Translations under genes and position numbers: made by a program | In this document: one piece after another, positions 1-49,001 of the stretch | How the letters are laid out: each line of letters begins with the position of its first letter | Numbering within the stretch: position 1 is the stretch's first letter | Notes under the pieces: model-generated | Seen by the model: only the letters and a program-made list of their open reading frames with translations | The model's database searches: none | Told to the model about the DNA's origin: nothing | Origin: Lutibacter sp. | GTDB taxonomy: Bacteria; Bacteroidota; Bacteroidia; Flavobacteriales; Flavobacteriaceae | Length of the DNA: 49,001 nucleotides | Direction: 5' to 3' | Assembly: GCA_030656195.1 (NCBI GenBank) | Contig: JAUSOJ010000309.1 | Span: 1 to 49,001 of the forward strand

Positions 1-1112
1 CCGGATATCATGGATTCATCAATGCTGCTGCTTCCTTCTTCAATGATACCGTCAACAGGAATTTTTTCTCCCGGTTTTACGCGCAATAAATCATCTTTTT
101 TGATGGAATGAATGGAAACAATTTTATCAACGCCATCAACAACCAAAGTGGCTTCCGAAGGTGCCAATTTCAACAATTCTTTGATGGCGCCACTGGTTTT
201 GCTGTGCGCACGCGCTTCCAGCAATTGGCCCAACAACACCAACGTTAAAATAACCGCCGTTGCTTCAAAATACAAACCGACGCTTCCCATATGTTTAAAT
301 TCCTGCGGAAAAACGGATGGAAATAAAAGTCCGGCAATGCTGAACAAAAATGCGGCTGCCGTACCTATTCCCACCAAAGTGAACATATTCAAATTCCAGG
401 TAATGATCGATTTCCAGGCACGCACATAAAACATCCAACAGGTATAAAAAACAATGGGAAGCGTTAAAACAAACTGCGACCAATCCCAATAAATTTGGGG
501 GAATAGTTTGGACAGCGGATTTGTGGGAAGGTGCATGGACATTGAAATAATAAATACAGGAACCGCAAAAATGAGCGATATCTTCATTTTTTTGAGCAAC
601 TTCAAATAAGTTTTGTCTTCTGCGCTTTCCGTTGGTTCCATCGGCACCAAATCCATTCCGCAAATGGGGCAGGAACCTGGTTCGTCTTTGATAATTTCGG
701 GGTGCATCGGACAAGTATATTGTGTTGCCTGAATGGCTTTTGGCTGTTCAATTAAATCCATGCCGCAAACCGGACAATCGCCTGCCTTGTCGTACGTTTT
801 TTCACCTTCACAGTGCATTGGGCAGTAAAAAATACCGTTGCCGTCTTTTAATGGTTTTATGGCAATTGGTTTTTCTGTTTTTTCGTTGACAGAATTTGGA
901 TCAAAATCTGTAATGGTATAATGCAATCCTGCTTTTAGAAATTCTTGCTGAAATGTTTCTGTTGAAATATGGTTTTCCATGTCAACTTCGGCTTTGCCTT
1001 CCTCCAAATTAACAGTCGCTTTTGACACACCTTTTATATTTTTTAAGGTATCTTCAGCATTGGTTCTGCAACCATTACAGGTCATTCCGGTTATTTTATA
1101 GGTATGTTTCAT
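1..1112 (-). CDS. copA: Copper-type P1B ATPase, N-terminal part (cut by window edge)
   Basis: This is the first 370 residues of a heavy-metal-translocating P-type ATPase that pumps Cu(I)/Ag(I) out of the cytoplasm; the catalytic part lies beyond base 1. Residues 1-70 are an HMA domain with GMTCNGC (metal-binding CxxC at 12-15). Two heavy-metal-binding modules follow, YCPMHCEGEKTYDKAGDCPV and YTCPMHPE...CPICGMDL. Then come the first membrane helices and the start of the actuator domain, with GEKIPVDG and DESMISG at the break. It starts at ATG 1112 and is the last gene seen of the minus-strand metal-resistance cluster. The module DNA closely resembles the repeats in the next gene upstream, so the two may share an origin. 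The family is certain. Copper rather than another soft metal is inferred from the Cus-type neighbours. Confidence 0.93.
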   Translation of the reverse strand, partial: MKHTYKITGMTCNGCRTNAEDTLKNIKGVSKATVNLEEGKAEVDMENHISTETFQQEFLKAGLHYTITDFDPNSVNEKTEKPIAIKPLKDGNGIFYCPMHCEGEKTYDKAGDCPVCGMDLIEQPKAIQATQYTCPMHPEIIKDEPGSCPICGMDLVPMEPTESAEDKTYLKLLKKMKISLIFAVPVFIISMSMHLPTNPLSKLFPQIYWDWSQFVLTLPIVFYTCWMFYVRAWKSIITWNLNMFTLVGIGTAAAFLFSIAGLLFPSVFPQEFKHMGSVGLYFEATAVILTLVLLGQLLEARAHSKTSGAIKELLKLAPSEATLVVDGVDKIVSIHSIKKDDLLRVKPGEKIPVDGIIEEGSSSIDESMIS

Positions 1113-1197
1113 TTTCTGTTGTTGTTAATAAAAGTATTTAGCCCGTTACTATTTTCAAAAATTTGTATTTCTTAAAATCAGAACATTTTAAGGATCT

Positions 1198-1707
1198 TTA
1201 TTTTTCTTTTTTCATTTCCTTCTTTTTTAAATCCATTTTGCATTTCGGACAAGAGCCTGTTTTGTCGTATGTTTTTTCACCCTCACATTTCATTGGACAA
1301 GCATACATTTCAGCCATTTTATCACCATTCATTTTACATTCCATTTTTGTTGAATCCATTTTTTTTCCTGCACAACATGTAGCTTTTTTAGTGTCAGACA
1401 CCTTTTTTAAATCCATTTTGCATTTCGGACAAGAGCCTGTTTTGTCGTATGTTTTTTCACCTTCACATTTCATAGGACAAGCGTACATTTCTGCCATTTT
1501 CATATCCACTTTTTTTAAGTCCATTTTGCATTTCGGACAAGAACCAGCCTTGTCGTAAGTTTTTTCACCTTCGCATTGCATTGGACAAGCATACGCAGCT
1601 TTTTCTGTTTGCATTTGTTTCATTTGTGCTTTTGCTTTTTCTTGACTGTGGGCAAAATTCATTGTTAACATTAACAGTACAATTAAATTTAATTTTAAGG
1701 TTTTCAT
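1198..1707 (-). CDS. Exported protein with three heavy-metal-binding modules
   Basis: This 169-residue protein has an N-terminal signal peptide (MKTLKLNLIVLLMLTMNFAHS) and then three near-identical modules of the form YACPM(Q/K)CEGEKTYDK, (A/T)GSCPKCKMDLKK. Between modules two and three is a linker with CCAGKK and MECKM. Each module offers a CPM and a CPKCKM cluster, as in the heavy-metal-binding domain seen in CusB-like and CopA-like proteins. It most likely acts as a periplasmic metal sponge or chaperone for the Cus pump or the ATPase on either side. The C-terminus is a short Lys/Met tail. The gene is almost wholly repeat, and two modules are 95 of 99 bases identical, so its copy number may vary between strains. 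Metal binding is inferred from the motifs, and the metal is unknown. Confidence 0.85.
   Translation of the reverse strand: MKTLKLNLIVLLMLTMNFAHSQEKAKAQMKQMQTEKAAYACPMQCEGEKTYDKAGSCPKCKMDLKKVDMKMAEMYACPMKCEGEKTYDKTGSCPKCKMDLKKVSDTKKATCCAGKKMDSTKMECKMNGDKMAEMYACPMKCEGEKTYDKTGSCPKCKMDLKKKEMKKEK
1222..1600. repeat. Three tandem coding repeats (metal-binding modules)
   Basis: Bases 1222-1320 and 1402-1500 match at 95 of 99 positions and are exactly 180 bases apart. A third, more diverged copy covers about 1509-1600. They encode the three CPM...CPKCKMDL modules. A further similar stretch lies near 735-825, inside the neighbouring ATPase gene. Confidence 0.9.
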
Positions 1708-1774
1708 TTTAAATTATTTTAAATTATTTACAAATATTCTATTTTTCTTAAATCAAAGCGAATTTTAAAGCTCT

Positions 1775-1981
1775 TTACTCTTCATTTGTTGCTTTATCGG
1801 TTTCTAAATCTTGATGATTCATTGGCATATCATCATCCGAATTGTGCAGGGTGTCATGGTTCATTTCCATGTGATTTTCATTTCTCTGGACATCATTTTT
1901 TTCAGTGTTTTTGCAAGAAAATGCGTTCAGGCTTAATAGTCCCAATGAAACTATCACTAAAGTTGTTTTTAAATTTTTCAT
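1775..1981 (-). CDS. Small His/Met-rich lipoprotein
   Basis: This 68-residue protein has a signal peptide ending in a lipobox-like stretch (LSLNAFSC), so Cys-23 is the probable lipidated residue. The mature part is acidic and rich in His and Met (ENHMEMNHDTLHNS, DDMPMNHQDL), a composition seen in periplasmic copper or silver binders. I do not recognise a named family. It starts at ATG 1981. Its upstream leader is a near-exact copy of the leader of the DUF2911 gene. Placement inside the metal cluster and composition together suggest metal buffering at a membrane, which is an inference. Confidence 0.7.
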   Translation of the reverse strand: MKNLKTTLVIVSLGLLSLNAFSCKNTEKNDVQRNENHMEMNHDTLHNSDDDMPMNHQDLETDKATNEE

Positions 1982-2026
1982 TTTTAAAATGTTTATAGTT
2001 ATTAATTTTTAATTGTTAAATAATTG
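1974..2026. repeat. 53-base duplicated leader, copy A
   Basis: This stretch matches bases 2639-2691 at 52 of 53 positions. It covers the start codon of the small lipoprotein gene and its upstream untranslated region. Confidence 0.9.
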
Positions 2027-2073
2027 AATTATGGCGACTTTTGCAAAAAGGGAACCACGATTCTAAAAAATTT

Positions 2074-2646
2074 CTAATGACTTGCCACGGAAAAGGGAAT
2101 TTCAATTTTTACTTTTTCCCAGGCCAGTGAGATGACTCCTTTATTTTCATCTATTTTTTTTACATTATAAAGTAACGAATCCTGAATTTCATTAAGCTTT
2201 TCTGGAACTACTTCCATACTCACCACATTTTCAGTTTTATTAAATTCGTCCTTTCCATGTTGCTTCCAACGTTTGTTGAACATCACTTTCCAAGTTTCTT
2301 TTCCAGGAATTACAAAAAAACCATACTTGCCTGCCGGTAAAATTTCCGTTCCTATAACCAAATCTTTATCAGTTTTTATCCAGGTAGCATTATGTGCTCC
2401 GGCCTGCCATACGGTATCATAACCTACTAAACCACCAAAAATAATCCTGTTTCTTACGCTAGGAGAAGAATAATCTATGTGAACGTGGGCATCGCCTATC
2501 AATGCCATGGCAGTGGCGTGCGGACTTAAACTTTTAGCTGGTTTATCTGTTTCTGTTTTGAAACCTGTGTTCGATTGATGGTTGTGTTGTGCAAAACCGC
2601 CAAAGTTTATCAATACTATGCATATTATAATAAGGGATTTTTTCAT
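2074..2646 (-). CDS. DUF2911 family exported protein
   Basis: This 190-residue protein has a signal peptide (MKKSLIIICIVLINFGGFAQ) followed by a His-containing stretch. The body is typical of DUF2911: DYSSPSVRNRIIFGGLVGYD, WQAGAHNATWI, ILPAGKYGFFVIPG and WKVMFNKRW. The family is widespread in Bacteroidota and its biochemical role is unknown. It lies 27 bases after the 42-residue gene and within the copper cluster, so a link to metal stress is possible. It could equally be a passenger. The start at ATG 2646 follows directly from the signal peptide. Confidence 0.88.
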   Translation of the reverse strand: MKKSLIIICIVLINFGGFAQHNHQSNTGFKTETDKPAKSLSPHATAMALIGDAHVHIDYSSPSVRNRIIFGGLVGYDTVWQAGAHNATWIKTDKDLVIGTEILPAGKYGFFVIPGKETWKVMFNKRWKQHGKDEFNKTENVVSMEVVPEKLNEIQDSLLYNVKKIDENKGVISLAWEKVKIEIPFSVASH

Positions 2647-2691
2647 TTTTAAAATGTTTATAGTTATTAATTTTTAAGTGTTAAATAATTG
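2639..2691. repeat. 53-base duplicated leader, copy B
   Basis: This copy covers the start codon of the DUF2911 gene, its upstream gap and the last codons of the 42-residue gene. Copy A is at 1974-2026, with one mismatch at 2013/2678. Because copy B overlaps coding sequence, it is probably the parent of copy A. Confidence 0.9.
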
Positions 2692-2802
2692 GTTAAATAC
2701 TGCTCCAATAACGATGAGCGTAACAATTCCCCAGAGTGTTCTTTTTGTCCAGATTTCTATTTTTGAGCTGGATTCTGATCCCGTTTTACAACAATCTTTC
2801 AT
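2674..2802 (-). CDS. 42-residue Cys-Cys single-pass membrane protein
   Basis: This short gene begins inside the stop of the cusB-like gene: ATGA at 2802-2799 gives the ATG of this gene and the TGA of cusB. That overlap is a classic sign of coupled translation. The product starts MKDCCKTGSES, has a charged segment (KIEIWTKRT) and ends in one membrane helix (LWGIVTLIVIGAVFNQLF). The CC pair at residues 4-5 would face the cytoplasm if the positive charges stay inside, and might bind a soft metal. I know no function. Its position within the efflux operon suggests an accessory or metal-handing subunit of the pump, which is inference. Confidence 0.75.
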   Translation of the reverse strand: MKDCCKTGSESSSKIEIWTKRTLWGIVTLIVIGAVFNQLFNT

Positions 2803-4562
2803 TTTATAATTGATTTTGTTTCACCGCATTTTAGCATGGATGCTCCAAAATACGGATTTTTTATTTCTTCAAATTGACTGATCCAATTTGCGCCTTTATT
2901 GCCATCAACCATTGGGCAATATTGAACATATAGTGTTTGGCCAAATGGTTTGAAAGAATTCGTCAAAGCTATCATTGCTTCAGAAATAGGTTGAAATGCT
3001 TTCCGTACTTCTTCAATGTTTTTGAAGTTCGATGCAGGTTGAAGTGCCAATTTCAAATTGTTTTGGTGCTTCATCCAAATTTCGTGCGATTCGCCCGAAA
3101 AAAGCGACATGTCAACTTTGGAAAGCGCTGTTTGCATAGCGATTCCAGCTTTTTTTGCTTTGGCCAAATGATCGGCTGCCAAAGCATCTTTCAAATTTAA
3201 ATATTCCTGATAAAGCGGTTTTAAAGCTTCTTTGGCTTTTGGGCTGATGGTTGCTTCGGCCGATTTTTCAGTTTTTGAAGTTGTTGTTTCTGTTTGGTTA
3301 TTTTTTGAATTGCCAACATTATTTTCCGGATTCATCATACTTGGTTTTCCCGCCAATTGCGCGGCAGCATCCACGGTAAAAGTGCCATTTACCACTATTT
3401 CTTCACCATTTTCCAAACCCGATTTTATCACATAAGCATCCCCAAGTGAAGGTCCGAGCATGACTTCCCGCAATTTAAAATTCACTTTGTCTTCTGAAGT
3501 GCTTTTAACATAAACGATAGACCGTTCACCGGTCCACATCACCGCCGATTTTGGAATGACAATTTCCGTGGTTCCTGTTTTGCTGATGTTATTTTTCACA
3601 GTCCCTGAAGCGAACATTTCAGGTTTTAATTTATTTTCCGCGTTTTTAACTTCAATTCTTGCCGTGGCTACCCTTGTTTGCGAATTAATCATTGGATCTA
3701 AAAATGAAATGGTTCCTTCAAAAGTTTCTCCGGGCAACGACTGGATGGTGTAACTCACTTTATTGCCAACTTTTACCCACGGAATGTCGCTTTCATACAC
3801 ATCAAAAAGAATCCACACCGATGACAAGTCGGCAATTTCATAAAGTGGCATGCCACGTTCCACATAATCGCCCAATTCCACTTTTTTTGCTGTAACAATC
3901 CCCGAAACATCGGCTGAAATAGGAAATTGCTGAATTGGCTTTCCTGAGCTGATTATATTGTTGATCGATTTGTCTCCAATTTTCCAGTTTCTGAGCTTTT
4001 GCTTTGCGGCATCAAACAATTCGGGTTGCGAATTACGGATGCTGTAGGCCTGCAACAATTCTTCCTGGGCAGTCACCAATTCTGGGGAATAAACCATGGC
4101 CAATCGCTGACCGCGATTCACTTTTTCGCCCGTAAAATTAATACTCAATTGCTCAATTCTTCCCGGTATGTGCGTAGATTGTGCATATAGTTTGCGCTCG
4201 TCAATTTGCACTTTGCCATTCAATCGCAACTCTTTGCTGGCTTCTTTTGAACCAACAATCATAGTTTGAATATTTGCCAGTTTCATGGCGTTTTCAGACA
4301 TTTGAAGTGCATTTGGGTCGGCTTCGGAATGGTTATTTTCCAAAGGAATTAAATCCATTCCGCAGAGCGGGCATTTTCCCGGTTCATTCATACGAATTTG
4401 CGGATCCATAGAGCAGGTCCAAATGGTTTCTTCAGAAATTTCGGTATTGTTTTCGTTGGCCGATTTTTGAGAGTCATTTCCCCCAAAAATGATCCAGCCC
4501 AACAAGAGTCCCGCAAGCAAGATTCCTGTCATTTTTACTATATTTTTAGTTTTTGTTGTCAT
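2799..4562 (-). CDS. cusB: CusB-like RND efflux periplasmic adaptor
   Basis: This 587-residue membrane-fusion protein links the RND pump to the outer-membrane channel. It has an N-terminal anchor (about 8-27), then a heavy-metal-binding module (WTCSMDPQIRMNEPGKCPLC, near 47-68). The HlyD-like core follows, with IPGRIEQLSINFTGEKVNRG and FPISADVSGIVTAKKVELGD. The C-terminal part from about 440 is a DUF3347 domain ending in YCPMVDGNKGANW and NPYFGASMLKCGE, a likely second metal site. The protein is longer than E. coli CusB (about 400 residues) because of these added ends. It starts one base after the stop of the TolC-like gene. The added modules probably load periplasmic Cu or Ag into the pump. 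Confidence 0.92.
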   Translation of the reverse strand: MTTKTKNIVKMTGILLAGLLLGWIIFGGNDSQKSANENNTEISEETIWTCSMDPQIRMNEPGKCPLCGMDLIPLENNHSEADPNALQMSENAMKLANIQTMIVGSKEASKELRLNGKVQIDERKLYAQSTHIPGRIEQLSINFTGEKVNRGQRLAMVYSPELVTAQEELLQAYSIRNSQPELFDAAKQKLRNWKIGDKSINNIISSGKPIQQFPISADVSGIVTAKKVELGDYVERGMPLYEIADLSSVWILFDVYESDIPWVKVGNKVSYTIQSLPGETFEGTISFLDPMINSQTRVATARIEVKNAENKLKPEMFASGTVKNNISKTGTTEIVIPKSAVMWTGERSIVYVKSTSEDKVNFKLREVMLGPSLGDAYVIKSGLENGEEIVVNGTFTVDAAAQLAGKPSMMNPENNVGNSKNNQTETTTSKTEKSAEATISPKAKEALKPLYQEYLNLKDALAADHLAKAKKAGIAMQTALSKVDMSLFSGESHEIWMKHQNNLKLALQPASNFKNIEEVRKAFQPISEAMIALTNSFKPFGQTLYVQYCPMVDGNKGANWISQFEEIKNPYFGASMLKCGETKSIIK

Positions 4563-4563
4563 T

Positions 4564-5820
4564 TTATTCCTCTTTAGAAAGTAAATAATCTATTTGTGAT
4601 TGCGCCGTAAATGCATTTTTATTTGCGGTTACTGTTGCTGTTTCAAGCATTAACAAATCTTGGTTCATCCTTAAGATTTCCTCAAAATCCGTTCCTGAAT
4701 TGCTATAGGCAGCCAGCAGTAATTTGATGGCTTGGTTGGTGCTTTCCATTTGGTTTTTGTACAAATCTTTCAGTCTTTTGGCTTTTAACAAATTGTAATT
4801 GGCCATACTGTAACTCGCCTGTAAATTATTTTCGACGGCTTGTTTTTCATACGTTGTGGCCTTCACCATTAATTCGGCTTCTTTTTGTGCTGCTTTATAT
4901 TTTTTTCTGAAAATAGGAAGCGTCATCGTAACCATGGGCATAATGGCATCCTGGCCATTCATTTCCAAATCCGGAACATCCCGTTTTGAAATAATGGAAT
5001 AATCAACCCCAAGACCAATCATGGGATAGCCTTCTTTTTTTGCGATGATTTGCTCGGCTTCAAAAGAGGCTTTTTGTTTTTCCAGTCGCAGCAATTTAGG
5101 ATTTTTGGCAAATAAACTGTCTCTGTTTATGGAAGTTAAATTTTCATCCACAGGCAAAAAATCAGGAATATTGATGAATTCATTCAAATCCCTGTTCAAC
5201 ATACTGTTAAATCCAATTTGAAGCGGCTGATTTTGGTCTTTCAACAATTGTATGTTGGTGCCGGTTTCGTTTCTTTTGATGTCAATTCTTACCACATCAA
5301 CCATAGCGCCTTTTCCATTTTTGAATTTGCTCAAGGAAAGTTCGCGATAGGTGTCTAAAATTTGCAGGTTTTTTTCTTCGAGTTGAATCATTTGATTTAA
5401 CTCATAAAGTTCCGCATACATTTTTTTGATGTTGAAATAAACCTCATTTTTGATGTCCACATATTTTTGAAATGAAGCTTCGGCCATTAAATTGGCTGCG
5501 TTTTCTTTGGCAGATAAAGTTCCAAACCAAGGAAACATTTGCATAAAGCTGAATCGCGCTTCCTGAGCTCCAATTCTGGTTTCTATCATACGGCCGAAAG
5601 CGCTCATTGTTAAACTTGGATCGGGCAATGAACTCACTTGCGGCGATTTTTGCATGGCAGCTTCAAACTCGGTATAAGCAGCTTTTACTTCAGGATTGTT
5701 TTGGGCAGCAATCACCAAATAATCTTTCAAGGTTTGGCTTTGTCCATTTATAGAATAAAATGCCAATACAAATAGTAAATATCTGATATTTAATATTTTA
5801 AATTTATATATTACTTTCAT
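4564..5820 (-). CDS. cusC: TolC-family outer-membrane efflux channel (CusC-like)
   Basis: This 418-residue protein has a signal sequence (ending near NGQSQ) and the long, heptad-rich helices of the outer-membrane efflux family, with two repeats (LKDYLVIAAQNNPEVKAAY in the first half; DLYKNQMESTNQAIKLLLAAY in the second). It forms the exit duct of the tripartite pump. The start at ATG 5820 overlaps the end of the cusA-like gene by 17 bases, so the two are translated as one unit. Assignment to the Cus type comes from its neighbours rather than from the channel itself. Confidence 0.9.
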   Translation of the reverse strand: MKVIYKFKILNIRYLLFVLAFYSINGQSQTLKDYLVIAAQNNPEVKAAYTEFEAAMQKSPQVSSLPDPSLTMSAFGRMIETRIGAQEARFSFMQMFPWFGTLSAKENAANLMAEASFQKYVDIKNEVYFNIKKMYAELYELNQMIQLEEKNLQILDTYRELSLSKFKNGKGAMVDVVRIDIKRNETGTNIQLLKDQNQPLQIGFNSMLNRDLNEFINIPDFLPVDENLTSINRDSLFAKNPKLLRLEKQKASFEAEQIIAKKEGYPMIGLGVDYSIISKRDVPDLEMNGQDAIMPMVTMTLPIFRKKYKAAQKEAELMVKATTYEKQAVENNLQASYSMANYNLLKAKRLKDLYKNQMESTNQAIKLLLAAYSNSGTDFEEILRMNQDLLMLETATVTANKNAFTAQSQIDYLLSKEE

Positions 5821-8800
5821 TGCTTGTTTTTTTAATTAACGACTCTCTCCAGGATGCCTGTAAAATGGGCACCACAAAAATGGTCATGATTTGAATAATC
5901 ATTCCGCCAAATGCCGGAATTGCCATAGGAACCATAATATCCGAACCTTTTCCTGTTGATGTGAGCACTGGGATTAATGCAATGATGGTTACCGCAGTGG
6001 TCATCATCGCTGGCCGCACGCGTTTTTTTCCTGCATCAATAACCGCTTGTCTCACTTCAGCAACTGTTTTTGGATCTCTTTCTTCAAAAACCTGATGAAT
6101 ATAAGTTCCCATCAGTACGCCATCATCAGTTGCAATTCCAAACAAAGCGATAAATCCAACCCAAACGGCGACACTTAAATTAATGGTTTGCATTTGAAAT
6201 AAATCGCGCATATTGATTCCGGAAACGTTGAAATTCATAAACCAATCTTGCCCCCAAAGCCAAATCATAATAAATCCGCCGGCAAAGGCCACAAAAACAC
6301 CCGAAAAATGAATGGCAGATGCGGTAATTGTTTTAAATTGAAAGTACAGCAACATGAAAATGATTAACAAACAAATCGGAATTACGATGGAAAGTCGTTT
6401 TACCGCCCTCACTTGATTTTCAAAGCTACCGGAGAATTTATAACTTACCCCAGCCGGAACAACCAAAGCGCCGCTTTTAATTTTTGAATCGATAATTTCC
6501 TGTGCGTCTTCAACAACATCAACTTCAGCATTTCCTTCTTTTTTATCGAACAACACATAACCCACTAAAAAAGTATCTTCGCTTTTAATCATTTGCGGAC
6601 CTTGCAAATACTCAATTGTTACCAATTCACCTAATGGAACTTGCGCCATCGTTGGGGTTGGAATTAAAATTTTCTTTAATTTTTCGGGATCATCACGCAA
6701 TTCTCGCGGATATCTAACCCGAACAGAAAATCGTTCGCGACCCTCAACAGTTGTGGTGATTGGCATACCGCCAATGGCAGTTTCAATGGCTTGCTGGGTT
6801 TGCTCGATACTTAAACCAAAACGTGCAATTTTATCTCTGTCGATATTGATATTCAAATAAGGTTTTCCAACAATTCTATCCGCAAAAACGGCATCGGCTT
6901 TTACGGAAGGAACTTCTTTTAAAATGTTTTCAAGCTGCACGCCAAATTCCTGGATGGTGTTTAAATCGGGCCCATAAACTTTTATGCCCATCGGTGCTCG
7001 CATTCCTGTTTGGAGCATCACCAATCGGGTTTCAATAGGCTGTAATTTTGGCGCTGAGGTGATTCCCGGCAAAGCGGTCACTTTGATAATTTCATTCCAG
7101 ATATCATTGGGCGTTTTTATTTGTTTTCTCCAATTTCTGAAATTATCACCGTCATCATCCTGAATTAAATCTATTTTGGTAACGCCTTTTACGATGGCAT
7201 CTTCATTTGAAAGCGAATCGCCCGATTTTAGAATAAAACGATTGTCTTTGTCCGTTTTAAACGTTTCTCTGCGTCCTTTTTCATTTAAAATGAATTCAGA
7301 TTTGTAACCAATCACATTTTCATACATCGAGATTGGCGCAGGATCCAAAGCGGTTTCTGCCCTTCCAAGTTTACCAACGGCAACTTCAACTTCGGGTATG
7401 TTAATTACCGCCATATCCAACAATTGCAAGGTTTTGGTGGTTTCTTCAATCCCTGCGTGCGGCATAGAAGTTGGCATCAATAAAAAACTTCCTTCATTTA
7501 ACGAAGGCATAAACTCTTTGCCAATTCCGGGGAATTTATGATGCATATAGGAATACACAGAAGTTGTTTTTAGGTTGAGGCCAATTTTATCAAATCCATT
7601 TGCTGCCCAGCCAAAAACACCGTTAAAACCAATCCAGATAAACAATCCAAAAAGGATGGTAAATAGCGGCAGCATTAAAAATTTTCGCTTGTTATTCAAG
7701 CACCAAACCAGAATTTCCTCATAATAATAAATTACAGAAATAATCATTGATAAAACCGAAGCAATGATAATGATGACCATTAAATAATTTGAAAACAAAC
7801 TGTTTTGATGGCCAAGCGGCGCCCACGATTTTGTAAGAATTAATGTTGTAAATAACAGGGCGATGCCAATGGTGATTAAATTTGAGTGTTTACCAATGTA
7901 TTTTGGATAAATTGGCTCCAATATGTTTTTTAGTCCGATGAAGGTCAACACCAAAGGAATCAAGGTTGAAAACACAATGGCCAATACAATTCCGGAAACA
8001 ATTAAGGTGATATTCCAAAATTTACTTATTTTTTGTTTTGAAAATTTAAAGCCAAAAATTAAATAGATAATCGTTGGCAAAAACACAACGCCAATTAAAA
8101 AGGAGGCTCCCAATGCAAAAGTCTTGGTGAAAGCCAGTGGCCTAAATAGTTTTCCTTCGGCATTTTCCATAAAAAATACTGGCAAGAAACTTACAATTGT
8201 GGTTGCAATGCCAACGGTTATTGCCGGCGCAATTTCTGTAGTTGCCTCATAAATTACATGGATAAGCTGTTTTCCTTTTTTGCCGATATTTTCGGGCATT
8301 TCAAAAAATCGGATGTTGTTTTCAACCAAAACAATGCCAACATCCACCATCACGCCAATGGCAATGGCAATTCCGGAAAGCGCCACCACATTGGCGTCAA
8401 CACCGGCATAACGCATAATAATGAAAGTCATAATTACAGCCAAAGGCAACAAACTTGCAATAATAACCGAGGCTCTTAAATTGAATAACAGAATGATGAT
8501 TACAATAATACTGATGATAATTTCTTCTGTTAAGGCACTTTCTAAAGTTCCTATGGTTTCTTGGATTAGGCCAGTTCTGTCATAAAACGGAACAATTGTT
8601 AACTGGCTTACCGTGCCGTCGGCCAAGGTTTTTTTAGGCAATCCGGTTGAAATTTCCTTGATTTTAGTTTTTACATTGTTGATGACTTCCAGCGGATTTG
8701 AACCATAACGGGCAACCACAACACCGCCAACAACTTCGGCGCCTTCTTTATCAAGTATGCCTCTTCTTGGCGCTGCGCCCAAACTTACCACAGCGAGGTC

Positions 8801-9631
8801 TTTTATAAGTACAGGCGTATTGTTTTTAACGGTCACCACCGCTTTTTCTATGTCTTCAATAGATTTGATATAGCCCAAACCACGAACCATATACTCGGCT
8901 TTGTTAATTTCTATGGTATTTGCGCCGATATCTTTATTGGTATTTTTTACGGCCATCATCACCATATCAAAACCAATATTGTAGGCTTTCAGCGCATCCG
9001 GATTAACATCAACCTGATATTCTTGCACGTGACCGCCAATTGAGGCCACTTCCGACACGCCATTGGCTGCATTCAGTCCGTATTTTACATAAAAATCCTG
9101 TATTCTTCGAAGTTCCGGTAAATCCCAACCACCGGTTACATTGCCTTCAGCATCTCTTCCTTCCAACGTGTACCAAAAAACCTGCCCTAAAGAAGTTGCA
9201 TCCGGACCAAGCATAGGTTTTGTGTCTGAAGGAAGCAATCCGCTTGGAAGTGAATTCAGTTTTTCTAAAATCCGGCTTCTGCTCCAGTAAAATTCTACAT
9301 CTTCATCAAAAATGATAAAAATGCTGGAAAATCCAAACATGGAAGTGCTTCGAATGGTTTTGACGCCTGGAATTCCAAGCAACGATGAGGTTAACGGATA
9401 GGTAATTTGATCCTCAATATCTTGGGGAGATCTTCCTTCCCAGTCGGTGAAAACGATTTGTTGGTTTTCGCCAATATCAGGAATGGCATCAACGGGAACT
9501 GGATCTTTTGGAATAAAACCAGTCTTCCATTCAAACGGCGCTGTTGACAAACCCCAGCCAATAAAGACAAGTAGTAAGAGGATGGTGACAATGCGATTTT
9601 CTAAAAAATAGCGTATAAATTTATTAAACAT
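5804..9631 (-). CDS. cusA: CusA/CzcA-family heavy-metal RND transporter
   Basis: This 1275-residue proton-driven pump exports metal ions from periplasm or cytoplasm through the CusB-CusC duct. Family marks are PVDAIPDIGENQQIVFTDWE near the N-terminus, IRSTSMFGFSSIFIIF, IGVMVDVGIVLVEN in helix 4, and GKLGRAETALDPAPISM and MLQTGMRAPMGIKVYG in the pore region. Several Met residues lie where CusA carries its copper-relay methionines (LLMPTSMPHAG), which favours Cu/Ag over Zn/Co. It is about 230 residues longer than the usual 1040. Extra hydrophobic helices fill about 530-645, and a charged insert sits near 780-840. Start at ATG 9631; the next upstream gene (HYC_CC_PP) ends 132 bases before it. 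Confidence 0.94.
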   Translation of the reverse strand: MFNKFIRYFLENRIVTILLLLVFIGWGLSTAPFEWKTGFIPKDPVPVDAIPDIGENQQIVFTDWEGRSPQDIEDQITYPLTSSLLGIPGVKTIRSTSMFGFSSIFIIFDEDVEFYWSRSRILEKLNSLPSGLLPSDTKPMLGPDATSLGQVFWYTLEGRDAEGNVTGGWDLPELRRIQDFYVKYGLNAANGVSEVASIGGHVQEYQVDVNPDALKAYNIGFDMVMMAVKNTNKDIGANTIEINKAEYMVRGLGYIKSIEDIEKAVVTVKNNTPVLIKDLAVVSLGAAPRRGILDKEGAEVVGGVVVARYGSNPLEVINNVKTKIKEISTGLPKKTLADGTVSQLTIVPFYDRTGLIQETIGTLESALTEEIIISIIVIIILLFNLRASVIIASLLPLAVIMTFIIMRYAGVDANVVALSGIAIAIGVMVDVGIVLVENNIRFFEMPENIGKKGKQLIHVIYEATTEIAPAITVGIATTIVSFLPVFFMENAEGKLFRPLAFTKTFALGASFLIGVVFLPTIIYLIFGFKFSKQKISKFWNITLIVSGIVLAIVFSTLIPLVLTFIGLKNILEPIYPKYIGKHSNLITIGIALLFTTLILTKSWAPLGHQNSLFSNYLMVIIIIASVLSMIISVIYYYEEILVWCLNNKRKFLMLPLFTILFGLFIWIGFNGVFGWAANGFDKIGLNLKTTSVYSYMHHKFPGIGKEFMPSLNEGSFLLMPTSMPHAGIEETTKTLQLLDMAVINIPEVEVAVGKLGRAETALDPAPISMYENVIGYKSEFILNEKGRRETFKTDKDNRFILKSGDSLSNEDAIVKGVTKIDLIQDDDGDNFRNWRKQIKTPNDIWNEIIKVTALPGITSAPKLQPIETRLVMLQTGMRAPMGIKVYGPDLNTIQEFGVQLENILKEVPSVKADAVFADRIVGKPYLNINIDRDKIARFGLSIEQTQQAIETAIGGMPITTTVEGRERFSVRVRYPRELRDDPEKLKKILIPTPTMAQVPLGELVTIEYLQGPQMIKSEDTFLVGYVLFDKKEGNAEVDVVEDAQEIIDSKIKSGALVVPAGVSYKFSGSFENQVRAVKRLSIVIPICLLIIFMLLYFQFKTITASAIHFSGVFVAFAGGFIMIWLWGQDWFMNFNVSGINMRDLFQMQTINLSVAVWVGFIALFGIATDDGVLMGTYIHQVFEERDPKTVAEVRQAVIDAGKKRVRPAMMTTAVTIIALIPVLTSTGKGSDIMVPMAIPAFGGMIIQIMTIFVVPILQASWRESLIKKTSNESNI

Positions 9632-9763
9632 AATAAGTTGATATTTGATATTTAATTTAAAATGAAGCTGTTTTGTTGAGTAAAAAATAGCTGCAAATGA
9701 CTAATTAAGTATTTAAAGCATAAACAACTTTATAAAACCTAATCAGTAATTAAATAAAAAGTA

Positions 9764-10180
9764 TCAAATAAGGAAAACTTGATAAAGAATCGTTATTTCT
9801 TTATCGACCAGAGGTGGCGTATGATATTTATAAGGAACGCTGATTGCAGCTAAACCTTCAAATAAATTTACATAAGTATAAACAAAAGAAGCAACGAATA
9901 TTTGTTGATCAAAATTTAAGGAAGAAAAACTGGTATTTAATTCATTTTGACCCGTGAATTGTGTCACTTCATCTTTGCAGCAATCGCTTTTTGAAAGTTC
10001 GCAATTTTCAGAAGAAGCAGGTTTTTGCATTTCCATTCCGCAAGCTTCAGCTTTTGAAAATAAGCCAATATCAACCAACTTGTGACCACAATAGTGTTCA
10101 CTAACGGTAAACGACATCGTAGATAGCAACACTACAAATGCCATGATAATTGCCGATATTTTCCTTAATAATTGCTTCAT
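9764..10180 (-). CDS. HYC_CC_PP family small exported protein
   Basis: This 138-residue protein has an N-terminal hydrophobic signal (ISAIIMAFVVLLSTMSFTVS). It shows the three marks of the family: SEHYCGHKL, SDCCKDEV and YHTPPLV. A further Cys pair lies in KAEACGMEM and ENCELSK. The family is often found beside metal efflux genes in Bacteroidota, and the Cys/His set suggests soft-metal binding, but no activity is established. It is the first gene of the minus-strand cluster and has its own TATCTTTG box ten bases before the start codon. Confidence 0.85.
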   Translation of the reverse strand: MKQLLRKISAIIMAFVVLLSTMSFTVSEHYCGHKLVDIGLFSKAEACGMEMQKPASSENCELSKSDCCKDEVTQFTGQNELNTSFSSLNFDQQIFVASFVYTYVNLFEGLAAISVPYKYHTPPLVDKEITILYQVFLI

Positions 10181-10189
10181 AACGAATTA

Positions 10190-10197
10190 CAAAGATA
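10190..10197 (-). promoter_or_regulatory. Predicted -7 box for the metal cluster
   Basis: The minus strand reads TATCTTTG, a match to the Bacteroidota -7 consensus TAnnTTTG. It sits ten bases before ATG 10180, so the leader would be only a few bases. No clear TTTG -33 box is seen 19 bases upstream. Confidence 0.5.
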
Positions 10198-10346
10198 CTA
10201 ATTTTTTAAAGCGCTGAATTAATTTTTTGTTAAATCAATCAAAACGAGGCTTTTTAGGTGGAGGATTTTAATAATTAATTCCAATCATTTTCAGTCCAGC
10301 TTTCAATAAAAATGCTCATCTGCACTTTTATTAGGCATAATTATGA

Positions 10347-10354
10347 TATATTTG
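10347..10354 (+). promoter_or_regulatory. Predicted -7 box of the porP-like gene
   Basis: TATATTTG fits TAnnTTTG and lies 20 bases before ATG 10374. The -33 region is poor. The 193-base gap between the divergent genes holds this and the opposite box at 10190 and little else that I can see. Confidence 0.45.
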
Positions 10355-10373
10355 GAATTATTTCTTTTAATGA

Positions 10374-11345
10374 ATGAAAACACTTAAAACAGTTATTTTA
10401 ATATTACTTTTTAGCATTCCAAACCTTGTAAAATCTCAGGAAACTCTGCCAATTTATTCTGATTATTTATCAGATAATGTGTATTTGGTGCATCCTGCGG
10501 CCGCCGGCGTTGGAAATTGCGGAAAATTAAGACTTACAGCTCGAAATCAATGGGCAGGGATAGAAAATGCGCCATCTTTGCAAACTTTGAGTGCACATAC
10601 GCGCATTGGAGAAAGTATGGGCGTTGGCATCATTCTTTTTAATGATAAAAATGGCTATCATTCCCAACAAGGCGTTCAGGGCACTTATGCTTATCATTTA
10701 AACTTCGGAAGAATGGAAGAAGTGAACCAATTGTCGTTCGGACTTTCTTTTATGGCCGTAAATAACAATGTTGATGAAAGCTCATTTGTGATTCCTGATC
10801 CTGTGATTTCTCAAATTATTCAAAGTGAGAGTTATTTCAATGCCGATTTTGGTGCGGCTTACCATAAAGGCGGATTTTTCTCATATTTTACTGCGAAAAA
10901 TATTATGTTATCTGCCAGAAATTTATACAATGATCGCTATGAATCTCTAAATCTAAGAAGGTATTTGGTGACATTGGGTTATTATTATGGACAGGGGAAA
11001 AGTTTGCAATTGGAGCCTTCAGTCATGGCTCAGACCATTGAAAGAACAGGGGAGAAGTTTGTGGATTTTAATTTTAAAGTTTATAAAGATGTAGCAGATG
11101 CGCAACTTTGGGCAGCATTTTCATACAGAAAAGGATTTGACAATGCAGATACCGAGGAGCTCAATTATTTAACGCCCATTGTTGGTGTTAATTATAAAAA
11201 CTTCATGGCTTCTTATACCTATACGAAGCAATCTGGCGAAATTTTGTTTGATGATGCAGGTTACCATCAAATTACCTTGGGCTTTAATTTTGGTTGCAGA
11301 CCACCAAAAAGAGGCGGTTGCCCTAACATTAACGGAACATTCTAA
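10374..11345 (+). CDS. PorP/SprF family outer-membrane protein
   Basis: This 323-residue protein has a signal peptide (ending near VKSQE) and the PorP/SprF opening: LPIYSDYLSDNVYLVHPAAA, then LTARNQWAGIENAP. Alternating strands typical of an outer-membrane barrel fill the rest, and it ends in a Cys-containing tail (FGCRPPKRGGCPNINGTF). Members serve type IX secretion, often as an anchor for one large secreted adhesin encoded next door. No such partner is adjacent here, so this copy is an orphan in the window. The ATG at 10374 is chosen because it opens the signal peptide; the ATG four bases earlier is out of frame. Confidence 0.9.
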   Translation: MKTLKTVILILLFSIPNLVKSQETLPIYSDYLSDNVYLVHPAAAGVGNCGKLRLTARNQWAGIENAPSLQTLSAHTRIGESMGVGIILFNDKNGYHSQQGVQGTYAYHLNFGRMEEVNQLSFGLSFMAVNNNVDESSFVIPDPVISQIIQSESYFNADFGAAYHKGGFFSYFTAKNIMLSARNLYNDRYESLNLRRYLVTLGYYYGQGKSLQLEPSVMAQTIERTGEKFVDFNFKVYKDVADAQLWAAFSYRKGFDNADTEELNYLTPIVGVNYKNFMASYTYTKQSGEILFDDAGYHQITLGFNFGCRPPKRGGCPNINGTF

Positions 11346-11434
11346 TTTACAAGTTACGACTTATGAATTACAAATTTTAAGGCCGATAAACTTTATAAAT
11401 CTGATTTCTCAACAATTATTTAAAGATTTAAAAA

Positions 11435-11950
11435 ATGATTATCAAAGAATTAAACGGAATAAAACCAATTTTTGGAGAAGATTGTTTTATCGCTGAAAAC
11501 GCGGTAATAATTGGGGAAGTGATTATGGGGAACCAATGCAGTATTTGGTACAACGCAGTGATTAGGGGCGACGTACATTACATAAAATTGGGCAATAAGG
11601 TGAATGTTCAGGATGGTGCGGTAATTCACGCAACTTATCAAAAATCGCCAACAAATATCGGGAACAATGTGTCGATTGGCCACAATGCCTTGGTTCACGG
11701 ATGCACCATACACGACAATGTGCTGATTGGAATGGGCGCCATTATTATGGATGATTGCATTGTGGAAAGCAATTCCATCATCGCAGCCGGAGCGGTTTTA
11801 ACTAAAGGAACCCACGTAAAATCTGGTTGTATTTTCGCCGGGATGCCAGCGAAAAAAATAAAGGATATCAGCGAAGAATTGATTTCAGGGGAAATAAACA
11901 GAATTGCCGATAACTATGTTAAATATGCCGGTTGGTATAAGGAAGATTAG
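11435..11950 (+). CDS. Gamma carbonic anhydrase-like hexapeptide protein
   Basis: This 171-residue left-handed beta-helix protein shows hexapeptide repeats throughout (IGEVIMGNQCSIWYNAVIRG, VNVQDGAVIHAT, VSIGHNALVHGCTIHDNVLI). The three histidines typical of zinc or iron ligands are visible in VIHAT, IGHNALVHG. It belongs to the YrdA/PaaY/CaiE group. Many members are annotated as carbonic anhydrases, but activity varies, so a general acyltransferase-fold label is safest. It lies 89 bases after the porP-like gene and converges on murI. Confidence 0.9.
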   Translation: MIIKELNGIKPIFGEDCFIAENAVIIGEVIMGNQCSIWYNAVIRGDVHYIKLGNKVNVQDGAVIHATYQKSPTNIGNNVSIGHNALVHGCTIHDNVLIGMGAIIMDDCIVESNSIIAAGAVLTKGTHVKSGCIFAGMPAKKIKDISEELISGEINRIADNYVKYAGWYKED

Positions 11951-12040
11951 TTAAAAGTTAATACGTTAGAAGTTACAAGTTGAAGTTTCAAGTTATAAAA
12001 TTGGTTAAGAAAGATAAAAAATATTTTCTTACAAGTCCAA

Positions 12041-12079
12041 ATCAAACACCCTTTCCTTAGGAAAGGGCTGGGGATAGGA
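12041..12079. repeat. Dispersed palindromic intergenic element
   Basis: Bases 12049-12067 form a 9-1-9 inverted repeat, CCCTTTCCTTAGGAAAGGG, followed by ctggggatagga. A related element is at 31851-31899, also between converging genes. It could end transcription from both sides, but there is no T-tract. Confidence 0.6.
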
Positions 12080-12868
12080 CTAAAAATCCAACTTTTCAAC
12101 CTTAAATTCAACAGCAACATCACTTAAAATTTCTTTTAAAACTGTTGTTTCGGTATTGGTATAAAATTGATGGTGGCTTTTTGTTGTTGATGTTGAAAGC
12201 AGGTTTTGTTTTTCTAAAACAGCTTTTGTTTGTTTGGCAACGGCTTCGCCTGAATCAATAATAGTGACATTTTCGCCAACTATCTTTTTAATTTGAGGAA
12301 TTAAGTAAGGATAATGCGTACAGCCCAAAACCAAATGATCGATATTAAATTGAAGCATTGGCTTTAAATAGGTTGAAAGCAATGCATTAATTTCAGGGGA
12401 ATTTAATTTTCCCTCTTCAATTAAAGGAACCAATCCTTCGCCATCTTGTTCAATTGTGATAATGTTTTTGGTATATTCCTTGGTGGTTTTCTCAAATAAT
12501 TTGCTCGATAAAGTTCCTTTTGTGGCTAAGATTCCTATAGCGCCAGTTTTACTTAAAAGGGCTGCGGGCTTAATCGCCGGTTCAATTCCAATAAATGGAA
12601 TCGTATAATTTTTTCTTAAATAATCAATGGCGTTGGTGGTGGCGGTATTGCAGGCAACGATGATTAATTTACAGCCTTTTGAAATTAAATACTCTGTATT
12701 TTTAATGCTTAAAGCCAAAATTTCTTCGGATGATTTTTCTCCGTAAGGCGCATTTTTGCTGTCGGCCAAATATATGGTATTTTCATTGGGAAGCAGTTTT
12801 ACCACTTCTTTCCATATGGAAGTGCCGCCAATTCCTGAATCAAATAAACCGATGGGTTTGTTTTTCAT
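12080..12868 (-). CDS. murI: Glutamate racemase
   Basis: This 262-residue enzyme makes D-glutamate from L-glutamate for peptidoglycan. The N-terminal GLFDSGIGGTSIW holds the conserved Asp, VACNTATTNA holds the first catalytic Cys and VLGCTHYPYL the second. Length is normal for the family. It is transcribed away from the OmpH-like pair in the same direction, and starts at ATG 12868. Confidence 0.97.
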   Translation of the reverse strand: MKNKPIGLFDSGIGGTSIWKEVVKLLPNENTIYLADSKNAPYGEKSSEEILALSIKNTEYLISKGCKLIIVACNTATTNAIDYLRKNYTIPFIGIEPAIKPAALLSKTGAIGILATKGTLSSKLFEKTTKEYTKNIITIEQDGEGLVPLIEEGKLNSPEINALLSTYLKPMLQFNIDHLVLGCTHYPYLIPQIKKIVGENVTIIDSGEAVAKQTKAVLEKQNLLSTSTTKSHHQFYTNTETTVLKEILSDVAVEFKVEKLDF

Positions 12869-12973
12869 AATAATAGAAAAAGAGGGCTCAAAATTTTCAA
12901 TATTTAATTTATTGGGAAAAACTGGCCTTTGTTTTTTAATTGCCCATTATGGGCTTTTCATTAAGATAAAAGT

Positions 12974-12998
12974 AAAAAAAATCCCGCAATAGCGGGAT
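12974..12998 (-). terminator. Intrinsic terminator after the ompH-like pair
   Basis: ATCCCGC and GCGGGAT form a 7-base stem with an AATA loop at 12981-12998. On the minus strand it is followed by a run of eight T (plus-strand A-run 12974-12981). It lies 25 bases beyond the stop of the ompH-like gene. Confidence 0.85.
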
Positions 12999-13022
12999 TA
13001 ATTTTTTGGAAATAATTTGTTA

Positions 13023-13523
13023 TTATTTTAGGCCTAATTTTGTTTTCACTGCTGGCAACAAATCTGTTCCGTTTGCTACAATTAAAGTAGAAGCTTCTAA
13101 AACATAAGTAAAACTTTGTTCTTTAGCTACATCATCAATTGCTTTTTTAGCTTTTTCCAAAATAGGTTTTAATATTTCGTTTCTTCTGTTTGTAATATCC
13201 TCTCTTGCAACTTGAGACGCTTGATACAAATTTTGTTGGTCTTTTTGAACCTCAATACTTCTTTGTTGGTTCACATCGTCAGTTTGAGAACTTGCTTCAG
13301 CATCATATTTTTTTAATTTTGCTTCCAGTTTTGTTTCTTCAGCTTTTAGCTCAGTCTCATAAGTTTTGCTTAATTTTTCAATTTCAGTATTTAAAGCTTT
13401 CGTTTCTGGCATTAGGCTTATTAACAAATCGGTGCTGATGTGACCAATTTTTTGTTGCGCTTGCATGGTGTTAAATCCTAAAGTAACTATTGCGATTAAT
13501 AATAAGGTTTTAAAATGTTTCAT
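13023..13523 (-). CDS. OmpH/Skp family periplasmic chaperone
   Basis: This 166-residue protein has a signal peptide (MKHFKTLLLIAIVTLGFNTM, cut after MQAQ) and then IGHISTDLLISLMPET, the Skp opening. A long charged coiled-coil hairpin spans about 40-130, and a return strand ends in AVKTKLGLK. Skp-like proteins hold unfolded outer-membrane proteins for the Bam machine. The start is set at ATG 13523, which opens the signal peptide; an upstream in-frame start at 13589 would add a Lys-rich tail overlapping the previous gene. It lies 19 bases after its paralog. Confidence 0.92.
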   Translation of the reverse strand: MKHFKTLLLIAIVTLGFNTMQAQQKIGHISTDLLISLMPETKALNTEIEKLSKTYETELKAEETKLEAKLKKYDAEASSQTDDVNQQRSIEVQKDQQNLYQASQVAREDITNRRNEILKPILEKAKKAIDDVAKEQSFTYVLEASTLIVANGTDLLPAVKTKLGLK

Positions 13524-13542
13524 TTCTTGTTTGTTGTTTAAA

Positions 13543-14352
13543 TTAATTATTTTGTTTTTTTTCTTGTTGGGCTTTTTTAGCCGCTTCAATTTCTTTTATT
13601 CTCTGTTGTCTTTTTTCTTCAATGGCTTTTTTTTGTTCTTCTCTTTGTCTTAGTTTTTCGGCTTTTTGTTCTTCAATTTTATTTTTTAAGGCTTCTTTTT
13701 TTGCTTCCCGATCATCTATTTTTTCTTGCAATGCTTCATTGTTAATTAAAGTATTTACTTCGACATTTTCATCTGTATTGATGTCAACTTTACCTTCTTT
13801 CTGACTTTGTTTTTCTTTTACCGCTTCAACTTTTTTGGATCTTGTAACGCTGTTCAACACCAACTCGCTAATATCATATTCCTTATTGGTGTACAACATA
13901 AGCAACGCGCTCGATTTGTCCATCACAAAGTCAAATTTTCTTTTTGTAGCAATATCCTGAATTGCATTGTACACAATATCCTGAACAGGTTTTACCAATT
14001 GTTGTCTTAAAAAGAACAAATCACCATTCGTGCCAAAGTGCGCAATTTGTTGATTTTTTAAATCCAGTTCCTTAATTTGTATATCTTCCTCTTTCTCTTC
14101 AATTAACGCTTTTGTCAAAAGCGCTTTTTCATTATTCAAATCTGCTTTTAAAGCCTCAATTTCTTTTTGCTGCTTTTCAATATCATTTTGCCAGGTGATT
14201 GCCTTGGCATTGATCTTTGTTTGGGCTTCCATATATTCAGGAATATTTTCCAGAATATATTCCAAATCAACATAACCTATTTTTTGGGCTTTTTGTGCAA
14301 TTGCTGAAGCGCCCAAAATTAAAAACGCGAATAAAAAAATACTCTTTGTCAT
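13543..14352 (-). CDS. OmpH/Skp family chaperone, long form
   Basis: This 269-residue protein has a signal peptide (ending AIAQKAQ) and the Skp opening IGYVDLEYILENIPEY. A coiled-coil hairpin and a conserved return (FDFVMDKSSALLMLYTN) follow. Unlike its shorter neighbour it continues with a very highly charged tail from about 175, ending in long stretches of Glu, Lys, Gln and Arg (IEEQKAEKLRQREEQKKAIE). The tail is probably one long helix. It sits directly after bamA, and the pair likely escorts barrel proteins to BamA. Confidence 0.92.
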   Translation of the reverse strand: MTKSIFLFAFLILGASAIAQKAQKIGYVDLEYILENIPEYMEAQTKINAKAITWQNDIEKQQKEIEALKADLNNEKALLTKALIEEKEEDIQIKELDLKNQQIAHFGTNGDLFFLRQQLVKPVQDIVYNAIQDIATKRKFDFVMDKSSALLMLYTNKEYDISELVLNSVTRSKKVEAVKEKQSQKEGKVDINTDENVEVNTLINNEALQEKIDDREAKKEALKNKIEEQKAEKLRQREEQKKAIEEKRQQRIKEIEAAKKAQQEKKQNN

Positions 14353-14401
14353 AACTATAATGTATTTAGAAAAAATCGTGCCAATTAATTATTCATCTAT
14401 A

Positions 14402-14409
14402 CAAATATA
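14402..14409 (-). promoter_or_regulatory. Predicted internal -7 box for the ompH-like pair
   Basis: The minus strand reads TATATTTG, 50 bases before ATG 14352 and just after the bamA stop. It would let the chaperone pair be transcribed apart from bamA. Confidence 0.4.
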
Positions 14410-14420
14410 ACTGATTTTGG

Positions 14421-16997
14421 TTAAAATTGTTGTCCAATTATAAAGTGCGTTTGCCAGCCCGATTTCACCATCTCTCCTGGCAGTGGATCAAACCCGTGTG
14501 CGAAGTCAATTCCTAACAATCCGAATGCAGGCATAAAGACTCTTAAACCTAGTCCGGCCGAGCGTTTCAACACAAATGGGTTAAAGTTTTTAAATCCTTC
14601 ATAAGAATTACCGGCTTCTAAAAATCCTAAAACATAAATAGATGCTGAAGGCTTTAAAGTGATTGGATATCTCAATTCCATTTGAAATTTATTGTAAACA
14701 GTACCACCGTCTATTGTTGACAATCGACCGTTTTCATAACCTCTCAAAGCGATGGTTTCCCTTCCGTCTAACTGGTAAGAAGCCATTCCGTCTCCACCAA
14801 CAAAGTATCTTTCAAAAGGCGAATCGCCTAATTTTTTATTGTAATTTCCTAAGAAACCAAACTCGGCATTTGACATAATAACCAAATCTTTTGATAATGC
14901 AGTATACCATTTTCCTTTGAAACTTGCTTTGTAATACTCTAACCATTTATATTTTTCGGCAAGTTCAATGGATGAATAATCTTTTGTTTCAACCAAAGAG
15001 TAAGGAAATGTCATTTTTGCGCCGATGCTAAAATCGGAACCATATGTTGGGAAAACCGGATTTGAACCAGCCGAGCTTCTGCCTAAAGTAATGTTGTAAG
15101 ATAAGTTGTTTAAATTACCGTTGCTCAAGGTTAAGTTTCCAATTCTCATCCCGTATTCTTTTAAATCGTACAATTGGTAACTGACACTTTGCGACAAGGT
15201 AAAGTAATTGTCTGGCCATTTTAAACGTTTTCCTAAGCCAACAGTGGCGCCAATAATGTTTAAACGTTGGTCTTTATCCACTTTGTTGGTCATATAATCA
15301 TACCTAAACTGTTTAGAATTGTAGATTGAAAACGACAATGATTGTGGTTTTTTGCCACCCAACCAAGGCTCGGTAAACGAAAAACTTGAAGTGGTATAAT
15401 ACCTGCTTTTTTGCAATCTCAATGAAAGCGTTTGGCCATCACCCATTGGAAGCGGCTTGTAAGCTTTTCCGTTAAATATATTTTTAACAGAAAAGTTATT
15501 GAACGACAATCCCAATGTTCCAATAAATGAGCCTCCGCCATAACCACCTTGCAGTTCTATTTGGCTTGAACCTTTTTCAGCAACGGTATAATCGATGTCA
15601 ACCGTTTTGTCTTGGTAATTTGGATTTAAATCTGGCGTAATTGATTCAGCATCAAAAAAGCCCAATTGTCCAATTTCCCTGATGGTTCTAATGATATCGC
15701 TTTTGCTGTATAAATAACCTGGCTTGGTTCTAATTTCCCTGTAAATTACGTGGTCATTGGTTCTGTCGTTTCCATTAACGGTAATTTTTTTAATTTTTGT
15801 TGGTGCGTCTTCATAAATTCTGATTTCAACATCAATAGAATCGTTGTTGATTCTTGTTTCAACAGGCATTACTCTTGAAAAAAGATATCCGTTATCTTGG
15901 TATAAAGTAGTGATATCGTCAGAATCCGGTTTTCCGGTACCTGAAACTCTTTCCTTCAATACTTTTCCGTTATAGGTATCTCCTTTTTCTATTCTTAAAA
16001 TACTTTGCAGTTGTTGATCTGTGTATCGGCTATTTCCTAAAAATCGGATATCACCAAAAATATATTTTTTCCCTTCTTCAACCCTGATATCTAAACTAAT
16101 GGTGTTGTCATCATTATAAGCCATAGAATGGTCAATAACTCGCGCATCTCTATAGCCTTTTTCACTGTAGGCAGTTACTATATTTTCAAGATCAGTATTG
16201 AAATCGGCTTCAATATATTTTGATTTTTTCCAAAACCGGCCAAGCATCTTTTGTTTGGTTTTTTTCATCGATTTTTTAAGCTTTGCATCACTAAAAGCTT
16301 CATTCCCTGAAAAATTGATGTTTTTTATTTTTATTTTCTCCCCTTTGTCAATATAAACCAACATATTAACGGTATTTACGCTTGAAGTGTCGGGCTTGGT
16401 GTCAATGGTAACTTTTGCTTTTAAATAACCTTTTTCCTGGTATTTTTTTCTGAAATAATTTTTAGAAGTTACAATTAAGTTGTCGGTTAACATGGCGCCT
16501 TTTTTAAGCTCGGCATCTTTTTGGAGATCTTTTGCCTTGCTTTTTTTAACGCCTTCAATGGTTACATTGTTCAATTGCGGTAACTCTAAAACTTCAAATT
16601 CCAAATAGGCAACATTTCCGTCTATTTTAGAAACATAAACCTCCACATTGCTAAATTGTTTTGTTTCATACAATTTTTTAATGGCGCTGGTCAATTTATC
16701 CCCAGGAAGTTTAATTTCTTGGCCAACGATTAAACCGGTAAACACTTTTACGGTTTCTTCCTCAAATTTTTGAAGCCCTTTAACGGTAATGCCACCAAGT
16801 TCGTAATTGCTGTCCTTAACAAAAATATTGTTTGTTTTTATTGGAATGATGGTATCGTTAACAATGATATCCTTAATGAGGGTATCATTTTTTATTTCGA
16901 TATTTTCTGAATTATTTTTTAGAAGTTCTTGCGCGGTTGTGGCGTTAGATGATAAAATAATTGTAAAAAGTAATAGCGCTATGTTAAATTTAGTCAT
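14421..16997 (-). CDS. bamA: Outer-membrane protein assembly factor BamA
   Basis: This 858-residue protein inserts barrel proteins into the outer membrane. It has a signal peptide (MTKFNIALLLFTIILSSNAT), then POTRA domains from about 60 to 450 (for example GITVKGLQKFEEETVKVF, IKNINFSGNEAFSDAKLKKS and IKKITVNGNDRTNDHVIYRE). The C-terminal barrel includes YFVGGDGMASYQLDGRE, ALRGYENG and the closing strand WQTHFIIGQQF. The ATG at 16997 is preferred over the in-frame start at 17030: it opens the signal peptide and overlaps the uppS end by eight bases, whereas the longer form adds a Lys-rich tail. Confidence 0.95.
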   Translation of the reverse strand: MTKFNIALLLFTIILSSNATTAQELLKNNSENIEIKNDTLIKDIIVNDTIIPIKTNNIFVKDSNYELGGITVKGLQKFEEETVKVFTGLIVGQEIKLPGDKLTSAIKKLYETKQFSNVEVYVSKIDGNVAYLEFEVLELPQLNNVTIEGVKKSKAKDLQKDAELKKGAMLTDNLIVTSKNYFRKKYQEKGYLKAKVTIDTKPDTSSVNTVNMLVYIDKGEKIKIKNINFSGNEAFSDAKLKKSMKKTKQKMLGRFWKKSKYIEADFNTDLENIVTAYSEKGYRDARVIDHSMAYNDDNTISLDIRVEEGKKYIFGDIRFLGNSRYTDQQLQSILRIEKGDTYNGKVLKERVSGTGKPDSDDITTLYQDNGYLFSRVMPVETRINNDSIDVEIRIYEDAPTKIKKITVNGNDRTNDHVIYREIRTKPGYLYSKSDIIRTIREIGQLGFFDAESITPDLNPNYQDKTVDIDYTVAEKGSSQIELQGGYGGGSFIGTLGLSFNNFSVKNIFNGKAYKPLPMGDGQTLSLRLQKSRYYTTSSFSFTEPWLGGKKPQSLSFSIYNSKQFRYDYMTNKVDKDQRLNIIGATVGLGKRLKWPDNYFTLSQSVSYQLYDLKEYGMRIGNLTLSNGNLNNLSYNITLGRSSAGSNPVFPTYGSDFSIGAKMTFPYSLVETKDYSSIELAEKYKWLEYYKASFKGKWYTALSKDLVIMSNAEFGFLGNYNKKLGDSPFERYFVGGDGMASYQLDGRETIALRGYENGRLSTIDGGTVYNKFQMELRYPITLKPSASIYVLGFLEAGNSYEGFKNFNPFVLKRSAGLGLRVFMPAFGLLGIDFAHGFDPLPGEMVKSGWQTHFIIGQQF

Positions 16998-17745
16998 TGA
17001 TTTTTTCAATTTGTTGGCTGGTTTTACCAAATCGTCTTTCTCTGTGTTGATAATTTACTATGGCATTAAATAAATTTTCTTTCCTAAAATCGGGCCAAAG
17101 GGTATCTGTAAAATACAATTCGGCGTAAGCAATTTGCCATAATAAAAAATTGCTGATTCTTTTTTCGCCACTCGTTCGAATCAATAAATCAACATCCGGC
17201 AAAGAAAACGTATATAAATGATTATTAATAATATTTTCGTTAATTTCTTCAATGGCAATTTGATTATTAACAACTTTTTTTGATATATTTCTGATAACAT
17301 TAACAATTTCTTCCCTTGATCCGTAACTTAATGCAAGCGTAAGTGTTAAAGAGGTATTGTTTTTTGTTTTTTCAACCACTTCGGCAAGTTCCACTTGTGC
17401 TTTTTCGGGCAGATTTTCAATATTACCGATGGTGTTTAATTTGATGTTGTTTTTAACCAATGTGTTTAATTCTTTTCTTAAAGAAGACACCAATAATGCC
17501 ATTAACGTTTTAACTTCCAGTTTTGGCCTGTTCCAGTTTTCGGTTGAGAAAGCATAAAGCGTTAAATAGTTGACGCCAATTTCACGGCAGCCTTCAATAA
17601 CTTCTTTTACAGAGGTTACACCATTTTTATGTCCGAAAACTCTAGGTTTTCCTTTCATTTCGGCCCATCTTCCGTTCCCGTCCATAATGATTGCAATATG
17701 GTTCGGGAGATTGTCTGCATTTATTTGGGATTTAAAATCTTCCAT
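16990..17745 (-). CDS. uppS: Isoprenyl transferase (undecaprenyl diphosphate synthase)
   Basis: This 251-residue cis-prenyl transferase makes the C55 carrier lipid for peptidoglycan and surface glycans. Motifs are IIMDGNGRWAEMKG (catalytic Asp), GHKNGVTSVKEV, TLYAFSTENWNRP and LIRTSGEKRISNFLLWQ, with ELYFTDTLWPDF near the end. The start is ATG 17745; a TTG one codon earlier is less likely, because TGATG joins this ATG to the stop of the DUF6089 gene. The cluster uppS-bamA-ompH-ompH joins carrier-lipid and envelope-assembly genes. Confidence 0.96.
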   Translation of the reverse strand: MEDFKSQINADNLPNHIAIIMDGNGRWAEMKGKPRVFGHKNGVTSVKEVIEGCREIGVNYLTLYAFSTENWNRPKLEVKTLMALLVSSLRKELNTLVKNNIKLNTIGNIENLPEKAQVELAEVVEKTKNNTSLTLTLALSYGSREEIVNVIRNISKKVVNNQIAIEEINENIINNHLYTFSLPDVDLLIRTSGEKRISNFLLWQIAYAELYFTDTLWPDFRKENLFNAIVNYQHRERRFGKTSQQIEKIND

Positions 17746-18431
17746 CAATTAGGGTTTGCGTAACAAGGAGGTCTTCCAAACGTGTATACTAGTGATATGC
17801 CACTAAGCACATACCAGTCATTACTGTCGGGATTTCCAAATTTTAGTGAATTTATTTTTTGGTTGTTATAATCAATATCATCTACAAAAGTATAACGGGC
17901 CCTAATTTCTACAGCGATGGCGAAAGCATTAATCAACCTTGCTTTATAGCCTATTCCAAAAGGAATTGCGTAAGCTGTTTTTGATTCATAATTATATTGC
18001 AGACTTCCTGGAGGCGTTTCAGACCTTACCGCATTGTAATTAAAAGCAGCGAATTCTACCAATAAATAGGGCGTGCGAGATTTACTGTCGTCGTTTAAAT
18101 TGTATTCAAAATAATTAAATTCAACACCTACCGCCAATTCTTTTAAGCTATTTGTAAATCGCATTCCTCTATTGAATCTCGCTTTATTGGTGGCGTCGGC
18201 ATCATCTGACGATATTTCAGCATAGGTAAAAGTGCCTCTTAGGGCAATTCTCGGGTTCATATTCCATTTATAAATAGCGCCCACCATTAAATTATTTGGA
18301 TTTATATAATATCCCGGACCAATGTCTCCTATATAATTGCTTCCGCCAATAAACAGTCCAACTTCATTAATCTGAGCTTTAGAAGTCATTGTGATAAAGA
18401 TGATTGCGGTGAATAGAATAATTTTTTTCAT
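17745..18431 (-). CDS. DUF6089 family outer-membrane beta-barrel protein
   Basis: This 228-residue protein has a signal peptide (MKKIILFTAIIFITMTSKAQ). The mature part opens EVGLFIGGSNYIGDIGPGYY and alternates polar and hydrophobic residues through to a terminal strand (WYVLSGISLVYTFGRPPCY), as an eight-stranded barrel would. This family is nearly always next to uppS and bamA in Flavobacteriaceae, which hints at a role in envelope assembly, though none is proven. ATG 18431 is preferred to 18449 because it opens the signal peptide. Confidence 0.88.
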   Translation of the reverse strand: MKKIILFTAIIFITMTSKAQINEVGLFIGGSNYIGDIGPGYYINPNNLMVGAIYKWNMNPRIALRGTFTYAEISSDDADATNKARFNRGMRFTNSLKELAVGVEFNYFEYNLNDDSKSRTPYLLVEFAAFNYNAVRSETPPGSLQYNYESKTAYAIPFGIGYKARLINAFAIAVEIRARYTFVDDIDYNNQKINSLKFGNPDSNDWYVLSGISLVYTFGRPPCYANPN

Positions 18432-18446
18432 AAATAAAATAGCCAG

Positions 18447-18454
18447 CAAATATA
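18447..18454 (-). promoter_or_regulatory. Predicted -7 box for the DUF6089-uppS-bamA operon
   Basis: The minus strand reads TATATTTG, 16 bases before ATG 18431. The genes that follow are overlapping, so this is the only promoter position I see for the first three genes. Confidence 0.5.
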
Positions 18455-18565
18455 AAAAATTATAGTTGCTTATTGAAGATTAGCAACGTCTTTTTTGATT
18501 AACTGATTTTAAATGAAATTATTGCAGTGTTAATTCCCTATTTGCTTTGGAATTTAAAGGCTTGG

Positions 18566-19447
18566 CTAATTCCTCACATCCTGTCCCCAAAGCAATTTAT
18601 CCCGAAGTGTTTTTATGAATGTTTGCTTGTTAATTTCAACAACATTTAAAGTAAAAGCCGATTTCTCAATAAAAATATGCGTTTTGCTGTCGATGGTTGT
18701 AATTCTTGAATCCAGCGACAAGAAAAATTTATCTTCTCGTCCGCTAACAATCAATTTAATTTTTGTTTCATCGGGAATTACCAAAGGTCTCGCATTTAAA
18801 TTATGAGGCGCAATTGGCGTTAACACAAAACTTTTTGCGTGTGGAATAAGTATGGGTCCGCCGCAACTTAAGGAATATCCGGTCGAGCCTGTTGGGGTTG
18901 AAATAATCAAGCCGTCGGCCCAATACGAAGTTAAATATTCCTCATCTAAATACGTTTCAATGGTAATCATGGAGGCCGTATTTTTTCTGCTCACGGTAAC
19001 TTCATTCAAGGCGAAATTTAGGGACGACAAACCAATAGTTTTTGGCGTGGTTGTTACGCTTAATAAAGAGCGTTTGTGGATCAGGTAATTTTTTTGTAAA
19101 AGCTGTTCAATGGCAGCGTTAATTTCCTCTTTTTTTACGGTTGCCAAAAAGCCCAACCGACCAGTATTTATCCCAACTATTGGAATGTTGGAATCCCTGA
19201 TATAGGTTACGGCCCTTAAAATGGTGCCGTCGCCGCCAATGGTAAACATAAAATCAAACGAGGCGTCTAATGCTGTATGTGAAGAAAATGTTTCTGCATT
19301 CGCAATTGAAATATCTTTTTTTAATCCTTCATAATAATTGAGTTCAATGATGTACTGGATTTTATGAATTTTTAAAACATTCAATAATTCTTCTAAGTAT
19401 ATTTTATCTTCCGGTTTGTAATATTGTCCGTATATAGCAATTTTCAT
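18566..19447 (-). CDS. nadK: NAD kinase
   Basis: This 293-residue enzyme phosphorylates NAD to NADP. It has the GGDGTILRAV motif with the catalytic Asp, then GINTGRLGFLAT, ALNEVTVSRK and the NAD-binding TPTGSTGYSLSCGGPI. Length is normal. It starts at ATG 19447, 91 bases after the CBS gene, in the same direction, and a separate promoter is not obvious. Confidence 0.97.
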   Translation of the reverse strand: MKIAIYGQYYKPEDKIYLEELLNVLKIHKIQYIIELNYYEGLKKDISIANAETFSSHTALDASFDFMFTIGGDGTILRAVTYIRDSNIPIVGINTGRLGFLATVKKEEINAAIEQLLQKNYLIHKRSLLSVTTTPKTIGLSSLNFALNEVTVSRKNTASMITIETYLDEEYLTSYWADGLIISTPTGSTGYSLSCGGPILIPHAKSFVLTPIAPHNLNARPLVIPDETKIKLIVSGREDKFFLSLDSRITTIDSKTHIFIEKSAFTLNVVEINKQTFIKTLRDKLLWGQDVRN

Positions 19448-19537
19448 CTGTTTAAATTTTATTTTTTAATTGTAACAGATGCTTTTCGCCATTAATCATT
19501 TCTTTGTGTATCAAAATTTGTAATGCTCGTTTCATCC

Positions 19538-20197
19538 TTAAATGTTTAGGTATTTTTGCAGGTAAATGGATCTTTCTTTTAAATCTTCCAAGTAAAAATC
19601 TTCTTTGTGCTTTGAAAGCACTTTGTAGTTATACCTTCTAAATGATTGAATAATTTTATTAATCTCTTGTGAGTAAAACTTGAGCGTAATTTTCACCGTT
19701 GCATTGTCGGTTTCTGAAATAAAAATCCCCAACATTTTCCCGTCATTGGATTCTATAATTTGACAAATTTCACTAAATGAATATTCAGAAACATTTTTTT
19801 CGATGCCTAAAACCGTGCCTTCGCTTTTTAAAAATGGCGTGTTGTTGTAAACATGCAGAATATCAATTAAATCGCAGTAGCCTTTATATTCATTCAAATC
19901 GTTGGTTACCGGAATTAAATTTGTTTCATTCGCCGCAAAAATCTTTAGTATTTCCAATAAATTATTGTCTTCTTCAGTGAAAAAAAACTGATACAAATAT
20001 TGAAAATTGCCAAGTTCTTTTTCATCTTCAAAAATAGTGCGGATGTCAATTTCAGCAATCAATCCCAATAAATGGCCATTATCAACAACAGGAAAGTGAG
20101 AATAGGTGGTTTCACTAAAAAGCAATTTCACTTCAGCGATTTTTGTGCGCTTTGTAAATGCTTGAAATTCTGTTAAAATATAAGGGGTTGTTTCCAT
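19538..20197 (-). CDS. CBS domain protein
   Basis: This 219-residue soluble protein has two CBS motifs in the first 120 residues (VKLLFSETTYSHFPVVDNGHLLGLIA and LLEILKIFAANETNLIPVTN...YKGYCDLIDIL). A C-terminal part (about 130-219) resembles an ACT-like sensor fold. CBS pairs bind adenine nucleotides and so read cell energy. Members next to nadK and pdxJ are common in this family of bacteria. No partner enzyme is fused, so the target is unknown. Confidence 0.85.
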   Translation of the reverse strand: METTPYILTEFQAFTKRTKIAEVKLLFSETTYSHFPVVDNGHLLGLIAEIDIRTIFEDEKELGNFQYLYQFFFTEEDNNLLEILKIFAANETNLIPVTNDLNEYKGYCDLIDILHVYNNTPFLKSEGTVLGIEKNVSEYSFSEICQIIESNDGKMLGIFISETDNATVKITLKFYSQEINKIIQSFRRYNYKVLSKHKEDFYLEDLKERSIYLQKYLNI

Positions 20198-20216
20198 ATT
20201 GTTTGCCGTTATGCCA

Positions 20217-20224
20217 CAAAAATA
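20217..20224 (-). promoter_or_regulatory. Predicted -7 box of the CBS gene
   Basis: The minus strand reads TATTTTTG, 20 bases before ATG 20197, and fits TAnnTTTG. Confidence 0.4.
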
Positions 20225-20259
20225 ATCAAAAATAAAACCAAATACAGTTTCTTAGTTCG

Positions 20260-20267
20260 TAAATTTG
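20260..20267 (+). promoter_or_regulatory. Predicted -7 box of pdxJ
   Basis: TAAATTTG fits TAnnTTTG and lies 34 bases before ATG 20301, divergent from the CBS promoter. The TTTG at its end includes a TTG that could be misread as an earlier start. Confidence 0.5.
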
Positions 20268-20300
20268 CACACTCATTTAATTTTTAAAGATTTATCAAGA

Positions 20301-21014
20301 ATGACAAAATTAAGCGTAAATGTAAATAAAATTGCCACATTAAGAAATTCGCGCGGAGGAGATTATCCAAATGTGGTAAAAGTGGCTTCCGATATTCAAG
20401 ATTTTGGTGCAGAAGGAATTACCATTCATCCAAGGCCAGATGAGCGCCATATTCGTTATCAGGACGCATTTGATTTAAAAAAAATTGTGACCACCGAGTT
20501 TAATATTGAAGGAAATCCGATAAAGCAATTTGTTGATATGGTGTTGGAAATTCGTCCAACACAAGTTACTTTGGTGCCCGACGCCATTGATGCCATTACT
20601 TCAAATGCCGGTTGGGACACTATCAAACACCAAGCTTTTTTAAAAGAAATGGTTGCCGAATTTCATTTGAAAGGCATCAGAACTTCCATATTTATTGACG
20701 CTGATTTAAAACTAATAGAGGCCGCCGCCAAAACCGGAACAGACAGAATTGAACTGTATACCGAAGAATTTGCGAAACAGTATGGTTTGGGAAATAAAAA
20801 TGGCATAAAACCTTACTTTGAAAGTGCTGTTTTGGCAAATGAAATAGGACTGGGAATTAACGCCGGCCACGATTTAAGTTTGGACAATATTCAGTATTTT
20901 GCCCAAAATATTCCAAATTTATTGGAAGTTTCCATCGGTCACGCCTTAATTACGGAATCATTGTATTTGGGATTGGAAAATGTGGTGAATATGTATAAAA
21001 ATAAGTTAAAATAG
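20301..21014 (+). CDS. pdxJ: Pyridoxine 5'-phosphate synthase
   Basis: This 237-residue TIM-barrel enzyme joins 1-deoxyxylulose 5-phosphate with 3-amino-2-oxopropyl phosphate to make vitamin B6. It begins [20 protein letters not shown] and carries [30 protein letters not shown] and [12 protein letters not shown], all typical. The start is ATG 20301, not an in-frame TTG at 20265, because the conserved opening is LSVNVNK. A GC-rich palindrome follows the stop. Confidence 0.96.
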
Positions 21015-21040
21015 CCCCCTAACCCCCGAAGGGGGAATTA
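21014..21040. repeat. GC-rich dispersed palindrome
   Basis: Bases 21023-21035 read CCCCCGAAGGGGG, preceded by CCCCCT, in an otherwise AT-rich gap. It begins at the pdxJ stop codon and may protect the 3' end or weaken read-through. There is no T-tract. Confidence 0.55.
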
Positions 21041-21124
21041 AATATCAGGCAGTTAAAAAAATGTTATTTGGAAAAAATATGGAATTGTGAAAAATCAGGT
21101 TAAAGGTTGAATTTTTTTATTTTT

Positions 21125-21155
21125 TAAAACTTGAAACCTGAAACTTGAAACTTTT
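21125..21155. repeat. Heptad-like intergenic repeat (cTTGAAAcCTGAAAc type)
   Basis: The stretch repeats ACTTGAA / ACCTGAA / ACTTGAA about every seven or eight bases. Similar runs occur near 11951-11998, 25325-25360 and 31798-31815. Confidence 0.5.
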
Positions 21156-21178
21156 TTAACCTGAAACGAACAATTAAA

Positions 21179-21943
21179 ATGAAATTACTGCACTCAACAA
21201 TTTTAGGAAGTGGACAGCCATTGATTATTTTACATGGTTATTTTGGGATGAGCGACAACTGGAAATCGTTGGGTACTCAATTCTCAGAAAATTTTGAAGT
21301 GCATTTAATTGACCAGCGCAATCACGGACGAAGTTTTCATTCCGATGAATTTGACTACGAATTGCTGGTGGAAGATTTGTACAATTATGTGCAACACCAT
21401 CATTTGGAATATATAATTTTGTTGGGACATTCCATGGGCGGAAAAGTGGCGATGCGATTTGCGGTTACCTATCCCGAATTGGTTGATAAATTAATGGTTG
21501 CAGATATCAGTCCCAGATATTACAAACCGCACCATGAAGATATTTTAGCGGCATTGAATGTGGTTAATTTCTCGCTTCACAACACCCGAAAAAAAGTGGA
21601 GGATGTTTTAAGAATCTACATAAAAGATGAAGGTGTTTTGCAATTTTTGCTCAAAAACGTTTATTGGAAATCAAAAGGAAAATTGGACTACCGTTTCAAT
21701 TTGCAAAGTTTGATGGAACACAACAGCGAAGTGGGCGAGGCGCTGCCTTCTTTTACCCATTTTGATGGAGAAACTTTATTTTTGAAAGGCGAAAAATCAA
21801 ATTATATTATGCAAGATGACAGACCGTTAATTGAAGCGCACTTTCCAAATTCAAATATTGTCACTATTAAAAATGCCGGCCACTGGCTTCATGCAGAGAA
21901 TCCCGATCAGTTTTATGAAGAGGTCATCAACTTTTTAACCTAA
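21179..21943 (+). CDS. Alpha/beta-fold hydrolase (YbfF-like)
   Basis: This 254-residue cytoplasmic hydrolase has the oxyanion loop LHGYFGMSDNWKSLG, the acidic strand LIDQRNHGRSFHSDEF, the nucleophile elbow GHSMGGKVAM (catalytic Ser) and the catalytic His in NAGHWLHAENPDQF. It resembles the YbfF esterase group, whose physiological substrate is poorly defined. It is placed after pdxJ on the same strand, but 164 bases of repeat separate them, so co-transcription is doubtful. Confidence 0.9.
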   Translation: MKLLHSTILGSGQPLIILHGYFGMSDNWKSLGTQFSENFEVHLIDQRNHGRSFHSDEFDYELLVEDLYNYVQHHHLEYIILLGHSMGGKVAMRFAVTYPELVDKLMVADISPRYYKPHHEDILAALNVVNFSLHNTRKKVEDVLRIYIKDEGVLQFLLKNVYWKSKGKLDYRFNLQSLMEHNSEVGEALPSFTHFDGETLFLKGEKSNYIMQDDRPLIEAHFPNSNIVTIKNAGHWLHAENPDQFYEEVINFLT

Positions 21944-21998
21944 TTAGTTTGTTGAAACAATTTTACTTAATTTTATAATTCATTTAAAACATAAATCC

Positions 21999-22337
21999 AT
22001 GAACTTAATTTTAAAAATAGTCTTAACCGCAGTTGCCGTATTGGTTATTGCCCATTTTTTACCGGGAGTTTCTGTTGTAAATTTCACCAGTTCAGTTATC
22101 GTAGCAATCGTTCTGGCATTGTTGAGAGTCACCATAAAACCGCTGCTTATCATTTTAACACTGCCAGTCACTATCGTAACTTTGGGTTTGTTTCTGCTGG
22201 TGATCAACGCGTTAATTATCTTGTTGGCCGACAATCTTATTGATGGTTTTCAGGTAACCGGTTTCTGGATTGCGCTATTATTTAGTTTGATACTCTCTGT
22301 TTTTGAATCTATTTTATATTCATTTTTAGACGAATAG
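21999..22337 (+). CDS. Phage holin family (4-TM) membrane protein
   Basis: This 112-residue protein is almost all membrane helix: about 3-20, 27-46, 48-75 and 83-108 are hydrophobic, with the family marks AHFLPGVSV and RVTIKPLLIILTLPVTIVTL. It belongs to the chromosomal holin-like family named after a mycobacteriophage holin. No phage genes surround it, so a lytic role is not supported. Its real function is unknown. Confidence 0.88.
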   Translation: MNLILKIVLTAVAVLVIAHFLPGVSVVNFTSSVIVAIVLALLRVTIKPLLIILTLPVTIVTLGLFLLVINALIILLADNLIDGFQVTGFWIALLFSLILSVFESILYSFLDE

Positions 22338-22370
22338 CAATAAAATAGTTGAATTTGAACGGGTTAAATA

Positions 22371-22401
22371 TTTGTTAGATGCGTAAAAAATAGTACTTTT
22401 G
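22371..22401 (+). promoter_or_regulatory. Consensus sigma-70-type promoter of tig
   Basis: TTTG at 22371-22374, a 19-base spacer and TACTTTTG at 22394-22401 match the Bacteroidota consensus TTTG-N19-TAnnTTTG exactly. The start codon follows 39 bases later. This is the best promoter match in the window. Confidence 0.75.
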
Positions 22402-22440
22402 CACCCAATTTTGAATGATTTAAGATAAAAACAGCATAAA

Positions 22441-23763
22441 ATGAATATTACAAAAGAAAATATCGATGCGTTAAATGCAGTGGTAAAGGTTGAAATTTCA
22501 GCCGCAGATTACCAAGAAAAAGTAGCGAAAATTTTACTGGATTACCGTAAAAAAGCGGATGTTCCCGGATTTAGAAAAGGACAAGTGCCTATGGGAATGG
22601 TTAAAAAACAGTACGGAAAATCTATTATGATTGATGAGGTTAACAAATTGTTGCAAGAAGCATTAAACAATTTTTTAATTGAAGAAAAATTAGATATTCT
22701 TGGAAATCCATTGCCAAAAATGGAAGAAGAATTTTCTTGGGATAAAGATGATTATGTTTTTGAATTTGAATTGGGTCTGGCTCCTGAATTTGAGGTGAAC
22801 CTTGACGCAAAAAATAAAGTGACACAATACAATATTGTTGCAGATAAAGAATTGTTGAAAAAAGAAGTTGAAAACATCAGAAAACGTTTTGGAAAATTGG
22901 TTCCTAAAGATGTTGTTGAAGAAGGCGTAAACATTGCCGGAACTTTTGTAAACGAAGAAAAAGAAATCAACAAAAAATCGACTATTTCTTTAGAATCCAT
23001 CAAAGGAAAAGCCAATCAACAAAAATTACTTGGAAAAAAAGTTGGAGATGTTGTTGAATTAAACACCAAAGGTTTGTTTGATGACGACCACAAATTAATG
23101 GGCGCTTTGGGTTTGAGCCACGATGAAATTCACGGTATTGAAATTCCGGTAACTTTTACCATTGAAGAAATTAACGCAAATGAACTTGCTGAAATTAACC
23201 AAGAATTGTTTGATAAAATATTTGGTGCTGATGTTGTGAAATCGGAAGCCGAATTAAAAGCAAAAATTAAGGAAGATGCTGAAAAGCAATTCCTAACACA
23301 ATCCGATCAACAATTGTTGAATGCTGTAACCGAATATCTGGTGGAAAATACCAAATTCGATTTGCCTGCTGAATTCCTTAAAAAATGGATGGTTGTTGCC
23401 GGTGAAAAACCGATGACTCCAGAAGATGCTGCTGAAGAATATGAAAAATCGGAAAAAGGGTTGCGTTACCAATTAATTGAAGGGAAAATTTTAAAAGACA
23501 ACAAACTTCAGGTTAGTTATGACGAATTGAAAGACTTTACCAAAGGTTTTGTGAAAATTCAAATGGCACAATACGGACAATTAAATCCGGAAGAAAAGGA
23601 ATTGGATGATATTGCCCAACGTGTTTTAAGCAACCAAGATGAAGCAAGACGTTTGCAGGAACAATTGGTAAGTCAAAAATTATTGAATTTCTATAAAGAA
23701 AAAATGACTTTTAAAACGAAAGAAGTGAACTATGAAGAATTTGTAAAAGAAGTTTACAAATAA
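22441..23763 (+). CDS. tig: Trigger factor
   Basis: This 440-residue ribosome-bound chaperone meets new chains at the exit tunnel. The N-terminal ribosome-binding domain carries PGFRKGQVPMGMVKKQYG (signature GFRxGxxP). The middle region (about 150-230) is the diverged prolyl-isomerase domain, which has an atypical sequence (GTFVNEEKEINKKS). The rest is the helical arms with charged repeats. Flavobacterial trigger factors often have this weak isomerase part. It precedes a bidirectional terminator. Confidence 0.95.
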   Translation: MNITKENIDALNAVVKVEISAADYQEKVAKILLDYRKKADVPGFRKGQVPMGMVKKQYGKSIMIDEVNKLLQEALNNFLIEEKLDILGNPLPKMEEEFSWDKDDYVFEFELGLAPEFEVNLDAKNKVTQYNIVADKELLKKEVENIRKRFGKLVPKDVVEEGVNIAGTFVNEEKEINKKSTISLESIKGKANQQKLLGKKVGDVVELNTKGLFDDDHKLMGALGLSHDEIHGIEIPVTFTIEEINANELAEINQELFDKIFGADVVKSEAELKAKIKEDAEKQFLTQSDQQLLNAVTEYLVENTKFDLPAEFLKKWMVVAGEKPMTPEDAAEEYEKSEKGLRYQLIEGKILKDNKLQVSYDELKDFTKGFVKIQMAQYGQLNPEEKELDDIAQRVLSNQDEARRLQEQLVSQKLLNFYKEKMTFKTKEVNYEEFVKEVYK

Positions 23764-23787
23764 AAATTCGCATTTCTATAAAATTAA

Positions 23788-23823
23788 AAAACGCCTTTAA
23801 GAATCTCTTTAAGGCGTTTTTTT
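23788..23823. terminator. Bidirectional terminator between tig and the helicase gene
   Basis: AAAACGCCTT and AAGGCGTTTT form a ten-base stem around a 13-base loop. A T-tract follows on the plus strand, and the matching A-run gives a T-tract on the minus strand, so it can end both converging genes. Confidence 0.85.
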
Positions 23824-23844
23824 ATGTTTTAACTTGGTCTAAAC

Positions 23845-25179
23845 CTACTTCTTTTTTTGTCCGCGCGTGAGCGGTTTTTTATATTTTTTTACAATTTCAC
23901 GACGGTATGAACCGCCTAAATTTACTTTTCTGTTTTTCTCTTTTTTCTCATGATATGCCAATCCGCCTTCAGCTGTCTCCTTTTTCTTTTCACTTGAAGA
24001 TTCTTCAAGTTCTGATCTCGGAATTTCCTCATCAATTAACTGCGTTGCAATTTCAATCGATTCCGGAAGGTCAAAAACATCGATTTCACGGTTCATCAGC
24101 AATTCAATTTCACCCAAATAATCGGCTTCAGCTTCCGTAAATAATGAAATGGAAGTTCCCAATTGTTCGGCACGGCCAGTTCTTCCAATTCGGTGAATAT
24201 AATTTTCGGGCTCTTTTGGAATGTCGAAATTTATTACGTGACTTACGTTGGTTAAATCCAGTCCACGCGCTATAATATCGGTGGCAATTAAAACAGAAGT
24301 GCTTCCTTTTTCAAATTTTTCCACAGAACGCAAACGATAATTTTGCGTTTTGTTTGAATGAATGACGGCTACTTGTTTCGGAAGCGCCAAATCCATTTCA
24401 TCAAACAAAATAGTAGCTTGTTTTTTGTTTTTCACAAATACCAAAACCTTATTAAAAGTATTCTTGTCTTGTAAAATATTTTTTAAAAAGTTGACTTTTG
24501 TGTAAAAATTTGGAACCGGATAGGCTTGTTGCTGAATAGTATCTAACGGACTTCCGCTGGTTGCAACTTCAATTTTAACGGGAGATTTAAAAAAAGTATC
24601 CAACAAATTATCCACTTCTTTGGTTAAAGTTGCAGAAAATAAAATGCTCTGGCGTTTTTTAGGCAGCAGATCCATCAAGGTAATTATTTGTGGTCTAAAA
24701 CCCAAGTTCATCATTTCATCAACTTCATCAATCACAAATTTTTGGATAAATTTCAGTTTTAAAACACCGTCCAAAGCCAAATCCAACAAACGTCCTGGCG
24801 TTGCAACTAAAATATCCAAGCCTGTATGAACAAGCTGTTTATCGGTATTTATATTGGTTCCGCCATAAATTCCGGCAAAACGTACATTCATATAAGGCGT
24901 CAAACTTTTAATGTCTTTAACCACCTGCACCACCAATTCCCGGGTTGGAACAATAATTAAAACCCGTGGGTGTTTTTGATCAGAATAAGTATGTTGTCTT
25001 AATATTGGGAGCAAATAAGCAAAAGTTTTACCAGTTCCTGTTTGGGCAATACCAACAACATCTTTACTGCTCATAATCACCGAAAATGCCTTTTCTTGGA
25101 TAGGCGTTGGAACGGCAAAGCCTAAGTCGTCTAAAGCGTTCAGTAAAAATCGGTTTAAATTTAAATCGGAAAAGGTCAT
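23845..25179 (-). CDS. DEAD-box RNA helicase (RhlE-like)
   Basis: This 444-residue ATP-dependent RNA helicase has a Q motif (GFAVPTPIQ), Walker A (AQTGTGKT), PTREL, TPGR, SAT and HRIGRTGR in order. The Walker B box reads DEVD rather than DEAD (VIDEVDEMMNLGF), which keeps both acidic residues. The tail from about 395 is basic and low-complexity, ending in KKPLTRGQKKK, likely for RNA binding. It could act in ribosome assembly or in cold growth, which is inference. Confidence 0.93.
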   Translation of the reverse strand: MTFSDLNLNRFLLNALDDLGFAVPTPIQEKAFSVIMSSKDVVGIAQTGTGKTFAYLLPILRQHTYSDQKHPRVLIIVPTRELVVQVVKDIKSLTPYMNVRFAGIYGGTNINTDKQLVHTGLDILVATPGRLLDLALDGVLKLKFIQKFVIDEVDEMMNLGFRPQIITLMDLLPKKRQSILFSATLTKEVDNLLDTFFKSPVKIEVATSGSPLDTIQQQAYPVPNFYTKVNFLKNILQDKNTFNKVLVFVKNKKQATILFDEMDLALPKQVAVIHSNKTQNYRLRSVEKFEKGSTSVLIATDIIARGLDLTNVSHVINFDIPKEPENYIHRIGRTGRAEQLGTSISLFTEAEADYLGEIELLMNREIDVFDLPESIEIATQLIDEEIPRSELEESSSEKKKETAEGGLAYHEKKEKNRKVNLGGSYRREIVKKYKKPLTRGQKKK

Positions 25180-25193
25180 TCTTATATTTTTTG

Positions 25194-25201
25194 CAAAGGT
25201 A
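25194..25201 (-). promoter_or_regulatory. Predicted -7 box of the helicase gene
   Basis: The minus strand reads TACCTTTG, 15 bases before ATG 25179. Confidence 0.45.
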
Positions 25202-25234
25202 ATACTTAATAAGTTAATAAGTTACAAAGTGTGA

Positions 25235-25360
25235 AAGTCCGAAGACGGAAGGCCGAAGATGTAAATACAGTTTGCTGCCTGCCTGTTCTGAAAGATAAAA
25301 GTTAGCGGTGTCATTCCAGAAATCAAAAAAACCTGAAACTTGAAACTTAGAACTTGAAAC
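25235..25360. repeat. Intergenic repeat region with two heptad-like arrays
   Basis: Bases 25235-25259 read in units of GTCCGAAG, ACGGAAG, GCCGAAG. Bases 25332-25360 repeat ACCTGAA, ACTTGAA, ACTTAGA, ACTTGAA. The first is the complement type of the array at 43959-43986. No gene is seen in this 180-base gap. Confidence 0.5.
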
Positions 25361-26952
25361 TAATCAACTAGCGTAAACAACAACCAAGCATTTGGATCAA
25401 ATTTAACATCCTTTACTTCTCCTTTGGTGTCGATTTCATAAGGAATTGCTATTTGGGAAATTTCGATTGTTTTTATTTCAGAAGTGCCGTCGGCGTAAAT
25501 GATTTCAACATCAAGCGGAAATTGAAATGAATTTTCCTGTGTTTGGTCAATGAGCAGCCTAAGTTTATTTTGATAATAAAGCCATGATGTTTTTAAAACA
25601 GGATGTCCTGCTTTTTGAAGCCATTGCGTAAAAAAGGTATCCAAATTTTGGCCGGAAACGTTTTTCATCACATTTTTAAAATCGTTGGTTGAAGCATTGC
25701 TTAATTTAAATTTTTCATAATAGCTTCTGATTCCTTTCCAAAAAGTTTCATCACCCAGTTTTTTGCGAAGCATATGCAACACCCAAGCGCCTTTTTCATA
25801 GGAGTTTGCGTTTAACAAACTCATTAAATGGGTATTGTCTGTATCAATAACTGGAGTCTGTTTCTTTTTGTAAAAATTTAAAACAGTTTCGCGCTCTTCC
25901 TTTATTCTTTGTTGAAAAGCATCTTCACCTTTGGTTTCTAAAATATACAAACTGGTAAAATAGTTGGCAAAACCTTCACTTAACCACAAATGAGGCCAGT
26001 CAATCTCCGAAGCTGAATTTCCAAACCACTGATGCACAATTTCATGGGCTATGGTATCTTCATGACTTCGTTCTCCGTTCACTATTTTCTCAAAATAAAA
26101 TATGGCTCCGGCATTTTCCATGCCGCCAAATTGCGTTTTAGATTGCACATTTGCCAATTTTTGATAAGGATATTCGCCAAACTTTCCGATAAAAAACTCG
26201 AGAATTTTTTTTGAGTTGGCAAAATCATAAAACCCTTGTTCTTTTGTTTGCGGATACACCCAAGTTGAAACGGGAATGTTGTTTGTTTCCCCTAGATGTT
26301 GTACCGCAAAACGCGCAACGCCAATCACCATCACTTTTGTTGGCAACGGTTCGGCAGATTTATAGTGATAAAGATTTAAATTGTGGGATAAATTGGTTTC
26401 TTCAAATAAGTAGCCATTGGCAATTACCTGATAATGGTTGGGTGCAATTATTTTAAATTCCACAGTTGCTTTATCCGAAGGATGGTCAACGCAAGGAAAC
26501 CAATTGTGTGCCCTGTTTGGCCAGTTATCGGCAAAAAAAGTTCGGTCTCCGTGAATGTTTTTGCCAATAATAAGTCCGTCTTTTGGAACACCATTGTAGG
26601 TGATTTCAAAATTAAAAATGCTGTCGGTATTCACAAAGTTCGGCTTAATTGTGATTTTATTGTCGGTATGCGTAAATGATACCGTGTCCTTATTTTGAAA
26701 AACAGATTCAATGTACATTCCTTTTCCGGTGGAATCTTTTTGAACCAAATCCAAATGAAACTCACTCACCAATTGTTTAAAGGTTAGTGAAACAGTCATT
26801 TTTGCCTGAATATTGTTGGTTGAATCGTTTACTTGTATCGCTAAATTATAATGTTTTACATCAATTTCATTAAATCGTTGTTGGTAGTTTTGAGCGGTAA
26901 TGGCCGACTGAAATATCAGCAGGAATAAAATAAGCGTGTAAAATTTCATCAT
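25360..26952 (-). CDS. M1 family metallopeptidase, exported
   Basis: This 530-residue zinc aminopeptidase has a signal peptide (ending SAITAQ). Substrate recognition is in FGGMENAGAIF. The zinc site is HEIVHQWFGN, with the third ligand Glu in LSEGFANYF 18 residues on. The catalytic Tyr is probably in NSYEKGAWVL. Length is shorter than full aminopeptidase N (about 870) because the C-terminal helical domain is missing, as usual in this bacterial subgroup. It probably trims peptides outside the inner membrane. ATG 26952 and ATG 26949 are both possible starts. Confidence 0.93.
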   Translation of the reverse strand: MMKFYTLILFLLIFQSAITAQNYQQRFNEIDVKHYNLAIQVNDSTNNIQAKMTVSLTFKQLVSEFHLDLVQKDSTGKGMYIESVFQNKDTVSFTHTDNKITIKPNFVNTDSIFNFEITYNGVPKDGLIIGKNIHGDRTFFADNWPNRAHNWFPCVDHPSDKATVEFKIIAPNHYQVIANGYLFEETNLSHNLNLYHYKSAEPLPTKVMVIGVARFAVQHLGETNNIPVSTWVYPQTKEQGFYDFANSKKILEFFIGKFGEYPYQKLANVQSKTQFGGMENAGAIFYFEKIVNGERSHEDTIAHEIVHQWFGNSASEIDWPHLWLSEGFANYFTSLYILETKGEDAFQQRIKEERETVLNFYKKKQTPVIDTDNTHLMSLLNANSYEKGAWVLHMLRKKLGDETFWKGIRSYYEKFKLSNASTNDFKNVMKNVSGQNLDTFFTQWLQKAGHPVLKTSWLYYQNKLRLLIDQTQENSFQFPLDVEIIYADGTSEIKTIEISQIAIPYEIDTKGEVKDVKFDPNAWLLFTLVD

Positions 26953-26975
26953 TATAAAAAGGGCGTTACAAATTT

Positions 26976-26983
26976 CAAATATA
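26976..26983 (-). promoter_or_regulatory. Predicted -7 box of the M1 peptidase gene
   Basis: The minus strand reads TATATTTG, 24 bases before ATG 26952. Confidence 0.45.
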
Positions 26984-26995
26984 AGTAAAATGAAT

Positions 26996-27034
26996 AAAAA
27001 AAGTCCGCTAATGAAAAAACATCAGCGGACTTTT
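26996..27034 (-). terminator. Intrinsic terminator of the unknown exported-protein gene
   Basis: AAAAGTCCGCT (26999-27009) pairs with AGCGGACTTTT (27024-27034), with a T-run on the minus strand. It lies 18 bases beyond the stop at 27052. Confidence 0.85.
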
Positions 27035-27051
27035 ATAATTTGATGCAAAAA

Positions 27052-27558
27052 TTAATCTTTATTGTAAAGTGATACAATTTCGTTTAGGTCCTGCAATTCT
27101 TTCGATTTAATTTTTTGAGCAATTTCAGGAGAATCGCTTAAAAAATCGCCCAAAACTTTTTGGTATTTTGATCCGGAAGAAGGTACTTTTATAAGTTCAT
27201 CAAAAACTTTTTCTACATAATACACGGTTACACCGTTATAATTTCTTTCGTATAAATTCAATTTTTTACCGGCGGTAATTTGTTTTACCATCACCATATC
27301 GCCATTGTTGTATATGCGCGTAAAATTTTCATCGCCTCTGGTGTAACTTTTTATGGATGCAATGTCAGGTTTCTGTTGATTGCCATTGGCATCAATATAG
27401 TTTAGATGCAACAAACTTTTTGCGTCATTTAATTTTTCGATTTTTACGTTTGTAATGGTGTCATAACGTTGCGTGATGATGGTTCCGTTTACAAATTCTT
27501 GTCCGTAACTGCTTATTGAAAAAATAAATAAGGAGATTGTCAGTAAAGTATTTCTCAT
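27052..27558 (-). CDS. Exported protein of unknown function
   Basis: This 168-residue protein has a clear signal peptide (MRNTLLTISLFIFSISSYGQ). The mature part is beta-rich at first (VNGTIITQRYDTITNVKIEK, LLHLNYIDANG, MVMVKQITAGKKLNLYER) and ends in a helical, acidic stretch (EIAQKIKSKELQDLNEIVSL). I do not recognise a family with certainty; proteins of this kind are common in Bacteroidota. It is a lone gene with its own promoter and terminator, and an 18-base palindrome lies over the promoter. Confidence 0.8.
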   Translation of the reverse strand: MRNTLLTISLFIFSISSYGQEFVNGTIITQRYDTITNVKIEKLNDAKSLLHLNYIDANGNQQKPDIASIKSYTRGDENFTRIYNNGDMVMVKQITAGKKLNLYERNYNGVTVYYVEKVFDELIKVPSSGSKYQKVLGDFLSDSPEIAQKIKSKELQDLNEIVSLYNKD

Positions 27559-27600
27559 TTCTTGTGATTTTATTTAAAGTTTTATATCAAAATTTGCTAT

Positions 27601-27608
27601 CAAAGATA
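27601..27608 (-). promoter_or_regulatory. Predicted -7 box of the unknown exported-protein gene
   Basis: The minus strand reads TATCTTTG, 43 bases before ATG 27558. Confidence 0.5.
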
Positions 27609-27616
27609 AGAAATAA

Positions 27617-27634
27617 TATTATGCGCGCATAATA
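27617..27634. promoter_or_regulatory. 18-base perfect palindrome, candidate operator
   Basis: TATTATGCGCGCATAATA is its own reverse complement. It begins nine bases beyond the minus-strand -7 box, so it covers the -33 region of that promoter. It lies about 80 bases before the clpP -7 box, too far for direct blocking there. Confidence 0.5.
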
Positions 27635-27712
27635 AAAATGAATAAAAAATGATTGAAATTTAGATAAATACACACAAATTTTAAATTCAGATTAAAATAA
27701 ATAAATACTTCA

Positions 27713-27720
27713 TATCTTTG
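27713..27720 (+). promoter_or_regulatory. Predicted -7 box of clpPX
   Basis: TATCTTTG matches TAnnTTTG and lies 28 bases before ATG 27748. A clear -33 TTTG is not seen at the usual spacing. Confidence 0.5.
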
Positions 27721-27747
27721 TAGACTTAATATTTTAAAACCTGAAAA

Positions 27748-28407
27748 ATGGATTACGGAAAAGAATTTAAAAAATACGCGACTAAGCAGCATGGAATCAA
27801 TAGCATGTATTATGACAAATTGGTCAGCAGTCTTACGCCTTATATTATTGAAGAACGCCAGTTAAACGTTGCCCAAATGGATGTTTTTTCGCGTTTGATG
27901 ATGGATAGAATTATTTTTTTGGGAACAGGAATAGATGATTATGTTGCCAATATTATACAAGCACAATTGTTGTTTTTGGAAAGTGTAGACAGTTCAAAAG
28001 ACATAAGTATTTATATTAATTCACCAGGTGGAGGCGTTTATGCCGGTTTGGGAATTTACGATACAATGCAATTTATAAAACCGGATGTTGCCACAATTTG
28101 TACAGGAATAGCCGCATCAATGGGCGCTGTTTTAATGTGTGCAGGAACAAAAGGAAAACGTTCGGCATTGCCGCATTCACGCGTAATGATTCACCAACCT
28201 TTGGGTGGTGCGCAAGGCCAGGCGAGTGATATTGAAATTACAACACGTGAAATCTTGAAATTGAAAGATGAATTGTATCAAATAATTTCAAAACATTCGG
28301 GTCAAACCTTGAAAAAAGTACATCATGATTCAGATCGTGATTATTGGATGAAAGCCGATGAAGCAAAAGCTTACGGAATGATTGACGAAGTTTTAATCAG
28401 AAAATAA
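27748..28407 (+). CDS. clpP: ATP-dependent Clp protease proteolytic subunit
   Basis: This 219-residue serine protease forms the double-ring chamber served by ClpX. The catalytic Ser lies in GIAASMGAVLMCAG, the His in SRVMIHQPLGGAQG and the Asp in DSDRDYWMKADEA. YINSPGGGVYAGLGIYDTM is the oxyanion stretch. It ends 48 bases before clpX on the same strand, and the two are surely one operon. Confidence 0.97.
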   Translation: MDYGKEFKKYATKQHGINSMYYDKLVSSLTPYIIEERQLNVAQMDVFSRLMMDRIIFLGTGIDDYVANIIQAQLLFLESVDSSKDISIYINSPGGGVYAGLGIYDTMQFIKPDVATICTGIAASMGAVLMCAGTKGKRSALPHSRVMIHQPLGGAQGQASDIEITTREILKLKDELYQIISKHSGQTLKKVHHDSDRDYWMKADEAKAYGMIDEVLIRK

Positions 28408-28455
28408 ATTGGTTACAGTTTCAAAAAACTAACAAAAAATCAAGAACTAAAAAAG

Positions 28456-29700
28456 ATGGCAAAAAAGGATGAAGTATTGGAATGTTCGTTTTGCGGACGT
28501 AAAAAGCCAGAAACAGATTTGCTAATCGCAGGTTTGGACGCACATATTTGCGACAAATGTATTGAGCAGGCCCATGGCATTGTGATGGAAGAAATTGCCG
28601 GCAGTAATTCTACCGTGCTCAGTTATGATTTGCTTGTTAAAAAACCAAAAGAAATAAAAGCTTTTATTGACCAATATATGATTGGACAAGATCAGGCAAA
28701 ACGCGTGATGTCCGTTGCGGTTTATAACCATTACAAGCGATTGATTCAGCCAGATTCCAAAGATGAAGAAGAGGTTGAAATAGAAAAAAGCAATATTATC
28801 ATCGTCGGTGAAACCGGAACTGGCAAAACATTAATTGCACGCACCATCGCAAGAATGTTAAATGTGCCGTTTTGTATTGTTGACGCTACTGTTTTAACCG
28901 AGGCTGGTTATGTTGGCGAAGATGTGGAAACCATTTTAACACGTTTATTACAGGCGGCAGATTATGATGTGAGCAAAGCGGAGCGCGGCATTGTTTTTAT
29001 TGATGAAATTGATAAAATTGCCCGTAAAGGCGACAATCCGTCAATAACCCGTGATGTTTCCGGAGAAGGCGTTCAACAAGCATTGTTAAAATTATTGGAA
29101 GGTTCTGTGGTGAATGTTCCGCCAAAAGGAGGAAGAAAACATCCCGACCAAAAATTTATTGAGGTCAATACCAAAAATATTTTATTTATGGCCGGAGGTG
29201 CATTTTCCGGGATTGATAAAGTGATTGGAAAAAGGTTAAACCGTCAAGAAGTTGGTTTTGGCGCTTCCATAAAAGGCGATGTTGTTGACAAAGCAAATAT
29301 GTTAAAATACATTATTCCGAAAGATTTAAGGGATTTTGGTTTAATTCCTGAAATTATTGGTCGTTTGCCGGTATTGACGCATATGGATCCTTTGGATGAA
29401 ACAACTTTGAGAATGATTTTAACCGAGCCTAAAAACTCCATCATAAAACAATATCAAAAATTGTTTAAAATGGATGGCATCGATTTTACCATCAATGAAA
29501 ATGCGTTGATGTTTATTGTTGATAAAGCGGTTGAATATAAATTGGGCGCTCGCGGACTTCGGTCTTTGTGTGAAGCCATTTTGACTGATGCGATGTTTGA
29601 TTTGCCGGGAACTGGCGAAAAAACGCTTAAAATCACAAAAGATTATGCTGAAGATAAAATAGACAGATCAACCATAAAAAAGTTAAAAGCTGTTTCATAA
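28456..29700 (+). CDS. clpX: ClpX, ATP-binding unfoldase of the Clp protease
   Basis: This 414-residue AAA+ protein unfolds substrates for ClpP. It has an N-terminal C4 zinc domain ([20 protein letters not shown], then ICDKC), Walker A GETGTGKT, pore loop GYVGEDVE, Walker [12 protein letters not shown], the RKH loop (GGRKHPDQK) and the sensor-2 Arg in [11 protein letters not shown]. The ClpP-docking loop reads VGFGA. Length is normal. The gene ends at a hairpin with T-tract. Confidence 0.97.
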
Positions 29701-29720
29701 GTCTCAAATAAATAAAATCT

Positions 29721-29768
29721 AAAAAAAAACTGTTTTAAAGGTAAAATTTCCTTGAGCAGTTTTTTTTT
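29721..29768 (+). terminator. Probable terminator of clpPX
   Basis: A12-base arm (A-run plus CTG, 29721-29732) pairs with CAG plus a T-run (29757-29768). An inner AAAGG/CCTT helix fills the loop. The GC content of the outer stem is low, so efficiency is uncertain. Confidence 0.6.
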
Positions 29769-29818
29769 GTCGGTATTAATTGTAATTTAGAAAAATAAAA
29801 TTCAAAAGATAAACACCA

Positions 29819-31798
29819 TTGATTTCCAGAAGTACCATCGATAAAGTTTTTGAAACTGCCCGCGTTGAGGAGGTGATTGGCGAGTTTGTGCAGTTAAAAA
29901 AATCGGGCAGCAATTACAAAGGATTGAGTCCGTTTTCCGGGGAAAGAAGTCCGTCGTTCATGGTTTCTCCCGTAAAGCAAATATGGAAAGATTTCAGTTC
30001 GGGAAAAGGCGGCAACGTGGTTACTTTTTTAATGGAACAGGAACATTATTCCTATCCTGAAGCCATTCGGTTCTTGGCCAAAAAATACAATATTGAAATT
30101 GAGGAAACCGAACAAAGCAATGAACAAAAGCATCAGGCCGATGAGCGTGAAAGTATGTTTATTGTTTCGGAATATGCACGCGATTATTTCCATGAAACCT
30201 TGCTTAACTCCGATCAGGGAAAAGCAATTGGCTTAAGTTATTTTAAAGAACGCGGTTTTACCGATGAAACCATTCAAAAATTTCAATTGGGATATTCTTT
30301 GAACGAGTGGGAAGCCTTTTCATCTGAAGCGTTAAATAAAGGATACAACCTCAAATATTTAGAGGCTACCGGACTTACCATTGTCAAAGACGATTTGCTT
30401 TCATCCACAGGAACCAAACAATTCGACCGTTTTAAAGGCCGTGTGATGTTTCCAATTCACAGTATGAGCGGCAGGGTTCTTGGTTTTGGAGGAAGAATTT
30501 TAGTCAACGATAAAAAAGCGGCCAAATATTTAAATTCGCCTGAAAGTGAAATTTACCACAAAGGCAATGTTTTATACGGTATTTATTATGCAAAGCAAAG
30601 CATTGCAAAAGAAGACAATTGTTATTTGGTTGAAGGTTATACCGATGTGATTTCATTTAACCAGGCAGGCATTGAAAATGTGGTTTCCTCTTCAGGAACC
30701 GCACTTTCTGAAAATCAAATTCGATTGATCAACCGACTTACAAAAAATATCACCATTCTTTTTGATGGCGATGCCGCAGGAATCAGGGCTTCGATTCGCG
30801 GAATTGACCTTATTTTAGAGCAAGGATTGAATGTAAAAGTGGTGATGTTCCCTGATGGAGATGATCCCGACAGTTTTTCTAAAAAAGTAAGCAGTCAGGA
30901 ATTAAAAGAATATTTAAAACAAAATTCCAAAGATTTCATCAATTTTAAAGTGGCTTTATTGATGGAAGAAGCACAGCACGATCCCGTTAAAAAAGCCGGA
31001 TTAATTCGGGATATTGTGGTCAGTATTTCTAAAATTCCCGACCGAATTCAGCGTGAAGTTTACATTCAGGAATGTTCCAGAATTATGGATATTTCCGAAA
31101 ATGTACTTTTCAGTGAGCTGGCACAAATCGATAAAAAGGAAGAAAGAGATGCTTCTTCCAGGCCAATTCAAGAAAGACCAACAGAAGCGGTATTGCAAAA
31201 AACACCGCAATTCGAAAAAGTTAACGAGCTTCAAAAATATGAACGGGAAATTATAAAAATTTTATTGCTGTATGGTAATAACGAAGTGGAGTTTGTCGAT
31301 TTTGTTGCAGAGGAAGAAGCGGAAGATGCGGAATTTCAACCTATAAAAAAGGTAAAATTCAACAATATGGTTTCAAAGGAAATCTATTTGAATTTGCATG
31401 ATGATGAGGTGGAATTTACCAACGACACTTTTAAAAATATTTACTTCGAAATAATATTCCAATTAAACCAAGATGAAACTATTTCTGTGGATAAATTGGT
31501 AAATCACGAAAATTACGAAGTGGCAAATTTGGTGACCACTATTTTAATGGATGACGAAAGGCATGTGTTAAGCAATTGGGAACGCAAAAATATTTTTATC
31601 AGAAGCAAAAAAAGCGACCTTTCTAAAATGGTGCTTGATGCCATTTACAATATGCGCAGAATTCTTATTGAACAAAAAATTAATTCACTTATTGCCGAGT
31701 TTGGTGTTGAAGAAGAAAGAGATAAAATAATGGAATCTATTGTAGATTATAACAACTTAAAAACCCGCTTGTTTGAAAGATTAAACAGGGTGGTTTAA
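29819..31798 (+). CDS. dnaG: DNA primase with a degenerate zinc finger
   Basis: This 659-residue enzyme makes RNA primers for replication. Residues 1-100 are the CHC2 domain, followed by the catalytic core and a TOPRIM domain with EGYTDVISF and LFDGDAAGIRAS. The C-terminal part binds the helicase. The start is a TTG at 29819: the conserved opening ISRSTIDKVFETARVEEVIG begins there, and the next in-frame ATG comes only at residue 48. All four zinc ligands of the usual finger are absent: GLSPFS replaces GLCPFH, and KDFSSGKGG replaces the HCFGCG stretch. A similar loss occurs, as I recall, in other Flavobacteriia, so it is probably normal for the group. Confidence 0.94.
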   Translation: MISRSTIDKVFETARVEEVIGEFVQLKKSGSNYKGLSPFSGERSPSFMVSPVKQIWKDFSSGKGGNVVTFLMEQEHYSYPEAIRFLAKKYNIEIEETEQSNEQKHQADERESMFIVSEYARDYFHETLLNSDQGKAIGLSYFKERGFTDETIQKFQLGYSLNEWEAFSSEALNKGYNLKYLEATGLTIVKDDLLSSTGTKQFDRFKGRVMFPIHSMSGRVLGFGGRILVNDKKAAKYLNSPESEIYHKGNVLYGIYYAKQSIAKEDNCYLVEGYTDVISFNQAGIENVVSSSGTALSENQIRLINRLTKNITILFDGDAAGIRASIRGIDLILEQGLNVKVVMFPDGDDPDSFSKKVSSQELKEYLKQNSKDFINFKVALLMEEAQHDPVKKAGLIRDIVVSISKIPDRIQREVYIQECSRIMDISENVLFSELAQIDKKEERDASSRPIQERPTEAVLQKTPQFEKVNELQKYEREIIKILLLYGNNEVEFVDFVAEEEAEDAEFQPIKKVKFNNMVSKEIYLNLHDDEVEFTNDTFKNIYFEIIFQLNQDETISVDKLVNHENYEVANLVTTILMDDERHVLSNWERKNIFIRSKKSDLSKMVLDAIYNMRRILIEQKINSLIAEFGVEEERDKIMESIVDYNNLKTRLFERLNRVV

Positions 31799-31850
31799 AA
31801 AGTTAAAAGTTAAAAGTTTTTTGTTGCAAATACCATGCTAATTACGAATC

Positions 31851-31899
31851 AAACTCCCTTTCCTTCGGAAAGTTTACCTGACGCAGCCGAGGATAGGAT
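31851..31899. repeat. Dispersed palindromic intergenic element, second copy
   Basis: The stretch shares atcaaac, ccctttcctt, ggaaag and aggatagga with 12041-12079. The arms CTTTCC and GGAAAG flank a TTC loop. Again it lies between converging genes (dnaG and the SPOR gene), with AAGTT-type repeats just before it. Confidence 0.55.
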
Positions 31900-32271
31900 T
31901 TAAATCTTTTCTTCCAAAACAATGGCTCCGGCATACTTTATTTTAACGAGATTAAGCGCCCTGTCGGCTTCCAAACGCGTTCTAAAATTTCCGGCATGTG
32001 TTTTCCATTCTGGTGTTTTGTAAATAATTTTGGTGCGGTATTCAGGAAAATCGGCTTCAAAATTTCTTTTAATGGCATAAGCTTGAGTTTCATTGCCATT
32101 ATAAATCTGAATTTTAAAGACCATTATATTTTTATTGGTTTTATTATAAGCCTTTTTTTGTTCGATTAAGGTATTAATCTTTTCATTTTCACTTTGCGCC
32201 AATAAAGTGTTTGAACTTAAAAAAGTGGCAAAAAGAACAATAATTATTGCTTTTATTGATAGTTTATTCAT
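31900..32271 (-). CDS. SPOR domain protein
   Basis: This 123-residue protein has a signal peptide (ending NTLLAQ) and a short charged linker. A SPOR domain fills about 45-123 (FKIQIYNGNETQAYAIKRNF and WKTHAGNFRTRLEADRALNL). Such domains bind glycan strands stripped of peptide at division sites. The protein has no cytoplasmic or membrane part, so it would be a free periplasmic or secreted binder. Confidence 0.85.
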   Translation of the reverse strand: MNKLSIKAIIIVLFATFLSSNTLLAQSENEKINTLIEQKKAYNKTNKNIMVFKIQIYNGNETQAYAIKRNFEADFPEYRTKIIYKTPEWKTHAGNFRTRLEADRALNLVKIKYAGAIVLEEKI

Positions 32272-32289
32272 AATATTTTATATAATTTT

Positions 32290-32297
32290 CAAATTTA
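32290..32297 (-). promoter_or_regulatory. Predicted -7 box of the SPOR gene
   Basis: The minus strand reads TAAATTTG, 19 bases before ATG 32271. Confidence 0.4.
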
Positions 32298-32396
32298 TAA
32301 TTTTCCTGGAAATGTAAGTGCATAAACTAGTTATTTAGAATGAATATAAATTACATTTAACACAATTTTTAGATTTTAAGTATTATTAATATATGT

Positions 32397-32404
32397 TACT
32401 TTTG
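32397..32404 (+). promoter_or_regulatory. Predicted -7 box of the act operon
   Basis: TACTTTTG fits TAnnTTTG; TTTT at 32374-32377 is 19 bases upstream in place of TTTG. The leader to ATG 32490 would be about 80 bases. The gap between the divergent SPOR and act genes (218 bases) is very AT-rich and holds no other clear element. Confidence 0.55.
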
Positions 32405-32489
32405 TCCAATCCTTAAAAAAATGATTAAAGTCATATATTTGTATATGAAAATATTGTACCAAACTAGAAAGAAAATATCTTTTTTAAAT

Positions 32490-34052
32490 ATGAAAAGTGT
32501 GAAACAACACAGTCCATTATCAAGATTAGTCACTACTGGTCTTGTTTTCCTATTCTTTTTCTCGCTAAATTTATCGGCACAGGGTGATCCAGCGAATGGA
32601 GAGAAACTCTTCAAATCTGTATGCGCAGCATGTCATAAATTAGAAGGAAAATTAGTGGGTCCCGCTTTATTGGGGATTACCGATAAAAGAGACCAAGATT
32701 GGTTAATTGCCTGGATTAAAGACAGTCCGGCAATGATTAAGTCGGGAGATAAATTAGCAATTCAGGTTTTTGAAGAGAACAATAGATTGCCAATGACAGC
32801 GAATCCGCAACTGTCTGATCAAGATATTAAAGATATTTTAGAATATACAAAAGGCAAACCTGTTGAAGCTGTTGCTGCAGTGGCGACAGAAGTTGATCCA
32901 GGCGTAGAGCGCGGTAAGCAAATTTATAAAACAAATTGTGCTGCTTGTCACAAACTGGAAGGCAAGTTAATTGGTCCGCCACTTTTAAAAATTGGTGACA
33001 AGTATGAGGATGACTGGTTAAAATTATGGATTAAAGACAATGCGGCTTTAGTTGCATCGGGTGATAAATTGGCGAAAATTGCTTCTGAATATTCTCCTAT
33101 TGCCATGACGCCATTTCCGCAGCTGACGGATCAGGATTTAGATGATTTATTGAAATATATGGCCGTTGGCGATGTTGCACCTGTTGCAGCCACAACTGCA
33201 GCCGCAGATCAGGAAATTTTTAACAAACCAGGAATTGGCGTTTTGCCAACCCTTGCAATCGCAATTGGTGCCTTATTATTATTATCTTTAATAGTAGCGG
33301 CCACAACCAACAGAAAAGCTGTTGCAGACGATGAAGAATCGGGAGTGAGCGTTTTAAAAACATTGATTTTCAATCCTTTCTTGCGTTTTCTTTTCATAAT
33401 ATTCTCTATTTTATTAGGAGCTTGGTTATTATTTGGATGGTTAATGCAAATTGATGTCAATGAAGGCTATCAGCCAATTCAACCAATTGTATTTTCACAT
33501 GCGGTGCATGCCGGAGACAATAAAATTGATTGTCAATATTGTCACTCTTCAGCAAAACACAGCAAAACTTCTGGTATTCCAACAGCCAATGTTTGTATGA
33601 ATTGCCATAAATCAATTTCAGAATATAAAGGTGAATTGTTTGGAAATTATACCAAAGAGGATTTAGATAAAGAAATTCAGAAATTATACGATGCAGTTGG
33701 CTGGGATAAGGAAAATGTAAAATATATTGAAGGCTATGAACAAAAACCTATTGAATGGGTTCGAATTCATAATCTAGCCGATTTTGCTTACTACAACCAC
33801 GCACAACACGTAACCGTTGCCGGTGTGTCTTGTCAAACTTGTCACGGTCCTGTTGAAACAATGCACGATATGAAACAATTTGCGCCACTTACAATGGGAT
33901 GGTGTATTGACTGTCACAGAACAACAGAAGTAGACTTAAAGGAAAATGGCTATTATAAAAATATCCATGACCAGTTGTCTAAAAAATACGGTGTAGAAAA
34001 AGTGACTGTCGCCCAAATGGGAGGATTAGAATGTGCTAAATGTCACTATTAA
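32490..34052 (+). CDS. actA: ActA, multiheme cytochrome c of alternative complex III
   Basis: This 520-residue protein carries electrons from the ActB clusters to cytochrome acceptors. It has a signal segment and seven CxxCH haem sites: two monohaem modules (CAACH at residues 45 and 150), then five in the ActA domain (CQYCH 348, CMNCH 369, CQTCH 448, CIDCH 472, CAKCH 515). Two hydrophobic segments at about 250-275 and 290-315 separate the two parts. The two monohaem modules are about 105 residues apart and similar, so they look duplicated. ATG 32490 is chosen because it opens the signal peptide; in-frame ATGs at 32421 and 32445 would only add an unlikely tail. First gene of the respiratory operon. 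Confidence 0.93.
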   Translation: MKSVKQHSPLSRLVTTGLVFLFFFSLNLSAQGDPANGEKLFKSVCAACHKLEGKLVGPALLGITDKRDQDWLIAWIKDSPAMIKSGDKLAIQVFEENNRLPMTANPQLSDQDIKDILEYTKGKPVEAVAAVATEVDPGVERGKQIYKTNCAACHKLEGKLIGPPLLKIGDKYEDDWLKLWIKDNAALVASGDKLAKIASEYSPIAMTPFPQLTDQDLDDLLKYMAVGDVAPVAATTAAADQEIFNKPGIGVLPTLAIAIGALLLLSLIVAATTNRKAVADDEESGVSVLKTLIFNPFLRFLFIIFSILLGAWLLFGWLMQIDVNEGYQPIQPIVFSHAVHAGDNKIDCQYCHSSAKHSKTSGIPTANVCMNCHKSISEYKGELFGNYTKEDLDKEIQKLYDAVGWDKENVKYIEGYEQKPIEWVRIHNLADFAYYNHAQHVTVAGVSCQTCHGPVETMHDMKQFAPLTMGWCIDCHRTTEVDLKENGYYKNIHDQLSKKYGVEKVTVAQMGGLECAKCHY

Positions 34053-34084
34053 TATTAATTACGAAGTAAATAACCAAATATAAA

Positions 34085-37000
34085 ATGGCATCAAACAAAA
34101 AATACTGGAAAAGTGTTGAAGAGCTAAATGAAAATAGCGCTATTGTTGATACGTTAAAACATAATGAGTTTCCTGAAGAAATTCCGATGGATATGTTTTT
34201 AGGAGATAAAAAAACCTTGGAAGCTTCATCAACAACACGTAGAGACTTTTTAAAGTATGTTGGATTCACAACTGCCGCGGTAACTTTAGCTTCTTGCGAA
34301 GGTCCGGTTGTAAAATCAATTCCTTATATCATTAAACCCAATGATATCATTCCGGGTGTTGCAGAATATTATGCAACAACCATAGCGGATGGTTTTGATT
34401 TCGCGAATGTTTTGGTAAAAGTTAGAGAGGGACGCCCAATAAAAATTGAACCGAACAAAGATGCGAATGGAGCCACAAATGCACGTGTGCAAGCATCGGT
34501 ACTTTCTTTATATGACAGCCTTCGATTAAAAGGCCCTAAAGCAAATGGCGCTGAAATTTCTTGGAATGAAGCCGACCAACAAATTATCGCAAAATTAAAT
34601 GAGGTTAAAGCTGCAGGTTTGCCAATAGCGGTTTTAACCGGAACTAGCGCAAGTCCTTCAACCAAAAAATTGATTGCCAAATTAAATGAAACTTTTGAAA
34701 ATGTAGCTCACGTTGAATATGATGCAGTTTCAGAATCTGCGGCATTGGATGCTTTTGAATTGATGTATGGCACTAGAGCATTGCCAGATTATAATCTTGA
34801 AAAAGCAGAAGTAATTGTTTCGATTGGTGCAGATTTCTTAGGAAATTGGCAAGGTGGTGGCTTTGAAGCCCGCTATTCAAAAGGACGGGTTCCAACCAAC
34901 GGAAAAATGTCGCGCCACATTCAGTTTGAATCAAATATGTCTTTATCAGGCGCCAATGCCGATAAGCGTATCATGGTAAAACCATCTGAGCAAAATCAAA
35001 CTCTTATAAAATTATACCAAGCAGTTGTAAATGGTGTTGTTCCAACTGAAGCAACTCCTTTAAATGTTGCCATTCAAAATGCAGCAGCACAACTTAAAAC
35101 AGCCGGAAGTAAAGGGGTAGTTTTAACAGGTATTCAGGATAAAAACGCACAAATCCTTGCTTTGGCAATTAATAAAGCTTTGAACAGCGAAGTTTTAGAA
35201 GTTAACGCAACCAAAAATATAAGAAAAGGAAATGATGCTGATGTTGCACAATTAATTACCGATATGAATGAAGGTAAAATTGGCGCAGTCATTATTTACA
35301 ATTCAAATCCGGTTTACACCTTGCCAAATGCTTCGGCTTTTGTTGAAGGATTGAAAAAAGTGAAATTATCGGTTGCATTTTCTATGCAGGACAATGAAAC
35401 TGCAAATGCGGTTCAATATACCTTGGCCACACCTCATTATTTAGAGTCTTGGGGTGATGTTGAAATAAAAAAAGGACAATACAGCTTAATTCAGCCAACC
35501 ATTAAAACATTGTTTAATACACGTCAGTTTCAAGACAGTTTATTGGTTTGGACAGGCAGTACGGCAACTTACTATGATTTCTTAAAAGAAACTTGGAATG
35601 CTGAAATTTTGGGTGGCAAATCTTGGAATCAAGCGTTGCACGACGGCGTTTTTACTTCTGAAGCAACTCAAAGCGGTGCAATTTCACTGGAAGTTGATGT
35701 TGAGACTGCAGCTACTGAATTAGAAGCAATAAAAGGCAGTGATTTAGAATTGGAACTTTATGTAAAAATAGGTTTGGGTGATGGTCAAATGGCCAACAAT
35801 CCTTGGTTACAGGAATTTCCTGATCCAATCACAAGAACTTCTTGGGATAACTATTTAACGATGTCGAAAGCTGATGCCGTGGCTTTGGGCGCAGTTAATA
35901 ATTATGTTGCAAACGGCGCATTAAACGGAAGTTTGGTGGAACTGACCGTAAATGGCGTTTCAGAAATATTACCGGTTTTTATTCAGCCGGGACAAGCAAA
36001 AGGATCTTTAGGTCTGGCGCTTGGATATGGCAGAAAACAAGGAATGAAAGCAGAAATGCAAACGGGTAAAAATGCTTATAAATTTTATAAAGACTTTAAT
36101 AATTTTCAGCCAAATGTAACTTTAAAATTGGCTGCAGGCGAACATGAATTTGCTTGTGTTCAATTGCAAAATACCTTAATGGGCCGAGGCGACATTATTA
36201 AAGAAACCACTTTGGAAACGTATAATGATACTTCAATTGATCCAAATCACACATGGAATAAATCGCCAAAAGTGTCTTTAGATCACAAAGAGGTTGAAGC
36301 ATCATCGGTTGATTTATGGGAATCATTTGACAGAACCGTAGGTCATCATTTTAACCTTTCCATAGATTTAAATACTTGTACAGGTTGTGGCGCTTGTGTT
36401 ATTGCTTGCCACGCCGAAAATAATGTTCCTGTTGTTGGAAAAGACGAAATCAGACGTTCTCGAGATATGCACTGGTTGCGTATCGACCGTTATTATTCTC
36501 ACGAAGAAAATTTTGCCGGTGACAATGAAGTAAAAGACAATGGTAAAGGAGCAATGGGCTTCAAAAACGCGATGGATGCCTTGGAAGATCCTTCCGAAAA
36601 TCCGTCAGTTGCTTTCCAGCCGGTTATGTGTCAGCATTGTAACCACGCTCCATGCGAAACAGTTTGTCCGGTAGCGGCAACTTCCCATGGCCGTCAGGGT
36701 CAAAATCAAATGGCGTATAACCGATGTGTCGGAACGCGTTACTGTGCAAATAACTGTCCTTATAAAGTGCGTCGATTTAACTGGTTTGAATATCCAAACA
36801 ACAGCAAATTCGATTACAACATGAACGATGATTTAGGCAAAATGGTATTAAATCCAGATGTTGTGGTTCGTTCAAGAGGGGTTATGGAAAAATGCTCTAT
36901 GTGTATTCAAATGACTCAGGCAACCATCCTAAAAGCCAAAAAAGAAGGCAGACCGGTAAATACAAATGAGTTTGAAACTGCTTGTTCAAATGCTTGTTCA

Positions 37001-37153
37001 GCCGGAGCAATGGTTTTTGGTGACATCAATAAACAAGAAGATACTGTTAAAAGTTTGGCCGAAGATAAAAGAGCCTATCACTTATTGGAGTTCATTGGCA
37101 CAAAACCAAATGTTGTTTATCACGTAAAAGTGAGAAACATTCAAGAAGCATAA
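34085..37153 (+). CDS. actB: ActB, iron-sulfur subunit of alternative complex III
   Basis: This 1022-residue protein combines a molybdopterin-enzyme-like domain without cofactor (about 50-730) and a ferredoxin-like domain. A twin-arginine signal is seen at about 54-75 (STTRRDFLKYVGFTTAAVTL), and LASC may be lipidated. The cluster-binding cysteines are CTGCGACVIAC (near 764), CQHCNHAPCETVCPV (near 848), CVGTRYCANNCPYKVRRF (near 881), CSMC (near 937) and CSNACSAG (near 966). Four clusters are expected. It passes quinol electrons to ActA and lies 32 bases after it. Confidence 0.95.
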   Translation: MASNKKYWKSVEELNENSAIVDTLKHNEFPEEIPMDMFLGDKKTLEASSTTRRDFLKYVGFTTAAVTLASCEGPVVKSIPYIIKPNDIIPGVAEYYATTIADGFDFANVLVKVREGRPIKIEPNKDANGATNARVQASVLSLYDSLRLKGPKANGAEISWNEADQQIIAKLNEVKAAGLPIAVLTGTSASPSTKKLIAKLNETFENVAHVEYDAVSESAALDAFELMYGTRALPDYNLEKAEVIVSIGADFLGNWQGGGFEARYSKGRVPTNGKMSRHIQFESNMSLSGANADKRIMVKPSEQNQTLIKLYQAVVNGVVPTEATPLNVAIQNAAAQLKTAGSKGVVLTGIQDKNAQILALAINKALNSEVLEVNATKNIRKGNDADVAQLITDMNEGKIGAVIIYNSNPVYTLPNASAFVEGLKKVKLSVAFSMQDNETANAVQYTLATPHYLESWGDVEIKKGQYSLIQPTIKTLFNTRQFQDSLLVWTGSTATYYDFLKETWNAEILGGKSWNQALHDGVFTSEATQSGAISLEVDVETAATELEAIKGSDLELELYVKIGLGDGQMANNPWLQEFPDPITRTSWDNYLTMSKADAVALGAVNNYVANGALNGSLVELTVNGVSEILPVFIQPGQAKGSLGLALGYGRKQGMKAEMQTGKNAYKFYKDFNNFQPNVTLKLAAGEHEFACVQLQNTLMGRGDIIKETTLETYNDTSIDPNHTWNKSPKVSLDHKEVEASSVDLWESFDRTVGHHFNLSIDLNTCTGCGACVIACHAENNVPVVGKDEIRRSRDMHWLRIDRYYSHEENFAGDNEVKDNGKGAMGFKNAMDALEDPSENPSVAFQPVMCQHCNHAPCETVCPVAATSHGRQGQNQMAYNRCVGTRYCANNCPYKVRRFNWFEYPNNSKFDYNMNDDLGKMVLNPDVVVRSRGVMEKCSMCIQMTQATILKAKKEGRPVNTNEFETACSNACSAGAMVFGDINKQEDTVKSLAEDKRAYHLLEFIGTKPNVVYHVKVRNIQEA

Positions 37154-37188
37154 AAAGATTATTAATAGATTATAATTAAATTAGAATT

Positions 37189-38580
37189 ATGTCGTCTCAT
37201 TACGAAGCACCTATTAGAAGACCTTTAATTGAAGGAGATAAAAGTTACCATGACATTTCTGTTGATGTAGCCGCTCCAGTTGAAGGTAAAGCAAATAAAT
37301 TATGGTGGATAGCTTTTTCAATCGCGCTTACGGCATTCCTTTGGGGTATTGGTTGTATAGTATACACCATAGGGACAGGAATTGGCGTTTGGGGATTAAA
37401 TAAAACTGTTGGCTGGGCTTGGGATATCACTAACTTTGTATGGTGGGTAGGTATTGGTCACGCCGGTACGCTAATCTCTGCCGTATTGTTGTTGTTTCGT
37501 CAAAAATGGAGAATGGGTATCAACCGTTCTGCGGAAGCGATGACTATCTTTTCGGTTGTTCAAGCGGGTTTATTCCCAGTTATTCATATGGGTCGTGTTT
37601 GGAATGCGCATTTTGTATTGCCATTGCCAAACCAATTTGGAACACTTTGGACCAACTTTAACTCTCCATTGTTATGGGACGTTTTTGCGATTTCAACCTA
37701 TTTATCGGTTTCATTGGTATTTTGGTGGACAGGTTTATTACCCGATTTTGCGATGTTACGCGACAGGGCAATCAGACCTTTTCAAAAGAAAATATATGGC
37801 TTGTTAAGTTTTGGATGGACAGGCAGGGCAAAAGACTGGCAACGATTTGAAGAAGTTTCCTTGGTATTGGCCGGTTTGGCAACACCTTTGGTGCTTTCTG
37901 TACATACCATTGTATCCTTTGACTTTGCAACGTCAGTAATTCCGGGATGGCATACCACTATTTTCCCTCCTTATTTTGTTGCTGGTGCGGTTTTCTCCGG
38001 ATTTGCCATGGTAAACACCTTGCTTATCATTATGAGAAAAGTGTCAAACCTTGAAGCTTATATTACCAAACAACATATCGAATTGATGAACATTGTAATT
38101 ATGATTACAGGTTCCATTGTGGGTTGTGCTTACATTACCGAGTTGTTTATTGCCTGGTATTCAGGTGTGGAATATGAACAATATGCATTTTTAAATAGAG
38201 CAACCGGTCCTTACTGGTGGGCATATTTATTTATGATGAGCTGTAATGTGTTTTCACCGCAGTTTATGTGGTTTAAAAGATTAAGAACCAGCATCACCTT
38301 CTCTTTCATTATTTCTATTGTGGTAAACATCGGAATGTGGTTTGAAAGATTTGTGATTATTGTAACTTCATTGCACAGAGATTATTTACCTTCATCATGG
38401 ACTATGTTCTCGCCAACATTTGTGGATATTGGAATTTTTATTGGCACCATCGGTTTCTTTTTTGTGCTATTCCTTTTATACGCAAGAACATTCCCGGTGA
38501 TTGCGCAGGCAGAGGTTAAATCTATTTTGAAGTCATCAGGAGAAAAATATAAAAAATTAAGAGACGGAAATCATGAGTAA
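37189..38580 (+). CDS. actC: ActC, NrfD-like quinol-oxidising membrane subunit
   Basis: This 463-residue protein has about ten membrane helices and resembles NrfD/PsrC. WWVGIGHAGTLISAVLLLFR, FPVIHMGRVWNAHFVLPLPN and VHTIVSFDFATSVIPGWH are recognisable family stretches. The conserved His and Asp residues here form the quinol site and possible proton path. Its stop overlaps the next gene by eight bases (ATGAGTAA), so ActC and ActD are translated together. Confidence 0.94.
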   Translation: MSSHYEAPIRRPLIEGDKSYHDISVDVAAPVEGKANKLWWIAFSIALTAFLWGIGCIVYTIGTGIGVWGLNKTVGWAWDITNFVWWVGIGHAGTLISAVLLLFRQKWRMGINRSAEAMTIFSVVQAGLFPVIHMGRVWNAHFVLPLPNQFGTLWTNFNSPLLWDVFAISTYLSVSLVFWWTGLLPDFAMLRDRAIRPFQKKIYGLLSFGWTGRAKDWQRFEEVSLVLAGLATPLVLSVHTIVSFDFATSVIPGWHTTIFPPYFVAGAVFSGFAMVNTLLIIMRKVSNLEAYITKQHIELMNIVIMITGSIVGCAYITELFIAWYSGVEYEQYAFLNRATGPYWWAYLFMMSCNVFSPQFMWFKRLRTSITFSFIISIVVNIGMWFERFVIIVTSLHRDYLPSSWTMFSPTFVDIGIFIGTIGFFFVLFLLYARTFPVIAQAEVKSILKSSGEKYKKLRDGNHE

Positions 38581-39097
38581 CAAAGTAGTTCAAGCAATGT
38601 ATAATGATGATGATATCCTTATGGATGCCGTAAAAGAAGTGCGTGCAGCAAATTATCATATTGAAGAGGTTTATACGCCATTCCCGGTTCATGGGCTAGA
38701 CAAAGCGATGGGATTAAAAGGCACACGTATCGCAATTACCGCTTTTATGTACGGTTGTGTTGGTTTGGTTTTTTCAGTTTGGATGATGAATTATATGATG
38801 ATAGAGCAATGGCCGCAAGATATTGGAGGAAAACCAAGTTTTACTTTTATTCAAAATATGCCGGCATTTGTGCCTATTATGTTTGAGATGACCGTATTTT
38901 TTGCAGCGCATTTAATGGTAATCACCTTTTATATGCGAAGCAGATTATGGCCATTTAAAGAAGCTGAAAACCCTGATCCTAGAACAACCGATGATATGTT
39001 TGTGATGGAAGTGATTGTTGACGGAAATGAAGATGAACTAATTGCATTTCTGGAAAAAACAGGAACTGTAGAAATTAAAGTAACTGAAAAGCATTAA
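38573..39097 (+). CDS. actD: ActD, DUF3341 subunit of alternative complex III
   Basis: This 174-residue protein begins with a soluble segment (VKEVRAANYHIEEVYTPFPV, HGLDKAMGLKGTRI). Two membrane helices follow (about 56-78 and 97-122), then a short soluble tail (MFVMEVIVDGNEDELIAFLE). This is the DUF3341 type, a structural subunit without cofactor. It ends five bases before actE. Confidence 0.93.
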   Translation: MSNKVVQAMYNDDDILMDAVKEVRAANYHIEEVYTPFPVHGLDKAMGLKGTRIAITAFMYGCVGLVFSVWMMNYMMIEQWPQDIGGKPSFTFIQNMPAFVPIMFEMTVFFAAHLMVITFYMRSRLWPFKEAENPDPRTTDDMFVMEVIVDGNEDELIAFLEKTGTVEIKVTEKH

Positions 39098-39102
39098 TTA
39101 AA

Positions 39103-39657
39103 ATGAAGAACATTTTAAAAATAACAATAGCCTTGGCTTTTTTATTCACGTTATCATCCTGTTGGTTAGATAAAACAAAGCCAAATTACCAATATATGCC
39201 TGATATGTATAAATCTGTCGGCTATGACACCTATTCAGAAAATCCAAATTTTAGCGACGGAAGAACTTCTCAGCCACCTGTTGAAGGAACTGTTTCTCGT
39301 GGAAAAGTGCCTTACGATTATCCAGATACACAAGAAGGCTATGATGATGCTCTATTAAATCTAAAAAATCCTTTGGAAGTCAATGAAGCAAATTTGGCCA
39401 ATGGTCAAGCAATGTATACCATCTATTGTATTTCTTGTCACGGCGCTTCAGGTGCTGGCGATGGTGAATTGGTAAAAAGAGACAAATATTTAGGAGTTCC
39501 TAATTACAAGGACAGACCAATTACTGAAGGAAGTATTTACCACGTAATCATGCATGGAAGAAACTTAATGGGTTCACATTCAGGTCAGTTAACAGCTAAA
39601 GAACGTTGGCAAGTGACCATGTATGTGCAACAGCTTAGAGACGAACTATTAAAATAA
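39103..39657 (+). CDS. actE: ActE, monohaem cytochrome c lipoprotein
   Basis: This 184-residue protein has a lipoprotein signal (FLFTLSSC, Cys near 20) and one haem site CISCHG near residue 109. A haem-Met candidate is in MHGRNLMGSH. It belongs to the electron exit side of alternative complex III. The N-terminal half carries no cofactor motif. Confidence 0.92.
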   Translation: MKNILKITIALAFLFTLSSCWLDKTKPNYQYMPDMYKSVGYDTYSENPNFSDGRTSQPPVEGTVSRGKVPYDYPDTQEGYDDALLNLKNPLEVNEANLANGQAMYTIYCISCHGASGAGDGELVKRDKYLGVPNYKDRPITEGSIYHVIMHGRNLMGSHSGQLTAKERWQVTMYVQQLRDELLK

Positions 39658-39685
39658 CACTTTTACTAAGATAGAATTTAAAAAT

Positions 39686-40996
39686 ATGTATACCTTTTCA
39701 AGTAAATTAAAAACATTATCATTAGCATTAATGATTATTGGGCTTTTAGGAGTTGGTTATGGATTTTTATCTGCACCTGCATCAGTAGATGAAGTTAAAG
39801 TGCTATTGCAAGAAAGTCATAACGCACATGGCGAAGTTGCTGCAGCTGCCGATCACGGTACTGCAGAAAGCGGTGATGCTGCGCAATCGGAAGATGCTCA
39901 TGCCGAACACGTGTATCATTTATTAAAAAATAAACCTTGGTCAGCACTTTATGTGGCCTTGTTTTTCTTTTTTATGATTTCATTGGGAACCTTGGCGTTT
40001 TATGCGATCCAACATGTGTCACAAGCCGGTTGGTCAGTCGTTTTGTTTAGGGTAATGGAAGGAATTACGGCGTATTTGCCTGTTGGCGGTGTGATGTTAT
40101 TTGTGTTTTTTGTGCTTTCAGCAACACAGAATCATTTATTTACTTGGATGGATCCTGAAGTGGTAGCTAATGATGTGCTAATCCAAAATAAAGCAGGCTA
40201 TTTAAATGTGCCATTCTTTTTAGGAAGAGCTGCCATTTATATTCTAGGTTGGGTTTTGTATCGCAATTATGCAAGAAAATTGACCCTTGCACAAGATGCT
40301 TCAACAGACCTGAGCAATTACAGAAAATTGTTTAAAAGTTCAGCGGCTTTTTTGGTGTTTTTCTTGGTTACGGAATCCATGATGTCTTGGGACTGGATTA
40401 TGTCTTTAGATCCGCATTGGTTTAGTACCTTATTCGGTTGGTACGTTTTTTCAAGTTTAATTGTATCTGCCATCACAACAATCGCTTTGGTTTCTATATA
40501 TTTAAAAGGAAAAGGATATTTGGAATTTGTAAACAACAGCCACTTGCATGATTTGGCTAAGTTTATGTTCGGATTCAGTATTTTTTGGGCTTATTTATGG
40601 TTTTCGCAGTTTATGTTGATTTGGTATGCAAATATCCCTGAAGAAGTAACTTATTTTGTGACCAGATTCAACGATTATAAAGTTCCATTTTTAGGAATGG
40701 TGGTTTTAAACTTTGTTTTCCCGTTATTAATTTTAATGAATAGCGACTTTAAACGTGTGCCTTGGTTTATTGTAACTGCGGGTATTATTGTTTTAATAGG
40801 ACATTATATTGATATTTTTGTGATGATTATGCCAGCTACAGTTGGTGACCAATGGTTTTTTGGCATCTCTGAAATTAGCTCAGTATTGCTTGTTTTAGGT
40901 ATTTTCATTTATGTTGTTTTTAATGCAATGACAAAAGCACCATTATTGGCAAAAGGCAGCCCATTCATAAAAGAAAGTGAACATTTTCATTATTAA
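39686..40996 (+). CDS. actF: ActF, NrfD-like second membrane subunit
   Basis: This 436-residue protein has about ten membrane helices and a His- and Ala-rich external loop near 35-72. SAAFLVFFLVTESMMSWDWI, SLDPHWFSTLFGWYVFSS and YANIPEEVTYFVTRFNDY are typical. In the family it resembles ActC without a clear quinol site and may hold a proton path. It closes the act operon, followed by a terminator. Confidence 0.93.
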   Translation: MYTFSSKLKTLSLALMIIGLLGVGYGFLSAPASVDEVKVLLQESHNAHGEVAAAADHGTAESGDAAQSEDAHAEHVYHLLKNKPWSALYVALFFFFMISLGTLAFYAIQHVSQAGWSVVLFRVMEGITAYLPVGGVMLFVFFVLSATQNHLFTWMDPEVVANDVLIQNKAGYLNVPFFLGRAAIYILGWVLYRNYARKLTLAQDASTDLSNYRKLFKSSAAFLVFFLVTESMMSWDWIMSLDPHWFSTLFGWYVFSSLIVSAITTIALVSIYLKGKGYLEFVNNSHLHDLAKFMFGFSIFWAYLWFSQFMLIWYANIPEEVTYFVTRFNDYKVPFLGMVVLNFVFPLLILMNSDFKRVPWFIVTAGIIVLIGHYIDIFVMIMPATVGDQWFFGISEISSVLLVLGIFIYVVFNAMTKAPLLAKGSPFIKESEHFHY

Positions 40997-41022
40997 ATTC
41001 ATAAAAGGCACATAGAAAAGAG

Positions 41023-41053
41023 TCCTGAATATTTTTTCTTCAGGATTTTTTTT
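41023..41053 (+). terminator. Intrinsic terminator between actF and coxB
   Basis: TCCTGAA (41023-41029) pairs with TTCAGGA (41039-41045), followed by eight T. It should separate act transcripts from the oxidase genes. Confidence 0.8.
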
Positions 41054-41060
41054 ATATTTG
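41053..41060 (+). promoter_or_regulatory. Predicted -7 box of the oxidase genes
   Basis: TATATTTG begins in the T-tract of the terminator and lies 30 bases before ATG 41090. Confidence 0.5.
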
Positions 41061-41089
41061 GCAACACGATAACTACTAGCTTAAAAAAT

Positions 41090-42100
41090 ATGACAGCATT
41101 ATTTTATATTTTACTCGCAATCGTAATAGGAATTGCAATTTGGCAAATAATAAGTATTTTTAACTTGAAAGGGGCTATTGCCACTGAAAAGGATAACAAT
41201 ACCCAAGGAATTTTATTTGCAGTTTTTGGCGTTTTCTTTTATGGATTGATGATATTTTCATTTTGGAAATATTCCGTAATTCTACTGCCTGAATCAGCTT
41301 CTTCTGAAGGTGCTCGTATTGATAATTTGTATATGGTAACGATGGTTCTCATTTTATTTGTACAAGCAATAACGCAGTTTTTACTCTTCTATTTCGCATT
41401 TAAATACCGTGGAATTAAAGGAAGAAAAGCATTATTTTATGCCGACAGCCATAAATTGGAAATGATTTGGACCATTGTTCCGGCTGTTGTTCTTGCCGGC
41501 TTGGTGCTTTACGGACTTTCAGTTTGGAATGATGTTATGGATGCTTCTGATGCCGAAAATCCTTTAATCGTTGAAGTGTATGCCAAACAATTTCAATGGG
41601 AAGCACGTTATGCCGGAACCGATAATGAATTGGGAAGAGCCAATGTGCGTAACATAAAAGGAATCAATACCATGGGCGTTGATATGACCGATAAAAATTC
41701 TTTGGACGATATTCCAACAAGAGAATTGCGTTTGCCAAAAGGCCGACAGGTAATTTTCAAATTTCGTTCTCAAGATGTTTTGCATTCGGCCTATATGCCT
41801 CATTTTAGGGCACAAATGAATTGTGTTCCGGGAATGGTAACCCAATTTTCTTTTACGCCAAGTATGACTACCGAAGAAATGAGAGCAAATGAAAAAACAA
41901 TGGCAAAAGTTGAAGGCATCAATAAAATCAGGGCGGAAAAAGGAGAAGATCCTTACGAATTTGATTATTTATTGCTTTGCAACAAAATTTGCGGCTCCTC
42001 GCATTACAATATGCAAATGAAAATAATTGTGCAGGAAGAAGCAGATTTTAACAATTGGTTGAGCACTCAAAAAACGATTGCTGAAGTTGTACAAGAATAA
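41090..42100 (+). CDS. coxB: Cytochrome c oxidase subunit II
   Basis: This 336-residue subunit receives electrons at the dinuclear CuA site. It has membrane helices at about 4-25, 44-65, 78-103 and 122-148, more than the usual two. The CuA motif is CNKICGSSHYNM, where Lys replaces the common Glu, whose backbone alone is the ligand. An upstream His lies in DVLHSAYMPHF. No haem c is fused. Confidence 0.95.
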   Translation: MTALFYILLAIVIGIAIWQIISIFNLKGAIATEKDNNTQGILFAVFGVFFYGLMIFSFWKYSVILLPESASSEGARIDNLYMVTMVLILFVQAITQFLLFYFAFKYRGIKGRKALFYADSHKLEMIWTIVPAVVLAGLVLYGLSVWNDVMDASDAENPLIVEVYAKQFQWEARYAGTDNELGRANVRNIKGINTMGVDMTDKNSLDDIPTRELRLPKGRQVIFKFRSQDVLHSAYMPHFRAQMNCVPGMVTQFSFTPSMTTEEMRANEKTMAKVEGINKIRAEKGEDPYEFDYLLLCNKICGSSHYNMQMKIIVQEEADFNNWLSTQKTIAEVVQE

Positions 42101-42131
42101 TTAACTACTACACTACTAAAAAACACATAAT

Positions 42132-43883
42132 ATGTCAGATCATCACCACAAAGAAACATTTATTACAAAATACGTTTTTAGTACTGACCATAAAATGATT
42201 TCAAAACAGTATTTGGTTACTGGAATTTTTATGGGAATTATTGGGGTATTTATGTCTATGTTGTTCCGATTGCAAATTGCTTGGCCAGATACTTCTTTTA
42301 GTATTATCGAAGCTTTTTTAGGTCGCCATCAAGACGGAGGCGTTATGTCGCCTGATATTTATTTGGCATTGGTAACCATACACGGTACCATCATGGTTTT
42401 CTTCGTTTTAACAGCTGGTTTAAGCGGAACTTTCAGTAACTTATTAATTCCGTTGCAAATTGGTGCACGTGATATGGCCTCCGGATTTTTAAATATGGTG
42501 TCTTATTGGCTGTTCTTTTTATCGAGTGTAGTTATGGTAATTTCACTTTTTGTGGAAGCTGGCCCGGCATCAGCAGGTTGGACCATTTATCCTCCTTTAA
42601 GTGCTTTGCCGCAAGCCATTCCAGGATCTGGAATGGGAATGACACTTTGGTTAATTTCTATGGCAATCTTTATTGCTTCATCTTTAATGGGCGCTTTAAA
42701 TTATATTGTTACGGTGCTTAATTTAAGAACGGTTGGAATGACAATGACCAGATTGCCATTGACAATTTGGGCGTTTTTTGTGACTGCTATTATTGGAGTG
42801 GTTTCATTTCCTGTTTTGCTTTCTGCTGCATTATTGTTAATTTTCGACAGAAGTTTTGGCACATCATTTTTCTTATCAGATATATTTATTCAAGGGGAAG
42901 TTTTACATTACCAAGGAGGCTCTCCGGTATTGTTCGAACATTTATTTTGGTTCTTGGGTCATCCCGAAGTGTATATTGTAATATTGCCGGCAATGGGTAT
43001 CGTTTCTGAAATCATGGCTTGTAATTCCAGAAAACCTATTTTTGGATATCGGGCAATGATTGGTTCAATAATCGCAATCGCATTTTTATCGACAATTGTT
43101 TGGGGACACCATATGTTTGTTTCTGGAATGAATCCGTTTCTGGGGTCGGTATTTACCTTTACCACTTTATTAATTGCAATTCCATCCGCAGTAAAAGCCT
43201 TCAACTGGATTACAACATTGTGGAAAGGAAATCTCCAGATGAATACGGCCATGCTTTTTTCTATTGGTTTTGTGTCTACATTTATTTCTGGAGGATTAAC
43301 CGGATTGGTGCTTGGCGACAGTGCGCTTGATATTAACGTACACGACACCTACTTTGTTGTAGCTCACTTTCATTTGGTAATGGGTGTATCTGCAATTTAT
43401 GGAATGTTTGCGGGGGTTTATCATTGGTTTCCTAAAATGTATGGAAGAATGATGAATAAAGTTTTGGGTTATTGGCACTTCTGGATAACTGTAATTGCAG
43501 CTTACGGGGTATTTTTCCCAATGCATTTTGTTGGATTGGCAGGATTACCGCGTAGATATTATGCCAACACAGCGTTTCCTTTATTTGATGATGTGGCCGA
43601 TGTAAATATTGTAATCACTTTATTTGCTATTTTAGGAGGTGCAGCACAACTGATTTTCTTGACCAACTTTTTTATCAGTATTTATAAAGGAAAAAAAGCA
43701 GAACAAAATCCTTGGAAAGCAAATACTTTGGAATGGACAACGCCTGTTGAACATATTCATGGAAACTGGCCGGGAGAAATTCCTGCAGTTCATCGTTGGC
43801 CTTATGATTACAGCAAACCAGGACATGAAGAAGATTATGTGTCCCAAATTATGCCTTTAAAGGAAGGTGAAGAGGAATCATAA
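42132..43883 (+). CDS. coxA: Cytochrome c oxidase subunit I
   Basis: This 583-residue catalytic subunit reduces oxygen and pumps protons. WFLGHPEVYIVILPAMGIVS holds the CuB His and the cross-linked Tyr, WGHHMFVSG the His pair for CuB, and HDTYFVVAHFHLVMG the two haem His. ALVTIHGTIMVFF gives the low-spin haem His. The Glu in GHPEV marks an A1-type enzyme. Genes for subunit III are not in the window. It ends in a strong terminator. Confidence 0.96.
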   Translation: MSDHHHKETFITKYVFSTDHKMISKQYLVTGIFMGIIGVFMSMLFRLQIAWPDTSFSIIEAFLGRHQDGGVMSPDIYLALVTIHGTIMVFFVLTAGLSGTFSNLLIPLQIGARDMASGFLNMVSYWLFFLSSVVMVISLFVEAGPASAGWTIYPPLSALPQAIPGSGMGMTLWLISMAIFIASSLMGALNYIVTVLNLRTVGMTMTRLPLTIWAFFVTAIIGVVSFPVLLSAALLLIFDRSFGTSFFLSDIFIQGEVLHYQGGSPVLFEHLFWFLGHPEVYIVILPAMGIVSEIMACNSRKPIFGYRAMIGSIIAIAFLSTIVWGHHMFVSGMNPFLGSVFTFTTLLIAIPSAVKAFNWITTLWKGNLQMNTAMLFSIGFVSTFISGGLTGLVLGDSALDINVHDTYFVVAHFHLVMGVSAIYGMFAGVYHWFPKMYGRMMNKVLGYWHFWITVIAAYGVFFPMHFVGLAGLPRRYYANTAFPLFDDVADVNIVITLFAILGGAAQLIFLTNFFISIYKGKKAEQNPWKANTLEWTTPVEHIHGNWPGEIPAVHRWPYDYSKPGHEEDYVSQIMPLKEGEEES

Positions 43884-43905
43884 ATAGTTTAAAATATTTA
43901 AATTG

Positions 43906-43957
43906 AAAATTCTCATAAAATTCCTAACAAGGAAGTTTATGAGAATTTTTCTTTTTT
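43906..43957 (+). terminator. Terminator of the oxidase genes
   Basis: A 14-base stem (43906-43919 with 43936-43949) encloses a TTCCT/AGGAA inner helix and is followed by a T-run to 43957. Confidence 0.85.
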
Positions 43958-43958
43958 T

Positions 43959-43994
43959 ACTTCGGACTTCGAGCTTCCGACTTCCGTCCCGATA
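43959..43994. repeat. Heptad-like array ACTTCGG/ACTTCGAG/CTTCCG
   Basis: The units ACTTCGG, ACTTCGAG, CTTCCG, ACTTCCG repeat here, followed by TCCCGATAG, a half of the palindrome at 48823-48840. It lies in the gap between the oxidase terminator and ruvB. Confidence 0.5.
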
Positions 43995-44054
43995 GATTGT
44001 GTGTTGATTTACAATTAAAATATTAATTTTCAATTATTAATTCTTTGACTTCGT

Positions 44055-44062
44055 TATCTTTG
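44055..44062 (+). promoter_or_regulatory. Predicted -7 box of ruvB
   Basis: TATCTTTG ends only five bases before ATG 44068, so the mRNA would have almost no leader. The -33 region is poor. Confidence 0.45.
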
Positions 44063-44067
44063 TTTTT

Positions 44068-45090
44068 ATGAACGAAAACTTGAATCCTGATAAAAATACT
44101 TCTTCTCCTGAGGACTTGGAAGTTGAAAAAAAATTGCGCCCGTTATCATTTGATGATTTTACGGGTCAGGAACAAGTGATTGACAATCTGAAAGTTTTTG
44201 TGAAAGCCGCGAATTTAAGAAACGAGGCTTTGGACCATACGTTGTTTCACGGTCCTCCCGGACTTGGAAAAACCACTTTAGCGCATATTCTGGCAAATGA
44301 ACTAAACGTCGGACTTAAAATTACTTCAGGTCCTGTATTGGATAAACCCGGAGATTTGGCCGGATTACTTACCAATTTAAGCGAAAGAGACGTGTTGTTT
44401 ATTGATGAAATTCATCGATTAAGTCCAATTGTGGAAGAATATTTATATTCGGCCATGGAAGATTATCGGATTGATATTATGATAGAGTCCGGTCCAAACG
44501 CACGAACCGTTCAAATAGATTTAGAACCTTTCACCTTAATTGGCGCCACCACACGATCGGGTTTGTTGACTGCGCCAATGCGCGCTCGTTTTGGAATCAG
44601 CAGCCGTTTGCAATATTACAATACCGAATTACTGACCACCATAGTGCAACGTAGTGCCATCATTTTAAAAGTTCCTATTTCTATGGAATCGGCTATTGAA
44701 ATAGCCGGAAGAAGCAGGGGAACGCCCAGAATTGCAAATGCTTTGTTAAGAAGAGTTAGAGATTTTGCCCAAATAAAAGGAAACGGAAAAATTAGTATTG
44801 AAATCGCCAAATATGCATTGAACGCCTTAAATGTTGATGCACATGGTTTGGATGAAATGGACAATAAAATTTTGACTACCATCATTGATAAGTTCAAAGG
44901 AGGTCCGGTTGGCATTAGCACCATAGCAACTGCAGTTGGTGAAAATACGGAAACCATAGAGGAAGTTTACGAACCTTTTTTGATTCAGGAAGGTTTTATT
45001 ATGCGAACGCCACGAGGTAGAGAAGTAACGGAACTTGCTTACAAACATTTAGGCCGAATAAAAGGAAATATTCAGGGAGGTTTATTTTAA
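44068..45090 (+). CDS. ruvB: Holliday junction branch-migration helicase RuvB
   Basis: This 340-residue AAA+ motor drives branch migration with RuvA. Walker A is [11 protein letters not shown], Walker [14 protein letters not shown], the sensor and arginine finger are in [19 protein letters not shown], and the winged helix ends [17 protein letters not shown]. Length is normal. It stands alone, without ruvA or ruvC nearby. Confidence 0.97.
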
Positions 45091-45095
45091 AAATA

Positions 45096-45115
45096 TTTGT
45101 GATACACATCACAAA
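45096..45115. promoter_or_regulatory. CRP/FNR-type operator before the SulP genes
   Basis: TTTGTGATACACATCACAAA is a perfect 20-base inverted repeat with the core TGTGA-N6-TCACA known for CRP/FNR-family sites. Its centre is 28.5 bases before the first base of the -7 box at 45134, close to -41.5 from a start about six bases after that box. Confidence 0.75.
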
Positions 45116-45133
45116 ACTAAAAATTGTTCAGTG

Positions 45134-45141
45134 TACTTTTG
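45134..45141 (+). promoter_or_regulatory. Predicted -7 box of the SulP genes
   Basis: TACTTTTG fits TAnnTTTG and lies 30 bases before ATG 45171. The -33 spot falls at the edge of the palindrome and lacks TTTG. Confidence 0.6.
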
Positions 45142-45170
45142 TTTGAGTAAAAATTCGAATCTTATTGGCT

Positions 45171-46886
45171 ATGAGTTTAAAAAAAATATTTCCTTTTTTA
45201 ATTTGGCTGCCTTTAGTAAAAAGCACTTGGAAAGATGATTTAATTGCGGGTATTACAGGAACAATTATTGTGATTCCACAAGCTGTTGCTTTTGCTATGA
45301 TTGCCGGTTTACCGCCAATTTATGGTTTTTATACAGCGATGATTACGCCAATAATTGCAGCTTTGTTTGGTTCTTCTTATCATTTAATTTCAGGGCCTAC
45401 CACGGCAATTTCAATTGTGGTTTATTCAACTTTAATCAAATTTGTAAATCCGGAAACAGATCTTGAAGGTTTTATTTCTTTGGCACTCGTCCTCACTTTT
45501 TTAGCGGGTCTTTTTCAATTTGCAATGGGCTTAATGCGTATGGGGAAATTGGTGAATTTTGTTTCACATTCCGTAATTATTGGTTTTACGGCCGGCGCGG
45601 GTATTTTAATTGCGGTTAAACAACTGAGACATGTTTTTGGGATTAAAGTTCCTCAAGGAAGTGCAATTCCCGAAATTTTAAGCTATATCATCGGCCATAT
45701 TTCAGAAACCAATTGGTATGTGTTTATTGTTGCCGTTGGAACTTTAATAATCGCCTTAACAATAAAATTATTGATAAAACCATTGGCAAGATATTATATG
45801 TTAATTGCCATGCTTCTGGGAAGTGTTATCGCAATTTTATTAGGAGGAAGTGCCAATGGCATTGAAACGGTTGGTCACATACCTTCTAATTTACCGCCAT
45901 TTAGAATTCCGGAGTTGACATACACAAACATAAGAGCGCTCAGTTCTGGCGCTATGATATTGGCTTTGTTGGGTTTAATTGAAGCGGTTGCAATCGGTAA
46001 ATCAATTGCATTGCACACACATCAAAAAATTGATGGGGATCAGGAATTTATCGGACAAGGTTTGTCAAATTTTGTGGCAAGTTTTTTCTCAAGTTATGCC
46101 GGTTCAGGCTCTTTTACGCGTTCTGGCGTAAATTATCAGGCCGGCGCAAAAACGCCCATGTCGTCAATTTTTGCCTCTATTTTTTTAATGGCAGTTCTTT
46201 TGTTGTTTGCCAATTACGCATCCTACCTGCCAAAAGCGGCCATGGGCGGAATTATATTGCTGGTAGGTTATAATTTGATCGATTTTCACCACATAAAACA
46301 AGTGTATATCAGCAGTGGCCGAGAATTAATTATCCTGTCCATTACGCTGTTGGGCACCTTGTTTTTTGATTTGGAGTTTGCGTTACTTGCCGGAATAATC
46401 GCTTCCTTTTATTTTTATATGGAACGTACATCTAAACCAAACATTGCTGTATTGGGCTTAAATGCTGAAAACAGATTGGTAAATATGATAAGAGATGAAA
46501 ATGCCAAGGAGTGTTCTAACATAAAAATTATTAGGATTGACGGATCTTTGTATTTTGGGTCTATTGAAAAGATTGCCGATTATTTGGATCATTTATATAA
46601 AGAAAATAAAATTAAACATCTGTTAATTTCTGCGGAAGGCATTAATTTTATTGATTTGGCGGCTGCTGAATGGCTTTCGAATGAAATAATTAATTGGCAA
46701 AAAAACCGTGGCGGAATCTATATTTCGGGATTAAAAATTGTTAGTCAGGATGTGCTTAGAAAAGGTGGATTTATCAACAGAATTGGTGAAAATATTTTTT
46801 TCAAGGATAATAAATCGGCAATTACAGCGATACATAAAAAATTAGACAAGCCTTGCGAAGTAAAAGCATTTGAAGAATGTAAGTAA
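45171..46886 (+). CDS. SulP family anion permease, first copy
   Basis: This 571-residue transporter carries an anion such as sulfate, sulfite or bicarbonate across the inner membrane. The N-terminal SulP fold (about 10-420) has PQAVAFAMIAGLPPIYGFYT and GSGSFTRSGVNYQAGAKTPM. A C-terminal STAS domain (about 440-550) follows. The STAS loop reads FIDLAAAEWL and lacks the Ser of the usual IDSSG. The tail has two Cys (KPCEVKAFEECK). The start is ATG 45171; an in-frame TTG two codons earlier is less likely. The substrate cannot be told from sequence. Confidence 0.92.
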   Translation: MSLKKIFPFLIWLPLVKSTWKDDLIAGITGTIIVIPQAVAFAMIAGLPPIYGFYTAMITPIIAALFGSSYHLISGPTTAISIVVYSTLIKFVNPETDLEGFISLALVLTFLAGLFQFAMGLMRMGKLVNFVSHSVIIGFTAGAGILIAVKQLRHVFGIKVPQGSAIPEILSYIIGHISETNWYVFIVAVGTLIIALTIKLLIKPLARYYMLIAMLLGSVIAILLGGSANGIETVGHIPSNLPPFRIPELTYTNIRALSSGAMILALLGLIEAVAIGKSIALHTHQKIDGDQEFIGQGLSNFVASFFSSYAGSGSFTRSGVNYQAGAKTPMSSIFASIFLMAVLLLFANYASYLPKAAMGGIILLVGYNLIDFHHIKQVYISSGRELIILSITLLGTLFFDLEFALLAGIIASFYFYMERTSKPNIAVLGLNAENRLVNMIRDENAKECSNIKIIRIDGSLYFGSIEKIADYLDHLYKENKIKHLLISAEGINFIDLAAAEWLSNEIINWQKNRGGIYISGLKIVSQDVLRKGGFINRIGENIFFKDNKSAITAIHKKLDKPCEVKAFEECK

Positions 46887-46935
46887 GTTTTTACTTTTTT
46901 ACCCATTAAATCACGCAGTTTATTTTAAGATAAAA

Positions 46936-48672
46936 ATGAATTATAAAAAGATTTTTCCAATTTTAGATTGGTTGCCAAACTATAAAAAGGAATTTTTTAA
47001 AAACGATTTGGGTGCCGGCTTAGCTGTTGGGATTATGCTGATTCCTCAAGGAATTGCCTATGCAATGATTGCTGGATTGCCTCCAATTTACGGATTGTAT
47101 ACGGCTATGATTCCGCAAATGGTATATGCAGTTTTTGGAACTTCCCGCCAGTTATCCGTTGGTCCTGTGGCCATGGACTCACTTATTGTGGCGTCGGGTG
47201 TTGCAACCTTGGCAGAAATTGGCACGGAACATTTTATCGAATTTGCCATTCTACTGGCTTTTATGATGGGTGTTTTGCAGGTGTTATTCGGCATTTTTAA
47301 ATTGGGATTTCTGGTTAATTTTTTGTCTAGGCCTGTTATTAGCGGATTTACTTCTGCGGCCGCATTAATTATTGCTTTAAGCCAATTAAAACATTTGATG
47401 GGAGTTGAGATTCAGCGAAATAATAAAATTCATGGTTTGGTGTTTGATGCTCTTCAACATTTAAAAGACATCAACTTCATAACATTGGCTATTGGCATCA
47501 TTTCAATACTGATTTTGATTTTTTTTAAACAGTTTTCTAAAAAAATACCTGCCGCATTGGTGGTGGTGGTGGTGGGGATTGTCATAGTCAAATTTTTTAA
47601 TTTGGATCAAATCGGTGTTAAAATAGTGGGAGATATCCCAAGCGGATTGCCTGATTTTATAGTTCCTTCTTTTGAAAAACAAACGCTCATTAATTTATTT
47701 CCCATTGCATTAACGTTATCTTTTATAGGTTTTTTAGAAGCAATATCCGTTGCTAAAGCCGTTGAACTAAAGCACAATGATTATAAAGTAATTCCCAATC
47801 AGGAGTTAATTGCACTGGGAATGGGAAATATTGTGGGCTCATTTTTTCAAACATATCCGGCAACGGGCGGTTTTTCAAGAACTGCGGTGAACAATCAGAC
47901 AGGCGCTAAAACGCCTATGGCTTCAATAATTTCAGGAACTGTGGTTGGACTTACCTTGTTGTTTTTTACACCCCTTTTTTACTATTTGCCCGAGGCTGTG
48001 CTGGCCGCAATTATTGTGGTTGCCGTTTTTGGGTTGCTGGACTTTACTGTTCCAAAACAATTGCTGAAATATTCAAAAAGAGAGCTTGTAATTTTAAATG
48101 TCACACTTTTAATTACGGCAACTGTTGGCATAAAAGAAGGTATTTTTGTCGGAGTTATCTTGTCGTTGGGCATGTTGATTTATACAACCACCAAACCGCA
48201 TATTGCGATTTTGGGCAGAATTCCCGACACCCATTTTTACCGGAACATCAAAAGATTTGAAGGATTGCTGATTACTTCCGAAGAAATTTTGATTGTGCGT
48301 TTTGATGCGCAGTTATTTTTTGCCAATGTGCAATATTTTAAAGATAAATTGGAAACCTCCGTAGCAGGAAAAGGAAAAAAATTAAAGTTAATAATCATTG
48401 ATGGTGAGAGTATCAATAGCATTGACAGCTCTGGGGTGTATATGTTAAATGATGTAATCACCAAGTATCGGAGATTAAATGTAGATATCGCCTTTACCGG
48501 AATGAAAGGGCCAGTTCGCGATGTGCTGGAAAAAAGCGGTATTATTAAGAAAATAGGTTATCAAAATTGTTTTTTGAGCATTCAGGAAGCAGTAGATGCT
48601 TTTGAAGAAGGAAAAAAAAGCAAGGATTCAGGAATCAAATTTTCCGATTTTATAAAACAGACAAATAGTTAA
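46936..48672 (+). CDS. SulP family anion permease, second copy
   Basis: This 578-residue paralog begins MNYKKIFPILDWLPNYKKEF and has PQGIAYAMIAGLPPIYGLYT and TGGFSRTAVNNQTGAKTPM. The STAS domain (about 440-555) keeps IDSSGVYML with the Ser that is phosphorylated in related STAS proteins. It lies 49 bases after the first copy, so both share the upstream promoter. ATG 46936 is chosen because an upstream in-frame TTG (46870) would overlap the previous gene and add an unusual tail. The two copies differ enough to serve different anions. Confidence 0.92.
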   Translation: MNYKKIFPILDWLPNYKKEFFKNDLGAGLAVGIMLIPQGIAYAMIAGLPPIYGLYTAMIPQMVYAVFGTSRQLSVGPVAMDSLIVASGVATLAEIGTEHFIEFAILLAFMMGVLQVLFGIFKLGFLVNFLSRPVISGFTSAAALIIALSQLKHLMGVEIQRNNKIHGLVFDALQHLKDINFITLAIGIISILILIFFKQFSKKIPAALVVVVVGIVIVKFFNLDQIGVKIVGDIPSGLPDFIVPSFEKQTLINLFPIALTLSFIGFLEAISVAKAVELKHNDYKVIPNQELIALGMGNIVGSFFQTYPATGGFSRTAVNNQTGAKTPMASIISGTVVGLTLLFFTPLFYYLPEAVLAAIIVVAVFGLLDFTVPKQLLKYSKRELVILNVTLLITATVGIKEGIFVGVILSLGMLIYTTTKPHIAILGRIPDTHFYRNIKRFEGLLITSEEILIVRFDAQLFFANVQYFKDKLETSVAGKGKKLKLIIIDGESINSIDSSGVYMLNDVITKYRRLNVDIAFTGMKGPVRDVLEKSGIIKKIGYQNCFLSIQEAVDAFEEGKKSKDSGIKFSDFIKQTNS

Positions 48673-48695
48673 TATTTTCAAAATATTTTCTGTAA

Positions 48696-48711
48696 TGTGA
48701 TGAAGATTACA
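48696..48711. promoter_or_regulatory. CRP/FNR-type operator before the MBL gene
   Basis: TGTGATGAAGATTACA is TGTGA-N6-TTACA, one base from a perfect inverted repeat. Its centre is 29.5 bases before the first base of the -7 box at 48733, nearly the same as the SulP site (28.5). Confidence 0.65.
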
Positions 48712-48732
48712 AATGAAAGATTATTCATCTTG

Positions 48733-48740
48733 TAATTTTG
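48733..48740 (+). promoter_or_regulatory. Predicted -7 box of the MBL gene
   Basis: TAATTTTG fits TAnnTTTG. The leader to ATG 48870 would be about 124 bases and includes two tiny open frames (48767-48775; 48772-48792). Confidence 0.5.
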
Positions 48741-48822
48741 AGAAACAACATATAAATCAATCAATTATGAAATGAGCTTATTGGATATATGAGGGGAACT
48801 CTGATTAAGATATGCGAATTAC

Positions 48823-48840
48823 TCCCGATAGCTATCGGGA
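48823..48840. repeat. 18-base perfect palindrome in the MBL leader
   Basis: TCCCGATAGCTATCGGGA can fold to a seven-base stem with an AGCT loop. No T-run follows, so it is not a simple terminator. One half occurs at 43987-43995. Confidence 0.6.
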
Positions 48841-48869
48841 AATCAATTAAAACAAAAAAATAGAACGAT

Positions 48870-49001
48870 ATGAAAGTAGAACAATTATTTACTAGCTGTT
48901 TGGCGGAAATGGCTTATTATATTGAGTCAAATGGAGAAGCTGCCATCATTGATCCTTTAAGAGAAACGGAACCGTATATTGAAATGGCAAAAGCCGACGG
49001 C
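48870..49001 (+). CDS. MBL-fold metallohydrolase, N-terminal fragment (persulfide dioxygenase-like)
   Basis: Only 44 residues are in the window: MKVEQLFTSCLAEMAYYI, then ESNGEAAIIDPLRETEPYIE. That opening is typical of ETHE1/Blh-type MBL proteins, which oxidise glutathione persulfide to sulfite, and several carry a rhodanese tail. The metal-binding HxHxDH lies past the edge, so activity cannot be confirmed here. The shared operator with the SulP genes supports a sulfur role. Confidence 0.8.
   Translation, partial: MKVEQLFTSCLAEMAYYIESNGEAAIIDPLRETEPYIEMAKADG

What the first reader, a model, noticed from the sequence alone, without database searches (positions are those of the whole stretch)
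45096..48740. Two matching CRP/FNR operator-promoter units define a small sulfur/anion regulon
Seen: a perfect 20-base palindrome (TGTGA-N6-TCACA core) at 45096-45115 before two SulP genes, and TGTGA-N6-TTACA at 48696-48711 before an MBL-fold gene. The distance from the centre to the -7 box is 28.5 and 29.5 bases. Known: activators of this family placed near -41.5 replace a weak -33 box. Inference: one CRP/FNR-type regulator, probably encoded just past the right edge, switches on anion transport and persulfide removal together. The permeases might export sulfite or take up sulfate made by the oxidation.
Basis: partly seen in the sequence, partly recalled or inferred. Interest (0 to 1): 0.72.

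Follow-up and report, generated by a model that had tools for sequence, protein, structure and literature searches.

The report
Shared switch for sulfide-oxidation genes
A flavobacterium carries the same small DNA switch, set at a fixed distance before the inferred start of transcription, in front of several scattered gene groups that look like a route from sulfide to sulfate, and a little-known relative of the CRP regulator encoded beside one of them very probably works it.

Summary
Two matching operator-promoter units lie at 45098-45141 and 48696-48740. The first is not a perfect 20-base palindrome: two 8-base arms flank a non-palindromic ACAC. With the published place of the flavobacterial -7 box, the operator centres fall at -40.5 and -41.5, the class II activator position. 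The motif alone is near chance (52 sites, control 40). Motif plus box at this spacing is not: 49 exact hits against 2 in 299 Flavobacteriaceae genomes. The regulon is larger than proposed. In this genome the unit also precedes the YeeE/YedE pair and a molybdenum/iron-sulfur/NrfD operon resembling SoeABC. In ten relatives these genes form one cluster with a CRP/FNR gene. The best candidate regulator is not past the right edge but on contig C3, immediately upstream of YeeE. It has Val where CRP has Glu181, which fits the wider consensus TGTRAY-N4-RTYACA. CRP's cAMP contacts are missing, and the pocket holds Cys77 plus a second Cys in 45 of 45 distinct Val-type sequences, which suggests but does not show persulfide sensing. 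Binding and activation are untested. A new CRP/FNR sub-branch and regulon of a known kind.

The parts
45096..45115 (+). operator 1: arms TTTGTGAT / ATCACAAA around ACAC (core TGTGATACACATCACA 45098-45113), centre 45105.5, about -40.5
   Evidence: 13 loci have the RuvB-SulP1 arrangement: 12 carry the unit, the 13th (L073)
45134..45141 (+). -7 box TACTTTTG of the SulP1 promoter; transcript start inferred near 45146
   Evidence: box position -12 to -5 from PMC6847099 (passages)
45171..46886 (+). SulP1, sulfate-permease family with STAS domain
   Evidence: Pfam on the 99%-identical counterpart in L032; ORF, start set at the ATG in frame
46936..48672 (+). SulP2, sulfate-permease family with STAS domain
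   Evidence: Pfam on the counterpart in L032; ORF, start set at the ATG in frame
48696..48711 (+). operator 2: TGTGATGAAGATTACA, centre 48703.5, about -41.5
   Evidence: composite upstream of 33 of 39 MBL-rhodanese genes scored in related loci
48733..48740 (+). -7 box TAATTTTG of the MBL promoter; transcript start inferred near 48745
48870..49001 (+). start of MBL-fold + two-rhodanese protein (470 aa in L032), cut by contig end; persulfide-dioxygenase-like

Best explanation
Each unit is a class II activator promoter. A CRP/FNR-type dimer binds TGTRAY-N4-RTYACA centred at -40.5 or -41.5, where its downstream half-site takes the place of the -33 element, and helps the Bacteroidota sigma-A RNA polymerase at a TAnnTTTG box. 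The activator is most likely the 'V-type' CRP/FNR protein (recognition helix SRVVISR) encoded next to YeeE/YedE on contig C3. A 59%-identical paralogue on C119 may share the work. It switches on a sulfide-oxidation regulon: YeeE/YedE sulfur transport, SQR-like enzymes, an MBL-rhodanese persulfide-dioxygenase-like protein, a SoeABC-like molybdenum enzyme, and SulP anion permeases. In ten relatives these genes sit in one cluster with the regulator. In the window's genome they lie on at least three contigs, and each keeps or has gained its own copy of the operator-promoter. Shown: motif, spacing, gene linkage, conservation. Inferred: binding, activation, the identity of the regulator, the substrates, and the signal, most likely a reactive sulfur species.
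For: Spacing peak at 28.5/29.5 (in-sample); exact composite 49 against 2 control in 299 genomes. Composite (total up to 2 mismatches) within 260 bp upstream of MBL-rhodanese 33/39, YeeE1 10/12, SQR437 10/14, SoeBC-like 12/20, SulP2 14/40, SulP1 12/63; over all 15 gene families scored 103 of 323, against 7 of 1615 for five shifted pairs of spacings, and 1 of 284 other ORFs of 200 aa or more. In the window's genome, the 5 composites with up to 1 mismatch precede SulP1, MBL, YeeE1, the SoeBC-like gene and an OsmC-like gene. CRP-YeeE1-YeeE2-SoeBC-SoeA-SulP1-SulP2-MBL on one locus in ten relatives (L036, L038, L039, L040, L042, L043, L045, L046 without SulP2, L063, L093). None of the 12 SulP1 hits is in a locus with SoeA beside it; all stand after ruvB. 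An operator (up to 3 mismatches with box) lies within 150 bp after the stop of 61 of 78 V-type CRP genes, repeats of some places included. All 40 genomes with an exact composite have a regulator match at E<=1e-40 and none of the 34 without one has a composite (Fisher p 0.0055, not corrected for kinship). Residue 181 is Val (alignment); Glu-type relatives carry G/C at the matching base in 4 of 4 adjacent sites, Val-type sites carry A in 49 of 61.
Against: No binding or transcript data. Of 29 inspected exact composites in the family, 10 lie before a DUF983-like gene, 3 before an unknown family, 1 before a sulfatase-like gene and 3 before no clear gene, so the motif is not used for sulfur genes only. 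The window's nearest relatives use G at position 4 with the same Val helix, so Val181 does not fix that base by itself. A Glu-type CRP/FNR (C3, next to moaA) is also present and could bind the TGTGA-N6-TCACA form. 17 of 78 V-type genes had no adjacent operator at the threshold, among them the C119 paralogue. 51 of 63 SulP1 genes have no operator; one of these (L073) has it, 27 loci have SoeA beside SulP1 and 19 are outside the Bacteroidota by record title. In this genome composites with up to 2 mismatches exceed the control only moderately (8 and 13 against 5 and 7).
Confidence: 0.82

Rival explanations
1. The sites belong to another CRP/FNR protein of the same genome: the Glu-type protein beside moaA (C3:6359-6991) or the C119 paralogue, so that the SulP1 promoter (TGTGA-N6-TCACA) and the MBL/YeeE promoters answer to different regulators.
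For: SulP1 sites are G-type even where the MBL site of the same locus is TGTAAC-type (L073 and L087). The Glu-type protein has the CRP-like SREAVSR helix, and a weak composite (2 mismatches) precedes moeA near it.
Against: A G-type site directly follows the Val-type CRP gene in nine genomes (L160-L168), which links Val-type to G-type sites. No operator follows the two moaA-type Glu genes scored (L022, L169).
Confidence: 0.25
2. The regulator represses from these sites rather than activating.
For: A site over the -33 region could block polymerase.
Against: Spacing to the box is held to 28.5 or 29.5; a repressor does not need so fixed a spacing. The operator covers -38 to -33, so these promoters cannot have a normal -33 element there; 1 of 75 unique exact composites has TTTG in the -38..-26 stretch, a count that is partly so by construction.
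Confidence: 0.07
3. The two palindromes are chance matches in an A+T-rich genome.
For: Core with 1 mismatch: 52 against 40 control genome-wide.
Against: Composite statistics and conservation; kept arms with a varying middle upstream of SulP1.
Confidence: 0.01

Closest known systems
E. coli CRP (CAP) at class II promoters
   Same: Fold, HTH, Arg180 and Arg185 kept; operator near -41.5 replacing the upstream promoter element (geometry of CRP class II promoters recalled).
   Different: Val for Glu181; Ser and Gly at the cAMP-contact positions Glu72 and Arg82 by the alignment (that these residues contact cAMP is recalled); sigma-A with TAnnTTTG instead of sigma-70; sulfur genes as targets.
HcpR2 branch (Rodionov 2005, PMC1274295, passages read)
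   Same: CRP/FNR protein without FNR cysteines; motif GTAACnnnnGTTAC is nearly the commonest form here; the change at residue 181 (Pro) was linked there to the motif.
   Different: HcpR2 regulons in most Bacteroides contained only hcp; Val instead of Pro at 181 here.
Thiol-based sulfane-sulfur sensors (BigR/SqrR, CstR, FisR; recalled)
   Same: Control of SQR, persulfide dioxygenase and sulfur-permease genes; two cysteines as possible sensor.
   Different: Different folds (ArsR, CsoR, sigma-54 activator); no experiment on this family.

Membership tests
CRP/FNR superfamily regulator (C3:8132-8764) | cNMP-binding fold plus Crp-type HTH | tested here: met
   Pfam PF00027 42.4 bits and PF13545 37.4 bits, both over cut-off
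cAMP receptor protein CRP proper | cAMP-contact residues Glu72 and Arg82 | tested here: not met
   aligned to Ser79 and Gly88; NCBIfam CRP model 53.2 bits against cut-off 266
FNR proper | N-terminal Fe-S cysteine cluster | tested here: not met
   the C3 protein has cysteines only at 77 and 90 (sequence)
HcpR2 | Pro at residue 181 | tested here: not met
   Val in the C3 protein; of 52 distinct proteins caught by the helix pattern 45 have Val and 7 Glu
HcpR2 | hcp in the regulon | not tested
   no search for hcp was made
class II activator-dependent promoter | operator centred near -41.5, over the -33 region | tested here: met
   -40.5/-41.5 from box position
class II activator-dependent promoter | activation by the bound protein | not testable with these tools
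   needs transcript or in vitro data
SoeABC sulfite dehydrogenase | Mo catalytic subunit, Fe-S subunit, NrfD membrane subunit | tested here: met
   PF00384/PF01568/PF04879 in 966 aa; Fer4 families + PF03916 fused in 538 aa; the same set is shared with polysulfide/thiosulfate reductases, so it does not settle membership
SoeABC sulfite dehydrogenase | sulfite as substrate | not testable with these tools
   the best solved relative is a thiosulfate reductase entry, 2vpw; direction and substrate rest on context
persulfide dioxygenase (ETHE1/Blh type) | MBL fold with rhodanese domains | tested here: inconclusive
   PF00753 and two PF00581 stretches; NCBIfam Blh model 58.4 bits against cut-off 625

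The most novel reading that the evidence does not exclude
The V-type proteins are a new class of persulfide/sulfane-sulfur sensor on the CRP/FNR scaffold. The former cyclic-nucleotide pocket has lost its cAMP contacts and holds cysteines instead: Cys77 plus Cys83/84 or Cys90 in 45 of 45 distinct sequences, and DTC-x5-CC in all 24 of 30 regulators of a later search that the script could read. Their modification by reactive sulfur turns on the whole sulfide-oxidation regulon across Flavobacteriaceae.
Probability: 0.35. Interest if true: 0.75.

Novelty: new variant of a known kind. Interest (0 to 1): 0.52.

Why it matters
Flavobacteriaceae are a major part of soil, marine and freshwater communities (abstract of PMC9723704), and Flavobacteria are among the thiosulfate oxidisers of marine sediments (passage of PMC12345210). 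My searches of the open-access library listed no paper on how they control this. This gives a candidate regulator, its DNA code, its promoter geometry and a target list that can be tested directly. It also suggests an operator-promoter unit keeping genes together as a regulon after a cluster broke up, and offers a natural set of sites for studying residue 181 of CRP-type proteins.

Tried and rejected
Rejected: regulator past the right edge (none in 9 of 9 relatives within about 8.2 kb; the contig ends at 49001, and its last 122 bases match nowhere else in the assembly). Rejected: the motif core alone as evidence. Rejected: the C82 FNR-like protein as regulator of these sites (helix TATESAIR, N-terminal cysteines; its own 1-mismatch site covers its first codons). 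Not pursued: a structure prediction of the regulator, since the tool's description promises no coordinates for cysteine distances. Papers were seen in passages only: PMC1274295, PMC6847099, PMC9723704, PMC12040651, PMC12345210.

Limits of counts: genes under 33% identity, with a cut 5' end or with under 80 bases upstream were left out, and gene starts were the first possible start codons, CRP genes with under 100 bases after the stop were left out, and no shifted-spacing control was run there. In one search, 29 of the 49 hits were examined (the window's own SulP1 hit makes 30; 19 were not looked at). In one search the script could not read the pocket in 6 of 30 regulators, and some of the 30 repeat earlier ones (L191 is the L039 protein, L194 the L154 place). 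In one search distinct sequences were kept by their last 150 residues (52 of 55), and 28 of the 45 Val-type ones are close Lutibacter orthologues. L022, L101 and L160 are one place and count three times. The motif was refined on the loci later counted. Literature listings were partial: 20 of 57 papers, 15 of 95.
Full report
What is there. The window is one whole 49,001-base contig (C333) of a 2.9 Mb assembly in 336 contigs. The closest named records are Lutibacter (Flavobacteriaceae), with SulP1 99% identical. Operator 1 is TTTGTGAT-ACAC-ATCACAAA at 45096-45115 and operator 2 is TGTGATGAAGATTACA at 48696-48711. The claim of a perfect 20-base palindrome is wrong for the middle four bases; the other 16 positions pair. 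The -7 boxes TACTTTTG (45134) and TAATTTTG (48733) lie 28.5 and 29.5 bases from the centres. In F. johnsoniae the T of TANNTTTG is at -12 (PMC6847099, passages), and the -12 to -5 position is repeated for F. psychrophilum (PMC9723704, passages). The centres are therefore at -40.5 and -41.5, with inferred starts at about 45146 and 48745.

Chance. The core motif with one mismatch is barely above control (52 against 40 in the genome; 3 in the window against 1.45 in shuffles). The composite is not. In the 69 loci (1.04 Mb) the distances from motif (up to 1 mismatch) to TAnnTTTG pile up at 28.5 (35) and 29.5 (37), with 0 or 1 at each other distance listed from 18.5 to 41.5. These loci are related and the motif was refined on them. 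I therefore scanned 299 Flavobacteriaceae genomes: 49 exact composites at 28.5 in 40 genomes, 2 for the reversed pattern. This set is not fully independent: it holds the window's genome and two more of its genus (6 of the 49 hits) and at least one species of the 69 loci (G170). In the window's genome the composites with up to two mismatches number 8 and 13 for the two spacings against 5 and 7 in the control. The five with up to one mismatch all stand directly before genes: SulP1, MBL, YeeE1, the SoeBC-like gene and an OsmC-like gene. The control was not counted separately at one mismatch. Two-mismatch hits include a rhodanese, an OsmC protein (Pfam) and moeA, but also malate dehydrogenase, a norC-like gene and others, and must hold chance matches and sites of other regulators.

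The motif. The commonest form is TGTAAC-N4-GTTACA. In the nine nearest Lutibacter genomes with a site behind the regulator gene (L160-L168) it is G-type; in more distant Lutibacter it is TGTAAC-type, although the last 50 residues of the regulator can be identical (L160 and L170).

The regulon. In ten relatives one locus carries CRP-YeeE1-YeeE2-SoeBC-SoeA-SulP1-SulP2-MBL-rhodanese (L046 lacks SulP2), with SQR-like genes in some. Across the 69 loci the composite (site plus box, up to 2 mismatches in all) lies upstream of MBL-rhodanese in 33 of 39, YeeE1 10 of 12, SQR437 10 of 14, SoeBC-like 12 of 20, SulP2 14 of 40, SulP1 12 of 63, rhodanese lipoprotein 7 of 26, SQR485 3 of 10 and P187 2 of 21, against 0 of 9 CoxA, 0 of 12 RuvB, 0 of 24 SoeA, 0 of 12 YeeE2, 0 of 17 CRP and 0 of 4 MoaE, and 1 of 284 other ORFs of at least 200 aa. 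That is 103 of 323 in all; five shifted pairs of spacings gave 7 of 1615. All 12 SulP1 hits stand after ruvB, as in the window, and none is in a locus with SoeA beside SulP1. In the window's genome the genes of the cluster lie on C3 (CRP, YeeE1, YeeE2), C134 (SoeBC-like, SoeA-like, moaE divergent) and C333 (SulP1, SulP2, MBL), and all three carry the unit. That the one-locus arrangement is the older one is inferred; no tree was built.

What the genes do. Pfam, run on the L032 counterparts, gives sulfate permease + STAS for both SulP proteins, MBL + two rhodanese stretches for the third gene and Pyr_redox_2 for the two SQR-like genes; YeeE1 of C3 is a sulfur-transport protein. The C134 operon is Fer4 + NrfD and molybdopterin oxidoreductase. 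For these proteins NCBIfam scores stay below the curated cut-offs of specific enzymes (SulP2 alone passes the general sulP model), and the best solved relative of the Mo subunit is a thiosulfate reductase entry. The reading sulfide (SQR) to persulfide to sulfite (MBL) to sulfate (Soe-like), with SulP moving the anions, is therefore from context. Whether SulP exports sulfate or sulfite, takes it up, or carries another anion cannot be told.

The regulator. No CRP/FNR gene was found to the right of SulP2 in 9 of 9 Lutibacter-type loci with about 8.2 kb there. The genome has five Pfam cNMP-binding matches and one more CRP-like protein beside moaA. The candidate C3:8132-8764 ends 4 bases before the operator of YeeE1. 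Orthologues of at least 83% identity are in 32 of 35 Lutibacter genomes (my count of its rows). Of 78 V-type CRP genes, 61 have an operator within 150 bp after the stop (up to 3 mismatches with the box, some rows repeat one place). All 40 genomes with an exact composite have a regulator match at E<=1e-40, and none of the 34 without one has a composite (p 0.0055, not corrected for kinship). In the recognition helix Arg180 and Arg185 are kept and Glu181 is Val (alignment). Rodionov and colleagues tied residue 181 to the motif and found GTAACnnnnGTTAC for Pro181 proteins (PMC1274295, passages). Glu-type relatives here have G/C at position 4 in 4 of 4 adjacent sites (4 of 7 such genes have one); Val-type sites have A in 49, G in 11 and T in 1 of 61. 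The 11 G rows are nine genomes of one group, so Val seems to permit both bases.

The signal. Glu72 and Arg82 of CRP align with Ser79 and Gly88, so cAMP is unlikely. Cys77 is present in 45 of 45 distinct V-type sequences, each with a second cysteine at 83, 84 or 90; 28 of these are close Lutibacter orthologues, so the count overstates the independence. In 30 regulators of a later search, all 24 that the script could read have the DTC-x5-CC form. In the alignment the cysteines flank the lost cAMP contacts. A thiol switch for persulfide fits, but so would heme, NO or another ligand: PgRsp and HcpR of Porphyromonas bind heme (PMC12040651, passages).

Against. Of 29 examined family-wide composites, 12 precede sulfur genes (YeeE1 5, SulP2 4, MBL 1, Soe-like 1, TauE 1), 10 a DUF983-like gene, 3 an unknown family, 1 a sulfatase-like gene and 3 no clear gene (DUF983 confirmed by Pfam on one member, the others by reading). 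Either the regulon reaches beyond sulfur or a second regulator shares the code. Nothing here shows binding or activation.

Literature. Searches in the open-access library listed no description of this regulator or regulon. Searches showed only part of their hits (20 of 57, 15 of 95), and subscription papers are mostly not held.

Noticed in passing
window 48824-48839: CCCGATAGCTATCGGG lies in the leader of the MBL gene; it occurs at 30 places in the genome and 0 times for the control pattern: a dispersed palindromic repeat.
   Followed up: partly
L131, L132, L133, L137, L139, L143, L146, L151, L152, L157 (position 1501): The same operator-promoter unit stands before a DUF983-like gene in 10 of 29 inspected hits from other Flavobacteriaceae; in the five whose neighbours I printed (L131, L132, L143, L146, L157) it faces an ABC-ATPase-like ORF. 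Why is unknown.
   Followed up: partly
L134, L135, L144: The unit precedes a small protein of no Pfam family (checked on L134); in L134 and L144 a large ORF that reads like an RND-type efflux protein follows, and in L144 an MBL-rhodanese-like gene points the other way.
   Followed up: no
G000 contig C3:6359-6991 and 809-2080: A second, Glu-type CRP/FNR gene abuts moaA, and a weak composite (TGTGATGTTTGTAACC) precedes moeA: molybdenum-cofactor genes may be tied to the Mo enzyme of the regulon.
   Followed up: partly
G000 contig C100:1786-1830: TATGATAAAAGTCATA with a -7 box at 29.5 before a norC/norB-like pair and after an Rrf2-like gene (by reading): probably the site of another regulator.
   Followed up: no
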